Shown here one piece after another: positions 1 through 64,000 of a DNA stretch of 64,000 nucleotides. The DNA is from Rhizobium tropici CIAT 899 (GTDB lineage Bacteria; Pseudomonadota; Alphaproteobacteria; Rhizobiales; Rhizobiaceae): assembly GCF_000330885.1 (NCBI RefSeq), contig NC_020059.1:1911001-1975000 (forward strand), given 5' to 3'. The translations under genes were made by a program, and so were the position numbers. Under the pieces are notes generated by a model. That model worked only from the letters and a program-made list of their open reading frames with translations, was not told where the DNA came from and did no database searches. Numbering within the stretch: the stretch's first letter is position 1; every line of letters begins with the position of its first letter.

Positions 1-24
1 CAACAGAATGGCACGACTTGTCAT
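1..24 (-). CDS. 5' end of an unidentified gene cut by the window edge
   Basis: On the minus strand a GGAGG motif is followed, after 8 bases, by ATG and eight open codons (M T S R A I L L) that run off the left edge. A second in-frame ATG lies two codons further upstream but almost touches the ribosome-binding site, so the inner ATG is preferred. Eight residues are too few to assign a family. Confidence 0.4.
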
Positions 25-299
25 TGGCATTTCCTCCGCTCTATGACGAATGTCGAAACTATTAATCGTATCGTCCCCATCGATTGTCAATCGACACGCG
101 ATCTGGAGGCGACGGAAGACACCATATGCGGACGAACATGAACGCAAACTGTACAAAAATAGCTATCGAAAAGAGTGACTTGACTGAAGCAGCAATCCTG
201 GATGGCGGTTCATCCCTGTGCTGAGTTCAGCCGGAAACGGAAGAATCGATGGGCCGATTCACATTGCAATTTTACTTCCGTCATTCGCGGCCAGCGATA

Positions 300-440
300 C
301 GCCTGGGCAAGGGCGATCCCAGATCAAATACAACCTATCATGAGCTTCGGTCTTGAAGTGCGGGCACCTCGCCCTAGTTTCCGTTATGCAGTTCCCCTCT
401 CTATGCCCTGGATGCTCTCCCTTCCAGGGCATTTTTCTTT
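300..440 (+). ncRNA. candidate small RNA ending in an intrinsic terminator
   Basis: The stretch from about 25 to 608 has no convincing protein gene, yet it contains a near-ideal intrinsic terminator at 403-440 on the plus strand, so some transcript should end there. The terminator loop contains CUCUCCC and an unpaired CCCCUCUC lies at 394-401. Both are complementary to purine-rich Shine-Dalgarno sequences. Rhizobial trans-acting sRNAs often show such pyrimidine-rich loops. The 5' end is a guess because no clear promoter was recognised. Confidence 0.28.
403..440 (+). terminator. intrinsic terminator with 10-bp perfect stem
   Basis: Positions 403-412 pair perfectly with 423-432 around a 10-base loop, followed by TTTT C TTT. 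No good coding sequence lies immediately upstream on this strand, which is why a small RNA is suggested. Confidence 0.75.
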
Positions 441-608
441 CAGACGTTTTTTCTGGAAGATAAGGCTGTCGAGAGACAATGCGCCAAAAGATTCGCCACA
501 GCACTCAAATGAGTATAGGCTTATATCACCGTTGGCTACCGAACCCGTAGGCGCTAGCGGCTGAGAGAGGTGATTACTCTCGCCTGCGGAGGTCAAGGAG
601 TTACCCGC

Positions 609-776
609 ATGACCTCGCATGATACTAGCGACAATATCCTAAGCGATCAGAAACTGCATGATCTTCTCAAGGCAGAAGACAGGATCGATCTTTTGGAGAA
701 ATCAAAACGCTTCGTTCCGAATGAATCGGAAGTACCGTTGGCAGAGGACGCTGAAGAGCGCTCCTGCGAGCTATAG
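609..776 (+). CDS. small hypothetical protein, 55 aa
   Basis: The ATG at 609 has an AAGGAG ribosome-binding site 8 bases upstream, which is why it is preferred to the more upstream in-frame GTG at 570. The product is charged and soluble (many D, E and K), begins MTSHDTSD and contains LLKAEDRIDLLEK, which could form a short amphipathic helix. There is no signal peptide and no recognised domain. It converges on lipB, with a strong hairpin between them. The good ribosome-binding site is the main reason to think it is real. Confidence 0.5.
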   Translation: MTSHDTSDNILSDQKLHDLLKAEDRIDLLEKSKRFVPNESEVPLAEDAEERSCEL

Positions 777-795
777 CAGTTTTCGCCATCAAATC

Positions 796-817
796 GGACA
801 GGTCGTTTGACCTGTCC
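796..817. terminator. strong hairpin between convergent genes
   Basis: GGACAGGTC (796-804) and GACCTGTCC (809-817) form a perfect 9-bp stem with a GTTT loop between the small ORF and lipB, which face each other. No U-tract follows on either strand, so it is terminator-like or an RNA-stability hairpin, not a classic intrinsic terminator. Confidence 0.45.
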
Positions 818-878
818 TGCCTAGCACTAAAATTCATCGCAACATCCAGCATCGTCTTCGGACGATCGCCGATCACCT

Positions 879-1595
879 TCACGCGTCATTGACAGTTTCG
901 CCGAAGACCTGTTCAAACGCCTCACGCAGGCGGATATCGACATCCGCCATCATGACCGGCAAGCCGAGATCGACGAGGCTGGTGACACCATAGGCCGAAA
1001 TTCCGCAAGGAATGATGCCGGTGAAATGCCCGAGATCGGGGTCGACGTTCAGCGAAAGGCCGTGAAACGTCACCCATTTGCGCACGCGGATGCCGAGCGC
1101 CGCAATCTTGTCTTCAGACACGGTGCCGTCAGCTAGAGTGGGCTTCTCCGGGCGCCTGACCCAAACGCCAACTCGATCCTCTCGCCGCTCGCCACGCACA
1201 TTCATCGAATCAAGCGTGCGAATGATGACCTCCTCGAGCGCGCCGACGAAGGCGCGGATATCCTGCCGGCGACACTTGAGGTCCAGCATGACATAGGCGA
1301 CGCGCTGACCTGGCCCGTGATAGGTATATTCGCCGCCGCGTCCGGTCGCAAAGACCGGGAATCGATCCGGCTCGATCAGATCGGCGGCATCGGCGCTGGT
1401 GCCCGCCGTATAGAGCGGAGGATGTTCGACCAGCCAGACGAGCTCCGGCGCTTGCCCTTCGGCAATCGCGGCCACCTCTGCCTCCATGGTGGCAACCGCC
1501 TCCTCATAAGGCACGAGACCGTCGCTGATCCGCCAGCGGACGGGCGGCGTACCTTGAACGGGAAACATCTGGTGAGAAAGTTCGGTGCGAAGCAT
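879..1595 (-). CDS. lipB: octanoyl-[acyl-carrier-protein]:protein N-octanoyltransferase LipB
   Basis: LipB moves the octanoyl group from acyl carrier protein to lipoyl domains of 2-oxoacid dehydrogenases and of GcvH, whose gene lies in this window. The family signature [12 protein letters not shown] is at residues 86-97. The catalytic Lys (EDKIAALG, about K163) and Cys (IIPCGIS, about C197) are both present. At 238 aa the length is normal. The reading frame is open 41 codons further upstream, but the ATG at 1595 has AAAGGA 7 bases before it and fits the family N-terminus. It acts in the cytoplasm. Confidence 0.95.
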
Positions 1596-1832
1596 ATGGC
1601 AGTCCTTTGCGCGCCGCAGGCCGCATGTGTGGAAATCCTGCGCGCCGACGGGTTGTCCACATATGGCGCCATTCGGGCGGGAATTCAAACATGTAAGGCG
1701 TTTCGGCAGTATTCGCACATGTCAGATCGGAGGAGCTGTGAAGGAATTTAAAAAAACTGACATATCGCTCTTGTGCCCCCCGAATGCTTTTGCTACATGC
1801 AGCCGCGCCGGAGCAATCCGGCCTACCACGAT

Positions 1833-1917
1833 GCGGTCGTGGCGGAATTGGTAGACGCGCAGCGTTGAGGTCGCTGTGGGGCAACCCGTGGAAGTTCGAG
1901 TCTTCTCGACCGCACCA
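1833..1917 (+). tRNA. tRNA-Leu (anticodon GAG)
   Basis: The seven-base acceptor stem GCGGTCG pairs with CGACCGC, followed by an encoded ACCA end. The anticodon stem CAGCG/CGCTG encloses the loop TTGAGGT, giving anticodon GAG, which reads CUC and CUU. The D-arm GGAATTGGTAGACGC, a long variable arm and the T-loop GTTCGAGTC are typical of a class II leucine tRNA. An intrinsic terminator follows directly. Confidence 0.96.
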
Positions 1918-1918
1918 A

Positions 1919-1949
1919 GAACCCGGCTTTGGCCGGGTTTTTTGTTTTT
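1919..1949 (+). terminator. intrinsic terminator of tRNA-Leu
   Basis: AACCCGGC (1920-1927) and GCCGGGTT (1932-1939) form an 8-bp stem with a TTTG loop, followed by a T-rich run (TTTTGTTTTT). Confidence 0.9.
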
Positions 1950-2210
1950 AAATCAATGCGTACCTAACGCTTTCTTCAGCACCACATTATCCCGCACGCC
2001 ATCCCCCGCCCGCTGACGACACGCGAACCGATCAAAGCGTCGGGAATATTGCGATGCGGCCCCCGTTACCCACACAAGTTCCTCGCGAAATTCATGCCGA
2101 GAGATAGTTCGCCTACCCTGATGGCCCGGAACAGCCGTCGTATTTCCCTGGTCACTTGACTTCGCGCCCCTCTCTGGCACCGTGAACTTCTTCAGACAGG
2201 GGGAAGATGC

Positions 2211-2426
2211 ATGACGCCGGAACGCTTTTCAGAATGCCTTTTGCATATACGCTGGACGCCCATCAATCTGGCGAGCGCTCTGCAATGTGACCTGTCATGG
2301 GTGGAGGCGCTGGAAGCTGGAAATGCCAAAGTCCCGGAAGGGTTGGCGGAATGGCTGGAAACCCTCGCGCAATGTCATGAGAAAGCCGGCGTTCCTACCA
2401 CCTATCGCGGCCGTGGACACGACTGA
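2211..2426 (+). CDS. small helix-turn-helix-like protein, 71 aa
   Basis: The protein starts MTPERFSECLLHIRW and continues with a likely helix-turn-helix (residues about 15-50: NLASALQCDLSWVEALEAGN) and WLETLAQCHE. It resembles short Xre-like proteins common in Rhizobiales, in which the helices are followed by a tryptophan-containing segment. A purine-rich ribosome-binding site (AGGGGGAAG) precedes the ATG. It is separated by about 80 bases from the next small gene on the same strand. The DNA target is unknown. The 260 bases between the tRNA-Leu terminator and this gene show nothing convincing. Confidence 0.6.
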   Translation: MTPERFSECLLHIRWTPINLASALQCDLSWVEALEAGNAKVPEGLAEWLETLAQCHEKAGVPTTYRGRGHD

Positions 2427-2506
2427 GATTGAAGGAGACGAGCAGAGCTGGGGAACGATGGCAGTCCGGAAATGGCGACACTTCATTCCAAACGGAGGGA
2501 TTGGAA

Positions 2507-2701
2507 ATGAATGATGATTTTCGCTTGAAGCTTATCAAAATCAGAGGCGAAAAGATCGCCCATCGCAACGAACTGCTGGCGATGAAGATGCAGGGCATTG
2601 ACGCGAAACAGATCGGAGAGGTCATCGATCTTGACGACATGATCGCCCGTGAACAACTCGCGATCGACACCCTCGACGATACGATTGCCCGATTAAGCTA
2701 G
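2507..2701 (+). CDS. small hypothetical protein, 64 aa, probably helical
   Basis: The frame is open from 2429, but the ATG at 2507 has GGAGGG 7 bases upstream and is the better start. The product begins MNDDFRLKLIKIRGEK and is almost entirely predicted amphipathic helix (charged and Leu/Ile alternation, no Pro or Trp), consistent with a short coiled-coil protein. No domain is recognised. It converges with the Xre regulator downstream. Confidence 0.5.
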   Translation: MNDDFRLKLIKIRGEKIAHRNELLAMKMQGIDAKQIGEVIDLDDMIAREQLAIDTLDDTIARLS

Positions 2702-2739
2702 AAGTACTTAGGCCCGCGCCACGTCGAGGGAAGCCGCGC

Positions 2740-3162
2740 TCAATGCGCCACATCCTTGCTCAGATTGCGCAGCCTGATCTGATGGTCGAGGCGTTCGAGC
2801 TGCTTTGTTGTCGTCTCTATCAGCCGACCGACCTCCTGATAGGCGGTGCGCAGCCGCGATAGCTCGTTCCTGACGGCTTCCAGGGCGCGCTCATCGCTAT
2901 CCTCTCCGGGTCCGTCACCCGATCCGGTCATCAACCATGCCGGTGAAACATCGAAAAGAGCCGACATCTTGGCCAGCGCGGAGGGATTGGGTTCGGCGCG
3001 ATCTGATTCCCACGCAAGCATTGTCTCCTCGCTGACGCCAAGCTGTCCGGCCAGCGTTTCGAGGCTGATTCCCGCGGCATCGCGAGCCATGGACAGGCGT
3101 CCGCCAAGCGTGTCGCCGCCTTCATCCGAAAAAACGGTCGTCTCTTGTTCTGGTTTGAACAT
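2740..3162 (-). CDS. Xre-family transcriptional regulator with C-terminal coiled coil
   Basis: Residues about 17-75 form a Cro/C1-type helix-turn-helix (LGGRLSMARDAAGISLETLA then GVSEETMLAWESDRAEPN and a SALFDVSPAWLM tail), typical of Xre repressors. The last 45 residues are rich in E, R, L and Q heptads and probably dimerise. The start at 3162 was chosen over the upstream ATG at 3213 because AAAGGG lies 9 to 10 bases before it. The gene is divergent from the EamA permease at 3381, and the 218-base gap could hold an operator for either gene. The target is unknown. Confidence 0.8.
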   Translation of the reverse strand: MFKPEQETTVFSDEGGDTLGGRLSMARDAAGISLETLAGQLGVSEETMLAWESDRAEPNPSALAKMSALFDVSPAWLMTGSGDGPGEDSDERALEAVRNELSRLRTAYQEVGRLIETTTKQLERLDHQIRLRNLSKDVAH

Positions 3163-3380
3163 CGGTGCGATCCCTTTCCTGGTCGCGCCGGCAATTTTGT
3201 GCCGCGCAGTCATGTTTTAACCGGTTCCAAAGCTCCAGATAGGTCTAAGGGCGTCATCTCACCATGGCGATCTGTCCCATTTGGAAAAGTACGGCATTTG
3301 CGGATGGCTGCCACCGCATCTTGCAACCTGCCTTCAAGCGCGCCTTGATTGCATGTTTGCACTGTGTTTGAAGTTGACGC

Positions 3381-4316
3381 ATGCTCGTCTCTTCCGCCGT
3401 TTCCACGCAGCAGAACCCACATCGAGGTATGACGATCATGGCAAGCGCCATGATCCTGCTGCCGACGATGGATGCAATCGCCAAATACATGGCGAGCTTC
3501 GAAGGCATGTCGCCGGGCCAGGTGACATTCTATCGCTTCTTCTTCCAGCTTGTGTGCATGCTGCCGCTTCTTACGACCGCAACCGGGAGGTCGGCCTTTT
3601 CGGCGAAGCGCCCATGGATGAACCTCTTACGTGGTGCACTGCATGGCGCTGCGAGCCTACTCTTTTTCGCCGCGGTCAAATACATGCCGCTTGCCGATGT
3701 CTTCGCGATCCATTTTGTCGAACCCTTCATGCTGACGGCCCTTTCTGCCCTGTTTCTCGGCGATAAGGTCGGCTGGAGACGGTGGCTGGCAATCGCCGTC
3801 GGCTTCGTTGGCGCGATGATCGTCATCCAGCCGAGTTTCGAGATTTTCGGATTGAAGGCACTGCTGCCCGTTGCCTGCGCCTTCCTCTTTGCTCTCTATC
3901 TGTTCATGAACCGAGCCGTCGGCGAAGCGGATTCGCCGATTACGATGCAGATCATGGCCGGTGTTGGTGGCACGCTGTTCATGTCAGTCACCCTGTTGGT
4001 CGGAGCATCCGCTGGCATCGCTGACTTCGAGCCATCTCTACCCGCATCGACGTTTGGACTGGTGCTTCTGCTGATTCTCGGTTCGATTTCAGGCTACGCC
4101 CATATGCTCGTCGTCAGAGCCTTCCGACTGGCGCCACTGTCGCTGCTTGCTCCATTCCAGTATTTCGAGATCATTTCCGCCACCGTTCTCGGCTATGCGA
4201 TCTTCGGCGATTTTCCTAATCTTTCCAAATGGATCGGCATTGCCATCATCGTCGGCTCCGGCCTCTTCATCATCTGGCGGGAGCGTATGCAGTCGAGTTT
4301 GGAAAAAACGACGTAA
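3381..4316 (+). CDS. EamA/DMT-superfamily membrane permease
   Basis: This 311-aa protein has about ten hydrophobic helices arranged as two EamA repeats of five. Family-like features are the first-helix stretch ASAMILLPTMDAIAKYM, the segment LLRGALHGAASLLFF and the final YFEIISATVLGYAIFGD near residue 270. The drug/metabolite transporter superfamily exports metabolites or amino acids at the inner membrane, and the substrate here cannot be read from sequence. The start ATG has only a weak ribosome-binding site, and an inner ATG at 3429 is possible. pccA follows in the same direction after 81 bases. Confidence 0.85.
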   Translation: MLVSSAVSTQQNPHRGMTIMASAMILLPTMDAIAKYMASFEGMSPGQVTFYRFFFQLVCMLPLLTTATGRSAFSAKRPWMNLLRGALHGAASLLFFAAVKYMPLADVFAIHFVEPFMLTALSALFLGDKVGWRRWLAIAVGFVGAMIVIQPSFEIFGLKALLPVACAFLFALYLFMNRAVGEADSPITMQIMAGVGGTLFMSVTLLVGASAGIADFEPSLPASTFGLVLLLILGSISGYAHMLVVRAFRLAPLSLLAPFQYFEIISATVLGYAIFGDFPNLSKWIGIAIIVGSGLFIIWRERMQSSLEKTT

Positions 4317-4397
4317 GCGCGGATATGTTGCGCATGGACCAGGCAAGCAATTTATGGCTAAAACACTGACTGAATAGAGTATTTGGGCGGAGATTGC

Positions 4398-6407
<2,010 letters not shown>

Positions 6408-6569
6408 TCGAGAAGCTTCGCCATCGCAGCCATGTGGAAAAAGCCGCGCGGCGATTGCTCGGCTAAAACATGATAATTGCGACGCTAAGTGTCTGATTTT
6501 GGCTTGAGCCGCCCCATATGCCCATGCCAATGTCGCGCGGACCAAATCATAGCAGGAAGGGACGAGATC

Positions 6570-7697
6570 ATGGACGTAAGAGCAGCGGTTGCGGTTGCGG
6601 CTGGCAAGCCGCTTGAGGTGATGACGGTTCAGCTGGAGGGGCCGAGAGCCGGCGAAGTGCTGATCGAGGTCAAGGCGACCGGCATCTGCCACACCGATGA
6701 TTTCACACTCTCGGGCGCCGATCCGGAAGGCCTGTTTCCGGCCATCCTCGGCCATGAGGGTGCCGGCATCGTCGTCGATGTCGGTCCGGGGGTGACTTCG
6801 GTGAAGAAGGGCGATCACGTCATTCCGCTCTACACCCCCGAATGCCGCGAATGCCCCTCCTGCCTCTCGCGCAAGACCAATCTCTGCACGGCGATCCGCT
6901 CGACGCAAGGGCAAGGCCTGATGCCGGACGGCACCTCGCGCTTCTCGATCGGCAAGGACAAGATCCATCACTATATGGGCTGCTCGACCTTCGCCAATTA
7001 CACCGTGCTGCCGGAGATTGCCGTTGCCAAGGTCAACCCGGACGCCCCCTTCGACAAGATCTGCTACATCGGCTGCGGCGTGACGACAGGCATCGGTGCG
7101 GTCATCAACACCGCCAAGGTGGAGATGGGCGCAACCGCCATCGTCTTCGGCCTCGGCGGCATCGGCCTCAATGTCATCCAGGGCCTGAAGCTTGCCGGTG
7201 CCGACATGATCATCGGTGTCGATCTCAACAATGACAAGAAGGCCTGGGGTGAGCGCTTCGGCATGACGCATTTCGTCAATCCGAAGGAAGTCGGTGACGA
7301 CATCGTGCCTTATCTCGTCAACATGACGAAGCGCGGGGCCGACCAGATCGGCGGCGCCGACTATACCTTCGACTGCACCGGCAACACCAAGGTGATGCGC
7401 CAGGCGCTGGAAGCAAGCCATCGCGGCTGGGGCAAGTCGGTGGTCATCGGCGTTGCCGGCGCCGGCCAGGAGATCTCGACGCGCCCGTTCCAGCTGGTGA
7501 CGGGCCGCTCGTGGATGGGAACGGCCTTCGGCGGCGCGCGTGGCCGCACCGATGTGCCGAAGATCGTCGACTGGTACATGGAGGGCAAGATCCAGATCGA
7601 TCCGATGATCACCCACACCATGCCGCTTGAGGACATCAACAAGGGCTTCGAGCTCATGCACTCCGGCGAAAGCATCCGAAGCGTCGTGCTGTATTGA
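6570..7697 (+). CDS. S-(hydroxymethyl)glutathione dehydrogenase / class III alcohol dehydrogenase
   Basis: This NAD- and zinc-dependent enzyme oxidises S-hydroxymethylglutathione, the spontaneous adduct of formaldehyde and glutathione, to S-formylglutathione. It also acts as an S-nitrosoglutathione reductase. The catalytic zinc site is visible (ATGICHTD and LGHEGAG), as are the structural zinc cysteines (CRECPSC...C), the Rossmann loop FGLGGIGLNVIQG and a class III-like C-terminus. At 375 aa it is full length. ATG 6570 has GGAAGGGA upstream. The next enzyme of the pathway, S-formylglutathione hydrolase, is at 8334. The gene is often named adhC, frmA or flhA. Confidence 0.95.
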   Translation: MDVRAAVAVAAGKPLEVMTVQLEGPRAGEVLIEVKATGICHTDDFTLSGADPEGLFPAILGHEGAGIVVDVGPGVTSVKKGDHVIPLYTPECRECPSCLSRKTNLCTAIRSTQGQGLMPDGTSRFSIGKDKIHHYMGCSTFANYTVLPEIAVAKVNPDAPFDKICYIGCGVTTGIGAVINTAKVEMGATAIVFGLGGIGLNVIQGLKLAGADMIIGVDLNNDKKAWGERFGMTHFVNPKEVGDDIVPYLVNMTKRGADQIGGADYTFDCTGNTKVMRQALEASHRGWGKSVVIGVAGAGQEISTRPFQLVTGRSWMGTAFGGARGRTDVPKIVDWYMEGKIQIDPMITHTMPLEDINKGFELMHSGESIRSVVLY

Positions 7698-7722
7698 GGT
7701 TCAAAGTCACGGAAAGAAACGT

Positions 7723-7749
7723 ATGCGGCGCGTGAGGAATGCGCCGCAT
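7723..7749 (+). terminator. 9-bp GC-rich hairpin after the formaldehyde dehydrogenase gene
   Basis: ATGCGGCGC (7723-7731) pairs perfectly with GCGCCGCAT (7741-7749) around a 9-base loop. No T-run follows. It may attenuate or stabilise the transcript between the dehydrogenase gene and the downstream UPF0178 gene. Confidence 0.4.
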
Positions 7750-7771
7750 ATAGCTGAAAAGATTTGATATC

Positions 7772-8212
7772 ATGATTTATGTCGACGCCGACGCCTGCCC
7801 GGTTAAGCCGGAAATCCTGAAGGTTGCCGAACGCCACGGCATCGAGGTGACCTTCGTCGCCAATTCGGGACTACGGCCGTCGCGAGACCCGATGGTGCAC
7901 AACGTCATCGTCTCCAACGCCTTCGACGCTGCCGACAACTGGATCGCCGAGCATGCCGGCGCCGGCGACATCGTCGTCACCGCCGATGTGCCGCTTGCCG
8001 GCCGTTGCGTCGCGACCGGAGCGTTGGTGACGGGGCCGACCGGCCGGATCTTCGACAAGACGAATATCGGCATGGCAACGGCCATGCGCGATCTCGGCGC
8101 GCACCTTCGCGAAACCGGCGAGAGCAAGGGCTACAATGCCGCCTTCTCGCCGCGCGACCGCTCCGCCTTTCTCGAAACCTTCGACCGGCTCTGCCGGCGT
8201 GCCAAAGCATGA
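7772..8212 (+). CDS. UPF0178 (YaiI/YqxD, DUF188) family protein
   Basis: The 146-aa protein begins MIYVDADACPVKPEI and continues with VVTADVPLAGRCVA and a late GPTGRIFDKTNIGMAMR-like segment, all hallmarks of the YaiI/YqxD family. The fold resembles PIN or NYN nucleases, with conserved acidic residues near the N-terminus, but the physiological role is not established. It sits between the two glutathione-dependent formaldehyde enzymes on the same strand. Its stop codon lies inside a palindromic intergenic repeat (8208-8250). Confidence 0.88.
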   Translation: MIYVDADACPVKPEILKVAERHGIEVTFVANSGLRPSRDPMVHNVIVSNAFDAADNWIAEHAGAGDIVVTADVPLAGRCVATGALVTGPTGRIFDKTNIGMATAMRDLGAHLRETGESKGYNAAFSPRDRSAFLETFDRLCRRAKA

Positions 8213-8250
8213 TCCCAAAAAGTGCGCAGCGGTTTTTGGATAAGATCATG
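8208..8250. repeat. palindromic intergenic repeat
   Basis: CATGATC (8208-8214) and GATCATG (8244-8250) enclose an inner inverted pair CCAAAAA / TTTTTGG and a core resembling AAAAGTGCGCAGCGGTTTT. The same core type recurs at 15381 and 22415 in this window, which matches the short palindromic elements scattered between genes in Rhizobium genomes. The element supplies the stop codon of the upstream gene. Confidence 0.75.
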
Positions 8251-8333
8251 CAAAATCAAAATCCCAGGGCTTGATGGCGTTTCGAAGAAAAGCAATCAAG
8301 CTCTGAAACCAACCAAACGCCTGGAGACCAGCC

Positions 8334-9170
8334 GTGAACATTATTTCCCAGAACACCGCCTTCGGCGGCATGCAGGGCGTCTTCTCGCATGAATCCGAAG
8401 CCTGCAAATGCGAGATGACCTTTGCGGTCTTCGTACCGCCGCAGGCGATCAAGGAGCCCCGCCCGGTCCTCTGGTATCTTTCCGGCCTCACCTGCACGCA
8501 CGCCAATGTCATGGAAAAGGGCGAGTATCGCCGCATGGCCGCCGAGCTTGGCCTGATCATCGTCTGCCCCGATACCAGCCCGCGCGGCAATGACGTGCCG
8601 GATGAGCTGACCAACTGGCAGATGGGCAAGGGCGCCGGCTTCTATCTCGACGCCACCGAGACGCCCTGGGCCGAAAACTATCAGATGTACACCTACATCA
8701 CCGAGGAACTGCCCGCGCTCATATCAAAGCAATTCCGCGCCGACATGAGCCGTCAGAGCATCTTCGGCCATTCCATGGGCGGCCATGGCGCCATGACGAT
8801 TGCGTTGAAGAACCCGGACCGCTTCAAGAGCTGCTCCGCTTTTGCTCCCATCGTGCAGCCGTCGACAGCCGATTGGTCCGCCCCTGCGCTGGAGAAATAT
8901 TTGGGCAGCGACAAGACCGCTTGGCGCCGCTACGACGCCTGTGCGCTTGTCGAAGACGGCGCCCGATTCCCCGAATTCCTGATCGACCAGGGCAAGGCCG
9001 ACAGCTTCCTCGAAAACGGCCTGCGTCCCTGGCTCTTCGAAGACGCGATCAAGGGCACGGATATCAGCCTGACGCTGCGTATGCACGAGCGCTACGACCA
9101 CTCCTACTATTTCATCTCCAGCTTTATGGAGGATCACCTGAAGTGGCATGCCGAACGGCTGGAAAAGTAA
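8334..9170 (+). CDS. fghA: S-formylglutathione hydrolase
   Basis: This esterase releases formate and glutathione from S-formylglutathione and completes the formaldehyde detoxification begun by the enzyme at 6570. The 278-aa protein is an esterase-D type alpha/beta hydrolase. It shows LWYLSGLTCTHANVMEKGEYR, the nucleophile elbow GHSMGGHGA (catalytic Ser about 147), and the C-terminal RMHERYDHSYYFISSFMEDH, whose His completes the triad. The start follows a purine-containing stretch (CTGGAGACC) about 10 bases upstream. It is cytoplasmic. Confidence 0.95.
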   Translation: MNIISQNTAFGGMQGVFSHESEACKCEMTFAVFVPPQAIKEPRPVLWYLSGLTCTHANVMEKGEYRRMAAELGLIIVCPDTSPRGNDVPDELTNWQMGKGAGFYLDATETPWAENYQMYTYITEELPALISKQFRADMSRQSIFGHSMGGHGAMTIALKNPDRFKSCSAFAPIVQPSTADWSAPALEKYLGSDKTAWRRYDACALVEDGARFPEFLIDQGKADSFLENGLRPWLFEDAIKGTDISLTLRMHERYDHSYYFISSFMEDHLKWHAERLEK

Positions 9171-9222
9171 AGGTAGTGCGATCGCCTTGAAATAGGCAGT
9201 CGGCAAAGGCATATAGAAAGCA

Positions 9223-9284
9223 CGCAGACGACTGCGGCGGCCAACATCCAAAATTGGCCGTAGACATCGCGGGGACGGCCTCGC
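9223..9284 (+). promoter_or_regulatory. guanidine-II (mini-ykkC) riboswitch
   Basis: Two hairpins with the diagnostic ACGR tetraloops lie upstream of sugE. P1 is CGCAG-ACGA-CTGCG (9223-9236). P2 is GCGGGG-ACGG-CCTCGC (9269-9284, with one G-U pair). The 32-base linker itself holds a 7-bp stem (9238-9244 with 9254-9260). The Shine-Dalgarno sequence AAGGAG at 9293-9298 starts 8 bases after P2, the usual spacing for this class, which senses guanidinium and controls translation of small multidrug resistance exporters. Confidence 0.85.
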
Positions 9285-9304
9285 TCTTACCAAAGGAGCG
9301 TAAA

Positions 9305-9619
9305 ATGGCTTGGTTTCTGCTTTTCCTCGCAGGCTTGTTTGAAATCGGCTGGGCCGTCGGCCTGAAATATACCGACGGGTTCACCCGGCTGGTGCCGACT
9401 GTTCTCACCGTCATTTCCATGGTCATCAGTGTCGTGCTTCTCGGTCTGGCCGTAAAGACCCTCCCCATGGGCACGGCCTATGCGGTCTGGACCGGCATCG
9501 GCACCGTCGGCACGGTTCTGCTTGGCATATGGTTGCTCGGCGATCCCGCGACCTTTGTGCGGCTGCTCTGCATTGGCCTCATCGTGGCCGGCATAGCCGG
9601 CCTGAAGCTTGCTGCTTAA
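9305..9619 (+). CDS. sugE: guanidinium exporter Gdx/SugE (small multidrug resistance family)
   Basis: The 104-aa inner-membrane protein has the four helices of the SMR family: MAWFLLFLAGLFEIGWAVGL with the essential helix-1 Glu in FEIGWA, then LPMGTAYAVWTGIGTVG and a C-terminal LIVAGIAGLKL. The Gdx/SugE subtype exports guanidinium in exchange for protons as an antiparallel dimer. The frame is open upstream, but ATG 9305 follows AAGGAG closely. The guanidine-II riboswitch just upstream supports guanidinium, not broad quaternary ammonium drugs, as the substrate. Confidence 0.93.
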   Translation: MAWFLLFLAGLFEIGWAVGLKYTDGFTRLVPTVLTVISMVISVVLLGLAVKTLPMGTAYAVWTGIGTVGTVLLGIWLLGDPATFVRLLCIGLIVAGIAGLKLAA

Positions 9620-9629
9620 GATGCGGCGG

Positions 9630-10016
9630 TCATCGGCGCTGGCGATTATCCAGCGCCCAGCTTCCCGGCCCGGCAAACACCAGAAACAGGAAGATGAAGC
9701 AGAACAGGATCGCCCCGTCTCCCTGATTGTTGGCCGGGAAGAAGTCGATCTGCATATGCACCATGAAATAGGCTATCGCCATTTCACCGCCCAGGAGAAA
9801 GGCGATCGGCCGGGTGAAAAGCCCAAGCAGCACAAGGATGCCGCCGACAAGTTCAATAACTCCCGCCACGAAGAAAAGCGTCGTGATTGCGTAAGGCGCC
9901 GGCGGAAAGCCGAAGACCTTTTGCGTACCGTGCTCGATGAACAGTAGCGCAGTTATGATTCGCAAGATGGCAAGGGCGGCGGGCTGATAAGGCGACAAGC
10001 GCTCGGATGGAAACAT
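9630..10016 (-). CDS. DoxX family membrane protein
   Basis: This 128-aa protein has four hydrophobic helices with the DoxX pattern: LAILRIITALLFIEHGTQKV, then GVIELVGGILVLLGLFTRPI, AYFMVHM and FFPANNQGDGAILFCFIFLF. DoxX proteins are small inner-membrane proteins, some linked to thiosulfate:quinone oxidoreductase or oxidative stress, and the specific role is unknown. It lies about 140 bases downstream of a paralog of nearly the same length and pattern. It converges with sugE, only 10 bases away. Confidence 0.88.
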   Translation of the reverse strand: MFPSERLSPYQPAALAILRIITALLFIEHGTQKVFGFPPAPYAITTLFFVAGVIELVGGILVLLGLFTRPIAFLLGGEMAIAYFMVHMQIDFFPANNQGDGAILFCFIFLFLVFAGPGSWALDNRQRR

Positions 10017-10158
10017 GAGGATCTCCGTTCGATAGGGGATGCGAAGGAGATCCTGTCAGAAGTGCTCTCGCTTCGCTGATAACGGAGTAAACACGCGAGA
10101 GACGAATTTATTCGCCGGACCCGGCAATTTAACCGAGCCCGACGAAGAGACCGGTTAC

Positions 10159-10551
10159 TTACTTCTTGTTGTTGTCGATCGCCAGCAGGCCCGGGCCTGC
10201 GAAGATCAGGAACAGGAAGACGAAGCAGTAGAGGATCGCCGCGTCACCGCCGTTGTTGGCCGGGAAGAAATTCTTCGGATAATGCGCCATGAAATAGGCG
10301 ACCGCCATGTTGCCGCACAGAATGAACGCGACCGGACGGGTAAAGAAGCCCACGATCGTTGCCAATCCACCGACAACTTCAAGGATACCCTGAACCAGAA
10401 GCAAGGTCGGCAGCGGGCTTGGGAACTGACCGCCGAGCGGAAAGCCAAACAGCTTCTGCAAGCCGTGTTCGATAAACAACGCGCCAGTGACGACGCGCAA
10501 GACAGTAAGAGCATAGGGCTGATATTGATTCAGCCGATCGGAAAGCGCCAT
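10159..10551 (-). CDS. DoxX family membrane protein (paralog)
   Basis: This second DoxX protein (130 aa) shares FIEHGLQKLFGFP, a VGGLATIVGFFTRPVAFIL stretch and FFPANNGGDAAILYCFVFLF with its neighbour, so the pair looks like a local duplication. The frame is open to 10638, but ATG 10551 has GGAG 8 bases upstream and matches the neighbour's N-terminus. It is probably transcribed separately from or ahead of the second copy. Its role is unknown. Confidence 0.88.
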   Translation of the reverse strand: MALSDRLNQYQPYALTVLRVVTGALFIEHGLQKLFGFPLGGQFPSPLPTLLLVQGILEVVGGLATIVGFFTRPVAFILCGNMAVAYFMAHYPKNFFPANNGGDAAILYCFVFLFLIFAGPGLLAIDNNKK

Positions 10552-10652
10552 GTTAAACTCCAGTTTTAACTCCCCCACGAGGAAGCAATAGAGCGCACGA
10601 CTGAGAACGTGAAAACACGGCTTCTGACACCAGATCAATTTTCCGTGTGATA

Positions 10653-10673
10653 TCCGTGACTTGTTGTCACGGA
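10653..10673 (-). terminator. hairpin directly after the pccB stop codon
   Basis: TCCGTGAC (10653-10660) and GTCACGGA (10666-10673) form a perfect 8-bp stem with a 5-base loop two bases beyond pccB. There is only an A/T-rich flank and no clear U-tract in the direction of pccB transcription, so termination is a guess. Confidence 0.4.
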
Positions 10674-10674
10674 C

Positions 10675-12207
10675 TCAAAGCGGGATGTTGTCGTGCTTCT
10701 TCCAGGGATTGGTCAGATCCTTGTTGCGCAACATTCTGAGACCCTGTGCCAGCCGCCGCCGGGTCGAGCGCGGCATGATCACTTCGTCGATATAGCCGCG
10801 CTCCGCGGCAACGAAGGGCGACAGGAAACGGTCTTCGTACATCTTCGTATGCGCTGCAATCTTCTCCGGATCGGCAATATCCTTGCGGAAGATAATCTCC
10901 ACGGCGCCCTTGGCGCCCATGACGGCGATCTGTGCTGTCGGCCAGGCATAGTTGAGATCGCCGCGCAGATGCTTCGAGGCCATGACGTCATAGGCGCCGC
11001 CGAACGCTTTGCGGGTGATAACCGTCAGCTTCGGCACAGTCGCTTCGGCATAGGCGAAGAGCAGCTTGGCGCCGTGCTTGATCAGGCCGCCATATTCCTG
11101 TGCCGTTCCCGGCAGGAAGCCCGGCACGTCGACGAAGGTGACGATCGGGATATTGAAGCAATCGCAGAAGCGCACGAAGCGCGCCGCCTTTCGCGACGCG
11201 TCACTGTCGAGAACGCCGGCAAGCACCATCGGCTGATTGGCGACGAAGCCGATGGTGGCGCCCTCGATGCGACCGAAACCGCAGACGATATTCTTGGCGA
11301 AACTTTCCTGGATCTCGAAGAAATCGCCCTCGTCCGCAACCTTCAGGATCAGTTCCTTGATGTCATAGGGTTTGTTGGCATTCGCCGGGATCAGCGTATC
11401 GAGCGAATTATCCGGTTCAGTCACCGACTGATAGCATTCGATTTCCGGCACCGCGGCCGTGTTCGATTGCGGCAGGAAATCGACGAGACGGCGCACCTGC
11501 AGGAGCGTGTCGACATCATTGTCGTAGGCGGCGTCGGCAATCGAAGATTTCGTCGTGTGCACCGAGGCGCCGCCGAGCTGTTCGGATGTCACGGTCTCAT
11601 TGGTGACGGTCTTCACCACATCCGGCCCGGTGACGAACATGTAGGATGTGTCGCGCACCATGAAGATGAAGTCGGTCATGGCTGGGGAATAGACGTCGCC
11701 GCCGGCGCAGGGGCCCATGATGACGGAAATCTGCGGAATGACGCCGGAGGCCAGTACGTTACGCTGGAATACCTCAGCATAACCGCCGAGTGCGGCCACG
11801 CCTTCCTGAATGCGGGCGCCGCCGGCATCGTAGATCCCAATAATCGGCGCCCGGTTCTTTAGCGCCATATCTTGCACTTTGGTGATCTTTTCCGCATGTG
11901 CCTCTGAAAGAGACCCACCGAAGACTGTGAAATCCTTGGCAAAAATGAAGACAGTTCGTCCGTTGACCGTGCCCCAACCGGTCACGACGCCGTCGCCGGC
12001 AATCTTGCTCTTGTCCATGCCGAAATCGGTTGAGCGATGCTCGACGAACATATCGAACTCTTCGAAAGAGCCCTCATCGAGAAAGATATCGATGCGCTCA
12101 CGAGCCGTCAGCTTGCCGCGGGCGTGCTGTGCGTCGATGCGCACCTGCCCGCCGCCGAGCCTTGCAATCTCGCGACGGCGTTCCAGTTCCTGCAGGATTT
12201 CCTTCAT
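10675..12207 (-). CDS. pccB: propionyl-CoA carboxylase beta subunit (carboxyltransferase)
   Basis: The 510-aa protein transfers the carboxyl group from biotin on PccA to propionyl-CoA. The family start is [20 protein letters not shown], followed by [12 protein letters not shown], the N-terminal oxyanion-hole region GGARIQEGV, and the C-terminal domain [19 protein letters not shown]. The tail ends [11 protein letters not shown], as in PccB. The partner pccA is on the other strand 4.3 kb away. The next upstream gene on the same strand is a lipoprotein gene 64 bases off. Confidence 0.95.
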
Positions 12208-12270
12208 GCGGCCCTCTCTCCATCATCGCTCGGGCTTAGCATGGCGCGAGCCTTGTTTGAAGCTGTCGGC

Positions 12271-12741
12271 TTAGTTTGCGAGCCGTGGTGTGTTCAGCGA
12301 AAAGATGGAACGAACCCGCGCGGCGATGTCTTCCGCCATCAGCTCATCTGCGGTGGCAGGATCAGGAGCGACAGTTCTGGTCTCGAACGATGCCATGGCA
12401 ATCACAGCGCCGCCATCGGCTGCCGCAGCGTCGATATTGATCTTGGCGCTGCTGCGGTCACGATTGAAGCCGCGCGCCTTGCGGACGTCGCTCAATCGGA
12501 CTGTGATGGCAACCGCTGGCAGTTGCGGACCGAAGCTCGTAGCGGCGATCGCGGCGTTGACGCGATCATTGACGGCTGCAACCAATGCCGGCGACACCGG
12601 CGGCAGTGCCTGATCGGCTATGACGGTTGCGCTGCGCACGGCATAGGTTGGAGGCGGAGGATCCACGGACCAGCTCGAGCAAGCGGCCAATGCCAGACTT
12701 CCCACGAGCGCCGGTATGGCTCTCGGCCTCCACAACAACAT
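12271..12741 (-). CDS. hypothetical lipoprotein
   Basis: The 156-aa product begins with a signal sequence ending in a lipobox (SLALAAC, Cys about 21), so it should be a membrane-anchored lipoprotein. After a Pro-rich linker (SVDPPPPTY) come repeated Ala-rich segments such as VNDRVNAAIAATSFGPQLP and a putative beta strand AVAITVRLSDV. No named domain was recognised. The start at 12741 was chosen because it begins the signal peptide with AGGG just upstream, although the frame is open to 12807. Confidence 0.65.
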   Translation of the reverse strand: MLLWRPRAIPALVGSLALAACSSWSVDPPPPTYAVRSATVIADQALPPVSPALVAAVNDRVNAAIAATSFGPQLPAVAITVRLSDVRKARGFNRDRSSAKINIDAAAADGGAVIAMASFETRTVAPDPATADELMAEDIAARVRSIFSLNTPRLAN

Positions 12742-12810
12742 GATCCCTGCCCCGACTTTCGAATTTGCAAGATATGCAGATCGATATAAAGGACTGGAAA
12801 TCAACAATAT

Positions 12811-13596
12811 TCAACTGCGAAGCGCGGAAAAAACCGCGGCCGCGGCCTGAAATTCTTCAAAACGTTGTGCACGACGCTGCTCGGCTTCTTCGTCGCCGCC
12901 CCAATGCTCAATTGTCCAATCCTCGTCGAGATGAGCGAGCGCCCAGACCTCGGCAAGCGGCAGAAAACCTTTCGCAAAGGCCAGCGCCAGGATCGCCGAA
13001 CCAGTCAGTGTGGTGATCGTGTGCAAGCTCGCGATCTCCATCGGTGTGTCAAACTCGCGCAAAGCAGCGGCGAAGGCCGCAATAGCCTCTTTAGGCTGCT
13101 CCTGGTGCATGACGCCTTCGGCCAGGATGAAGCGAGCGCCTAGGTCGCGCGCTGCCCATTCGATCACCGGATTCCAGCGCTCTGATTGCCGCTCGACGAG
13201 CCGCTCGGGACCGTCGGCGCGGTAGCAAAGCAGATCGCTGCCGGAGAAGCGGACGATTTCGTCGAATACAGCCTGGCTCTCCGTCGCAACGCCATCGATG
13301 GCGGTATTGACGAGGCGCGTCACAGGCATGCTCGCGGGATCGATCACGTCAACCTGACGTGCCCATTCTGCAGCCACCAGTCTGGCAAGCGCTTCCGTCG
13401 GCAAGGCCAGGGAATGCCGCGCCGGCGTCTTCACCACCTTGCCATCCAGAGCGATGGCGTGACCGCCCTCGTCCGCGCTGATCGTCACATCCTTGTAGAA
13501 GCGCTTCGGCAACGGCTTCTTCATCTGGATCTGAGCGCGGCGGATCGGATCGGGATGGCTGAGACCTTCGGAAAGATCGTTCAACAGGTCGCGCAT
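12811..13596 (-). CDS. ATP12 family chaperone (F1-ATPase assembly)
   Basis: ATP12 proteins bind the F1-ATPase alpha subunit during assembly in mitochondria, and alphaproteobacteria carry the related protein. The 261-aa sequence shows the family pattern: MKKPLPKRFYKDVTISADEG, LDGKVVKTPARHSLALPTEA, AEWARQVDVIDPASMPVTRL and, near the C-terminus, ALAHLDEDWTIEHWGGDEEAEQRR. It lies 9 bases after the HAD phosphatase gene, so rluC, the HAD gene and this gene are probably one operon. It is cytoplasmic. Confidence 0.92.
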   Translation of the reverse strand: MRDLLNDLSEGLSHPDPIRRAQIQMKKPLPKRFYKDVTISADEGGHAIALDGKVVKTPARHSLALPTEALARLVAAEWARQVDVIDPASMPVTRLVNTAIDGVATESQAVFDEIVRFSGSDLLCYRADGPERLVERQSERWNPVIEWAARDLGARFILAEGVMHQEQPKEAIAAFAAALREFDTPMEIASLHTITTLTGSAILALAFAKGFLPLAEVWALAHLDEDWTIEHWGGDEEAEQRRAQRFEEFQAAAAVFSALRS

Positions 13597-13605
13597 GGCG
13601 TCACC

Positions 13606-14259
13606 TCAGAGAATATGGCTCAACAAATCGTTCGGATGGTGGGCAATGGCATCGGCGCCTGCCGCCAGCAGCTCCTCGACGGAAGCATAGCCCCAGGCAA
13701 CGCCGATGGCAGTCGCACCCGCCGACTTCGCCATCTGCATGTCGTAGATGGCGTCGCCGATCACGATCGTGTCGTGCGGATCCATGCCAGTCTCGTCGCA
13801 GCATTCCGTGACCATCGCCGGATGCGGCTTGGACGGGCAGTCGTCGGCGGTGCGCGAGACAATGAAATAGGGCGCGAAGTCGTTGACCTCAAGGATATGG
13901 GTCAAGCCGCGGCGGGATTTACCCGTGACGGCACCGATCAGCAGTTCGTCGCGGGCAGCAAGCGTCTCGATCAGCGGCTTGATGCCGTCGAAAAGCGGCG
14001 TCTGCATGTCGGCCTCGTCTCGCACCTCCGGAAAGATCGACTTGTAATGCGCCGTCATCGCGATCGCTTCGTCGTCGACATGCGGCTTGCCCTGCAGGCG
14101 GGCGATGGCGATATCGAGCGTCAAGCCGATGATCGATTTCGTCGCAGAAACATCGGGGCGCTTATAGCCGAAGGCCACGAAGGTGCGCGCCATAACCTCA
14201 TGGATCAGCCGCGCGCTGTCGACCAGCGTGCCGTCACAATCAAATAGGACCAGCTTCAT
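13606..14259 (-). CDS. HAD-superfamily hydrolase, phosphoglycolate phosphatase-like
   Basis: The 217-aa protein has the HAD motifs in order: I MKLVLFDCDGTLVDS (nucleophile Asp8), II near GAVTGKSRRG, III around the Lys of SKPHPAMV, and IV VIGDAIYDMQMAKSAG. A helical cap lies between motifs I and II, as in Gph/PGMB-type phosphatases. The substrate is not determined. Its ATG overlaps the stop of rluC (ATGA), which favours co-translation. An in-frame extension upstream to 14433 would lie inside the rluC gene and is rejected. Confidence 0.85.
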   Translation of the reverse strand: MKLVLFDCDGTLVDSARLIHEVMARTFVAFGYKRPDVSATKSIIGLTLDIAIARLQGKPHVDDEAIAMTAHYKSIFPEVRDEADMQTPLFDGIKPLIETLAARDELLIGAVTGKSRRGLTHILEVNDFAPYFIVSRTADDCPSKPHPAMVTECCDETGMDPHDTIVIGDAIYDMQMAKSAGATAIGVAWGYASVEELLAAGADAIAHHPNDLLSHIL

Positions 14260-15254
14260 TCGTCGTCCGGCTCCCCTGCCGATTCCATATCGAAACCGAG
14301 AAGGTTCCAGGTCTGAACCATATGCGGCGGCAAAGGCGCGGTGACGCGCAGGCGTCCGCCGCTCGGATGCGGGATATCGATATGGCGCGCATGCAGATGC
14401 AGGCGCTTCTGGACACCGCCCGGAAAATCCCAATTCGGATCGTCGTCGAAATATTTAGGGTCGCCGATGATCGGATGGCCCATATGCAGCGCATGGACAC
14501 GCAGCTGATGGGTACGACCGGTATAGGGCTCCATTTCCAGCCAGGCGAGGCTCTGCGCCGCGGTCTCGAGCACGCGATAGTAGGAGATGGCGTGATCGGC
14601 GCCCTCTTCTCCATGCTTGGCGATGCGCATGCGGTCGCCATCGGCCGTCGCTTCCTTCACCAGCCAAGTGGAGATCTTGTCCTCATGCTTACGCGGCACG
14701 CCCTTGACCAGCGACCAATAGGTCTTCTTGGTGTCGCGCTCGCGGAACGCCGCCGTCAGCTTCTGCGCCGCACCGCGCGTGCGGGCAACGACTAGGACAC
14801 CTGACGTGTCGCGGTCGAGACGATGTACTAGGCGCGGCTTCTCGCCCTTCTTGCTCGTCCATGCCTCGAGCATCTTGTCGATATGACGTGTCAGGCCGGA
14901 GCCGCCCTGTACCGCGAGGCCGGCCGGCTTGTTCAGCACATAGACCTTGTCGTCTTCATGCAGCAGCATGCGTGCTAGAAGCTCGCCGTCGCCGGCATGT
15001 TTGAGGTCGTTGCTGGCGATGGGGCCGCTCTTCGGGCCCTTGGCATCGACGTCGAGAGGCGGCACGCGCACCACCTGCCCCGGCTGCACGCGCGCATCCG
15101 TCTTGACGCGGCCGCCATCGACGCGCACTTGACCGGACCGCAGCAGCTTCTGCAACTGACCAAAGCCAAGTCCTGGGAAATGCACCTTGAACCAGCGGTC
15201 GAGGCGCATGCCGGCTTCATCAGGCTCGACCTGTATATGTTCAATCCCGGCCAT
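14256..15254 (-). CDS. RluA/RluC family ribosomal large-subunit pseudouridine synthase
   Basis: An N-terminal S4 RNA-binding domain (about residues 15-75, MRLDRWFKVHFPGLGFGQLQ) is followed by the RluA catalytic domain with RLVHRLDRDTSGVLVVART, whose Asp is the catalytic nucleophile, and GRTHQLRVHALHMGHPI. The enzyme isomerises uridines in 23S rRNA. RluC or RluD specificity cannot be told from motifs alone. The start at 15254 (332 aa) was preferred to the first ATG six codons upstream, but neither has a strong ribosome-binding site. Confidence 0.9.
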   Translation of the reverse strand: MAGIEHIQVEPDEAGMRLDRWFKVHFPGLGFGQLQKLLRSGQVRVDGGRVKTDARVQPGQVVRVPPLDVDAKGPKSGPIASNDLKHAGDGELLARMLLHEDDKVYVLNKPAGLAVQGGSGLTRHIDKMLEAWTSKKGEKPRLVHRLDRDTSGVLVVARTRGAAQKLTAAFRERDTKKTYWSLVKGVPRKHEDKISTWLVKEATADGDRMRIAKHGEEGADHAISYYRVLETAAQSLAWLEMEPYTGRTHQLRVHALHMGHPIIGDPKYFDDDPNWDFPGGVQKRLHLHARHIDIPHPSGGRLRVTAPLPPHMVQTWNLLGFDMESAGEPDDE

Positions 15255-15380
15255 TCTTCTTCTTTCAAACACCGCGGCATGTCCCGGGAAATGCCAAACG
15301 CGCGTTGGACGGGATCATGCCTATTCAAACCATGGGACATCGGCCCCGCAGCCGGAGATTTCCCGGCCTTTTGACGTGGC

Positions 15381-15422
15381 TTTAGAGCATTTCGAGCAAA
15401 AGTGGAAACCGGAATTGTACGG
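15381..15422. repeat. interspersed palindromic intergenic repeat, partial copy
   Basis: TTTAGAGCATTTCGAGCAAA followed by AGTGGAAACCGGAATT has the AAAAGTGG...ACCGG core seen in the other repeat copies at 8208 and 22415. Its right arm has diverged, so the palindrome is incomplete. It lies between the PCu(A)C gene and rluC. Confidence 0.55.
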
Positions 15423-15439
15423 TCGAATGATTTTCTGGC

Positions 15440-15973
15440 TCAGTTTCCCTTGGCCGAGACGACAGGCAGATTGATGTCGACCATACCCGCCTTGTCGAAC
15501 ATCAGCATCACGGGCACCGCACCGCCCTGCTCGAAAGGCGTCTTTACCTGTTTGAACATCATGTGCATCGTATTCGGCGCGAGCGTCACCGTCGCGCCGG
15601 CGGGAATGGCGATGCCGCCTTTCACCTCGCGCATCTTCATGATCTCGCCTTCCATTTTCATCTCGTGCAGCTCCACCTTGCCAGCCGCTGAAGAGGTGAC
15701 AGAAGTGAGTTTGTCGTCGGCCTTGCCGGTGTTGTGGATGATAATATAGCCGCCGCCCACCGGCTGGCCGGGAAGCATGGCGCGAACATAGCCGCCGCTG
15801 ATATCGAGATCGCCAAGTTTGGCAGTCGCGGAGCCGGAAGGTGCCGCACCCGCATCCATGTGCATACCGGGCATGGATTTCATCGTGCCGCTATCCTCAG
15901 CCATTGCTCCACTGGAAGGAAGCGAAAATGCGCCAATGGACATCAGCAATGCGGCTGCGTAGTTGCGGTTCAT
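15440..15973 (-). CDS. periplasmic copper chaperone PCu(A)C
   Basis: A signal peptide (about residues 1-26, ending GAMAED) precedes a Met-rich stretch (KSMPGMHMDAG) and a single PCu(A)C domain. The copper-binding ligands of the family are recognisable as LHEMKM, a following Met, and NTMHMMF. Such proteins deliver Cu(I) to the CuA centre of cytochrome c oxidase in the periplasm. The ATG at 15973 has AGGAG 6 bases upstream, so the longer open frame is not used. No cox gene is adjacent. Confidence 0.9.
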   Translation of the reverse strand: MNRNYAAALLMSIGAFSLPSSGAMAEDSGTMKSMPGMHMDAGAAPSGSATAKLGDLDISGGYVRAMLPGQPVGGGYIIIHNTGKADDKLTSVTSSAAGKVELHEMKMEGEIMKMREVKGGIAIPAGATVTLAPNTMHMMFKQVKTPFEQGGAVPVMLMFDKAGMVDINLPVVSAKGN

Positions 15974-16149
15974 GTTCATCTCCTGCCCGGCTCCTCGATC
16001 GAGCAGAAGGGATAGCCTCTCCCATCGCTGTTGCAAAGGCCCGTATTCATTAGGAAACGCAGGATTGATCGGCGCGACAAAAATTTGTTCAGCGACGACA
16101 TTTGCCCCTTGCCATCTTTCGCCGAGACCGGATAATGGCTGTCAACCTT

Positions 16150-16303
16150 GTTGGGAGAATCCGGCGCAAGCCGGTGCCGAAGGAGCAACCGCCCCGGAAA
16201 CTCTCAGGCCAAAGGACCAGCAAGGGGCAGACGGAACTCTGGAGAGAAGCGCGCAAGCGTTCGCCGAAGGGATAACAATCTCAGGCAAACAGACAGAGGG
16301 GGC
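16150..16303 (+). promoter_or_regulatory. tandem glycine riboswitch
   Basis: Two consecutive glycine aptamers lie upstream of gcvT. The first has GGGAGAAT, GCCGAAGGAGCAA, AACTCTCAGGC and AAAGGACC (about 16152-16216). The second has ACTCTGGAGAG, CGCCGAAGGG, ATCTCAGGCAAA and CAGACAGAGGGG (about 16231-16303). These are the standard conserved blocks of the cooperative glycine switch that turns on glycine cleavage genes when glycine is plentiful. The remaining bases between 15974 and 16149 should hold the promoter, which was not resolved. Confidence 0.95.
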
Positions 16304-16377
16304 TCATCGTCAGGCGCCACCGCGCCGAAATTGTGAGCTCTGCGCTTCGAAACAAGCGCAAAACCCGGAGGCGTCAT

Positions 16378-17514
16378 TTGGACGAGACCGCTGCCCTCAA
16401 GACCACCCCCCTTCATGCCCTGCATGTGTCCCTCGGCGCCCGCATGGTGCCGTTCGCAGGCTACGACATGCCCGTGCAATATGCGCCCGGCGTGCTGAAG
16501 GAACATCTTTGGACCAGATCCTCTGCCGGTCTGTTCGACGTGTCGCATATGGGTCAGGTGACGATCCGCGCACGCTCAGGCAAATATGAGGATGCGGCGC
16601 TGGCACTGGAAAGCCTGGTGCCGGTCGATATTCTCGGCCTTGCCGAAAATCGCCAGCGCTATGGCTTCTTCACCGACGACAAGGGTGGCATCCTCGACGA
16701 TCTGATGATTGCCCATATGGACGACTATCTTTTCGTCGTCGTCAACGCTGCCTGCAAAGAGCAGGATTTCAAGCATCTTCAAGATCATATCGGCGATAGC
16801 TGCGAAGTTACATTACTCGATCGCGCCCTCATCGCCCTGCAGGGACCGCGCGCCGTCGACGTGCTCGCAGAGCTCTGGGCCGATATCGCCTACATGAAGT
16901 TCATGGACGTGCGCCATTGTCGCCTCCACGATGTCTCCTGCCTCGTCTCACGCTCCGGCTATAGCGGCGAAGACGGTTTCGAAATCTCCGTGCCGGCTGA
17001 TAAGGCCGAGGATATCGCCAAGCGGCTGCTGGAGCATCCGGACGTCCAGCCGATCGGCCTCGGCGCCCGTGACTCGTTGCGCCTGGAGGCCGGCCTCTGC
17101 CTTTATGGCAACGATATCGACCAGACGACGACGCCGATCGAAGGCGCACTCGAATGGGCGATCCAGAAGGCCCGCAAGACGGGCGGTGTCCGCGCCGGCG
17201 GCTTCCCTGGCGCAACCCGCATCCTCGGCGAACTCGATGGCGGCACCACGCGGCGCCGCGTCGGCCTGAAGCCGGAGGGCAAGGCACCAGTGCGCGGCCA
17301 CTCAAAGCTTTATGCCGAAGCCGAAGGCAAGACCGAAATTGGCGAAGTCACCTCGGGTGGTTTCGGTCCGAGCGTCGAATCCCCAGTCGCCATGGGCTAC
17401 GTGCCGACCGATTTCGCGGCACCCGGTACCACCGTTTACGCTGAAGTACGCGGCAAATATCTGCCCGTCGTCGTCAGTACGCTGCCTTTCATCAAACCCA
17501 CCTACAAACGCTGA
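16378..17514 (+). CDS. gcvT: aminomethyltransferase (glycine cleavage T protein)
   Basis: GcvT takes the aminomethyl group from lipoylated GcvH, releases ammonia and makes methylene-tetrahydrofolate. The 378-aa protein shows [20 protein letters not shown], the [11 protein letters not shown] motif, [13 protein letters not shown] and [20 protein letters not shown]. The start is a TTG at 16378 with GGAGG six bases upstream and the expected N-terminus (L/M)[14 protein letters not shown]. The in-frame ATG-like start at 16333 lies just after the riboswitch without a ribosome-binding site. It is first in gcvTHP. Confidence 0.95.
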
Positions 17515-17539
17515 ACGTCTTTTCCAGAGAGGATTATCC

Positions 17540-17902
17540 ATGCTGAAATTCACCGAAGAACACGAGTGGCTGAAGGTCGAAGGCGATGTCGCAATCGTGG
17601 GCATCACGGCCCATGCAGCCGAACAGCTCGGCGATCTCGTTTTCGTTGAGTTGCCCGAGGTCGGTGCCAGCTTCTCCAAGGGAGCCGACGCGGCAACCGT
17701 CGAATCCGTCAAGGCAGCCTCCGAAGTCTATTGTCCGCTCGACGGGGAAATCACGGAAATCAACGAAGCCATCACTGCCGATCCGGCCCTCGTCAACTCC
17801 GACCCAATGGGCGCCGGCTGGTTCTTCAAGCTGAAGCTGAGGAACGTCGGCGATCTCGATGGTCTCCTTGATGAATCCGGTTACAAGGAGCTGATCGGAT
17901 AA
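17540..17902 (+). CDS. gcvH: glycine cleavage system H protein
   Basis: This 120-aa lipoyl carrier shuttles the aminomethyl group between GcvP and GcvT. The lipoylation site is the Lys in [16 protein letters not shown], near residue 58, and the protein begins [11 protein letters not shown]. Its stop codon TAA shares its last A with the gcvP start, so translation is coupled. A GAGAGGA ribosome-binding site precedes the ATG. LipB, encoded at 879, is one of the enzymes able to supply its lipoyl group. Confidence 0.97.
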
Positions 17903-20766
17903 TGACGACGCCTACGGAATTCACCTTCACCGATTACCAGCCATACGATTTTGCCAACCGCCGCCATATCGGCCCGTCTCCGTCGGAGATGGCCGATATG
18001 CTCAAGGTGATCGGCTATAAGAGTCTCGATGGCCTGATCGACGCAACGTTGCCGCCGGCGATCCGCCAGAAGGCGCCGCTCGCCTGGGGCGCAGCGATGA
18101 CGGAGCGCGAGGCGCTCGACCGCCTGCGCGAGACCGCTAACAAGAACAAGGTTTTGGTTTCGCTTATCGGCCAGGGCTATTACGGCACGATCACGCCGCC
18201 GGTCATCCAGCGCAACATCCTGGAAAACCCGGCCTGGTACACGGCCTACACGCCCTACCAGCCCGAGATCAGCCAAGGCCGCCTCGAGGCTCTGCTGAAC
18301 TACCAGACGATGATCAGCGACTTGACCGGTCTCGATGTCGCCAACGCCTCCCTGCTTGATGAAGCGACGGCTGCGGCCGAAGGCATGGCGATGGCGGAAC
18401 GTGTCGCCAAATCGAAGGCGAAGGCCTTCTTCGTCGATGCCGGCTGCCATCCCCAGACCATCGCGCTGATCAGGACGCGCGCCGAACCGCTCGGCTGGAC
18501 CGTCATCGTCGGCAATCCCTTCTCGGATCTCGATCCGGTCGACGTCTTCGGTGCGATCTTCCAGTATCCGGGCACGCATGGTCACATCAACGACTTCTCC
18601 GGCCTGATTGCTCGCCTGCATCAGACCGGCGCCATCGCCATCATGGCGACCGATCTTCTGGCATTGACCCTGCTGAAATCCCCCGGTGAAATGGGTGCGG
18701 ATATCGCCATCGGCTCCTCGCAGCGCTTCGGCGTTCCGGTTGGCTATGGCGGGCCGCATGCCGCGTTTATGGCCGTCAAGGACGATTACAAGCGCTCCAT
18801 GCCCGGTCGTCTTGTCGGCGTCTCGGTCGATGCGCGCGGCAATCGCGCCTATCGCCTCTCGCTGCAGACCCGCGAGCAGCATATCCGCCGCGAAAAGGCG
18901 ACGTCGAACATCTGCACCGCCCAGGTGTTGCTCGCCGTCATGGCCTCCATGTATGCGGTCTTCCACGGTCCGCAGGGCCTGAAGGCGATCGCACAGCAGG
19001 TCCACCAGAAGGCTGTGCTGACGGCCAAGGGCCTGGAAAAGCTGGGCTACATTGTTGAGCCTGAAACCTTCTTCGACACGATCACCGTCGAAGTCGGCCA
19101 CATGCAGGGTCTGATCCTGCGAGCAGCCGTCGCCGAAGGCGTCAACCTGCGCAAGGTCGGTGAAACCAAGATCGGCATCAGCCTGGACGAACGCACGCGC
19201 CCAGCAACGGTGGAAGCCGTCTGGCGCGCTTTCGGCGGCAATTTCCGCATCGCCGATTTCGAGCCGTCCTATCGCCTGCCGAAGACCCTGCTGCGCACCA
19301 GCGAATACCTCACACATCCGATCTTCCACATGAACCGCGCCGAAAGCGAGATGACGCGTTACATTCGTCGTCTTTCGGACCGCGACCTGGCGCTCGACCG
19401 CTCGATGATCCCGCTCGGCTCCTGCACCATGAAGCTCAATGCGACGGCGGAAATGCTGCCGATCACCTGGCCGGAATTCTCGGACATCCATCCTTTCGTG
19501 CCGGCCGACCAGGCGCTTGGCTACCGCGAAATGATCGATGACCTGACGGACAAGCTCTGCGCCGTGACCGGCTATGACGCCTTCTCCATGCAGCCGAATT
19601 CCGGCGCGCAGGGCGAATATGCCGGCCTGCTGACCATCCGCAACTATCACATTGCCAATGGCCAGGGTCACCGCGACATCTGCCTCATCCCGACCTCCGC
19701 GCACGGCACCAACCCCGCCTCGGCACAAATGGCGGGCATGAAGGTCGTGGTCGTCAAGGTCAGCGACGACGGCGATATCGACATGGCCGATTTCCGCGCC
19801 AAGACCGAGCAATATGCCGACAGCCTGTCCTGCTGCATGATCACCTACCCTTCGACGCACGGCGTGTTCGAAGAAACGGTGAAGGAGATCTGCGATCTCG
19901 TGCACAAGCATGGCGGTCAGGTCTATCTCGATGGCGCGAACATGAACGCCATGGTCGGCCTCTCGCGTCCAGGCGATATCGGCTCCGACGTCAGCCATCT
20001 GAACCTGCACAAGACCTTCTGCATCCCGCATGGCGGCGGCGGTCCCGGCATGGGTCCGATCGGCGTCAAGGCGCATCTGGCGCCTCACCTGCCCGGCCAC
20101 CCTGAAACGGACGGCCGCAGCGGTGCGGTATCGGCGGCAGCCTTCGGTTCGGCCTCCATCCTGCCGATCTCCTGGAGCTATTGCCTGATGATGGGCGGCG
20201 AAGGCCTGACGCAGGCGACGAAGGTGGCGATCCTCAACGCCAACTACATCGCGGCTCGGCTGAAAGGCGCCTATGACGTGCTCTACAAATCCAAGGACGG
20301 ACGCGTGGCGCACGAATGCATCATCGACACCCGCCCATTGGCCGCAAGCGCCGGCGTGACGGTCGACGATGTCGCCAAGCGCCTCATCGATTGCGGCTTC
20401 CACGCTCCCACAATGAGCTGGCCTGTTGCCGGCACGCTGATGATCGAGCCGACCGAATCGGAAACCAAAGCCGAAATTGATCGCTTCTGCGAGGCGATGC
20501 TGGCGATCCGCGAAGAAGCCCGCGCCATCGAAGACGGCCGGATGGACAAGACCGACAATCCGCTGAAGAACGCTCCGCACACGGTGGAAGACCTTGTCGG
20601 CGAATGGGATCGCCCCTATTCGCGCGAACAGGCCTGCTTCCCGCCCGGCGCATTCCGCGTCGACAAATACTGGTCGCCGGTCAACCGCATCGACAATGTC
20701 TATGGCGACCGCAACCTGATCTGCACCTGCCCGCCGCTGGAATCCTATGCGGAGGCCGCAGAATAG
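17902..20766 (+). CDS. gcvP: glycine dehydrogenase (decarboxylating), P protein
   Basis: This 954-aa single-chain enzyme decarboxylates glycine with pyridoxal phosphate and loads the aminomethyl group on GcvH. The N-terminal half has [20 protein letters not shown] and the C-terminal half has the cofactor lysine in [20 protein letters not shown]. Both halves of the usual two-domain type are present without interruption. An intrinsic terminator about 80 bases downstream closes the gcvTHP operon. Confidence 0.98.
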
Positions 20767-20846
20767 GATTTTTGCAAAAAAAGCGAAACGGTTCAGTCGC
20801 TTCGCTGGAAACAGACATAAATCTATTGTGAAACTTGTCTATGAAA

Positions 20847-20880
20847 GCGCCGCGTGTCCGAAAGGATGCGCGGCGTTTTT
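20847..20880 (+). terminator. intrinsic terminator of gcvTHP
   Basis: A long stem (20848-20859 with 20864-20875, two G-U pairs) capped by a GAAA tetraloop is followed by TTTTT at 20876-20880. Confidence 0.9.
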
Positions 20881-20915
20881 GGTGACGCCACGGTGGGACC
20901 TTGGAATTCAGATTT

Positions 20916-21176
20916 ATGCCGGACCGATTCGACGTGGACAATCCCGACAGCTACATCGCCGCCGCCTTCGAAACCGACGATCCGGCCTCGATCGCCAAGG
21001 CGTTGGGTGAAGTGGCGCGCACGCGCAACATGAGCAAGCTCGCCAAGGATGTCGGCATGAACCGCTCGGCGCTTTATCGCGCGCTCAGCGGCGACGGCAA
21101 TCCCGAATTTGCAACGATCTTGAAAGTCGTCAGGGCGCTTGGCCTCAAGCTGACGCCTGTTTCGGCAGCTAACTGA
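20916..21176 (+). CDS. putative antitoxin with helix-turn-helix (addiction-module antidote family)
   Basis: The sequence FDVDNPDSYIAAAFETDDPA followed by IAKALGEVARTRNMSKLAKD and NRSALYRALSGDGNPEFATI matches the conserved layout of probable addiction-module antidote proteins. In these, an Xre-like helix-turn-helix binds the module's own promoter. ATG 20916 is the family-like start, and a TTG at 20901 could extend it by five residues. The usual RelE/ParE-like toxin gene is not seen beside it: the region upstream holds only the gcv terminator, and the next gene on the right is convergent. It may be a solitary regulator. Confidence 0.75.
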   Translation: MPDRFDVDNPDSYIAAAFETDDPASIAKALGEVARTRNMSKLAKDVGMNRSALYRALSGDGNPEFATILKVVRALGLKLTPVSAAN

Positions 21177-21188
21177 AACTTTCAGTCG

Positions 21189-21881
21189 CTAGCCGATCGC
21201 CTCCTCAAGCAGAAGCAACACGAGAAAGCCCGCAAAGAACATAGCGGTCACCCAGGGACGATCGGGTGTTTCATGGGCTTCGACCAACAGCTCCTCGGTG
21301 ACGAGATAGAGGAGCGCAATCAGCCCGAACGCGAAGAATCCGGTCAAAATCGGATCGGGCAACGAAGCGATCGGTGTTCCCAGCAAAGCGCCGATCGGCA
21401 GAAGCAGCGCAAGAGCAGCCGTGCTGGCGACGATCCTTGCTCGAGAGCGAACACTCTCACCGAGCTCGTTTGCGACTGTCAGGCCCAGGAACAGCACCTC
21501 GATCGTCAGGGCAATGGTCAGCAGCAAGCCGACTTTCGGCCCCGCTGCAAAACCGATGCCCAGCACGAGCCCGTCGATCAGGATGTCGATGCCGATGGCA
21601 GCCAGAAGGCCGACCGGCCCTTTGGCCCAGTTTTCCAACTGCTTGACCAGCAGCATCACACCGACGCCGATCGCTCCGCCAATCACGGTTGCCAAAGGAT
21701 AGCCGCGATGCATGACATCAGGCAGAATTTCGCCGGCTGCGGCCGCAAAGACAACACCGGCGGCAAAATGCTGGATTGCGCTGACAAGATTACGCCCCGG
21801 CCGCGTATTCACCGCAACCGCGGCGCCTGCTATGGCTGCTGCCGCCGGGATCAATGTGTAAACCCATGCCGATGCCGCCAT
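21189..21881 (-). CDS. ZIP family metal transporter
   Basis: The 230-aa inner-membrane protein has eight hydrophobic segments. The ZIP-like motif FAAGVVFAAAAGEILPDVMHRG contains the conserved acidic/His pair, and GIDILIDGLVLGIGFAAG matches the metal-binding helix 4/5 region. ZIP proteins take up Zn, Mn or Fe, and the metal here is not determined. ATG 21881 has a strong AAGGGGGA ribosome-binding site 5 bases away. The frame remains open upstream without such a site. It is convergent with the antitoxin-like gene. Confidence 0.8.
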   Translation of the reverse strand: MAASAWVYTLIPAAAAIAGAAVAVNTRPGRNLVSAIQHFAAGVVFAAAAGEILPDVMHRGYPLATVIGGAIGVGVMLLVKQLENWAKGPVGLLAAIGIDILIDGLVLGIGFAAGPKVGLLLTIALTIEVLFLGLTVANELGESVRSRARIVASTAALALLLPIGALLGTPIASLPDPILTGFFAFGLIALLYLVTEELLVEAHETPDRPWVTAMFFAGFLVLLLLEEAIG

Positions 21882-22008
21882 AAGATCCCCCTTGCGCGCC
21901 CCGACCTCATCCGGCTCGAAGCCGCTGGTCAGCCGAGGGCAACGGAAGACCCTCAGCATCCATCGATCAAAGCACGAAATGCAGCAAGGTGAAATATCGC
22001 AGGTGTAT

Positions 22009-22398
22009 TTAGGCGGGTTGCGCAGCCTGTCGTTGCGCCGCCAGGGCAGCCAGATCGGCAGGCTTCAATTCGACTGATTCGCCGCAGCCGCAGGCCGATG
22101 TCTGGTTCGGATTGGTGAAGATGAAGCCCGAGCGCAACGTCGTCGTCTCGAAGCCCATTTCCGTGCCGAGGAGATAAAGTACGGCCGATGGCTCGACCCA
22201 GACCCTCACGCCATCGCGCTCGATCAGGTCGTCCTTCGGGTTCGGCTCGGTCACCAGGTCGATGGTATATTCCATGCCGGCGCAGCCGCCCTTCTTGATG
22301 CCGACACGAACGCCTTTGGCATCAGGGCCGGAATTCTCGACGATCGCCTTGACGCGGGCTGCTGCCGCATCCGTCATGCTCATGACTGCAAAGCCCAT
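22009..22398 (-). CDS. sufA: Fe-S cluster carrier SufA (A-type)
   Basis: This 129-aa A-type scaffold or carrier has the three cluster-binding cysteines: KKGGCAGMEY and the C-terminal ACGCGES. It is the last gene of the suf operon. The start at 22398 is supported by GAGGAG 9 bases upstream, and the ATG seven codons further upstream has none. A palindromic intergenic repeat lies just ahead of it, between sufT and sufA. Confidence 0.93.
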   Translation of the reverse strand: MGFAVMSMTDAAAARVKAIVENSGPDAKGVRVGIKKGGCAGMEYTIDLVTEPNPKDDLIERDGVRVWVEPSAVLYLLGTEMGFETTTLRSGFIFTNPNQTSACGCGESVELKPADLAALAAQRQAAQPA

Positions 22399-22414
22399 GG
22401 GCTCATTCTCCTCT

Positions 22415-22461
22415 GGCATCGGCCCGAAAAGTGGATCCGGTTTTCAGATCCAGCCGATGCC
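22415..22461. repeat. palindromic intergenic repeat
   Basis: GGCATCGG (22415-22422) pairs with CCGATGCC (22454-22461), with an inner CGAAAA / TTTTC pair around GTGGATCCGG. The core resembles the copy at 8208. It sits within the suf operon, between sufT and sufA. Confidence 0.7.
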
Positions 22462-22529
22462 CGCTTAAATGCAACCGGGGTCAAGATCCGGCGCTTCGAG
22501 TCTTAATGTAAAGCCGGCGGCTTCAAGCT

Positions 22530-22910
22530 TCAATACCAGCCGACGGCAACCTGCGCTTCTTCCGACATGCGATCCGGCGTCCACGGCGGATCGAAGGTCA
22601 TGCTGACGTCGACACCGGAAACGCCTTCGACGGCGCCGACGGCATTTTCGACCCAGCCCGGCATTTCGCCGGCAACCGGGCAACCCGGTGCAGTCAGCGT
22701 CATGACGATCTTCACCATGCGGTCGTCTTCGATATCGATCTTGTAGACCAGGCCAAGTTCGAAGATATCGGCGGGAATTTCCGGATCGTAGACCGTTTTC
22801 AGCGCAGAGATGATGTCGTCGCTGAGGCGCGCCAGTTCATCTGCGGGGATGCTGGAATGCACGATCCCTTCGCGTACGTCGATCTTCTGTTCGCTTTCGT
22901 CGAGTGACAT
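22530..22910 (-). CDS. sufT: SufT / MIP18-family Fe-S assembly protein (DUF59)
   Basis: The 126-aa protein has the DUF59 core: DDIISALKTVYDPEIPADIF, ELGLVYKIDI, MTLTAPGCPVAGEMP and a late DVSMTFDPPWTPDRMSEEA. Proteins of this family help mature Fe-S proteins. In rhizobial genomes a gene of this type follows sufS, and it is sometimes called sufX. GAGGAGG lies 6 bases before the chosen ATG at 22910. Confidence 0.88.
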   Translation of the reverse strand: MSLDESEQKIDVREGIVHSSIPADELARLSDDIISALKTVYDPEIPADIFELGLVYKIDIEDDRMVKIVMTLTAPGCPVAGEMPGWVENAVGAVEGVSGVDVSMTFDPPWTPDRMSEEAQVAVGWY

Positions 22911-22921
22911 CGCTTGCCTCC

Positions 22922-24163
22922 TCAGGCAAAGAATTTCCGTGCATATTCCAGTGCATCGGCCAAGGCATCCACCTCGGCGCGGGTATTGTACATGCCGAAC
23001 GATGCACGGCATGTGGAGGTGACGCCAAAGCGTTTCAAGAGCGGCTGGGCGCAATGCGTGCCCGCGCGAACTGCTACACCCTGGCGATCGATCACCATCG
23101 AGACGTCGTGGGAGTGTATTCCCGCCAGCTCGAAGGAGAAGATGCCACCCTTGCCGGGCGCCGTGCCGATGACGCGCAGCGAATTGATATCCCGCAGCCG
23201 TTCCGCTGCATAGGCAGCCAGATCAGCCTCATGGCGAGCAATCGCTTCACGACCGATACTGTCCATATAATCAAGTGCATAGCCAAGGCCGATCGCTTGA
23301 ACGATCGGCGGCGTTCCCGCTTCGAAGCGATGCGGCGGCTCGTTATAGGTGACGTTTTCCTCGGTGACATCGAAGATCATCTCGCCGCCGCCCTGGAACG
23401 GCCGCATCTCGGCAAGCCGCTCCTTCTTGCCGTAGAGAACGCCGATGCCCGATGGCCCATAAAGCTTGTGACCGGTCATGACATACCAGTCGCAATCGAT
23501 ATCCTGCACGTCGACAGGCATGTGCACCGCGCCCTGCGAGCCGTCGATCAGGACTGGAATGCCGCGCTCATGGGCGATGCGGCACACTTCCTTCACAGGA
23601 ACGACAGTTCCAAGCGCATTCGACATATGCGTGATGGCGACGAGCTTCGTGCGCTCCGTCAGGCTCTTTTCGAAATCCTCGATATGGAAGGCGCCCTCGT
23701 CGTCGACAGGCACCCACACCAGCTTCGCACCCTGACGCTCGCGAATGAAATGCCAGGGAACGATATTGGAGTGATGCTCCATGATGGAGACGACAATCTC
23801 GTCGCCCTCGCCGATCTTAGGCATGCCCCAGCCGTAGGCGACCGTGTTGATCGCCTCCGTCGAGTTCTTGGTGAAGACGATATCGTCAACCGACGGCGCA
23901 TTCAGGAAGCGGCGCACCTTTTCGCGAGCCGCTTCATAGGCTTCGGTCGCAGCATTGGACAGAAAGTGCAGGCCGCGATGCACATTCGCATATTCGTTGG
24001 AATAGGCATGCGAGATGGCATCGATGACGACCTGCGGCTTCTGTGCGGAGGCGCCATTGTCGAGATAGACGAGCGGCTTGCCATGCACCGTCTTTGCCAG
24101 GATCGGGAAATCCCGGCGAATGGCTTCGACATCATAGGCCGTTGCCGGCACGATCTTGTCCAC
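22922..24163 (-). CDS. sufS: cysteine desulfurase SufS (group II)
   Basis: SufS removes sulfur from L-cysteine to feed the SufBCD scaffold. The PLP lysine is in VMTGHKLYGPSGIGVLYG and the catalytic cysteine in RAGTHCAQPLLKRFG. The 413-aa length is normal. A GGAGG motif lies 8 bases before GTG 24163, which is the likely start. The TTG at 24178 would use the ribosome-binding site as coding sequence. It follows sufD by 15 bases. Confidence 0.95.
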   Translation of the reverse strand: MDKIVPATAYDVEAIRRDFPILAKTVHGKPLVYLDNGASAQKPQVVIDAISHAYSNEYANVHRGLHFLSNAATEAYEAAREKVRRFLNAPSVDDIVFTKNSTEAINTVAYGWGMPKIGEGDEIVVSIMEHHSNIVPWHFIRERQGAKLVWVPVDDEGAFHIEDFEKSLTERTKLVAITHMSNALGTVVPVKEVCRIAHERGIPVLIDGSQGAVHMPVDVQDIDCDWYVMTGHKLYGPSGIGVLYGKKERLAEMRPFQGGGEMIFDVTEENVTYNEPPHRFEAGTPPIVQAIGLGYALDYMDSIGREAIARHEADLAAYAAERLRDINSLRVIGTAPGKGGIFSFELAGIHSHDVSMVIDRQGVAVRAGTHCAQPLLKRFGVTSTCRASFGMYNTRAEVDALADALEYARKFFA

Positions 24164-24178
24164 GGGCTTTGCCTCCAA

Positions 24179-25453
24179 TCAGGCGTGCTTTTCCAGCCAG
24201 GCCGAGATAACGCCTTCCAGCGCCTCTACCAGGGCTTCGTCTTCCAGTTCCTCGACGATCTCGGCCACAAAGGCGTTGACGAGCATGGCCCGCGCCTTTT
24301 TCTCCGGAATGCCGCGCGCCATCAGGTAGTAGAGATGGTTGCCGTCGATATCCGCGACAGTGGCGCCATGGCCGCACTGTACGTCATCGGCGAAGATTTC
24401 AAGCTCGGGCTTCACCGAGAACTCGGCATCGTCGGACATCAGCAGCGTGTTGCAGGCCATCTTGGCATCGGTCTTCTGCGCATCCGGTGCGACCCGGATC
24501 ATGCCCTGGAAGACGCCGCGAGCGCGGTCGAACACGACATTACGGATAACTTCGGTGGAACCGGTGTTCGGAACATCATGACCGAGCACCATCGTCACGT
24601 CTGTATGCGTATCGCCGCCGAGCAGGTTGATACCGCGCAGCGTCAGATCGGCGCCCTCGCCCGCTACCTTGATATACAGTTCCTGGCGCACCAGCTTGCC
24701 GCCGGCGTTGATGACGAACAGCTTCAGCTTGGCATCTTCTCCGAGATCGATTCGGAGCTGGCCGAGATGGGTATCTTCGCTGCCCTGTTCCTGCAGGATA
24801 ATCCAGGTGATCTCAGAACCCTTGCCGATCTTGACTTCGCTCACCGAGGAAACCAGCGCGGCAGCGCCTTCGACCGCCTGATGACGCTCGATAAAGGTCG
24901 CCTTGACTTCGGCGCCGAAAGTAACCGGCAGACGGCTGTGGATCTGGCCGCCGGCATGGATGAACTGCACTTCGAGCGGCGCATCGAGTTCGGTGCCATC
25001 AGGAAAATCGATGACATAACCGTCACGCACGAAGCTCGCATTGATGCGGCCGATAGCGTCATCCTTGCCAAGGGCCTCGAGGCCGACGGCGGCCGCGCCG
25101 TTGATCAAGCTGTCGGCGTAGCGCGCAACGGTCAAATTCTTCACCGAAGCCTTATCACTTGCCTTGCCCTGCAGAACCGCAATGACAGGCGATCCTTCGA
25201 CCGTTGCCGGCAACGCTTCGGCAAGGCCCTTGCCGATATTGCTGGGAACCAGACGCAGCAGGTTCTTGAAATCGGTATAATGCCATGCCTCGATCCGGCG
25301 TGTCGGCAGGCCGGCGGTCTTCAGCTCGTCCAGCAGGCGGTCGCGGACGGCAAAAACCTCGCCGTCGCCGGGCAGATCGCCCATCTGGTCGTTATACGCC
25401 TCGATCAACGCCGTTTCGGCTGACGTCAGGCGGTTCGTCGTCTGAATGTTCAT
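24179..25453 (-). CDS. sufD: Fe-S assembly scaffold protein SufD
   Basis: This 424-aa paralog of SufB forms the SufBC2D complex. It has a helical N-terminus (TGHR-type RRIEAWHYTDFKNLLR) and a C-terminal beta-helix with GVFQGMIRVAPDAQKTDAKM and QCGHGATVADIDGNHLYYLM. ATG 25453 is preceded by AAAGGA at good spacing. It lies between sufC and sufS in the operon. Confidence 0.96.
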   Translation of the reverse strand: MNIQTTNRLTSAETALIEAYNDQMGDLPGDGEVFAVRDRLLDELKTAGLPTRRIEAWHYTDFKNLLRLVPSNIGKGLAEALPATVEGSPVIAVLQGKASDKASVKNLTVARYADSLINGAAAVGLEALGKDDAIGRINASFVRDGYVIDFPDGTELDAPLEVQFIHAGGQIHSRLPVTFGAEVKATFIERHQAVEGAAALVSSVSEVKIGKGSEITWIILQEQGSEDTHLGQLRIDLGEDAKLKLFVINAGGKLVRQELYIKVAGEGADLTLRGINLLGGDTHTDVTMVLGHDVPNTGSTEVIRNVVFDRARGVFQGMIRVAPDAQKTDAKMACNTLLMSDDAEFSVKPELEIFADDVQCGHGATVADIDGNHLYYLMARGIPEKKARAMLVNAFVAEIVEELEDEALVEALEGVISAWLEKHA

Positions 25454-25475
25454 CGACGTGTCCTTTCCGCCTCGA

Positions 25476-26231
25476 TCAGGCTGCAGCACCGATGATGTCG
25501 GCATAGCCGTTGGCTTCGAGCTCATGCGCCAGCGTCTTGTCGCCGGACTTGATCACCTGGCCCTTGTAGAGAACGTGGACGGTGTCCGGAACGATGTAGT
25601 CGAGCAGGCGCTGATAGTGGGTGATAACGATCACGGCGCGATCGGGCGAACGCAGCGCGTTGACGCCATCGGCGACGATCTTCAGCGCATCGATGTCGAG
25701 GCCGGAATCGGTTTCGTCGAGCACGCAAAGCTGCGGCTCCAGCAGCGCCATCTGCAGGATTTCGGCGCGCTTCTTTTCACCGCCGGAGAAGCCAACGTTG
25801 AGCGGGCGCTTCAGCATGTCCATGTTGATCTGCAGCTTGCCGGCAGCATCCTTGACGCGGCGGATGAAATCCGGTGTCGTCAGTTCGTCTTCGCCGCGTG
25901 CCTTGCGCTGCTCGTTCAGAGCAACCTTGAGGAACTGCATGGTGGCGACGCCGGGGATTTCCACGGGATACTGGAAGGCCAGGAAGATGCCCTTGGCGGC
26001 GCGCTCGGCAGCGTCGAGCTCCAGGATGCTCTCGCCGTTATAAAGGATGTCACCCTCGGTGACTTCATAATCCTCGCGGCCGGCGAGGATATAGGAGAGC
26101 GTCGACTTGCCGGAGCCGTTCGGGCCCATGATGGCGGCAACTTCGCCTGCCTTCACGGTCAGGTTCAGGCCGCGGATGATCTCGGTGCCGTCTTCGGCGA
26201 TACGGGCATGCAGGTTCTTGATTTCAAGCAT
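25476..26231 (-). CDS. sufC: Fe-S assembly ATPase SufC
   Basis: This ABC-type ATPase of the SufBCD complex has Walker A GPNGSGKST (about residues 36-44), a Q-loop in FLAFQYPVEIPGV, the signature FSGGEKKRAEI and Walker B VLDETDSGLD followed by a switch His in THYQRLL. It is soluble and 251 aa long. It follows the small membrane-protein gene by 12 bases. Confidence 0.97.
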   Translation of the reverse strand: MLEIKNLHARIAEDGTEIIRGLNLTVKAGEVAAIMGPNGSGKSTLSYILAGREDYEVTEGDILYNGESILELDAAERAAKGIFLAFQYPVEIPGVATMQFLKVALNEQRKARGEDELTTPDFIRRVKDAAGKLQINMDMLKRPLNVGFSGGEKKRAEILQMALLEPQLCVLDETDSGLDIDALKIVADGVNALRSPDRAVIVITHYQRLLDYIVPDTVHVLYKGQVIKSGDKTLAHELEANGYADIIGAAA

Positions 26232-26243
26232 AGTCTCGATCTT

Positions 26244-26510
26244 TCACTTGGGGCTTTTCCATCCAGGGAAAATGCGTTCCACCAATTCTAATAATTCTTC
26301 GACGAATTCGACCGCCCTACCGAGCAGCAACAAAACGGCACATACGCCAAGGGACGAAAGTACGATCAGTTTGCCGATATGCCAGTTTGCAAAAGCTACG
26401 AGCATTCCCACGATGACACCGGCTAATGCCGAGGAGAACAAGAAAATTGCAGCCTTTGCGACCCAATACTTCCGTTCACCGGTCTGCCAAAGTGGCGGCC
26501 GATCGTCCAT
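26244..26510 (-). CDS. small two-helix membrane protein inside the suf operon
   Basis: The 88-aa protein has two hydrophobic helices (about residues 18-40 and 46-64) and a basic-acidic C-terminal tail (VEFVEELLELVERIFPGWK). The ATG overlaps the sufB stop (TGATG), so it is probably co-translated. A GTG one codon upstream is also possible. It occupies the usual position of a hypothetical gene between sufB and sufC. Its function is unknown, but a membrane tether or regulator for Suf is conceivable. Confidence 0.7.
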   Translation of the reverse strand: MDDRPPLWQTGERKYWVAKAAIFLFSSALAGVIVGMLVAFANWHIGKLIVLSSLGVCAVLLLLGRAVEFVEELLELVERIFPGWKSPK

Positions 26511-27979
26511 CACCCAACACTGCCTTCGAGCGAGATGCCGATCAGCTTCTGCGCTTCGACGGCGAATTCCATCGGCAGCTCCTGCAGCACTTCCTTGACG
26601 AAGCCGTTGACGATCAGCGCGATCGCCGCTTCGGTCGGGATGCCGCGCTGCAGGCAGTAGAACAGCTGGTCTTCGGAAATCTTCGACGTCGTGGCTTCAT
26701 GCTCGAACTGCGCCGTCGAGTTCTTCGCCTCGATGTATGGCACCGTATGCGCGCCGCACTTGTCGCCGATCAGCAATGAATCGCACTGCGTGAAGTTACG
26801 CGCGTTCGATGCCTTGCGGTGAGCCGAAACCTGACCGCGATAGGTGTTCTGCGAGACGCCGGCGGCGATGCCCTTCGAGACGATACGGCTCGAGGTGTTC
26901 TTGCCGAGGTGGATCATCTTGGTGCCGCTATCGACCTGCTGATGGCCGTTCGAAACAGCGATCGAGTAGAACTCGCCACGGCTGTCATCGCCGCGCAGGA
27001 TGCAGGACGGATACTTCCAGGTGATGGCAGAGCCGGTCTCGACCTGCGTCCAGGAGATCTTGGAGCGATGACCGCGGCAATCGCCACGCTTGGTGACGAA
27101 GTTGTAGATGCCGCCCTTGCCGTTCTTGTCGCCCGGATACCAGTTCTGGACGGTCGAATACTTGATCTCGGCGTCGTCAAGCGCAACGAGCTCGACGACG
27201 GCAGCATGCAGCTGGTTTTCATCGCGCTGCGGCGCTGTGCAGCCTTCGAGATAGGAGACGTAGGCACCTTCTTCGGCGATGATCAGCGTGCGCTCGAACT
27301 GGCCGGTGTTCTTCTCGTTGATGCGGAAGTAGGTCGACAATTCCATCGGGCAACGAACGCCCTTCGGCACGAAGACGAAGGAACCGTCGGTGAAGACGGC
27401 CGAATTCAGCGTCGCATAGAAATTGTCCGAGGTCGGCACGACGGAGCCGAGATACTTGCGCACGAGATCCGGATGTTCGCGAATGGCTTCCGAGATCGAC
27501 ATGAAGATCACGCCGGCCTTCTTCAGCTCTTCCTTGAAGGTGGTGACGACCGAAACGGAATCGAACACCGCATCGACGGCGATCTTCGGCTTCTCGACGC
27601 CGGCAAGAATCTCCTGCTCGCGCAGTGGAATGCCAAGCTTCTCATAGGTCTTCAGGAGCTCCGGGTCGACTTCGTCGAGCGACTTCGGACCGGCGAACTT
27701 CTTCGGCGCGGCGTAGTAGTAGATGTCGTTAAAGTCGATCTTCGGATAGTCGACGCGTGCCCATGTCGGCTCTTCCAGCGTCAGCCAGCGGCGATAGGCT
27801 TCCAGACGCCATTCCAGCATCCATTCCGGCTCTTGCTTCTTGGCGGAAATAAAACGGACAATGTCTTCGGACAGACCCTTGGGAGCCTTGTCCATTTCGA
27901 TGATGGTCTCAAAACCATACTTGTATTGGTCCACGTCAATCAGGCGAACCTGATCGACCGTTTCCTGGACTGCAGGCAT
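26510..27979 (-). CDS. sufB: Fe-S assembly scaffold protein SufB
   Basis: SufB is the scaffold on which the Fe-S cluster forms. The 489-aa protein has [20 protein letters not shown], then [20 protein letters not shown] and the C-terminal beta-helix with [13 protein letters not shown] and [20 protein letters not shown] 27979 has GGAGA upstream. The frame continues 45 codons further, but that extension enters the gap after sufS2 without a start signal. Confidence 0.97.
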
Positions 27980-28125
27980 TTCGTTCTCCAATCTCGCCGG
28001 ATCCAAGGTCCGGCAGCTTGTCAACGTTGCGGCAGACTTATGTCTGCCCCCTATGTAGTCGGCCAAAAGGGACTTTTCACCCCGCTTGGCAAGCGGAAAT
28101 TTCGGTTTCCGCAAAATTGTGGCCG

Positions 28126-29292
28126 TCAGGCCGCCGCACCCGCCAGCTTGCGTCTTCCCGCGATACGGGTAAACGCGGCAATTGCGCGATCGATATCCGC
28201 TTCGGTCGTGGTCGGCCCCAGCGAAATGCGCAACGCTCCAAGCTTGGGATCACATCCCATCGCCGCTAGCACATGGCTCTCGCCGACCTTGCCCGACGAG
28301 CAGGCTGAGCCGGCCGATATAGCAACCCCTTCAAGATCGAAGGCGATCTGGCCGGTTTCGGATTTCAGCCCCGGCAGCGTGAAAAAGCACGTGTTGGGAA
28401 CGCGCGGGCCATCCTTCCCATGAATGATGACATCCGGCGCCACCAGCTCCATCCCTGCTTCCAGCCGGTCGCGCAATGAAGCGATCGCAGCATTGCGAGC
28501 ATCGAGGTCCAAGGCAGTGACCTCGGCGGCGGCACCGAAGCCGATGATGGCAAGCGTATTTTCCGTGCCCGAGCGATGGCCTTTTTCCTGCCCGCCACCA
28601 TGGATCAGCGGCATCGGCATCAGGATTTCACCGCGCGAGACGAGCGCGCCAACACCCTTCGGGCCGCCGATCTTGTGCGAGGACACGATCAGAAAATCCG
28701 CGCCGATCGCATGGATATCGAGCGGAATCCGGCCGGCTGCTTGAACCGCATCAACGACTAACAAGCCACCCGCCGCCTGAACGAGCTTCGCCGCTTCGGT
28801 GACTGGTTGCAGAATTCCGGTCTCATTATTGGCAAGCATGATCGCGACCATCGGCAGGCCACTCGCCTTGTCATGGGCTGATAGCATCGCTTCCAGCGCA
28901 GCGAGATCGATCGTACCGTCTGAGGTCACCGGTATTTCGCTGACATTGTCCTTGGCAAACCGGCCGCCTTCGCGCACGGCCGGATGCTCGACGGCCGATA
29001 TATAAAGGTGGCTAACCACAAGCGGCGTCCGCCCCATGCGGAATTCCGGCGTCAGCACCATATTGGCGGCCTCAGTGGCGCCGCTGGTGAAAACCACATG
29101 GGCAGCTTCCGCGCCCGTAAGAGCCGCAACCTGCCGGCGTGCGGCCTCGACAGCCGCGCGCGCTGCCCTACCTTCGCCGTGAACGGAATTGGGGTTGCCT
29201 TGAATATCCATCGCACGCAGCATGGCTTCGCGGGCCGCCGGATGGAGCGGCGCGGTAGCATTCCAATCGAGATAAAGGCGTGTTGCAGCCAT
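28126..29292 (-). CDS. sufS2: cysteine desulfurase, IscS/NifS-like (group I)
   Basis: The first gene of the suf operon encodes a 388-aa group I cysteine desulfurase. The PLP lysine is in [19 protein letters not shown] and the catalytic Cys in [17 protein letters not shown]. It is the second desulfurase of the operon and differs in class from SufS. The sufS2 symbol is the rhizobial usage. A probable Irr box lies about 127 bases upstream. Confidence 0.93.
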
Positions 29293-29418
29293 AATCTTCT
29301 TCCTGCGCGACTTTGCTTTGCTGCGACCGGCTCATTTTCCTTGAAATTTCAGCCGGGCATGCCTTATGACACGTTCCACAAACCGTTGCACAGACAACGC
29401 GCGGACCACCGCATCAAG

Positions 29419-29435
29419 TTTCGAATTGTTCTAAA
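29419..29435 (-). promoter_or_regulatory. probable Irr box (iron control element)
   Basis: TTTCGAA-TTG-TTCTAAA differs from the recalled consensus TTTAGAA-N3-TTCTAAA by one base (13 of 14 half-site bases match). It lies 127 bases upstream of the sufS2 ATG, in the gap shared with the divergent hydrolase. In rhizobia the haem-responsive regulator Irr binds such elements and controls suf and other iron genes. A second TTCTAGAA palindrome is at 29441-29448. Confidence 0.6.
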
Positions 29436-29525
29436 CTGCGTTCTAGAAAAGATGAGCGCATTCGTCAAGTCAACTTGCTGCGTGCCGCAGGGTTTGAACG
29501 CAGAAAAAGAAGAGCCGGAGTATCG

Positions 29526-30203
29526 ATGCCCGAAGTAATTTTCAACGGCCCCGCGGGTCGCCTTGAAGGCCGCTATCAGCCCTCCAAGGAAAAGAGCGCC
29601 CCGATCGCGATTATCCTTCATCCTCATCCGCAGTTCGGCGGTACGATGAACAATCAGGTGGTCTACCAGCTCTTCTATATGTTCCAGAAGCGCGGCTTCA
29701 CCACGCTCCGCTTCAACTTCCGCGGTATCGGCCGCAGCCAGGGCGAGTTCGACCACGGCGCCGGCGAGCTTTCCGATGCTGCCTCTGCACTCGACTGGGT
29801 GCAGAGCCTTCATCCTGATTCGAAGAGCTGCTGGGTTGCCGGCTACTCCTTCGGCGCCTGGATCGGCATGCAGCTGCTGATGCGCCGTCCGGAAATCGAA
29901 GGCTTCATGTCGATCGCGCCGCAGCCGAATATCTACGACTTCTCCTTCCTCGCACCCTGCCCCTCGTCCGGCCTGATCATCAACGGCGATGCCGACAAGG
30001 TTGCTCCGGAAAAGGACGTCAACGGCCTCGTCGAGAAGCTGAAGACCCAGAAGGGCATCCTGATCACGCACAAGGTGGTTCCGGGCGCCAACCACTTCTT
30101 CAACGGTCAGGTCGAAACGCTGCTCGGCGAATGCGAGGATTATCTCGATCGTCGCCTGAATGGCGAATTGGTGCCGGAACCGGCTGCCAAGCGCATTCGC
30201 TAA
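29526..30203 (+). CDS. alpha/beta hydrolase, YfbB/lysophospholipase-like
   Basis: The 225-aa protein has the hydrolase core: IAIILHPHPQFGGTMNNQV, TLRFNFRGIGRSQG, then GYSFGAW with the nucleophile Ser and APQPNIYDF. The last His (GANHFFNGQ) fits the triad. It belongs to a dienelactone-hydrolase-like family common in alphaproteobacteria, without a known substrate. ATG 29526 follows GGAG by 5 bases. It is divergent from the suf operon. Confidence 0.8.
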   Translation: MPEVIFNGPAGRLEGRYQPSKEKSAPIAIILHPHPQFGGTMNNQVVYQLFYMFQKRGFTTLRFNFRGIGRSQGEFDHGAGELSDAASALDWVQSLHPDSKSCWVAGYSFGAWIGMQLLMRRPEIEGFMSIAPQPNIYDFSFLAPCPSSGLIINGDADKVAPEKDVNGLVEKLKTQKGILITHKVVPGANHFFNGQVETLLGECEDYLDRRLNGELVPEPAAKRIR

Positions 30204-30221
30204 GAAGCGGCGCCCCTCTCA

Positions 30222-30305
30222 GAGCGTTTCCGCCGTTCTTTGAAACACGGAAACGCTCAATCTTGCTGTTTTACGCATTCCGGTCGAAAATCCGCTGCGT
30301 ATTTT
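30222..30305. repeat. palindromic intergenic repeat, second type
   Basis: GAGCGTTTCCG (30222-30232) and CGGAAACGCTC (30248-30258) form a perfect 11-bp inverted repeat, followed by TTTACGCATTCCGGTCGAAA and CCGCTGCG. The layout is a widespread rhizobial intergenic mosaic element. It lies after the hydrolase gene and before the convergent GNAT gene. Confidence 0.75.
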
Positions 30306-30319
30306 TGCCGGAACTGCTG

Positions 30320-30835
30320 CTAGCGTGACATCCTGAAGCAAAGGCCTGGAGTGCCGCTGACAACGATCGGCGCTTCGTACTGCATGCCGATTTTTTGTAG
30401 AACCCGCTGCGAAGCAACGTTTTCCGGATGCGTGAATGCGATGAACCGATCGGCGAAGCCTCGGCGGAAAAACCACTGTGCCAGCGCGCCGGCTATCTCC
30501 GTGGCGTAACCGTTGCCCCACGCGTCCTGCCGAAGCGAATAGCCGAGTTCGAACTCACCTCGTCCGCGCTCCTGGAAGCGCGAAAAGCCGGCACGACCGA
30601 TGAAGCGTCCATTCTCGCGCCGCAGTATCTTGTATTTCGTCACGCCGTCGCGCGCCTGCTCGCCAAACCAGCTTTTCAGCCGCTCCTCGGCCTTCTCCAG
30701 CGTCCAAGGAGTCGCGCCCGAGAGATAGCGCGTGGTCTCGATCGTCGAATGCAATTGCCGAATCGCTTCGGCATCAGCCTTATCCCACATCGTCAGAACG
30801 AGGCGTGGGGTTTCGAGTATGATGGTATTACTCAT
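30320..30835 (-). CDS. GNAT-family N-acetyltransferase (RimJ/RimL type)
   Basis: The 171-aa protein begins ILETPRLVLTMWDKADAEAI and contains FELGYSLRQDAWGNGYATEI, the acetyl-CoA-binding loop of RimJ/RimL-like enzymes, and a late NVASQRVLQKIGMQYE. These enzymes acetylate N-termini or small amines, and the substrate is unknown. ATG 30835 is chosen on family fit. The longer open frame to 30901 has no support. Confidence 0.85.
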   Translation of the reverse strand: MSNTIILETPRLVLTMWDKADAEAIRQLHSTIETTRYLSGATPWTLEKAEERLKSWFGEQARDGVTKYKILRRENGRFIGRAGFSRFQERGRGEFELGYSLRQDAWGNGYATEIAGALAQWFFRRGFADRFIAFTHPENVASQRVLQKIGMQYEAPIVVSGTPGLCFRMSR

Positions 30836-31014
30836 CTGCCTGCCTGTTTTCGTGATGAATCTCCAGCCTGCCGTAACATGTATGACAGCGCCGATTGACA
30901 ACCCGGCGGTCAGTGCTAACCGCTCGGCCTGATTTCAACAAGCCGATCAAGCGACATCTCGCATGCGAAGGCCCGCCGAAGCGGGTCTTCCAGATTATCG
31001 CTTGATATCATCCA

Positions 31015-33501
31015 TCAGTGACATGCCGGCAGACCGGGAGCGCCGCACTTCTTCTTTTCCGGAGGCTTCTGCGGCGGAGGCGGAGGTGGTCTCTTCACCT
31101 GCTGCTGCACGACCTTCGGCTGCGGCTGCGGCTGAGGCTTGGGCTGAGCCTGCGGCTTCGGCGCTGGCGCCCTCGCCTGTGCCACCACATGCGGCGCGGG
31201 TTTGGGCTGTGCAGGAGCCGGATTGGCTTGCCGGGGCGGCGTGGCAGCGACATGAGGCTGACTGCTGACACGAGGTGGATTGTTGGGGATGGCCTTGGGC
31301 TTCGCCGGAATTCTGGCGGCAACAGCCGGCGCCGCCGGAGCATGCCCATCGGGTTTCGGTGCAGCGGCGACCGGATTCGGTTTGCCGCCCGGCATTGCTT
31401 GCGGTGCCGGGGTCTTGGCAATCTGGTTTTGCCCCTTCACGGCAGGCGCATTGCCAACGGCCGGCAGCGGTTGTCCCTTGGAACCGGGAAGCGCATGTGT
31501 ATTGGCGTTCGGCGTAGCCTGAGGCTGTTGAGCCTGTTTCGTCTGCGCTGCGCCAGGATTGGCTGGCAGCTTGCCCGTGGTTGGCAAAGGTTGACCGTTC
31601 GCGCCCGGAAGCGTGTGCGCATTGGCATTTGTGCCTTGCTGGGCGGGTTGAGTGGCGACAGCCGGACTATGCACCGCATTCGGCGCAGCTTGCGGCGATT
31701 GCCCCTCCTTCGTCCGAGCCGTTCCCTGATTGACGGGCGGCTTGCCACCAGCCGGCAGCGGCTGACCATTCGCGCCGGGAAGAACGTGGGCAGCGGCGTT
31801 TCCGCCTTGCGGCTGCGCCAACGGCGCCGCCGCAGGAGCAACTCCAGGCACCGTCTTGGCGGGATTCTGCCGTTGTATAACCGCCGCCTTCTTCTGTACC
31901 GATGGCGGCAGGGCAACATGCAGTGCTGCAGCCCCTGCTCCGGCGATAACGGCCGCACCGGCGAGTTTCTGCCCTGTCGTCAACCCAGGTGCAGCGGGTG
32001 CCGCCACGTTCTCGTTGACCACAGTGTTGTTGTTGATGACCGTCGTGTTGTTCACGACCGTATTGTGGATGTTATTGAAGATGACATTGTTCTCGGGCGG
32101 CGCGATATCGCGTGGCGGCTCGACCCATGCAGGGACCGGAACGAAGACCGGTGCCGGCAACACGTAGAGATCGACCGCGGGCTGCGGTGGCGCCAACTCG
32201 ACGAAATCCGGTGGCGGCGGTGCCAGGAAGACGACGGGCGGCGGCGGTGCGTAGCCGAAATCCGCATCATCGAAATAAAGCACGGGACGGTCGACATAGA
32301 CCACCTCCGGCGGTGGGGGCGGCGGCACGTCATACTCGATCACGGTGAAAGATGGCGGCGGCTCGAGGGCTGCCTCGAAATGCTCGAGACGGCGGCGGGC
32401 ATCCCAGACGTGGGGACCGCGCGGATAACGCCTCAGATAAGACCAATAGGCCTCGGGCGTGTCGGCAACCCAGGTCTCGCGCCAGGTTATCGCCTCGCGG
32501 CGGGCGGCGACAATGGCGCGGACACGCCTGACCATGGAATCGTTCGGATAGGCGGCGAGAAAATCCTCATAGCCCTGCAGCGTGTCGCGATCGAGCGCCG
32601 CGAAATAGGCATCGCGCTCATCGAAATCGCGAATGGGCTTCGTCCGGTTTGCCACATCGTCGGTGCTCGGCACCGCAGCGGCCGGCGCGTTCGGACCGCG
32701 ATCGAAGAAGGTGAAGGCATTCTTGAATTTGGAAGCATCCCAGGAAATCTCGGCGCCCTTGGTCAAGTCGCCGACCCGCAACCGTGTGCGATCGAAGACG
32801 TCATCAAGCGAAAGGCCGCCGACGCGGATCATCTCCGCCAGCGCATGCGCGTAGGAACCATAGGGACCGGCCTCCTGCGGTGCGACCGTGCCGGGCGCCG
32901 CATTGAAGGCAATTAGCTGATTGGCATCGGGATCGACCAGCGCCAGACCACCCGCCAGCGGCTGACTGGACTGCACGAACGGATTGGCTCTCGCCGCGTC
33001 GAGCACGACGATGCTGCCACGATTGTTGATGGCCGACAGCGATTTGGTGAAGTCGCCCACGCGGATCGCCTGGACGGGGACATCCGTGGCATTGGCGATC
33101 TGCGCATCCACAGGCACGAAGTAATTGTCGCCCTGATACTGCACACCGTAGCCCGCCAGATAGACGAAGACGACGGTGTTGGGGCCTGACGCGTTGGCTT
33201 TCGTCAGAAAGTCGCGCATAGCATCGCGCAAGCTATTTTGATCGAGATCGCGCGCGCCTATCACGTCGAAGCCCGCAGCCTGCAGCGTTTGCGCGATCAG
33301 GCCGGCATCATTGGCCGGCGTCGGAAGCGCGCCCACCGTGTAGGCGGCGTTACCAACGACAAGCGCTATTCTCTTTTCAGGGGAACCCTGAGCTTCGGCC
33401 GGATTCGCAGCAGCAATACCGACCAAAGCCAACATCATGGCAAAAAATGCCCAGATCGTCTTTTTGGATGACAATCCCATCTTCGAAAGCAGAGGTGACA
33501 T
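31015..33501 (-). CDS. secreted caspase-fold pseudo-enzyme with Pro-rich repeat tail
   Basis: A signal peptide (about residues 14-38, ending AEAQ) precedes a peptidase C14-like domain (43 to about 270). In canonical metacaspase-like proteins the catalytic His sits in AGHG and the Cys in LDACR. Here they read YLAGYGVQ (Tyr118) and VVLDAARANP (Ala170), so cysteine protease activity is unlikely. After a helical middle part come Pro-rich stretches, a hydrophobic GAAVIAGAGAAAL segment near 540, and a long Ala/Pro/Gln tail with three copies of H-x-LPG-x-x-GQPLP. The end, KKKCGAPGLPACH, has a Cys pair. An alternative GTG start lies five codons upstream. Its role is unknown and the location is probably periplasmic or cell surface. 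Confidence 0.8.
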   Translation of the reverse strand: MSPLLSKMGLSSKKTIWAFFAMMLALVGIAAANPAEAQGSPEKRIALVVGNAAYTVGALPTPANDAGLIAQTLQAAGFDVIGARDLDQNSLRDAMRDFLTKANASGPNTVVFVYLAGYGVQYQGDNYFVPVDAQIANATDVPVQAIRVGDFTKSLSAINNRGSIVVLDAARANPFVQSSQPLAGGLALVDPDANQLIAFNAAPGTVAPQEAGPYGSYAHALAEMIRVGGLSLDDVFDRTRLRVGDLTKGAEISWDASKFKNAFTFFDRGPNAPAAAVPSTDDVANRTKPIRDFDERDAYFAALDRDTLQGYEDFLAAYPNDSMVRRVRAIVAARREAITWRETWVADTPEAYWSYLRRYPRGPHVWDARRRLEHFEAALEPPPSFTVIEYDVPPPPPPEVVYVDRPVLYFDDADFGYAPPPPVVFLAPPPPDFVELAPPQPAVDLYVLPAPVFVPVPAWVEPPRDIAPPENNVIFNNIHNTVVNNTTVINNNTVVNENVAAPAAPGLTTGQKLAGAAVIAGAGAAALHVALPPSVQKKAAVIQRQNPAKTVPGVAPAAAPLAQPQGGNAAAHVLPGANGQPLPAGGKPPVNQGTARTKEGQSPQAAPNAVHSPAVATQPAQQGTNANAHTLPGANGQPLPTTGKLPANPGAAQTKQAQQPQATPNANTHALPGSKGQPLPAVGNAPAVKGQNQIAKTPAPQAMPGGKPNPVAAAPKPDGHAPAAPAVAARIPAKPKAIPNNPPRVSSQPHVAATPPRQANPAPAQPKPAPHVVAQARAPAPKPQAQPKPQPQPQPKVVQQQVKRPPPPPPQKPPEKKKCGAPGLPACH

Positions 33502-33785
33502 ACCGGTTTCTTTCACGAAACATGAGGTGCGTGCGGGATCAATAGGAAAATGCCTAGGATTCGATTCGGGCGAATGCGGGACTTATTCCAGGCAGATTCG
33601 CGGCCATGTTACGGTCTATTGACGTTCACAAGTGCTCGGTTACACACGCTGCCCACGCCGAAACTTGTCGTCTGTTCCAGCAAAATGATGACGCGTCGCC
33701 AAATCGGTGCTAAACGCGCGCCCAACGTCAAACAATAGCGACTTCGCCGCGCTTTCCAGCAATGCGGCATCGAGAGACCAAGATC

Positions 33786-35042
33786 ATGGCTGAGTTCAAA
33801 TCCGATTTCCTGCACACCCTGCAAGAGCGCGGCTTCATTCATCAGATTTCCGATGAAGCCGGCCTAGACGACCTCTTCGCCAAGGAAACCGTGACGGCCT
33901 ATATCGGCTATGATCCGACGGCATCGAGTCTCCATGTCGGCCATCTCACCCAGATCATGATGCTGCATTGGCTGCAGGCGACTGGCCATCGGCCGATCTC
34001 CCTGATGGGCGGCGGCACCGGCATGGTCGGTGATCCCTCCTTCAAGGAGGAAGCCCGCAAATTGATGACCATCGACATGATCGAGGACAATATTGCCTCA
34101 ATCAAACGCTGCTTCTCGAACTATCTCGACTACAACAAGCCCGGCAACGCGGCCTTGATGATCAACAACGCAGAATGGCTGCGCTCGCTGAATTATCTCG
34201 AATTCCTGCGCGACGTCGGCCGCCACTTCTCGGTCAACCGCATGCTGTCCTTCGACAGCGTCAAGACGAGGCTTGACCGCGAACAGTCGCTGTCGTTCCT
34301 CGAATTCAACTACATGATCCTGCAGGCCTACGATTTCGTCGAATTGGCCAAGCGTTACGATTGCCGCCTGCAGATGGGCGGTTCGGATCAGTGGGGCAAT
34401 ATCGTCAACGGTATCGATCTAGGTCACCGCATGGGGACCAAGCAGCTCTTTGCTTTGACCTCGCCGCTGCTGACGACCTCTTCCGGTGCCAAGATGGGCA
34501 AGTCGGCTTCCGGCGCCGTCTGGCTGAATGCCGACCTGCTGCCGGTCTATGATTTCTGGCAATACTGGCGCAACACCGAGGATGCCGACGTTCCGCGCTT
34601 CCTCAAGCTGTTCACGACATTGCCGATGGACGAGATTGAACGGCTTTCCGCCATCGCGGGCTCCGAACTCAACGAGGTCAAGAAGATCCTCGCGACCGAA
34701 GTGACCGCGATCCTTCACGGCCGCGCGGCAGCCGAGCAGGCCGCCGAGACCGCCCGCAAGACCTTCGAGGAAGGCGGATTGTCGGAAAACCTGCCGTCGA
34801 TCGATGTTCCCTCCTCCGAACTCGACGCTGGCATCGGCCTTCTGGCTCTGATCGTGCGCGCCGGCCTTGCCGCCTCTAACGGCGAAGCTCGTCGCCATGT
34901 CCAGGGCGGCGCAGTGCGCATCAATGATCAGCCCATCAGCGACGAGCGCAAGATCATCGGCAGCAGCGAAGTCACCGCCGATGGCGTCATCAAGCTGTCG
35001 CTCGGCAAGAAGAAGCATATCCTGATCCGCCCGGCCACCTGA
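33786..35042 (+). CDS. tyrS: tyrosyl-tRNA synthetase
   Basis: TyrS charges tRNA-Tyr. The class I motifs are HVGHL (in [17 protein letters not shown], about residue 45) and KMGKSASGA in place of KMSKS (about 236). The tyrosine pocket region [17 protein letters not shown] is present, and a C-terminal S4 domain follows ([15 protein letters not shown]). It is 418 aa and cytoplasmic. A 284-base gap separates it from the divergent caspase-like gene, and an intrinsic terminator follows. Confidence 0.97.
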
Positions 35043-35068
35043 GCGTCTAAGTAGCAGGAGAACGATGA

Positions 35069-35100
35069 GCCGGCGCCTTCGCGCCGGCTTTATCATTTTG
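35069..35100 (+). terminator. intrinsic terminator after tyrS
   Basis: GCCGGCGC (35069-35076) pairs with GCGCCGGC (35081-35088) around a CTTC loop. TTTATCATTTT follows. Confidence 0.85.
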
Positions 35101-35216
35101 GGGCAGCGCAAATGCAGAGCACTATCGATGCTGACTGCATGATTCTTTGCATCCTCATGTCGGATCGCGACCTGCCCACTCGTCCTCTGTTAAGGTTCCA
35201 ACCCTGGAGGCGGATT

Positions 35217-35543
35217 ATGGATGAACTGCCGGTGATCAAGACAAGGCGCAAGGGCCGAAGCTCTACACAAAGCATGTTGATTCCCAATGAGGAGATGGTC
35301 GCTCGCGCGCTCTGGGCGGCACCTCCGGGCCGATTGTCCGATATTACGGACGTGAGAAAGGCACTTGCCAGGCAGTATGGCGCGGATGCCTGCTGCCCTG
35401 TCACCGTTCAGCGACATCTCGTGCAGATCAGCCAAAGCGGCGCGGCTCCATTCTGGCGTATCGTGGACCCCGATCGACCATTCGCCCGGCGCATGAGCGG
35501 TGGCGCCGAACGCATACGTGAGCGGCTGGCGGACGAAAAATGA
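35217..35543 (+). CDS. small MGMT-like (alkyltransferase-fold) protein without catalytic Cys motif
   Basis: The 108-aa protein has the pattern RLSDITDVRKALARQYGADA, CCPVTVQRHLVQI and PFWRIVDPDRPF. It resembles small proteins related to the DNA-binding domain of methylated-DNA cysteine methyltransferases. The catalytic PCHR motif is not seen, so methyl transfer is unlikely and DNA binding is only a guess. ATG 35217 has GGAGG 6 bases upstream. It lies between the tyrS terminator and the end of the convergent YhdP-like gene. Confidence 0.6.
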   Translation: MDELPVIKTRRKGRSSTQSMLIPNEEMVARALWAAPPGRLSDITDVRKALARQYGADACCPVTVQRHLVQISQSGAAPFWRIVDPDRPFARRMSGGAERIRERLADEK

Positions 35544-35599
35544 TCCACCCTGCCTCAGTTACCGAAAGACGGAGGCCTTAGCACCATCCGCCTCAATAT

Positions 35600-38500
35600 T
35601 CAAAATTCAAATATCTGCCTGAAAACGCCCGGTGCGATGATCGAGAGAGGATTGATCTGCAGGTTCGATTTCTCGATCGTACCAGTCAGCCTGAAGGTGA
35701 TGCCGATCAGACCGCGATCGCTGCCATTGCCCAGGATGAAGCCGACGATCGGAACTTCCGCGAACAGCCGGTTCAGGCCGTAGGCGGGCATGAAGGTTCC
35801 CGTCATGTCCATCTTGCCACTGGCGTCCTTCAATACGCCCTGGAACGTCGCTCCGACCTGCACACCACGCACCACGCCGTTCTCGACGGAGAGCACCCCA
35901 TCGCGCATTACCAAACGCGCAAAGCCGCGCTCGAAGCTCTGCGAACGCGTATCGATATTCTGTTTCACCGCCGAATTCAGGCTCTTGCCGTTCTTCCCGC
36001 TTGGCGTCGACACGATGGTCGAGAGTTTCTTGTCATCGATGATGGAGAAGTTGCGGATATCGAGCGAGCCGTCCCAGTCATCCTGCCCGATCGAGCGCAG
36101 CGACAGATTGAGCAGCCCACCCTGCAAATGCTTGTAGAGGTCGGTGAAGCGCGCAACGGCGCCTGCATCGCCGCTCGTGATACGGATGACGCCGTTGGCC
36201 CCTTTGCTCATCTGGGTGACGAGCGCTTCGCCGCTACGGGTCAAACCCGAAAAATCAGCAGCCGTCGTCTTGCCGCCCGAGATCGAATAAACGCCTTTGA
36301 CATTGCCGATCGTCTCGTCATTGAAGCCTATGACCTTGTCGAGATTGGCGCGAACCGTCGCGCTCGCCGAACCATCCCCGTTTGAACTCTGCTGTCCGCC
36401 CGATGTGGATGCCTTCAAGCGCGCGAGGATCGGTCTTATGTCAGCGGAATTTCCCGATACGGCGACGTCATAACCGCCGCTTTTGCTCCGCTTGAGCGAA
36501 AGCGCGAAATCGTCGAGCGCCGAAAGTTTCACGCTCGTGAAACTCGCCGATGTAAGGCTCCCCTTGCTGATCAGAAGATCGCCGCTGGCGCCGAAGCCAT
36601 CACCCTTGAGCGTGAAATTCTTGAGCGCCGTCTGGCTGTCCGGGCCGGATGCTTCGAACTGTGCAGTCGCCGCAATGCCGCTGCCCTTTGACCAGCCGAT
36701 CCAGGGAACGGTCAGCGCCGCCTTGCCGAGATCGACCTTCACGCCCTGACGATCGTCATCAATGCGCGTCAATTCCACTTTGACAGGCCCGTCGATCATA
36801 TCGCGAAGTCCAGGCAGAACGGTGTTGCGCTGCGCATCGGTCAGCGTTGCCGTGATCACCCGGGCGCGCTTGACGGTCGACTTGCTGTCGGTCGGCTCGA
36901 CCATGTCGATCTGGGCGGGAATGCCATCGATCTGAGCCTGGGCTTGCAGATGCACGGATTGCGGATCGGCCGAAATCACGCCAGTCAGATTGTCGATCTT
37001 GCGATTGTTCATCGGCTTCAGCAGATCGACATTGTCGAGATCAAGCGTCGCCCGCCACTCCGGCGGAGGCGGCTGCTGATCCTTGATCAGCCCGATCCTG
37101 GCATCGACCTTGGCGACGATCTTGCCATTGAAATCCTCCGGCTTGAATTCGGTCCGCTGCAGGACCTCCAGAGGCTTGTAGCTCAGAAGTTCGCCGATGG
37201 CGTCGCCGGAGCCTGAAATCGTCAAATCGAGATCGGCCATCAGCGGCTTATCGTAGGTCGCCGGGATCGAAAAGCTGCTGTCGCTCAGCGTGATCGTGCG
37301 CCCGGTGGAGAAGTAGGAGGTCGCCGAGGCGATATCGACCACCATATTCGGACCGGTCAGATCGAAATGGGCCTTGGTGTCGCGCAATGGCGGGATTTCG
37401 CCCGGGACATTCATCCGCGCGCCATCGATGTCGAAGGCGATATGCAGCTCATTCTTGCCAAGCTGCAGCTTACCGGTCTGTGATGCTTCACGCAGCCGGC
37501 CAGCCGGAATGAAAACGGATATGACGGCGTTGGTCACCGATCCGCCGAAGAGATTGCCCTCGACCCAGGTTCGAGGTTTCGAGGCCATCCAGAACGGCCA
37601 TAGCTGCTTGACGGCAGCCGTGTCGAGCTTGTCCGCGCGGCCGCCGAAACTGATCTCAGGCGAACTGTCGCCGAGCTTCATGTGCAGGGAGCCGAAAAGC
37701 GCGCCTTGTGGTGTCGATATGCCGAGATTATCGAACTGGAATTCCTTGGTCGCCGAAAAGAACCGGCCGGTAGCACGACCGTCGAAGCTGATTGGCTTCT
37801 CCCCTGACAGAGACGAGGCGGCTACCCCATCCTTGATCACGAAGTCGATGCCAAAACCCTTCCCTGCATTGGCGTCGACGCGGTCGAGATCGATCAGCGC
37901 GCCGGAGAACGGCACGGTCGTCCCGAGGAACTGTGCATTGGAGGGAGCAATCTCCAGGGTCTGGTGATCGAAATTGTAGGCCAGGTTGATATTGGCCTGC
38001 GTCAGCTCCTGCGGATCATGGTCCATATAGAGGGTGCCGGGCTGAACTTTGACGGTGGCACTCAGCTTCGGATCTACACCCGCCTCTCCTTTGACCGCCG
38101 AAAGCGTAATGTCCCCGAAGGTCGTGAAGCCCTGTCGGGGCGTACCATTCGGATCATAGGCCATCGTGAGCGGCTTGAGGTCGAGATTGGATATCCTGGC
38201 CGCGAGCGAAGAGCTGCGACCGGCCTCCTTTTGATCCGCACGCACATCCAGAAGCGCTACGGAACCATTGATCGCCACCTCGCCGTAGAGATGCAGAGAA
38301 TTCGGTGCAGTGCGCTCGAAGGTCAGATTATCGACGACAAGCGAGATCGGTTCGCCTTCCTGCCGCGCCAGCTTCATGGAGAAGCCGGAAATACGCACGG
38401 AATTCGTGCCGCCTCGCTGGACGAAATGTTCGAGAAAGTCGAGATTGTCGAAAGCCGCATTCAAGGCCTTGGGCAAGGCATCAACGCGCAGGGCAGTCAA

Positions 38501-39019
38501 ATCCACCGGGTCGCCTTGCGGCAGCAGCGAGGTATCGAGCGCGATCCCCTCTGCCGCGACACTTGCCACTTCCACCCGGCCTTCGATGAGGGCCAGGGGG
38601 TCAAGCTCCATGTTGACGGCCGACATCGTCGACAGATGCTTGCCGCTCTCCTGGTCGACGACGTTGACGTCACGTGCCTCCAACGCCAGGCGGAGATCGG
38701 AGGTAAATCGGACCACGGTCGCGCCCACCTCTGCCTTGTAACGTGGGCCGATGGCATGATCGAGCGCCGTCTGCGCCTTCTGCGACAACGGCGCATCGAA
38801 GATGCCGCTTTCGATGGTCGCTATGACAGCACCGAGAATGATGGCGAGAAAAGCAAAGAAAACCAGTGTGATACGGCAAACATGCCAGACATGCGAGCGG
38901 CGGCGGCGAACGCGCTCCGGCACATGCACGATCAACGGATCTTCGGCTTGGGCGGACGGCAGATTGTCGAGCGGCACGAGATCCTTTTTGCGGAATGTTA
39001 TCTTTTCGCCTCGGATCAC
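35600..39019 (-). CDS. large AsmA/YhdP-like envelope protein (DUF3971)
   Basis: The 1139-aa protein has one N-terminal membrane helix (about residues 48-68) and then a very long, mostly beta-strand periplasmic region. Repeated motifs such as ISLVVDNLTFERTAPNSLHL and the C-terminal GRLNIRNF-like and GVQVGATFQGVLKDASGKMD segments fit the YhdP/AsmA-like families. In other bacteria these form bridges for phospholipid transport to the outer membrane. GTG 39019 gives the usual N-terminus (IRGEKITFRKKDLVPLD), and an ATG at 39118 in the same frame is possible but lacks a ribosome-binding site. It is divergent from the peroxiredoxin gene. Confidence 0.85.
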   Translation of the reverse strand: MIRGEKITFRKKDLVPLDNLPSAQAEDPLIVHVPERVRRRRSHVWHVCRITLVFFAFLAIILGAVIATIESGIFDAPLSQKAQTALDHAIGPRYKAEVGATVVRFTSDLRLALEARDVNVVDQESGKHLSTMSAVNMELDPLALIEGRVEVASVAAEGIALDTSLLPQGDPVDLTALRVDALPKALNAAFDNLDFLEHFVQRGGTNSVRISGFSMKLARQEGEPISLVVDNLTFERTAPNSLHLYGEVAINGSVALLDVRADQKEAGRSSSLAARISNLDLKPLTMAYDPNGTPRQGFTTFGDITLSAVKGEAGVDPKLSATVKVQPGTLYMDHDPQELTQANINLAYNFDHQTLEIAPSNAQFLGTTVPFSGALIDLDRVDANAGKGFGIDFVIKDGVAASSLSGEKPISFDGRATGRFFSATKEFQFDNLGISTPQGALFGSLHMKLGDSSPEISFGGRADKLDTAAVKQLWPFWMASKPRTWVEGNLFGGSVTNAVISVFIPAGRLREASQTGKLQLGKNELHIAFDIDGARMNVPGEIPPLRDTKAHFDLTGPNMVVDIASATSYFSTGRTITLSDSSFSIPATYDKPLMADLDLTISGSGDAIGELLSYKPLEVLQRTEFKPEDFNGKIVAKVDARIGLIKDQQPPPPEWRATLDLDNVDLLKPMNNRKIDNLTGVISADPQSVHLQAQAQIDGIPAQIDMVEPTDSKSTVKRARVITATLTDAQRNTVLPGLRDMIDGPVKVELTRIDDDRQGVKVDLGKAALTVPWIGWSKGSGIAATAQFEASGPDSQTALKNFTLKGDGFGASGDLLISKGSLTSASFTSVKLSALDDFALSLKRSKSGGYDVAVSGNSADIRPILARLKASTSGGQQSSNGDGSASATVRANLDKVIGFNDETIGNVKGVYSISGGKTTAADFSGLTRSGEALVTQMSKGANGVIRITSGDAGAVARFTDLYKHLQGGLLNLSLRSIGQDDWDGSLDIRNFSIIDDKKLSTIVSTPSGKNGKSLNSAVKQNIDTRSQSFERGFARLVMRDGVLSVENGVVRGVQVGATFQGVLKDASGKMDMTGTFMPAYGLNRLFAEVPIVGFILGNGSDRGLIGITFRLTGTIEKSNLQINPLSIIAPGVFRQIFEF

Positions 39020-39148
39020 TCCTGCGCGTGCCTTTCGCTCTCTACAATTTTGTTGGTGACGCTGCGTCCCATTGGACGGCACACGCGAGCAGTATATATG
39101 CCTTCCCTCAAGTGTCATCTAAAAAACCGGCAAAAGAAAGGTTTTCCC

Positions 39149-39631
39149 GTGGCGGAAGTTTTTCCAGTTCAACTCGGCATAGGCGACAAGGCACCGGATT
39201 TCGATCTTCCACGCGACGGCGGCGATCGCGTTCGCCTTGCCGATTTTGCCGGAAAGCCGTTGGTAATTTATTTCTATCCCAAGGATGACACCACCGCCTG
39301 CACGACCGAATCGATTACCTTCACGGCGTTTGCTGCCGATTTCGCAAGACTCGGCGTCGCCCTCCTCGGCGTCTCGCCTGACACGGTGAAAAGCCATGAA
39401 AAATTCGTCAAGAAACATGCGCTTTCCGTGCCGCTTGCCTCAGACGAGGAAAAGACCATGGCAATGGCCTACGGCGTCTGGCGCGAAAAGAGCATGTATG
39501 GCCGCACCTATATGGGTGTGGTGCGCTCGACCTTCCTGATTGGCGCCGATGGGCGCGTCGCTGCAATATGGGACAAGGTCAAGGTTGCTGGACACGCCGA
39601 AACCGTTCTGGCCGCGGCCAAGGAACTCTGA
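39149..39631 (+). CDS. bcp: thioredoxin-dependent peroxiredoxin (Bcp/PrxQ type)
   Basis: The 160-aa protein has the Bcp fold: LGIGDKAPDFDLPRDGGDRV, VIYFYPKDDTTACTTESITF with the peroxidatic Cys near residue 51, and VVRSTFLIGADGRVAAIWDK. Only one Cys is present. The second Cys of E. coli Bcp (five residues on) is replaced by Ile, so this would be a one-Cys peroxiredoxin needing an outside thiol. The GTG start at 39149 has AAAGG 7 bases upstream. DUF455 follows after 4 bases. Confidence 0.9.
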   Translation: MAEVFPVQLGIGDKAPDFDLPRDGGDRVRLADFAGKPLVIYFYPKDDTTACTTESITFTAFAADFARLGVALLGVSPDTVKSHEKFVKKHALSVPLASDEEKTMAMAYGVWREKSMYGRTYMGVVRSTFLIGADGRVAAIWDKVKVAGHAETVLAAAKEL

Positions 39632-39635
39632 AGGC

Positions 39636-40466
39636 ATGTCCGGCAGTCCCGAAACCATCACGTCGCTGCGCGGCGGCGCCATCGCCGCGATCCGCTCGGC
39701 CGATCTCGATCGCAAGACCGAGCTCGCCCAGGAATCGGCAAACCGCTGGTTTGCGCGCACCCTGTCGCTGCGTTCGCCGCTCGACCCGCCGCTCGCCGAT
39801 CGACCTGGACGGCCGGAAAAGCCGCTGCTGGTGCCGCCGAAAAACATGGAGAAGCGCTCGCTGCATACGCTGAAAGGCCGCATTGCGCTCCTGCATGCCA
39901 TTGCCCATATCGAGCTGAATGCCGTCGATCTGGCGCTCGATATCGTCGCGCGTTTTGCGACAGGACCGGTCCCCAACTCCTTCTTCGACGGCTGGATGCA
40001 GGTCGCCTTCGAGGAAGCCAAGCATTTTCGCATGGTGCGGGCTCGCCTGCGCGAACTCGGCGCGGATTATGGCGATCTGCCCGCCCATGACGGCCTCTGG
40101 CAGGCTGCCCATGCGACCCGCACCGATCTCACAGCCCGCTTGGCCGTGGTACCACTGATTCTCGAAGCCAGGGGCCTTGACGTGACGCCGGCGCTGCAGG
40201 CCAAGATGCGCGAAACCGGCGATCTGGAGAGCGCCGCCGTACTCGACGTCATCTACAATGACGAGAAAGGCCATGTCGCCGTCGGCGCCAAATGGTTCCG
40301 CTTCCTGTGCGCGCGGGAAAAGCGCGATCCGGCCCGAACCTTCCAGGAGCTGGTGCGCGCCAATTTCCGTGGTTCGCTGAAAGCTCCCTTCAATGACATC
40401 GCGCGGGCGGAAGCCGGGTTGACGCCATCCTTCTACCGTTCCCTGACGTCTACAAGCAATGCTTGA
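39636..40466 (+). CDS. DUF455 family ferritin-like protein
   Basis: The 276-aa protein has the diiron-type helix motifs of DUF455: HAIAHIELNAVDLALD, FEEAKHFRMVRARLREL and YNDEKGHVAVGAKWFRF, which supply Glu and His ligands. The function is unproven, and some members are linked to rRNA or tRNA hydroxylation or stress. The gene starts 4 bases after bcp, so the two are co-transcribed, which suggests an oxidative setting. Confidence 0.88.
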   Translation: MSGSPETITSLRGGAIAAIRSADLDRKTELAQESANRWFARTLSLRSPLDPPLADRPGRPEKPLLVPPKNMEKRSLHTLKGRIALLHAIAHIELNAVDLALDIVARFATGPVPNSFFDGWMQVAFEEAKHFRMVRARLRELGADYGDLPAHDGLWQAAHATRTDLTARLAVVPLILEARGLDVTPALQAKMRETGDLESAAVLDVIYNDEKGHVAVGAKWFRFLCAREKRDPARTFQELVRANFRGSLKAPFNDIARAEAGLTPSFYRSLTSTSNA

Positions 40467-40581
40467 TATACTGATAACAAGCAGCTTTTCCAGCATCTAA
40501 TACTGCAAAAGAAAGCATTCGTTAACCATAATGCCGTGTACTTCCCTTGGGTGCCAATACGCACCGATTGGGAGATTCTCG

Positions 40582-41899
40582 GTGACAGCCAAGCCTCAAA
40601 ACCGGGTTTTCGGCAAGCAACAGCGACATCACACCATTATTCTGGCGAGCGGCGATACCGTGCGCCATATGACCGTGCGCCCGTGGATGGCTGCCGTTGC
40701 CGTCTGCATGGTCGGGGTCTTCTCGATCGGCTATCTGCTTGCAACCTCCTACCTTGTACTTCGCGACGATCTCATCGGCGCGACGATGGCTCGCCAGGCG
40801 CGCATGCAATATGACTATGAAGATCGCATCGCCGCGCTGCGGGCGCAGGTCGACCGTGTTACCTCGCGTCAACTCCTGGATCAGCAGGTCGTGGAGGAGA
40901 AGGTCGACAAGCTGATCGAACAGCAGCAGCAACTCTCCTCACGCAACGGCAAGCTCAGCACTCTTCTCGACCGGGCAGAGAACTCCGGCCTGACCGACAA
41001 GAACGCGCATACGGATGCCAACTCTGCCGCGCCCAAAAATGAACATGCCCAGCTGACGTCACCCAAGGCGATCGAAAAGCTTCTCATGAGCGGCAAGCCG
41101 GCTGACGCCACGCCCGACAACTCCACGCTTGCCTACGTCCCCGCCCCCCGAAACTGTCGCCGACCGCGCCGATCGGGTTTTCTCCAAGGTGACCCTCTCG
41201 CTGAAGCATATCGAACAGGATCAATTGTCCCGCATCCGCAATCTCACTGCCGATGCATCCGAAACCGCCACTTCGATCCAGTCGATCATGCAGAATGTCG
41301 GCATCAAGGTGCCGAACGAGATCGCGGGCATCGCGCGTGAAGATATGGATAGCGGTGTGGGCGGCCCTTATGTGCCGCCTGAGAATATCGACCAGTTCGA
41401 GCGATCCATGGCGGAGCTCGATACCGCCTTGACACATCTGGAATCAGTGCGAGGCGCAGCCGAAAGCCTGCCTTTCCGCAACCCGGCGCCGGGCAAGCTT
41501 ATCACCAGCCCTTTCGGTAACCGCAAGGATCCCTTCTTTGGTACGCTGGCCCTCCACACCGGCACGGATTTCCATTTCAGTCCCGGTGAGAAGATCAAGG
41601 CCACCGCCCCCGGCAAGGTGGTTTCGGCGGGCTGGACTGGCGGCTACGGCAACATGGTAGAGATCGACCACGGCGACGGCATCTCTACCCGTTATGGGCA
41701 TATGGAACAGGTGCTCGTCAAAGTGGGCGACAAGGTCGGCGCCGGCGATGCGATCGGTCTTGCCGGCAGCACCGGGCGCTCGACAGGAACGCATCTGCAT
41801 TATGAAGTGCGCGAGAACGGACATGCCATAGACCCGATGTATTTCATTGGTGCCGGCACGAAACTTGCAAGTTACATCAGCGGATTGGGCGCAATTTAG
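40582..41899 (+). pseudogene. M23 (LytM) peptidase gene with a +1 frame disruption
   Basis: The N-terminal half (from GTG 40582, GGAG 7 bases upstream) has a membrane helix and a coiled coil. The C-terminal half has the M23 zinc motifs HTGTDFHFSPG and THLHYEVRENG. The two halves are in different reading frames. The switch falls close to a run of six C at 41144-41149. Taking out one base there restores one frame of 438 aa, and YVPAPPETVADRADR would then read continuously. Either a real frameshift or a sequencing/assembly error in the C-tract could explain this. Such enzymes cut peptidoglycan in the periplasm or regulate its amidases. Confidence 0.75.
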
Positions 41900-42096
41900 C
41901 TGCCGGAATTGTGACAAACGCGCAACAAAGATGGCACTAATCCAAAAATTGCGTTATGAATGAACTTCGAGGCTGTTGAAGCGCCTGCTTTCCTTGACTT
42001 CACGGGTATTTGGTTCTATGTCGCGCTGCATTGCGGCACGCTCCTGTGTGTCGACTCATGGTGTTCGACTGAACCAAGACGGAATTAGATTTCCCT

Positions 42097-43614
42097 TTGA
42101 CAACATTTGCTGACCTTGGCCTGAGCCAAAAAGTCCTTTCCGCGGTGACTGACGCGGGCTACACCACACCGACTCCTATCCAGGCCGGTGCAATTCCCTT
42201 TGCGCTTCAGCGCCGCGACATCTGCGGCATTGCCCAGACGGGGACCGGCAAGACCGCGTCCTTCGTGCTGCCGATGCTGACGCTGCTCGAAAAGGGACGC
42301 GCTCGCGCTCGTATGCCGCGCACGCTCATTCTGGAGCCGACGCGCGAGCTCGCCGCGCAGGTCGCCGAAAACTTCGAGAAATACGGCAAGAACCACCGCC
42401 TGAACATCGCCCTTCTGATCGGCGGCGTTTCCTTCGAAGAGCAGGACCGCAAGCTTGAGCGTGGTGCGGATGTGCTGATCTGCACGCCCGGCCGCCTGCT
42501 GGATCATTTCGAACGGGGCAAGCTGCTGATGAGCGCCGTCGAGATTTTCGTCATCGACGAAGCCGACCGCATGCTCGACATGGGTTTCATCCCCGACATC
42601 GAGCGCATCGCCAAGCTCATCCCATTTACGCGCCAGACGCTGTTCTTCTCGGCAACCATGCCGCCGGAAATTCAGAAGCTGGCCGACCGCTTCCTGCAGA
42701 ACCCGGAGCGCGTCGAAGTCGCCAAGCCGGCATCGACCGCCAAGACCGTGACGCAGCGCTTCGTTGCCTCGCATGGCAAGGATTACGAGAAGCGCGCCAC
42801 GCTGCGCGATCTTGTCCGCGCCCAGACGGATCTGAAGAACGCGATCATCTTCTGCAATCGCAAGAAGGATGTGGCCGATCTCTTCCGCTCGCTCGAACGC
42901 CACGGCTTTTCTGTTGGCGCGTTGCACGGCGACATGGATCAGCGTTCGCGCACGACGATGTTGCAGAACTTCCGGGACGGACAGATCCAGCTTCTCGTCG
43001 CCTCCGACGTCGCAGCTCGGGGTCTCGATCTTCCCGATGTCGGTCACGTCTTCAATTTCGATGTTCCGATCCATTCGGAAGACTATGTCCATCGTATCGG
43101 CCGCACCGGTCGCGCCGGTCGCTCCGGCGCTGCATTCACTATCGTGACGAAGCGCGACACCAAGCATGTCGACGCCATTGAGAAGCTGATCGGCGAAGAT
43201 GTCCAGTGGCTGAATGGCGACCTTTCGGCACTTCCGCCAGCGGAGGAGAGCGGGGATGACAATCGTTCCTCCCGCCGCCGGGACCCGAAGAGCAAGGGCC
43301 GCGATCGGGATCGCAGCCGCGGAGGCCGGAGCGCCTCGAGTCATAAATCTGATATCGACGTCGAAGATAATGGCGTCGTAGCGATCGAAGCAGCACCAGC
43401 AAAGGCCGAAAGCGTGAGAAACGAGCGCAAATCTGAGAACAACAACAGGTCCCACAACGGTTCTCGCAATAACAACCGGCCGTTCCCCGCTGCAAACGAC
43501 GACAATCGCGAACGCCGCAACCGCTATCGTGACCACGATGACGGTCCGACACCGGTCGGCTTCGGCGACGATATCCCGGCTTTCATGCTCATCGTGGCAA
43601 ACGCCAAGGCCTGA
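42097..43614 (+). CDS. rhlE: DEAD-box ATP-dependent RNA helicase (RhlE type)
   Basis: The helicase motifs are in order: PTPIQAGAIPFALQ (Q motif), AQTGTGKT (I), PTRELAAQ (Ia), VIDEADRMLDMGF (II), FFSATMP (III) and HRIGRTGRAGRSG (VI). A basic, Arg/Asn/Asp-rich tail follows (about residues 375-480) and probably binds RNA. The start is a TTG at 42097 with the family N-terminus TTFADLGLSQKVLSAVTD, and no strong ribosome-binding site is visible. About 200 bases of 5' region lie between the M23 gene and this start. DeaD-type helicases are often cold-induced. Confidence 0.93.
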   Translation: MTTFADLGLSQKVLSAVTDAGYTTPTPIQAGAIPFALQRRDICGIAQTGTGKTASFVLPMLTLLEKGRARARMPRTLILEPTRELAAQVAENFEKYGKNHRLNIALLIGGVSFEEQDRKLERGADVLICTPGRLLDHFERGKLLMSAVEIFVIDEADRMLDMGFIPDIERIAKLIPFTRQTLFFSATMPPEIQKLADRFLQNPERVEVAKPASTAKTVTQRFVASHGKDYEKRATLRDLVRAQTDLKNAIIFCNRKKDVADLFRSLERHGFSVGALHGDMDQRSRTTMLQNFRDGQIQLLVASDVAARGLDLPDVGHVFNFDVPIHSEDYVHRIGRTGRAGRSGAAFTIVTKRDTKHVDAIEKLIGEDVQWLNGDLSALPPAEESGDDNRSSRRRDPKSKGRDRDRSRGGRSASSHKSDIDVEDNGVVAIEAAPAKAESVRNERKSENNNRSHNGSRNNNRPFPAANDDNRERRNRYRDHDDGPTPVGFGDDIPAFMLIVANAKA

Positions 43615-43681
43615 TATATCCAGTTCAGATACGCAGCGAATCGGCTAGCGAGATGCTGCGTCCAACTTCGGGATCTGAATA

Positions 43682-44104
43682 TTGGGCAAGCCCGGCATCG
43701 ATTTCCCAGGACTGGGAACCGGTCTCGCAATCTTGCGGGACGGCAAGCTATTGCTCTACCGACGCCTCAAGGCACCGGAAGCCGGATGCTGGAGTATCGT
43801 CGGTGGCAAGGTGGATTATATGGAGCCGGCGGCCAGCGCCGCCGTTCGCGAAGCCGAAGAGGAAAGCGGCCTCTCCATCGGTGAAATCGATTATCTCTGC
43901 ACTGAGGAAGTCATCATCGAGGCCGATCGGCAGCACTGGATCTCGCTCATCTACATCTGCCGCGACTTTTCCGGCGAACCACGGCTGATGGAACCCGACA
44001 AGCTCTCCGATTTCGGCTGGTTTGGCCGAAACGAATTGCCGGCTCAGCTTTCCGAGTTCGCCAAGGCAACCATCGCCCATTTGAGCGAAGAAGACTTTCG
44101 CTGA
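43682..44104 (+). CDS. Nudix hydrolase
   Basis: The 140-aa protein has a full Nudix box in GGKVDYMEPAASAAVREAEE followed by ESGL, which coordinates the metal for hydrolysing nucleoside diphosphate derivatives. GLAILRDGKLLLYRR and HWISLIYICRDFSGEP are usual flanking strands. The start is a TTG at 43682. The substrate is unknown. It converges on the TfoX-like gene 4 bases away. Confidence 0.88.
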   Translation: MGKPGIDFPGLGTGLAILRDGKLLLYRRLKAPEAGCWSIVGGKVDYMEPAASAAVREAEEESGLSIGEIDYLCTEEVIIEADRQHWISLIYICRDFSGEPRLMEPDKLSDFGWFGRNELPAQLSEFAKATIAHLSEEDFR

Positions 44105-44107
44105 CGC

Positions 44108-44428
44108 CTACTTGTCGGCGCGAAGTGCAGCCTCATAGGCAAGCCGCACCCAACGCGCCATTTCATCCGGGTTATCGAACGCATCGTCGGGTATCGACCA
44201 ATAGGGCATATTGACGGCTTTACCTTTCTTGCCCTCGTAAGCCCAGCGCCGAGCGCCTGCCGCTTCGAATTCGGAAGCGCTGGCATCGTCTGCCTTCAGA
44301 AGAATTTCGTCATCCACTTCGAGCGCCAGGATCCGACCCATATGGTAGATGCCCTTGCCGCCGAACATCCGTTTGATGGTGATCGGCCCGAGCGACTGAA
44401 ACATCTCCTCGATATCGATATTGTCCAT
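44108..44428 (-). CDS. TfoX N-terminal domain protein
   Basis: The 106-aa protein has ITIKRMFGGKGIYHMGRILA and a late DEMARWVRLAYEAAL, which matches the TfoX/Sxy N-terminal family. TfoX in gammaproteobacteria controls competence. Solo N-terminal domains in alphaproteobacteria have no proven role. AAGGGG lies 6 bases before the ATG. It follows the MocA-like fusion gene by 3 bases, on the same strand. Confidence 0.85.
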   Translation of the reverse strand: MDNIDIEEMFQSLGPITIKRMFGGKGIYHMGRILALEVDDEILLKADDASASEFEAAGARRWAYEGKKGKAVNMPYWSIPDDAFDNPDEMARWVRLAYEAALRADK

Positions 44429-44431
44429 TCT

Positions 44432-46066
44432 CTACCCCTTCAAAATCCCACCGGCCGCGACAACGGCTTCGGGCGTATCGACGTCGAGATGTGCCGCCTC
44501 GCCGATCTCGACATCAATGACCGGAAGCCCCGATGTCTCGATAATATGCCGGGCGCCGACATCACCCTCCAGCCGCATCACGGCGTTCAACACGGAGCGC
44601 GGCAGGATAACGGGATTGCCACGCTTGCCGCCCGATACCGCCCGCACGATCGCCTGGCCGTTCGCCCCACGGAAGGCTGATATCAAGGCTTTCAGATCGC
44701 TGCTGGTGACACCGGGCATGTCGGCGAGCATGACAAGGACGCCATCGGCCTTTTGAGCCGCCCGCGTACCGACACCGGCGACCAGCGAACTCGCCATCCC
44801 CGAGGCGTAATCCGGATTGAGTACGACCTCGACGGCGAGACTACTTAGTGCGGTTTCGATCTCATCGCGCCGGTGCCCTGTGACGACAACGATATCCGAT
44901 GCGCCGCTTGCGATGGCGATGGATGCCGAACGGCGTACCAGCGGCACGCCTTCGAATTCCGCCAGAAGCTTGTGCGAGCCACCCTCGCCCATGCGGCTTG
45001 CCTTTCCTGCAGCCAGTAGGACGATGGCAACCGATATCGCCGACGGCGGTTTGTTGACGATGTCACGCGGCCGTGGGCGTGATTGAATTTCCATGAGCAG
45101 CCCACCAACGCCCATGCCGCTGATATCCTGCGGCGCTGGTCGTTCGCCGGCTAATATACGATCCAGCACCCAGTCGAAGCCATTCTCCTTCGGGCTGCGC
45201 GCGCATCCCGGCGCCCCGACGACATAAACGTCGCCCACTCTGCCCAGCACCAGTAGATTGCCCGGATCGACGGGCATGCCGACCTGAATGACCTCGCCGC
45301 CGGCAAGCCGGATCGCCGCCGGAATGACATCGCCGGCATCGATGACCGCCGAAGCCCCGAAAACGATTACCAGTTTCGCAAGCCGATCCTGGGCCGCGAG
45401 AGCGCGACGGATCGCGCCGGAAACATCGGCCGCTCTATGGGCAACACGCTCTTCCCGCTGCAGCACGCTGCCCGAAGGCTGCAGCCGCTGCGAAAGGATA
45501 CGTGCAGTCTTGTCCATGACCGAGGCCTTCAGCGATGGCAGTTCCGTGGCGACAAGCGAAACGGCATGCGGCATGAAGGGCTTGACCTCGAAAACCGGCA
45601 TCCGCCGGAGAATTTCAATACCAGCAGCGATTTTGGCTCCGGAAACGGCAAGCGGAATGATCTTGAAGGTCGCCACCATGTCGCCGGCTCGCACAGGTAC
45701 ATGGTCTGCAAGACAGGCAAGGGTGATCGCCGGGTCGAGACTGTTGATCCGATCGACCGCCATGCGATCCGCAACGAACAGACCGTCAACGGCACTGTAA
45801 ACATTCACCCGCCCTGTCGCTGCTTCAGAGAACCTCAGATGATCGGGCGCGACAGCTCGGGCCAATTGCTCGGCCGCCTCGTCTTCCATGAGATCGCCCG
45901 GTTCGATGCGCACAGCGATAACACGGTCAATTCCGGCAGCGGCGAGTTGCTTTATATCTTCGCCGCCAAGCCGATGTCCCTTGGAAAAACTGCCATTGGT
46001 CAGCCGGATTGAATGCGCGAGAACCGCGCCCTCCGCCTCCGCCGTCAAGAACTCACCGAAGATCAT
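44432..46066 (-). CDS. fused molybdopterin-binding domain and MocA-like nucleotidyltransferase
   Basis: The 544-aa protein joins two parts. Residues about 1-340 are MoCF/MoeA-like (molybdopterin-binding), with LVIVFGASAVIDAGDVIPAA and VGAPGCARSPKENGFDWVLD. From about 345 a MobA/MocA-like nucleotidyltransferase follows, with IVLLAAGKASRMGEGGSHKL and VVLNPDYASGMASSLVAG. MocA attaches CMP to molybdopterin to make the dinucleotide cofactor of xanthine-dehydrogenase-like enzymes. It starts at 46066 and overlaps the XdhC-like gene by 4 bases. The neighbouring XdhC and coxDE genes support a molybdenum hydroxylase role. Confidence 0.88.
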   Translation of the reverse strand: MIFGEFLTAEAEGAVLAHSIRLTNGSFSKGHRLGGEDIKQLAAAGIDRVIAVRIEPGDLMEDEAAEQLARAVAPDHLRFSEAATGRVNVYSAVDGLFVADRMAVDRINSLDPAITLACLADHVPVRAGDMVATFKIIPLAVSGAKIAAGIEILRRMPVFEVKPFMPHAVSLVATELPSLKASVMDKTARILSQRLQPSGSVLQREERVAHRAADVSGAIRRALAAQDRLAKLVIVFGASAVIDAGDVIPAAIRLAGGEVIQVGMPVDPGNLLVLGRVGDVYVVGAPGCARSPKENGFDWVLDRILAGERPAPQDISGMGVGGLLMEIQSRPRPRDIVNKPPSAISVAIVLLAAGKASRMGEGGSHKLLAEFEGVPLVRRSASIAIASGASDIVVVTGHRRDEIETALSSLAVEVVLNPDYASGMASSLVAGVGTRAAQKADGVLVMLADMPGVTSSDLKALISAFRGANGQAIVRAVSGGKRGNPVILPRSVLNAVMRLEGDVGARHIIETSGLPVIDVEIGEAAHLDVDTPEAVVAAGGILKG

Positions 46067-46770
46067 GGCGCAACGCCCTTTGGCGACGAGACATCGCGTC
46101 CACGAAGCGAGGCGATAATCTCTGCCAGAATGGCGACGGCAATTTCGGCCGGGCTTGCGGCGCCGATCGCGAGCCCTATCGGCGCGTGGATGCTGGCAAG
46201 CTCGGCTTCGCTCAAGCCTTCCCGCCTCAAGCGCTCCAGGCGGCCGGCATGCGTCTTGCGACTGCCGAGGGCGCCGACGTAGAAACAGCCCGTCTTTAGC
46301 GCCTGAATAATCGGCTCATCGTCGATCTTGGGATCATGGGTCACCGCAACTAGCGCCATATAGCTATCGAGCGGCCGCTCTTTCAGCGCATCGACGGGCC
46401 AGTCGGCGATGAGATCGATGCCTTCGAAGCGTTCCGGCGTGGCAAAGGCGGTGCGCGGATCGATAATCGTCACATCGAAGCCGGCAAGGGCCGCCATCCG
46501 CGCCAGAACCTGGCTGATATGCACAGCGCCGATGATAACGATGCGCGGCGGTGGCAGATGCACGTTGAAGAACAGGTTCTGCCCATCGATATCAAGCGCT
46601 GTGGACTTGCCCGAACGAAATGCCGCTGAAGTGGCATCCGCAAGTGCACCTTCCAGCGCATCGCCTTCGACGATAAGCCGATCCGGGCCTCCGGAGAGAT
46701 CGGTAACAAGGATCGCCGCCTGCCGCTTGCGCCGCATCTCGTTCAGCCGCGCCAGTATCTGCCGGTCCAT
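46063..46770 (-). CDS. XdhC/CoxI family protein, Rossmann domain
   Basis: The 235-aa protein has VIIGAVHISQVLARMAALAG, a nucleotide-binding loop of the XdhC C-terminal domain, and IGLAIGAASPAEIAVAILAE at its end. XdhC proteins bind the sulfurated molybdenum cofactor and hand it to xanthine dehydrogenase-type enzymes. The start at 46770 overlaps the end of the next small gene. The frame is open 20 codons further, within that gene. Confidence 0.9.
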   Translation of the reverse strand: MDRQILARLNEMRRKRQAAILVTDLSGGPDRLIVEGDALEGALADATSAAFRSGKSTALDIDGQNLFFNVHLPPPRIVIIGAVHISQVLARMAALAGFDVTIIDPRTAFATPERFEGIDLIADWPVDALKERPLDSYMALVAVTHDPKIDDEPIIQALKTGCFYVGALGSRKTHAGRLERLRREGLSEAELASIHAPIGLAIGAASPAEIAVAILAEIIASLRGRDVSSPKGVAP

Positions 46771-47099
46771 CAGCCGAGCCTTTCGACATAGACGCGGATG
46801 CGGCCGCCGCAGGAAAGACCGACCCGCCATGCGGTCTCATCGGCGACGCCAAATTCCAGCATGCGCGACTTGCCCGTTTCGATGACGTCAAGTGCCTCGG
46901 TGATGACGGCACCTTCGACGCAGCCGCCAGAAACCGACCCATGAAAATTGCCCTCACCATCGATAACGAGATGGCTACCGGACGGGCGTGGCGCCGAACC
47001 CCAGGTATCGACAACGGTCGCCATGGCCACGTTGCGGCCTGCCGACACCCATTCCTCCGCGATCACGAGCGGATCCAGACTTTCGGATATATCAGACAT
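46770..47099 (-). CDS. XdhC N-terminal domain protein, separate small gene
   Basis: The 109-aa protein VAMATVVDTWGSAPRPSGSH, GSVSGGCVEGAVITEALDVI and AWRVGLSCGGRIRVYVERLG is the N-terminal (CoxI/XdhC) domain with its usual two Cys (GGC and SCGG). In many species it is fused to the Rossmann part encoded next door, so here XdhC is split in two genes. GAGG lies 5 bases before the ATG. Confidence 0.9.
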   Translation of the reverse strand: MSDISESLDPLVIAEEWVSAGRNVAMATVVDTWGSAPRPSGSHLVIDGEGNFHGSVSGGCVEGAVITEALDVIETGKSRMLEFGVADETAWRVGLSCGGRIRVYVERLG

Positions 47100-47106
47100 C
47101 GGAGCC

Positions 47107-48354
47107 TCATTGCTTGCCGAGAAACCGCCTGGGATCATAAGTCTCCGAGCGGTCGGCGGTGAGAGCCGATACGAGATCGGCCAGAGATAATAGATTGTGA
47201 ACGGGACGGAATTCGTCAACATGCGGCAGCATTGCTTTTACACCACGGGGCCGAGCCTCGAAACCCTCGAAGCGCAGGAGCGGATTGAGCCAGATCAGCC
47301 GCCGACAGGAGCGATGCAGGCGATCCATCTCCGCACTGAGCAATTCCACGCCTTCGCGCTCCAACCCATCGGTGATCAACAGCACGATCGCGCCCTGCCC
47401 GAGCACCCGGCGCGCCCATAGCCTGTTGAACTCTTTCAGCGTCTCGCCGATCCGCGTTCCACCCGACCAGTCGCGCACAACAGCCGCACATTCGTCCAGC
47501 GCCTGATCGGGGTCCTTGTGGCGCATTGCCCTGGTCACGTTGGTAAGGCGCGTTCCGAACAGAAATGTATGAACACGCCGCCGCCGCTCGGTCAGCACGT
47601 GCAGGAAATGCAGGAAGATGCGCGTGTACTGGCTCATCGAGCCGGAGATATCGGCCAGCACGACCAGCGGCGGCTGAATTTCCTTCGGCCTTCGAAAGCG
47701 TGGCAGGATCAACGCTCCGCCCGTCCGCAGCGCCAAGCGCATCGTTGCGCGTGGATCGACCTTGGCCGCTGCGCGTGAAGGTGCGAAACGGCGCGTGCGC
47801 ACGCGGTCCAGCGGCAGTTGCAGCTTCTCCAGCTCCTTCTTGGCGACGGCAATCTCCGCCGCCGACATCTGGGCGAAATCCAGATGGCGCAGTACTTCAC
47901 TGCCGGAACTGGTAAATCGCGAATCTATTTCGATATCAGGCGCCTCGCGCTGCGGACGTCGTTCGTCACGGTCACTGAGCAAGGCATCGCTTGCCCGGCT
48001 CTCGCCCGGCTTCGGTTTTTCCTTCTCGCGATGGTCGGGTGCGACCGGCGACATCATCGCAATCATCTTGGCGACGAGATCGCGCGAGCGCCAGAACAGC
48101 CGGAACGCCTCGTCGAAGACCGCCAAATCCTCATGCCGTTTGACGAACACGGAACAGAGCGCGGCGTGAAACTCCTCGCGAGAGCCGATACCGATGGCTT
48201 CGACCGCCTCGATAGCGTCGGCAATCGCGCCGGGTCCGATCTTCAGCCCGGCCTTGCGCAGCGCCCGGCCGAACAGCACGATATTATCGGCAAGACGCCC
48301 GTCACCGAGTGGTGACGGCGCAACAATGATGCCGTCCTGCGCGCCCGGCTCCAT
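47107..48354 (-). CDS. coxE: CoxE-type von Willebrand factor A protein
   Basis: The 415-aa protein has a variable N-terminal half with a charged linker (KEKPKPGESRASDALLSDRD) and a VWA domain with the MIDAS motif VVLADISGSMSQY and later IVLLITDGLEREG. CoxE works with the MoxR-type ATPase CoxD in maturing the molybdenum-sulfur site of CO dehydrogenase and related enzymes. The coxD gene lies 3 bases upstream on the same strand. Confidence 0.9.
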   Translation of the reverse strand: MEPGAQDGIIVAPSPLGDGRLADNIVLFGRALRKAGLKIGPGAIADAIEAVEAIGIGSREEFHAALCSVFVKRHEDLAVFDEAFRLFWRSRDLVAKMIAMMSPVAPDHREKEKPKPGESRASDALLSDRDERRPQREAPDIEIDSRFTSSGSEVLRHLDFAQMSAAEIAVAKKELEKLQLPLDRVRTRRFAPSRAAAKVDPRATMRLALRTGGALILPRFRRPKEIQPPLVVLADISGSMSQYTRIFLHFLHVLTERRRRVHTFLFGTRLTNVTRAMRHKDPDQALDECAAVVRDWSGGTRIGETLKEFNRLWARRVLGQGAIVLLITDGLEREGVELLSAEMDRLHRSCRRLIWLNPLLRFEGFEARPRGVKAMLPHVDEFRPVHNLLSLADLVSALTADRSETYDPRRFLGKQ

Positions 48355-48357
48355 GGC

Positions 48358-49287
48358 TCACCCCGCCGCCAGCAGTTCGGATTTCACTTCATCCAACACA
48401 CGCTTGCCTTCGGCTCCTTGGATACGGGCTATATCGTCCTGATATTTCAGCAAGGTGCCGAGCGTATCCGAAACCGTCTCCGGATCGAGCGCCAGCCGGT
48501 CAAGTTCCGTCAGTGCAGTCGCCCAGTCGATCGTTTCGGCGACGCCCGGGTTCTTGAAAAGGTCGAGCGTGCGCAGCCTCTGCACATAGGCGACGATCAG
48601 ACGCGAGAGCGCTTCGTTGCAGCCGGGCGCCTTGCGGCGAATGATTTCCAACTCCTGCTCGGCCTTAGGATAATCGACCCAATGATAGAGACAGCGCCGT
48701 TTCAAGGCGTCATGAACCTCGCGCGTTCTGTTGGTGGTAATGATAACGATGGGCGGTTCGGTGGCCCGGATGGTTCCGAGTTCCGGCACCGTCACCTGAA
48801 AATCGGACAGCACTTCCAGCAGAAATGCCTCGAAAGCCTCGTCGGTGCGATCCAGTTCATCGATCAGGAAGACCGGCGCCCGACCGCCAACGGTCGACAA
48901 CGCCTGCAGCACCGGCCGGCGGATCAGATAGCGCTCGGAAAAGATATCGGCCTCGATACGGTCCCGGTCCGTGAGGCCGGACGCTTCAGCGAGGCGGATT
49001 TCCAGCATTTGCGCCGGATAGTTCCATTCATAGACGGCCGAGGAAACATCCAGCCCCTCATAGCATTGCAGGCGGATGAGCGGCCGGTCGAGCGCCTTCG
49101 CCAGGACCTTGGCGATCTCGGTTTTGCCGACGCCGGCCTCGCCCTCCAGAAAGAGCGGCCGCTTCATCTTCAATGCAAGAAAAAGCACGGTGCCGAGCGC
49201 GCGTCCGGCCAGATAGTCATGAGCGCCGAGCAACGACATCGTCTCATCGATCGAACTCGGCAGCGAAGGTAATGTCTGATCCGCCAT
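48358..49287 (-). CDS. coxD: CoxD-type MoxR AAA+ ATPase
   Basis: The 309-aa AAA+ protein has Walker A GEAGVGKTEIAK, Walker B FLIDELDRTDEAFEAFLLEV and a sensor region IITTNRTREVHDALKRRC. It is the chaperone-type ATPase that pairs with CoxE. Other MoxR roles are possible, but its neighbour CoxE and the XdhC genes favour molybdenum hydroxylase maturation. Confidence 0.92.
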   Translation of the reverse strand: MADQTLPSLPSSIDETMSLLGAHDYLAGRALGTVLFLALKMKRPLFLEGEAGVGKTEIAKVLAKALDRPLIRLQCYEGLDVSSAVYEWNYPAQMLEIRLAEASGLTDRDRIEADIFSERYLIRRPVLQALSTVGGRAPVFLIDELDRTDEAFEAFLLEVLSDFQVTVPELGTIRATEPPIVIITTNRTREVHDALKRRCLYHWVDYPKAEQELEIIRRKAPGCNEALSRLIVAYVQRLRTLDLFKNPGVAETIDWATALTELDRLALDPETVSDTLGTLLKYQDDIARIQGAEGKRVLDEVKSELLAAG

Positions 49288-49306
49288 GATAACTCCCTTG
49301 CAGGGG

Positions 49307-49837
49307 TTATAGCGTGTGATAGCCCCGGTTCATATAGAGGAGTGCCGGCTTCGGTTCGCTGTAGCGTATGGCCATCACTTCGCCGAAGATGATGTTGTGC
49401 GTAGAGGCCTGCTTGATCTCGAGCACGCGGCAATCGAAGGCCGCGAGCGCATCGGCAAGCACCGGCGCACCCGTGGCCAGCGTCTCGAATCTGCCGGCAG
49501 CGAAACGTTCATCGACGGTCAGTTGTGTCTTCCCGGAAAAGGCGTCGGCCAGGGCTTGATGATCCGCGCCGAGCGTATTCATGGCGAAGATGCCGCTTTT
49601 GAAGAAGATCTCGTTCTTGGCATTGCTGTTGTTGAGACAGATCAGAACAGTGGCCGGGTTATCCGACACCGAACAGGCGGCGGTGATCGTGACACCACGT
49701 CGTTCCGAACCTAGCGCGGTCGTCACCAGCTGCACATGCCCCGCATAACGGCTCATGGCATCGCGATAAAGCGCCGGGTCCATACGTTGCCTGTCTAGCA
49801 CCACCGTCTCCTTTGTTGAGTCGTGCTTGCCTGTCAT
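49307..49837 (-). CDS. flavin reductase-like protein
   Basis: The 176-aa protein has the flavin reductase core: LYRDAMSRYAGHVQLVTTAL, GVTITAACSVSDNPATVLIC and NEIFFKSGIFAMNTL. Such enzymes reduce FMN or FAD with NAD(P)H to supply a partner oxygenase. It is next to coxD but the link is not proven. A shorter start at 49783 (AGACAGG upstream) is also possible, with the ATG at 49837 retained on the N-terminal sequence. Confidence 0.88.
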   Translation of the reverse strand: MTGKHDSTKETVVLDRQRMDPALYRDAMSRYAGHVQLVTTALGSERRGVTITAACSVSDNPATVLICLNNSNAKNEIFFKSGIFAMNTLGADHQALADAFSGKTQLTVDERFAAGRFETLATGAPVLADALAAFDCRVLEIKQASTHNIIFGEVMAIRYSEPKPALLYMNRGYHTL

Positions 49838-49969
49838 TCAATATGACGGTCAGGTGTTAGCTTTTCTACAATAGCATTATTGAAAACAGAGCGATTTTGC
49901 TGCTTTTTCTTTGACGATGCCCTTGAGACGGATAAATAGGGCAGGAAAATTGTCCGGGATACTCCATCG

Positions 49970-51049
49970 ATGAACGTTCTGCGTCGCCTTCCGCTCCTGT
50001 TTGCGCTGCTTTCGGCAGCCGGCAGCAGCTATGCCGCTGGAATCCACATCGGCGTCGTGGCACCGCAGGACGGTAATTTCGCGACGCTCGGGGCAGAGAT
50101 AATAGCCGGCGCAAATTTCGAGATTCAGGCTCAAAAGGATATGGCCACCGTCGTCAACGAGCCTTGTACGGAGGATGGCGGCCGAGCCGCCGCTGAAGCG
50201 CTAGTGGCTGCCAAAGCGCAAGTCGCAATCGGCTTTCTCTGCACGGAGACCCTGGAGGGCGCGCTGCCGCGCCTCAAGGATGCCGGCATTCCTGTCATCA
50301 CCGTTTCCGTTCGCTCGCGCATTCTCATGGAAGACGCGTTGAAAAATGGTTGGCCGCTCTTTCGTCTCGCGCCGGTTGATAGTGCCGAGGCGGCCGTGGC
50401 AATCGATACCATTTTGAAGAACTGGGCGGCAGAGCCGATGGCGCTGATCGATGACGGCACGATACACGGCCGCGAACTGGTTGGCGCGATCCGCAACGCG
50501 CTTGAGGAAAAAGGTCTGAAGCCTGTTTTCACCGATACCTATCGTCCCGGACAGGACCAACAGATCGCCCTCGTGCGACGACTGAAGAAGGCAGGCGCAA
50601 CACGCGTCTTCGTCGGCGGCGACCGCAGCGATGTCGCCGTGATCGCCCGCGACGCGAAGAGCGAGAACGTCCCGCTGGTCCTGATGGGTGGCGATGCCAT
50701 GCGTGCCGCAGATCAGCCCATTCCCTTGCTTGAGGGTGTGCAGGCAATCGCGCTGCCCGACTATGCCAGCCTGCCGGCAGCCCAGCCCACGGTTCAGGCG
50801 ATGCGCGCAGGCGGCATCGAACCTGACGGATATACCCTACCGGCAGCAGCAGCGGCTCAGATTTCCAGCCAGGCAGCCGATGGCGCCAAGGCGGACAGTA
50901 AACCCATTGCCGAAAAGCTCGTGGGGACAGTTTTCCAGACGGTGATCGGCCAAATCTCATTCGGACAGAACCACGAATTGACCGAAAACCCCTATCGCCT
51001 GCTGGAATGGCGTGGCAACGCCTTCGTGCCGGTGACGCCATCGAACTGA
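49970..51049 (+). CDS. periplasmic substrate-binding protein, branched-chain amino acid type
   Basis: A signal peptide (residues 1-22, ending SSYAAG) precedes a Type I periplasmic binding fold (Peripl_BP_6): HIGVVAPQDGNFATLGAEII and KGLKPVFTDTYRPGQDQQI. No ABC permease or ATPase gene is nearby, so it may be a stand-alone sensor or work with a distant transporter. The ligand is unknown. It starts 132 bases from the divergent flavin reductase. Confidence 0.85.
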   Translation: MNVLRRLPLLFALLSAAGSSYAAGIHIGVVAPQDGNFATLGAEIIAGANFEIQAQKDMATVVNEPCTEDGGRAAAEALVAAKAQVAIGFLCTETLEGALPRLKDAGIPVITVSVRSRILMEDALKNGWPLFRLAPVDSAEAAVAIDTILKNWAAEPMALIDDGTIHGRELVGAIRNALEEKGLKPVFTDTYRPGQDQQIALVRRLKKAGATRVFVGGDRSDVAVIARDAKSENVPLVLMGGDAMRAADQPIPLLEGVQAIALPDYASLPAAQPTVQAMRAGGIEPDGYTLPAAAAAQISSQAADGAKADSKPIAEKLVGTVFQTVIGQISFGQNHELTENPYRLLEWRGNAFVPVTPSN

Positions 51050-51131
51050 TGGCAAGCCGTTCTGGCGGTTGTTTGCCCGTTGCAGCGGTGCTAATCCAGG
51101 CGCGAAATAATCAGTTGGAGCTCAGCCACCC

Positions 51132-51818
51132 ATGACCTTGCCGATCCGTATTGCCCCTTCCATTCTCGCCGCCGACTTCGCCAAGCTCGGGCAGGAAGTC
51201 AAGGATGTGACCGAAGCCGGCGCCGACTGGATCCATCTCGATGTCATGGACGGCCATTTCGTGCCGAACATCTCCTTCGGCGCCGATGTCATCAAGGCAT
51301 TGCGTCCGTACACGACCGCTACCTTCGACTGCCATCTGATGATCTCGCCGGCCGATCCCTATCTGGAAGCCTTCGCCAAGGCTGGTTGCGACCGCATCAC
51401 GGTCCATGCCGAAGCCGGCGTGCATCTGCACCGCTCGCTGCAGACGATCCGCCATCTCGGCAAAAAGGTCGGTGTCACCCTCAATCCGGCAACGCCGCTT
51501 TCCGTGCTGGAAAACGTCCTCGACGATATCGACCTGATCCTGATCATGTCGGTCAATCCGGGCTTCGGCGGCCAGAAGTTCATCCCTGCCATGGCTGATA
51601 AAATCCGCAGCGCCAAGTCCCTGATCGGTGATCGTCCGATCGAACTCGAAGTCGACGGCGGCGTCTCGGTTGAAACAGCCCCTCTGATCACCGCTTCCGG
51701 TGCCAACGTCCTTGTTGCTGGCTCGGCGATCTTCAAGGGCGAATCGGTCGAGGCTTACCGTCAGACGGTAGGCGATCTCAGGGCGGCCGCCGAACGAGGC
51801 CGCGTTGGATCAAACTAA
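51132..51818 (+). CDS. rpe: ribulose-phosphate 3-epimerase
   Basis: Rpe interconverts ribulose-5-phosphate and xylulose-5-phosphate. The TIM-barrel signatures are [37 protein letters not shown] and the second signature [12 protein letters not shown], with a C-terminal [13 protein letters not shown]. The length is 228 aa, and it overlaps the next small gene by 14 bases. Confidence 0.97.
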
Positions 51819-52326
51819 TCCAACCAACGTTCTAATAGCGACGGGCCGGGCACGGACCGTCGCCTCGCATTGCTTGGAAGTCTTCGCTGGCGCGATCGGC
51901 TGGGGCGCGGCCATGGCCGCCTCGGCACTTGTCACCCTCTATTTTCGCAATGGCCTTCTGACCAGCCACATCACCGCCCTCACACTCATCTACTTCTTTG
52001 GCGGTGCCCTCGCCTGGCCCATCCTTGTGCCGTTCACCCGGCGTTTTGCCCTTCAGCAGCCGACCAGCGCGCGTTTTGCCGCCTTCTTTCTGGCCCTCTC
52101 CATCGGCACCGCGGCGATGACGGCCTTCCTTTTCGCCATGGACTATCGCTGGTTCTATTCGCGCTGGCATGCACCATTCGGCTCGCTCATCTGGATCTTC
52201 CAGTTCCTGTTCACCGGCGCCAGCGCCGTCTACCAGTTCGCCGTCCTCGGCCTCGCCCTGTTTTTGCCGCTCGGCCTGCTATGCCTGATCGTTGTTTCGG
52301 CCTATCTTGCGCGGCAGAGAGATTGA
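51805..52326 (+). CDS. hypothetical integral membrane protein
   Basis: The 173-aa protein has four hydrophobic segments (about 20-45, 53-74, 85-110, 133-165) and no recognised domain. It starts from a TTG at 51805 that overlaps the rpe end and has GAGG 5 bases upstream. The product would be MDQTNPTNV. It is in the same direction as rpe and could be co-translated. A 16-base tandem repeat follows it. Confidence 0.7.
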
Positions 52327-52332
52327 GGCCCC

Positions 52333-52392
52333 GAAACATTGCGCCCATGAAACATTGCGCCCATGAAACATTGTGCCCATGAAACATTGTGA
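52333..52392 (+). repeat. 16-bp tandem repeat, about 3.75 copies
   Basis: GAAACATTGCGCCCAT is repeated at 52333, 52349 and 52365 (third with one change), with a partial unit from 52381. It lies between the membrane protein gene and purB and runs a few bases into the open frame ahead of purB. Confidence 0.9.
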
Positions 52393-52460
52393 TTGCCGCC
52401 CGTCTTTGTTATGGGGGCGCCGAGTTCTCCCTTTCCGTCAGCCAAGAAAGCTTTGAGCCT

Positions 52461-53762
52461 ATGATCCCGCGCTACTCCCGACCGGAAATGGTCGCCATCT
52501 GGTCTCCCGAAACCAAATTCCGTATCTGGTTCGAGATCGAGGCCCATGCCTGCGACGCGCTGGCCGCTCTCGGCGTCATTCCGAAATCCGCAGCCGACAC
52601 CATCTGGGAAAAGGGCGGCAAGGCGACCTTCGACGTCGCACGTATCGACGAGATCGAGGCCGTCACCAAGCACGACGTCATCGCCTTCCTGACGCATCTG
52701 GCCGAAATCGTCGGACCGGACGCCCGTTTCGTGCACCAGGGCATGACCTCCTCCGACGTTCTCGATACCTGCTTCAACGTCCAGCTCGTGCGCGCCAGCG
52801 ACCTGCTGCTCGCCGATATCGACAAGCTGCTGGAAGCCCTGAAGCGTCGTGCCTTCGAGCATAAGGACACCGTCACCATCGGCCGCTCGCACGGCATTCA
52901 TGCCGAACCCACGACCTTCGGCGTCAAGCTGGCGCTCGCCTATGCCGAATTCGAGCGCTGCAAGCAGCGCCTGATCGCCGCCCGCGAGGAAGTCGCGACC
53001 TGCGCGATCTCCGGTGCCGTCGGCACCTTCGCCAACATCGACCCGCGCGTCGAGGAGCATGTCGCCGCCGCACTCGGCCTGAAGCCGGAGCCGGTTTCGA
53101 CCCAGGTCATTCCCCGCGACCGGCATGCGATGTTCTTCGCAACACTCGGCGTCGTCGCCTCTTCGATCGAGCGTCTCGCCACCGAAATCCGCCACCTGCA
53201 GCGCACCGAAGTTCTGGAAGCCGAAGAATATTTCTCGCCGGGCCAGAAGGGCTCGTCGGCCATGCCGCACAAGCGCAATCCGGTCCTGACGGAAAACCTG
53301 ACGGGCCTCGCCCGCATGGTCCGCTCCTATTCGATCCCGGCGATGGAAAATGTCGCTCTCTGGCATGAGCGCGATATCTCGCACTCCTCCGTCGAACGCA
53401 TGATCGGCCCTGACGCGACCGTCACGCTCGATTTCGCGCTCGCCCGGATGACAAGCGTCATCGACAAGCTTCTCGTCTACCCGGACAATATGATGAAGAA
53501 TCTGAACAAGTTCCGCGGGCTTGTTCATTCGCAGCGCGTGCTGCTGGCGCTGACCCAGGCCGGCGTCTCCCGCGAGGATTCCTATCGGCTCGTCCAGCGC
53601 AACGCCATGAAGGTTTGGGAGGAAGGCAAGGACTTCCTCGAGGAATTGCTGGCCGACCAGGAAGTGCGTGCGGCTCTCTCGGAAGCAGATATCCGCGAAA
53701 AATTCGACCTTGGCTATCACACCAAGCATGTCGATACGATCTTCAAGCGGGTTTTCGGCTAG
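52461..53762 (+). CDS. purB: adenylosuccinate lyase
   Basis: PurB catalyses two steps of purine synthesis: SAICAR to AICAR and adenylosuccinate to AMP. The fumarase/aspartase signature GSSAMPHKRNP is near residue 266, and GMTSSDVLDTCFNVQLVRAS and RSHGIHAEPTTFGVKLALAY match the active-site regions. ATG 52461 gives the usual MIPRYSRPEM start, and the frame is open to 52389 through the repeat. Its end overlaps a convergent gene by 20 bases. Confidence 0.96.
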   Translation: MIPRYSRPEMVAIWSPETKFRIWFEIEAHACDALAALGVIPKSAADTIWEKGGKATFDVARIDEIEAVTKHDVIAFLTHLAEIVGPDARFVHQGMTSSDVLDTCFNVQLVRASDLLLADIDKLLEALKRRAFEHKDTVTIGRSHGIHAEPTTFGVKLALAYAEFERCKQRLIAAREEVATCAISGAVGTFANIDPRVEEHVAAALGLKPEPVSTQVIPRDRHAMFFATLGVVASSIERLATEIRHLQRTEVLEAEEYFSPGQKGSSAMPHKRNPVLTENLTGLARMVRSYSIPAMENVALWHERDISHSSVERMIGPDATVTLDFALARMTSVIDKLLVYPDNMMKNLNKFRGLVHSQRVLLALTQAGVSREDSYRLVQRNAMKVWEEGKDFLEELLADQEVRAALSEADIREKFDLGYHTKHVDTIFKRVFG

Positions 53763-54258
53763 AGTTTTCCGTTTCCGATTTTGCTTTGCTTGAGGCGGTG
53801 CGGCTGACGCGCCGCCTTTCTCTGTTGTTGGCGGATGTGGCCGCGATAGCGCGATCATGCTCGATGCTCTCGCCAGCCTTGCCCTGATGTTGTTCGGGTT
53901 CGCGCTTTGCCGCCTTTTCGACCAGCCGGTCGAGGTGCTTCAGATCCTCTTCGTCAAGATTCTCGATCCCGACAAAGCGGTTCTCGGCCGCGCTCGTCAG
54001 GATAAGTTCGTTGAGCTTGGCCTGGATGGCCCGCGTATCGCGCGTCTGCGCATTCTGGAGCAGGAAAACCATCAGGAAGGTGACGATCGTCGTGCTGGTG
54101 TTGATGACCAGCTGCCATGTGTCGGAGTAACCGAAGATTGGCCCGGTGGCTCCCCAAAGAACCACCGAAGCCAGCGCCAGCACGAAAATGACCGGCTTGC
54201 CAGTCCATTCCGAAACCACGACTGCGAAACGGGTGAAAATATGGGTAAGTCGCGCCAT
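53743..54258 (-). CDS. low-affinity iron permease-like membrane protein
   Basis: The 171-aa protein has two or three membrane helices near its N-terminus (GKPVIFVLALASVVLWGATG and LVINTSTTIVTFLMVFLLQN) and the motif TRDTRAIQAKLNELI, typical of the low-affinity iron permease family. The tail after about 130 is charged and probably disordered (EHDRAIAATSANNRERRR). The start 54258 has AAGGAG 9 bases upstream. It is convergent with purB. Confidence 0.78.
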   Translation of the reverse strand: MARLTHIFTRFAVVVSEWTGKPVIFVLALASVVLWGATGPIFGYSDTWQLVINTSTTIVTFLMVFLLQNAQTRDTRAIQAKLNELILTSAAENRFVGIENLDEEDLKHLDRLVEKAAKREPEQHQGKAGESIEHDRAIAATSANNRERRRVSRTASSKAKSETENSSRKPA

Positions 54259-54353
54259 GATCCGCATCTCCTTATGATGCGGATCAACGTAGGAAGCCGC
54301 GCCGCGGTTCCAACAATGGCGGCGCGTCGCCCGTGTGGGGTTGCACCTAGCAC

Positions 54354-55154
54354 TTAGCCTTCAACCGCAACCAGCTTGCGATAGAGATGCCAGGACGCAT
54401 GGCCAAGGACCGGCATGACGACGGCCAGCCCGGCAAAGATCGGGATAGTACCGATCACGAGCAGCGCCGTCACGATCAGGCCCCATACCGCAACAGGAAC
54501 CGGATTGGTGAGCGTTGCCCGGATGCTGGCATCGATCGCGGCAACGACGCCGACATCACGGTCCAGCAGCAGCTGGAAGGTAATGACCGTTGTCGCCAGC
54601 GAAACGAGAGCGAAAATGAAGCCAATCAGATCGCCCCAGAACATCATCACCATGCCCTCGCGCGTCGTCAGCACGCTCGAGATGAAGGAGGACAGCGTCG
54701 GCGGAACACCATCGCCGAAGTAGATGTAGTAGATATTCTGTGCCACGACGAGCCAGACGATGAAGAGCCCGAACAGCATGAGGCCGGCGACAATGATCGA
54801 CGGCAAGGCCGACGAGAAGCGCACGTCGAATGCATGGCTCCACGACGTATCCAGCCCCTTTTCCCGCCGCCTGCTGATCTCGTAGAGACCGATCGCGGCC
54901 AAGGGGCCGAGCAGGGCAAAACCGGACATCAGCGGAAACAGCAATGGCAGCAGATTTTGGTCGGTGCTCCATATCGCCAGGGCAATGCCGGCAATCGGAT
55001 ACATCAGGCATAAGAAGACATAATGCGATGGTTTTTCGCTGAAATCGTCCAGTCCCATTTTCAGGGCATCGACGAGATCGGCGATAGCGATCTTACGGAT
55101 GGCGGGACGCTTAAAAGTGTGGTCTGCTCCAGCCATGACGTGAAAGGCCGTCAT
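54354..55154 (-). CDS. DUF2189 integral membrane protein
   Basis: The 266-aa protein has six or more hydrophobic helices and the family pattern: IAIADLVDALKMGLDDFSEK, HYVFLCLMYPIAGIALAIWS and VMPVLGHASWHLYRKLV at the end. The function is unknown. ATG 55154 has GAGGAG 7 bases upstream, and the longer open frame to 55229 is not used. Confidence 0.85.
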   Translation of the reverse strand: MTAFHVMAGADHTFKRPAIRKIAIADLVDALKMGLDDFSEKPSHYVFLCLMYPIAGIALAIWSTDQNLLPLLFPLMSGFALLGPLAAIGLYEISRRREKGLDTSWSHAFDVRFSSALPSIIVAGLMLFGLFIVWLVVAQNIYYIYFGDGVPPTLSSFISSVLTTREGMVMMFWGDLIGFIFALVSLATTVITFQLLLDRDVGVVAAIDASIRATLTNPVPVAVWGLIVTALLVIGTIPIFAGLAVVMPVLGHASWHLYRKLVAVEG

Positions 55155-55323
55155 AATGCTCTCCTCCTCAACCGTGGCGCTCGGTTGGCGGTGCAAGATG
55201 GCGGCAAAACGGGTCACCGACATCGTCATTCGCTACCGGCAGCAGTAATCATAGCAAATTTTGCCGCAATTGTCGCCTTTTTCACTTGACAGTTGGGCTC
55301 CCCTTTTCCACATCGGCGAAATC

Positions 55324-55878
55324 ATGAAAGCCTCCGACGCAAACATCCTCATCATCCCCGGCTATACGAATTCCGGCCCCGACCACTGGCAGACCCGCTG
55401 GGAGCAGAAGCTCTCGACCGCGCGGCGCGTGGAACAGGCGGAGTGGTCGAAGCCCGTGCGCGACGATTGGGTGGCCCGCATTGCGGAAGAAGTGAATGCC
55501 TCGGACAAGCCGGTCGTGCTGGTCGCGCATTCCCTCGGCGTTCCCTCGGTGATCCATGCGATCCCGCATTTCCGCAACAAGGTCGCAGGCGCCTTTTTTG
55601 TCGCGCCGCCGGATGTCGCCAATCCCGGCATCCGGCCAAAGCATCTGATGACCTTCGGTCCCTACCCGCGCGATCCCCTGCCGTTCCCATCGATCACCAT
55701 CGCCAGCCGCAACGATCCATTCGGCACCTATGAGCATGCCGACGATATTGCCAACAGCTGGGGCTCGCTACTGATCGATGCAGGCGAATCCGGCCATATC
55801 AATACCGAATCCGGTCACGGCCCCTGGCCGGAGGGCACAATGGTCTTTTCGAAGTTTCTCAGCCAGCTGAAGCCGTAG
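55324..55878 (+). CDS. RBBP9/YdeN-type alpha/beta hydrolase
   Basis: The 184-aa protein is a serine hydrolase of the RBBP9-like family: ANILIIPGYTNSGPDHWQTR, VVLVAHSLGVPSVIHA with the nucleophile Ser, and a late GHINTESGHGPWPEG that supplies the His. The substrate is unknown. It reads toward purC. The 266-base gap before purC shows no other signal. Confidence 0.88.
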   Translation: MKASDANILIIPGYTNSGPDHWQTRWEQKLSTARRVEQAEWSKPVRDDWVARIAEEVNASDKPVVLVAHSLGVPSVIHAIPHFRNKVAGAFFVAPPDVANPGIRPKHLMTFGPYPRDPLPFPSITIASRNDPFGTYEHADDIANSWGSLLIDAGESGHINTESGHGPWPEGTMVFSKFLSQLKP

Positions 55879-56144
55879 TATTATCGCTGAATGACGATGA
55901 ATAGAGGCATACCTCGCCTCACTAGCCTGTGAAGTACCCGGCACCTTCATTCCATCGTCAGATAAAAACCTGTAAAACAGGTCATGACTGGACCCCGAAT
56001 CTGGCATTGGCACCCCACCGAGGCCGGAATTCCGAGGAAGGAGGCGCAGGCGGATTGTGAATTCGCTTCTTATCCGTTATGGGGACGCCCACATACGATC
56101 CACTTGCGCTGTCCCATGAGCGCCAAAGACAGAGAAGAATACCA

Positions 56145-56909
56145 ATGAACCGTCGCCGCCGTATTTACGAGGGCAAGGCCAAGATCCTTTACGAGGGGCC
56201 TGAGCCGGGCACGCTGATCCAGTTCTTCAAGGACGACGCCACCGCCTTCAACAAGAAGAAGCACGAAGTCATCGATGGCAAGGGTGTTCTGAACAATCGC
56301 ATCTGCGAGTATATTTTCAGCCATCTGAACAAGATCGGCATTCCCACCCACTTCATCCGCCGCCTCAACATGCGCGAGCAGCTGATCAAGGAAGTGGAGA
56401 TGATTCCGCTCGAGATTGTCGTGCGCAACGTCGCCGCCGGCTCGCTCGCCAAGCGCCTCGGCATCGAGGAAGGCGTGGTCCTGCCGCGCTCGATCATCGA
56501 ATTCTACTATAAGTCCGACGCGCTCGAAGATCCGATGGTCTCCGAAGAGCACATCACCGCCTTCGGCTGGGCCAATCCGGCCGAGCTCGATGATATCATG
56601 GCGCTCGCCATCCGCGTGAACGACTTCATGACCGGCCTTTTCCTCGGCGTCGGCATCCAGCTCGTCGATTTCAAGATCGAATGCGGCCGCCTGTTCGAAG
56701 GCGACATGATGCGCATCATCCTCGCCGACGAAATCTCGCCGGACTCTTGCCGTCTCTGGGACATCGAAACCCACGAGAAGATGGACAAGGACCGCTTCCG
56801 TCGCGACATGGGCGGCCTGCTCGAAGCCTATTCGGAAGTGGCTCGCCGCCTCGGCATCATCAATGAAAACGAACCCGTGCGCGGCACGGGCCCGGTTCTC
56901 GTCAAGTAA
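56145..56909 (+). CDS. purC: SAICAR synthetase
   Basis: PurC joins aspartate to CAIR in de novo purine synthesis. The 254-aa protein starts [20 protein letters not shown] and includes [20 protein letters not shown] and [19 protein letters not shown], the conserved family motifs. It is followed by purS and purQ in the same direction. Confidence 0.97.
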
Positions 56910-56926
56910 GTTCAGAAAGGACAATC

Positions 56927-57169
56927 GTGATCAAGGCTCGTGTAACCGTCACGCTGAAGAACGGCGTTCTCGATCCGCAGGGCAAGGCAATCGAAGGTGC
57001 GCTCGGCGCACTCGGCTTTGACGGCGTCCATCAGGTCCGCCAGGGCAAGGTCTTCGATCTCGAGCTTGAAGGCACCGACAAGAACAAGGCCGAAGCCGAT
57101 CTGAAGGCCATGTGCGAGAGGCTTCTCGCCAATACGGTCATCGAGAACTTCAGCATTTCGATCGACTGA
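56927..57169 (+). CDS. purS: FGAM synthase subunit PurS
   Basis: This 80-aa protein joins PurQ and PurL in the multi-subunit FGAM synthetase. The sequence [20 protein letters not shown] and [20 protein letters not shown] is typical. It starts with GTG at 56927 and AGAAAGGA just upstream. Confidence 0.95.
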
Positions 57170-57272
57170 TTGTCTTCTTTCGCGAGCCATCCTTCCTTTG
57201 TTTAAGACAATGAAGTATGGCTCACGAAGCACATTCCAGCGATTATTCGTCGCCTATTGCGGGAACAGCATC

Positions 57273-57944
57273 ATGAAATCAGCAGTCGTCCAACTCCCCG
57301 GCCTCAATCGCGACCGCGACATGATCGCGGCACTGACCAAGATTTCCGGCCATGCGCCCGTGACGGTCTGGCAGACGGAGACCGAGATTCCGGATGTCGA
57401 CCTGATCGTCATTCCCGGCGGCTTCTCCTACGGCGATTATCTTCGTTGCGGCGCGATCGCCGCCCGCATGCCGATCATGCAGGCAATCAAGGACAAGGCC
57501 GGCAAGGGCGTCAAGGTTTTGGGCGTCTGCAACGGTTTCCAGATCCTGCTCGAAGCCGGCATGCTTCCCGGCGCGCTGATGCGCAACGCCTCGCTGAAAT
57601 TCGTCTGCCGCGAAGTGAAGCTGGAAGTCGTCAATGCCGAAACGGACTTCACGGCCGCCTATGCCAAGGGCCAGGTCATCCGCAGCCCGGTCGCACATCA
57701 CGACGGCAACTATTTCGCCGATGCCGAAACGCTGAAGGCGATCGAGGATAATGGCCAGGTGGTCTTCCGCTATGCCGAAGGCACCAACCCGAACGGCTCG
57801 GTCAACGACATCGCCGGGGTCATGAACGCCAAGGGCAATGTGCTTGGCATGATGCCGCATCCGGAAAATCTGATCGAGGCGGCCCATGGCGGCAGCGACG
57901 GTCGCGGTCTGTTTGCGTCCGCGCTTGGCGTGATCGCGGCCTGA
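57273..57944 (+). CDS. purQ: FGAM synthase glutaminase subunit PurQ
   Basis: PurQ hydrolyses glutamine and passes ammonia to PurL. The class I amidotransferase nucleophile is in [16 protein letters not shown], and the His-Glu pair is in [27 protein letters not shown] marks the oxyanion loop. The length is 223 aa. The ATG at 57273 is used although the frame is open to 57198. Confidence 0.96.
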
Positions 57945-58053
57945 TAGGCGAGCCCGCTATCAGAACCATAAAATCGGCGTTTTTGGATCGAACAGCAGGG
58001 CGCCGGAATGCGACCCGGCAGACCAGCTCCACCGCCTTATTGGAAAGAGATTG

Positions 58054-58461
58054 ATGCGCCCTCGCCTCCTGACAGGACTTTACTCCGCCGCCGCTATCGC
58101 GATGCTTGGGCTGTTGGTCACCTCTTGCGGCCCGCGCCCGCCGAGCATCATTGCGACCGATCACAGCGCCCTGTCGACGATGGAACGCATCATGCTCAAC
58201 GCCAATGCATGCTGGTTCAAGTCTTCGGACCCGGCGTTTGCCAGCTATCAGCTCGCTCCCGAGCTCAATTCCTTTACCGGTCGCCCGCGCATCCTCGTGG
58301 TCGACAAGAAGCATCCGACCGGCCGGCCTTCGCTCGTTGTGCAAGCGGAAGGCAATCCCGCACAGCTGCAGGCCTTCGGTCCGATGATGTCAGGCGCCTC
58401 CGGCGGCCGCATCACCGGCGACGTCAATCGCTGGGCTGGGGGATCGAAGGGCTGCCAATAA
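58054..58461 (+). CDS. hypothetical lipoprotein
   Basis: The 135-aa protein has a signal peptide ending in lipobox LLVTSC (Cys about 25), then HSALSTMERIMLNANACWFK and a C-terminal GGRITGDVNRWAGGSKGCQ. A purine-rich ribosome-binding site precedes the ATG. It is in the same direction as purQ and about 110 bases downstream. No function is known. Confidence 0.7.
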   Translation: MRPRLLTGLYSAAAIAMLGLLVTSCGPRPPSIIATDHSALSTMERIMLNANACWFKSSDPAFASYQLAPELNSFTGRPRILVVDKKHPTGRPSLVVQAEGNPAQLQAFGPMMSGASGGRITGDVNRWAGGSKGCQ

Positions 58462-58526
58462 AGGTCTGCCACCGCCGCTATGTTGCCAGCGACGAGGCTG
58501 TTGCTCAGCTTGAAACAAGCTCACCT

Positions 58527-59486
58527 TTAGGATTTCCCAATCCACGCTTCGAACGCCTTGGGTTCGACGTTGCCGCCGCAGAGAACGGTTGCCACCGTCT
58601 TACCGGCGAAACGCTGTGGATTCTCAAGAATGGCGGCGACGCCAAGGGCGGCGGCGGGCTCCACGACAAGTCCCGAATGAAAGTATAGAAGTCGCATCCC
58701 CTCCTTGATGCTGTCCTCGCTGACCAAAAGGGCGTCATCAGCGACGACCAATAGATCATCGAGAATTTCCGGGATCACATAGCGTCCGGCCACACCATCG
58801 GCGATGGTGTTCGGGGCGCCCGCGTCCACGATCCGCTTCGCCTTGAAGGAAAGGGTCATAGCCGGTGCATTTCGGGGCTGGACCGTGATTATCTCCACAT
58901 TCGGCCGCCGGCACTTCAGGGCATAGCCGATGCCCGTCGCCATTGCCCCGGCCCCCAGAGAAACCAAGACGGCATCCAGCGCTTGAGGAAGTTCGGAAAG
59001 CTCGAGCCCGATTGTCGCGGCGCCTTCACAAGTGTCGAGGTTCTTGCTGTCCTCCACGAGGAAGGCACCCGTTTCTTCGGCATGATCAGAGGCTGCCTGG
59101 AGCGCGGCTTCGATCTCCCCTTCGACCAACACGACATTTGCTCCAAGTAGCCGCATCTTTTCCACCTTGAAGGCATTTGCGGCGACGGACGCCGTTACCG
59201 TGACATCAAAGTTTCTCAGTCGACCGCCATAAGCGAGTGCCTGGCCCAGATTACCCGCACTGGCGCAGACGACCGACTTCTTGTCACCTTGTAACTGGAG
59301 CCTCGCCAAAACCATCTCGGTGCCACGCCCCTTGAAGCAGCGCGCAGGATTCATCGTTTCGACTTTGAGAACGACCCGGCAGCCCAGCGCCCGGCTCAAA
59401 CTTTCACAGATGTATTGCGGTGTATGCCGAAAGACCTTGTGTATGGTCGTGGCAGCGGCTTCGATCCGATCGATATCCAAGCGCAT
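58527..59486 (-). CDS. threonine/serine dehydratase-like PLP enzyme
   Basis: The 319-aa protein is of the fold-type II PLP family (threonine dehydratase and relatives). The cofactor Lys is in NPARCFKGRGTEMVLARLQ (residue about 52), with ASAGNLGQALAYGGRL and the phosphate loop VSLGAGAMATGIGYALK. GGAGG lies 5 bases before ATG 59486. It differs from classic IlvA, so the substrate may be another hydroxyamino acid. It lies in the purQ-purL interval. Confidence 0.85.
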   Translation of the reverse strand: MRLDIDRIEAAATTIHKVFRHTPQYICESLSRALGCRVVLKVETMNPARCFKGRGTEMVLARLQLQGDKKSVVCASAGNLGQALAYGGRLRNFDVTVTASVAANAFKVEKMRLLGANVVLVEGEIEAALQAASDHAEETGAFLVEDSKNLDTCEGAATIGLELSELPQALDAVLVSLGAGAMATGIGYALKCRRPNVEIITVQPRNAPAMTLSFKAKRIVDAGAPNTIADGVAGRYVIPEILDDLLVVADDALLVSEDSIKEGMRLLYFHSGLVVEPAAALGVAAILENPQRFAGKTVATVLCGGNVEPKAFEAWIGKS

Positions 59487-59675
59487 ATGAGCCTCCATTG
59501 CATTTCTCAGCGAGGCCCAGGCGGGTCGGCATATGAGGCTGCGTTCCACAATGGTTTTCCATTATAATCCGCCAGTCGCGCAGCCAGTACAAACTCGTTC
59601 ACAGGCCACGGGATGTCAAGGATGTGAAATAGCCTGAATAGGAGGCGCGTTAGCTTGATATGCGGCGCAGCCCGC

Positions 59676-59927
59676 TCAACCCCAGAAAAACGACTTCTTT
59701 GCTTCCGTTGCCGCTTCGCGCCGGGTCAGGCCGACGTCGTTCAACTGGTCATCCGTTAGGCCTCGCAGAACCCAGCGGCTCTCACGCTTCTCCAGCCAAT
59801 GCAGATAAACGGCCCAAAGCCGACGCATCGGGCGCAGCTTTGGTGCCGCCGCCCTGACCTTTGCGCTTGCCAAGGACGCAGTTTGCGCCTCAGCCGGGCA
59901 GATTGTATCTATTGCGCTCATCTTCAT
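59676..59927 (-). CDS. DUF1127 domain small protein
   Basis: The C-terminal 45 residues, WLEKRESRWVLRGLTDDQLN then DVGLTRREAATEAKKSFFWG, are a DUF1127 domain, found in small arginine-rich proteins that affect RNA turnover and metabolism in alphaproteobacteria. The exact start (59927 or 59921) is uncertain. It is divergent from the MocR gene across a region rich in inverted and direct repeats. Confidence 0.8.
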   Translation of the reverse strand: MKMSAIDTICPAEAQTASLASAKVRAAAPKLRPMRRLWAVYLHWLEKRESRWVLRGLTDDQLNDVGLTRREAATEAKKSFFWG

Positions 59928-59953
59928 TCTCGCATGAGGGTAACAATTTTCGA

Positions 59954-60026
59954 GTATCGAGCAAGACGATACAAATTGACTCATACTCTTGACTCAATGA
60001 CAGGGACAATCTAGGAAATTGTCATT
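59954..60026. promoter_or_regulatory. dense operator-like repeats between DUF1127 and MocR genes
   Basis: Within 73 bases lie GTATCG...CGATAC (59954-59972, 7-base spacer), a direct repeat TTGACTCA at 59976 and 59989 (13-base period), and nested inverted repeats: AATGACA (59996-60002) with TGTCATT (60020-60026), and GACAAT (60005-60010) with ATTGTC (60018-60023). They abut the MocR start codon. MocR regulators often bind direct repeats near their own promoter. Confidence 0.6.
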
Positions 60027-61445
60027 ATGACAAATTGGCTCCCTGACATTTCAAGCGGAACCGGCCCGGTCTACATCCGCGTCGCCGACGCCATCGAAAA
60101 CGCGATCACGCATGGCGTGTTGCCGCCGGGCACGAAGCTGCCGCCGCAACGCAATCTCGCCTACGATATCGGCGTTACCATCGGCACGGTCAGCCGGGCC
60201 TATGCCCTTGTGCATGAACGCGGCCTCGTCGCTGGCGAAGTCGGCCGCGGCACCTATGTTCTCGAGCGTTCGAACGGCAAGCAGATCGAGCTTGTCGATC
60301 CGATCACCCAGGCGCTTGCCGGCACCCGCGGTCTGAATACGCCCGACGCCAAGATCCGCTTCGACACGACCGCCGCCCCCGACATCGGCCAGGGTGCGAT
60401 CATCGGCAAGCTCTTCGCCGACATCAGCAGCGAGCACCAGACAGAGATCTCCTCCTATTCCAGGAACTTCCCGGCAAGTTGGTTTGAGGCCGGGCAGATC
60501 TGGCTTGCCCGCAACGGCTGGCAGCCGGCAATCGAGACGATCGTGCCGACGCTCGGCGCGCACGCAGCCGCCATAGCAGTCATTTCCGCCGTCACTTCGC
60601 CGGGCGACAAGATTGTCTTCGAGAACCTCACCTATACGCAGATCAGCCGCGCCGCGCGCCTGCTCGGAAGGCGCTCGATCCTCGTGGATTCGGACGAGCA
60701 TGGGATGATCCCGGAGGATTTCGAACGTCTCTGCCAGCAGCAGCATCCGCGCCTCGCCTTCCTGATGCCGACGGCCCATAATCCCACGCTGGTGACAATG
60801 CCGGAGGCAAGACGCCGGGCGATTGCCGCCATTGCGCGCCGCCACAGCGTATGGCTGATCGAGGACGACCTCTATGGCGGCATGACCGGCGACCAGAACC
60901 CGCTGATGGCGGCCATTGCGCCCGAGCGGACTTTCGTCGTCAGCAGCTTGTCTAAATCGGTGACAGCCGGCGTGCGCGGCGGCTGGGTCGCTTGCCCGCC
61001 GCATTTCGCCCAGCGCATCAAGGTCACGCACAAGATGACGACAGGCGGCTTGCCTTTCATATTGGCCGAAACCTGCGCCCGGCTCGTACTCGGCGGTCAT
61101 GCCCTGGAACTGCGCCGCAAATCCGTCGAAGAGATCAAGGCACGTGAGCAATTGGCACGTGAGGCATTATCGGGCTTCGAGTTCAACTCGCATCCGCATC
61201 TGCCATTCCTGTGGCTGAAGCTGCCGGAACCCTGGCTTTCGGGTACCTTCAAGAATGCAGCCCTCTCCGAAGGCGTGCTCATCGATGACGAGGATGAATT
61301 CAAGGCAGCCCGAATCGATAGAGTCTATCATCGCGTCCGTGTCGCCTTTTCGTCGCCGCCACAGCGAAAAGATGTTGCCGCCGGGTTCATGACATTACGC
61401 AGGTTGTTGGAAAACGGCTCATCCGGTTACGATAGTCACATTTAA
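60027..61445 (+). CDS. MocR-type (GntR/aminotransferase fusion) transcriptional regulator
   Basis: Residues 1-80 form a GntR winged helix (IENAITHGVLPPGTKLPPQR, GVTIGTVSRAYALVHERGLV). From about 110 the protein is an aminotransferase class I-like domain: PTAHNPTLVTM, WLIEDDLYGG and VSSLSKSVTAGVRGGW with the PLP Lys in SLSKS. The length is 472 aa. Such regulators sense PLP or an amino acid. Likely targets are the divergent genes, including the DUF1127 gene and the dehydratase. ATG 60027 has AGGAA 9 bases upstream. Confidence 0.9.
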   Translation: MTNWLPDISSGTGPVYIRVADAIENAITHGVLPPGTKLPPQRNLAYDIGVTIGTVSRAYALVHERGLVAGEVGRGTYVLERSNGKQIELVDPITQALAGTRGLNTPDAKIRFDTTAAPDIGQGAIIGKLFADISSEHQTEISSYSRNFPASWFEAGQIWLARNGWQPAIETIVPTLGAHAAAIAVISAVTSPGDKIVFENLTYTQISRAARLLGRRSILVDSDEHGMIPEDFERLCQQQHPRLAFLMPTAHNPTLVTMPEARRRAIAAIARRHSVWLIEDDLYGGMTGDQNPLMAAIAPERTFVVSSLSKSVTAGVRGGWVACPPHFAQRIKVTHKMTTGGLPFILAETCARLVLGGHALELRRKSVEEIKAREQLAREALSGFEFNSHPHLPFLWLKLPEPWLSGTFKNAALSEGVLIDDEDEFKAARIDRVYHRVRVAFSSPPQRKDVAAGFMTLRRLLENGSSGYDSHI

Positions 61446-61567
61446 GCAAGCCTTATCAATTTATCGACAGACATCTTGCTTAAATGCGCATTCGTCGCCT
61501 CGACACTTAGCACACTACCGTTCTATCAATAAAAGTGAGGATTCGCCCGCTATACCAGGGGGAGCGC

Positions 61568-62176
61568 ATGGCTATTGCAAGCTTTTTCAGCAAGCGTTTA
61601 GTTTCTAGTTTTCTGGTAATCAGTTCGGTATTTGTTGCAGGTCAATCGGCCGCAACCGCTGCGGATACGGTGGCGGCTACTCCCGCCGCTCCAGTCAAGA
61701 TCTTCGACGAACTGCGTTTCGGCGCAAGCGGCTCCATCCAGAGCGGCAACGAGCACGAAAGCGGCGTCTTCCCGGATGTCCAGGTCCTCTTCAATCCGTT
61801 CGGCTACAATCCGACCGCCGACTGGAAGGATCAGCTGACCCATCCTCGTATCCATGTAGGCACGTCGATCGGTACGTCGGGCTCCGCGACGCAGGTCTAT
61901 GGCGGCCTTTCCTGGACGCTCACGAATAGCAACGGCATCTTCACCGAACTCGGCTTCGGCGGCACGGTGCACACCGGCAACCTGGACGACTGGCGAGAGC
62001 ATGGTCCGATGCTCGGCTGCCGCCTGCTCTTCCACGAATATGCCGGCCTCGGCTACAATTTCGATAATCATTGGAACGTAATGGCGCAGATCGCGCACTC
62101 GTCGCATGCCGATCTTTGCGATGGGCCTAACGGCGGCATGACGCGTGCCGGCATCATGGTCGGCTACAAATTCTGA
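61568..62176 (+). CDS. pagL: lipid A 3-O-deacylase PagL-like outer membrane protein
   Basis: A signal peptide (about residues 1-31, ending AATAAD) precedes an outer-membrane beta-barrel protein. The C-terminal block HWNVMAQIAHSSHADLCDGP, with the family His-Ser pair, and the last residue Phe (VGYKF) fit PagL, which removes a 3-O acyl chain from lipid A. Family members in rhizobia are known. ATG 61568 has GGGGGAG 5 bases upstream. Confidence 0.8.
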   Translation: MAIASFFSKRLVSSFLVISSVFVAGQSAATAADTVAATPAAPVKIFDELRFGASGSIQSGNEHESGVFPDVQVLFNPFGYNPTADWKDQLTHPRIHVGTSIGTSGSATQVYGGLSWTLTNSNGIFTELGFGGTVHTGNLDDWREHGPMLGCRLLFHEYAGLGYNFDNHWNVMAQIAHSSHADLCDGPNGGMTRAGIMVGYKF

Positions 62177-62304
62177 CCCTGCGAAGCGACCGCCCATGGC
62201 CGCGCGCTCGATTTTCGCTACATCTATGCCGGCGTGTTGTGAACGCCGGTGATTTTCCTGTCGCACGACAGGGAGAGTTGCGCTAAAGAGACCCCGATCC
62301 CTGA

Positions 62305-64000
<1,696 letters not shown>

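Follow-up and report, generated by a model that had tools for sequence, protein, structure and literature searches.

The locus and its protein

The window, a 64,000-nucleotide stretch of the genome of Rhizobium tropici CIAT 899, encodes a pseudo-orthocaspase, the features of which are listed with those of its two neighbours in Table 1. The Pfam profile PF00656 matched the p20 domain with an E-value of 9.9e-31 (107.6 bits, cut-off 21.4), and sequence profile and fold searches together place the protein in the Peptidase_C14/caspase-like p20 superfamily, confirming the caspase-like domain that a first-pass annotation had noted here; the coding strand is the minus strand. This match and the many homologs rule out a chance or mis-framed ORF. 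A plus-strand frame of 632 codons opposite the tail (31018-32916) was set aside as probably a shadow of the high GC content and the repetitive Pro/Ala codons. A GTG five codons upstream is an alternative start that would give 833 residues. No sigma-70-like site was found in a promoter scan at the gene, and five terminator-like sites were counted where shuffled sequence gave 3.0 on average (sd 1.6). The protein had no NCBIfam match, and no family of the PADLOC anti-phage defence models matched at E ≤ 0.01.

Table 1. Features of the pseudo-orthocaspase gene and its neighbours, in positions of the window
Feature	Position	Strand	Basis or remark
Pseudo-orthocaspase gene	31015..33501	minus	828 aa; sole PF00656 match in its genome (6.69 Mb, four contigs)
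Putative signal peptide, residues 1-37	33391..33501	minus	Reading of the sequence by eye
p20 caspase-like domain (PF00656), residues 43-257, Cys-free	32731..33375	minus	Pfam and family alignment
Asp65	33307..33309	minus	Retained in 86/91 distinct module-bearing p20 domains
Tyr118, catalytic-His position	33148..33150	minus	MALT1 alignment and family alignment
Asp168	32998..33000	minus	Retained in 91/91 distinct module-bearing p20 domains
Ala170, catalytic-Cys position	32992..32994	minus	Family alignment
Conserved helical region, residues 285-385	32347..32649	minus	Weak relationship to what follows p20 in active orthocaspases
Pro-rich, then Asn-rich module, residues 386-500	32002..32346	minus	No Pfam match above cut-off
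Gly/Ala-rich hydrophobic helix, residues 513-531, then Lys/Arg	31909..31965	minus	Mean Kyte-Doolittle 1.90
Pro/Ala/Gln-rich low-complexity spacer, residues 541-815, Lys-rich, few acidic residues	31057..31881	minus	Composition
C-terminal Cys pair motif CGAPGLPACH, residues 819-828	31018..31047	minus	The protein's only two Cys
tyrS (tyrosyl-tRNA synthetase), divergent neighbour	33762..35042	plus	Adjoins the gene in 23/33 named homolog loci
GNAT acetyltransferase, downstream neighbour	30320..30901	minus	The gene lies between it and tyrS

Read by eye, the N-terminus consists of KK, a hydrophobic core and A-E-A-Q, and this reading and hydropathy, which are the basis for both export and topology, indicate that the protein is probably exported, as had been proposed, and would cross the inner membrane. 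Behind the p20 domain lies a tail of about 570 residues, in which no Pfam family matched above cut-off beyond residue 257; nor did the Pfam search give a separate match to p10, the domain by whose absence orthocaspases are told from metacaspases. The tail had been described as very long and of low complexity, which holds for its length and for the Pro/Ala/Gln-rich spacer, but it also contains a conserved helical region, the Pro/Asn-rich module and a terminal Cys pair. A family alignment of 30 rows showed residues ~300-480 to be nearly as conserved as the p20 domain, the commonest residue having a share, in 20-residue blocks, of 0.59-0.84 over 301-480 and of 0.64-0.92 over 41-260, and a shallow AF2 model predicts mostly helices over residues 280-380 (pLDDT ~65-85). 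The Gly/Ala-rich helix is a possible membrane segment, and the stretch behind it carries a strong positive charge (+27 in the protein encoded here). The terminal Cys motif was also considered as a general tag; the single DNA pattern tried, C-G-x-P-G-x-P-x-C, matched the genome twice, in this gene and in one 34-codon frame, which argues against that idea.

Two structure models of the protein were weak (mean pLDDT 47.6 and 59.1) because only near-identical sequences were used as input, and we therefore make no claim about pocket geometry. Despite this, Foldseek returned MALT1 as the best match to both models (E 2.7e-7 and 1.6e-7; query-normalised TM-scores 0.16-0.40), consistent with the earlier expectation that the caspase fold is retained, and 10 of the 11 matches in a sequence search of solved proteins were MALT1 paracaspases. 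Human MALT1, an active animal protease, is the nearest solved relative by sequence (E 7.2e-5) as well as by fold search, but the sequence similarity is limited to the first ~100 residues of the p20 domain.

Catalytic positions and pocket residues

The catalytic dyad is lost. The motif AGYG begins at residue 116, so that its Tyr is residue 118, and alignment to MALT1 places it on the His of AGHG; DAAR begins at residue 168, which puts its Ala at 170, a column occupied by Cys in other orthocaspases of the family alignment. In place of the His-Cys dyad of active orthocaspases the protein has Tyr118 and Ala170, and its Tyr-Ala p20 corresponds to the Y-A type of pseudo-orthocaspase described in PMC6426788. 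Both replacements had been called at these residues in the first-pass annotation. A hidden dyad elsewhere in the p20 domain was looked for and is excluded by the absence of any Cys from that domain, the only cysteines of the whole protein being 819 and 827. The protein is very probably catalytically dead, with no proteolytic activity, which agrees with the non-proteolytic role that had been suggested for it and that remains probable on sequence grounds.

Asp65, which aligns with an Asp of MALT1 and is lost in five of the 91 distinct p20 domains that bear the tail module, and Asp168 are equally conserved in active enzymes. By analogy, we take them as the two pocket aspartates named for TbMC2, and they may have the same place in the pocket here; section 17 of PMC6426788 states that the two TbMC2 residues are conserved in pseudo-orthocaspases. 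Elsewhere in the domain, positions 173, 209, 210, 216 and 251 (including Asp209, Gly210 and Pro216) are conserved in active enzymes but lost in the pseudo family; the reverse pattern, conservation among pseudo domains but not among active ones, holds at 26 positions of p20. Outside the close family the position of Tyr118 is occupied by Q, E, L, V, I or H, and since it is so variable Tyr118 itself may have no function; the Cys position of module-bearing p20 domains always carries a small residue (Ala, Gly or Ser).

Dyad, tail and descent of the family

Among 131 aligned p20 domains the dyad positions were Y/A in 63, H/C in 65, H/Y and H/P in one each, and partial in one. All 63 close frames are Y/A, a count that includes the window's own gene and in which many species are counted twice, and the alignment of homologs confirmed in this way that Tyr118 and Ala170 are conserved as a group. 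The state of the dyad is strictly linked to the tail: the 91 distinct p20 domains with the module comprise 69 Y/A, 6 L/S, 3 Q/A, 3 Y/G, 2 Y/S, 2 E/A, 2 V/S and one each of H/G, H/A, I/A and V/A, with no H/C, whereas the 76 without it comprise 74 H/C, one R/A and one H/P. These counts are of distinct domains in frames of at least 500 residues, excluding shorter frames such as L101 (H/Y) and truncated copies of the same gene (96 against 77 with those copies), and they come from non-independent samples, the two groups having been gathered by different searches. An H/C p20 with the same module, which had been named beforehand as a counterexample, was sought and did not occur among the 91. With no H/C among these domains, and 63 of 63 close frames Y/A, loss of the dyad is fixed in the family.

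When the tail was used as query, matches were found in 55 of 297 genomes of the order. Among the listed matches, 23 end within the first 133 of the 331 query positions, that is in the helical region or slightly beyond, and all 13 of these that were examined are H/C; every listed match extending past position 133 was retrieved. A class-wide search of 385 genomes gave 14 with a match, nine of them outside the order, all weak except G748 (E 5e-20), the strongest outside the order, which has an H/A dyad. Long open frames occur in Rhizobium and as far out as distant families of the order. Two single-change caspase homologs of the window's genus, L110 (G147; H/P) and L101 (G011; H/Y), fall outside the pseudo family. 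Two copies of the gene appear to be broken: L243 on a plasmid of Phyllobacterium sp. 628, with a split match and no CDS annotated at the gene, and L227 (G251), where the match is limited to residues 450-513.

The cysteines follow a similar pattern. Among 85 closed frames with the module, 84 are free of Cys over 230 residues counted from where p20 begins, the whole frame has exactly two Cys in 65, and 68 carry the terminal pair, against 3 of the 75 module-less closed caspases. Nine of the 17 that have no terminal pair are of the L/S or V/S type; the other eight include Y/A, Y/S, H/G and H/A members, and because of these the pair is not universal. The pseudo family is marked by its Pro/Asn-rich module and by this pair. 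Active Hyphomicrobiales orthocaspases (H/C, PF00656) share with it the p20 profile, Asp65/Asp168 and the weakly related helical region, but differ in the intact dyad, the absence of the module and the low frequency of the Cys pair (the 3 of 75 above).

In an 81-row tree built by quick search, 22 non-redundant pseudo domains, including the module-less R/A protein L159, fell on one side of a branch with an SH-aLRT of 94, and a second tree, of 45 rows and with 10 selected active outgroups, gave 100/100 support to the branch that divides the two groups. Three members that have kept His and lost Cys sit on two separate branches of the 45-row tree, and the tree fits, but does not prove, an order in which Cys was lost first and His later and several times. 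Selection was estimated by the Nei-Gojobori method for the window's gene against nine relatives. The dN/dS values were 0.04-0.13 for p20, 0.04-0.12 for the helical region and 0.03-0.17 for residues 386-500 (nine of nine pairs in each case), 0.00-0.15 for the Gly/Ala helix (eight of nine pairs defined), 0.15-0.33 for the low-complexity part (seven of nine defined) and 0.23-1.22 for the signal peptide (eight of nine defined). From the p20 values we conclude that the inactive domain is maintained by selection.

The window's protein is a genuine, selected member of a class that has already been described. Klemencic et al. (2019; PMC6426788) reported Rhizobiales Y-A/Y-S pseudo-orthocaspases, which share the Tyr-Ala p20 and a prolonged C-terminus without an identifiable domain; Rhizobiales account for 561 of 582 alphaproteobacterial pseudo-orthocaspases in that study, their commonest dyads are Tyr-Ser, Tyr-Ala and Phe-Ser, and the YS/YA proteins mostly have prolonged C-termini (section 13). 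The first-pass annotation had taken the combination of Tyr/Ala with such a tail to be uncommon, which these figures contradict. A separate survey gave 75% dyad conservation in Alphaproteobacteria, with Tyr as the most frequent replacement of His (PMC3501461). The sections of PMC6426788 examined differ from the present account in that they describe no conserved tail module or its strict linkage to the dyad, no terminal Cys pair, no fusions of active and pseudo domains, no MipA/OmpV neighbour and no mismatch with photosynthesis for this branch. By these results one named pseudo-orthocaspase class contains a coherent, selected family, set apart by a dedicated tail module and in most members by a terminal Cys pair, and no mere scatter of dead enzymes.

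SyOC of Synechocystis PCC 6803 (PMC7889975), likened here by description, is also a bacterial pseudo-orthocaspase, but it is cyanobacterial and the abstract of that paper is silent on a tail of this kind; its deletion led to higher oxidative-stress tolerance. In Bradyrhizobium a 'caspase family protein' (bll3611), a candidate relative, is under NnrR control (PMC6710368). Among the papers listed in literature searches, none dealt with an experimentally tested homolog from Rhizobium. As the gene encodes the only C14 protein of its strain, the function of a bacterial pseudo-caspase could be tested there by a single deletion.

Genomic setting and likely role

The 23 of 33 named homolog loci at which the gene adjoins tyrS are mostly from Rhizobium, and the other 10 have no tyrS on the stretch examined. 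No neighbour was conserved across the wider family, the widest shared cluster covering 5 of 31 loci with crude ORF picking. A conserved operon partner was considered and rejected, since none is common to the 31 compared loci and MipA is limited to six loci. In seven Rhizobium records the gene lies on large plasmids, but in the window's genome it adjoins tyrS on contig C1, and from these two settings it follows that the gene has moved between places. An annotated MipA/OmpV gene is found 53-102 bases downstream on the same strand in four of the seven plasmid records, three of the records carrying no annotation. By tblastn, full-length MipA/OmpV matches were present at 6 of 19 loci (L234-L237, L050 and L051), with fragments at L241 and none at the remaining 12; the six, which comprise the four plasmid records and two other contigs, all have the gene directly downstream on the same strand. 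The neighbour is missing at the window's locus. MipA is a scaffold of wall enzymes. On two of the Rhizobium plasmids (L235, L237) curlin and csgH genes are located just upstream of the pseudo-orthocaspase.

We put at about 0.6 the probability that the protein is an exported, catalytically dead Y/A pseudo-orthocaspase that acts by binding, most likely with a binding or scaffold role in the envelope; its binding role, location and partner are what we infer. After passage through the inner membrane, the p20 groove, which retains Asp65 and Asp168 and has a small residue at the Cys position, would still bind Arg/Lys-containing peptide segments without cleaving them. Through its helical and Pro/Asn-rich parts this receptor may be offered to a partner. 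The Gly/Ala helix, the basic Pro/Ala spacer and a terminal disulfide may anchor or tether the protein in the envelope, to which the MipA/OmpV gene downstream of some homologs is a pointer. Pseudo-orthocaspases are likewise read as scaffolds or binders of basic substrates in sections 17 and 18 of PMC6426788. A fuller version, which we offer as speculative, is that of a mostly Hyphomicrobiales family of envelope receptors that would have arisen once from within active enzymes, lost Cys and then, in more than one way, His, and become locked to the module and the terminal disulfide. Such receptors might sense or sequester basic periplasmic peptides, either antimicrobial peptides of hosts or rivals or the products of cleavage, and relay this to machinery of the outer membrane or the wall, MipA/OmpV being an example.

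It seems unlikely that the p20 domain is a mere structural spacer, with the tail module and terminal Cys pair as the functional parts, which could for instance tie membrane, wall and outer membrane together in the periplasm. Constraint on residues 386-500 and on the Gly/Ala helix is similar to that on p20, the Cys pair accompanies the module (68/85 against 3/75), and the +27 charge behind the helix is in keeping with this idea. A spacer would, however, have no need of 26 pseudo-specific conserved p20 positions or of Asp65 and Asp168, and the 17 of 85 frames without the Cys pair include some Y/A members.

Also unlikely, and ranked after the spacer, is that the protein pairs with an active orthocaspase and tunes it, as a decoy or regulatory partner, in the way that cFLIP-L does with caspase-8; TbMC4 and cFLIP-L are discussed as parallels in section 18 of PMC6426788. 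Two proteins, L230 (G352, 1127 aa) and L231 (G438, 1129 aa), each combine in one chain an intact H/C p20 and, behind it, an L/S pseudo-p20 with the module, which indicates that both kinds can act together, but such fusions were seen only in these two genomes of a single family (f20). Among 40 carrier genomes of the window's genus, defined as those of 148 genomes with a long match of at least 75% identity, another PF00656 match was present in 13; in the other 27, the window's genome among them, there was none, and the protein can therefore work without an active relative.

We give little credence to a hydrolase or other enzyme with new chemistry, in which Tyr118 or Asp168 would be the catalytic group. 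None of the 63 close frames departs from Tyr118, and Asp168 is present in 91 of 91 domains, but Asp168 is just as conserved in active enzymes, and the variability of the Tyr118 position beyond the close family, with only Ala, Gly or Ser at the Cys position, leaves no conserved replacement nucleophile.

A role in photosynthesis, proposed in 2019 for pseudo-orthocaspases from their taxonomic distribution (PMC6426788), is hardly credible for this branch: the reaction-centre profile PF00124 matched in 7 of 77 carriers and in none of the other 70, which include all 40 of the window's genus, the window's genome among them (the 77 being those 40 and 37 of the 55 tail-search genomes, with Synechococcus elongatus detected as control). 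With photosynthesis genes absent from most carriers and an active caspase absent from many, neither photosynthesis nor regulation of an active partner covers the family. Equally hard to credit is a decaying former protease without function, for although both catalytic residues are gone and broken copies exist (the Phyllobacterium sp. 628 plasmid and the G251 fragment), p20 dN/dS stays at 0.04-0.13 in nine of nine pairs, and long open frames are found in Rhizobium as well as in families of the order that are distant from it.
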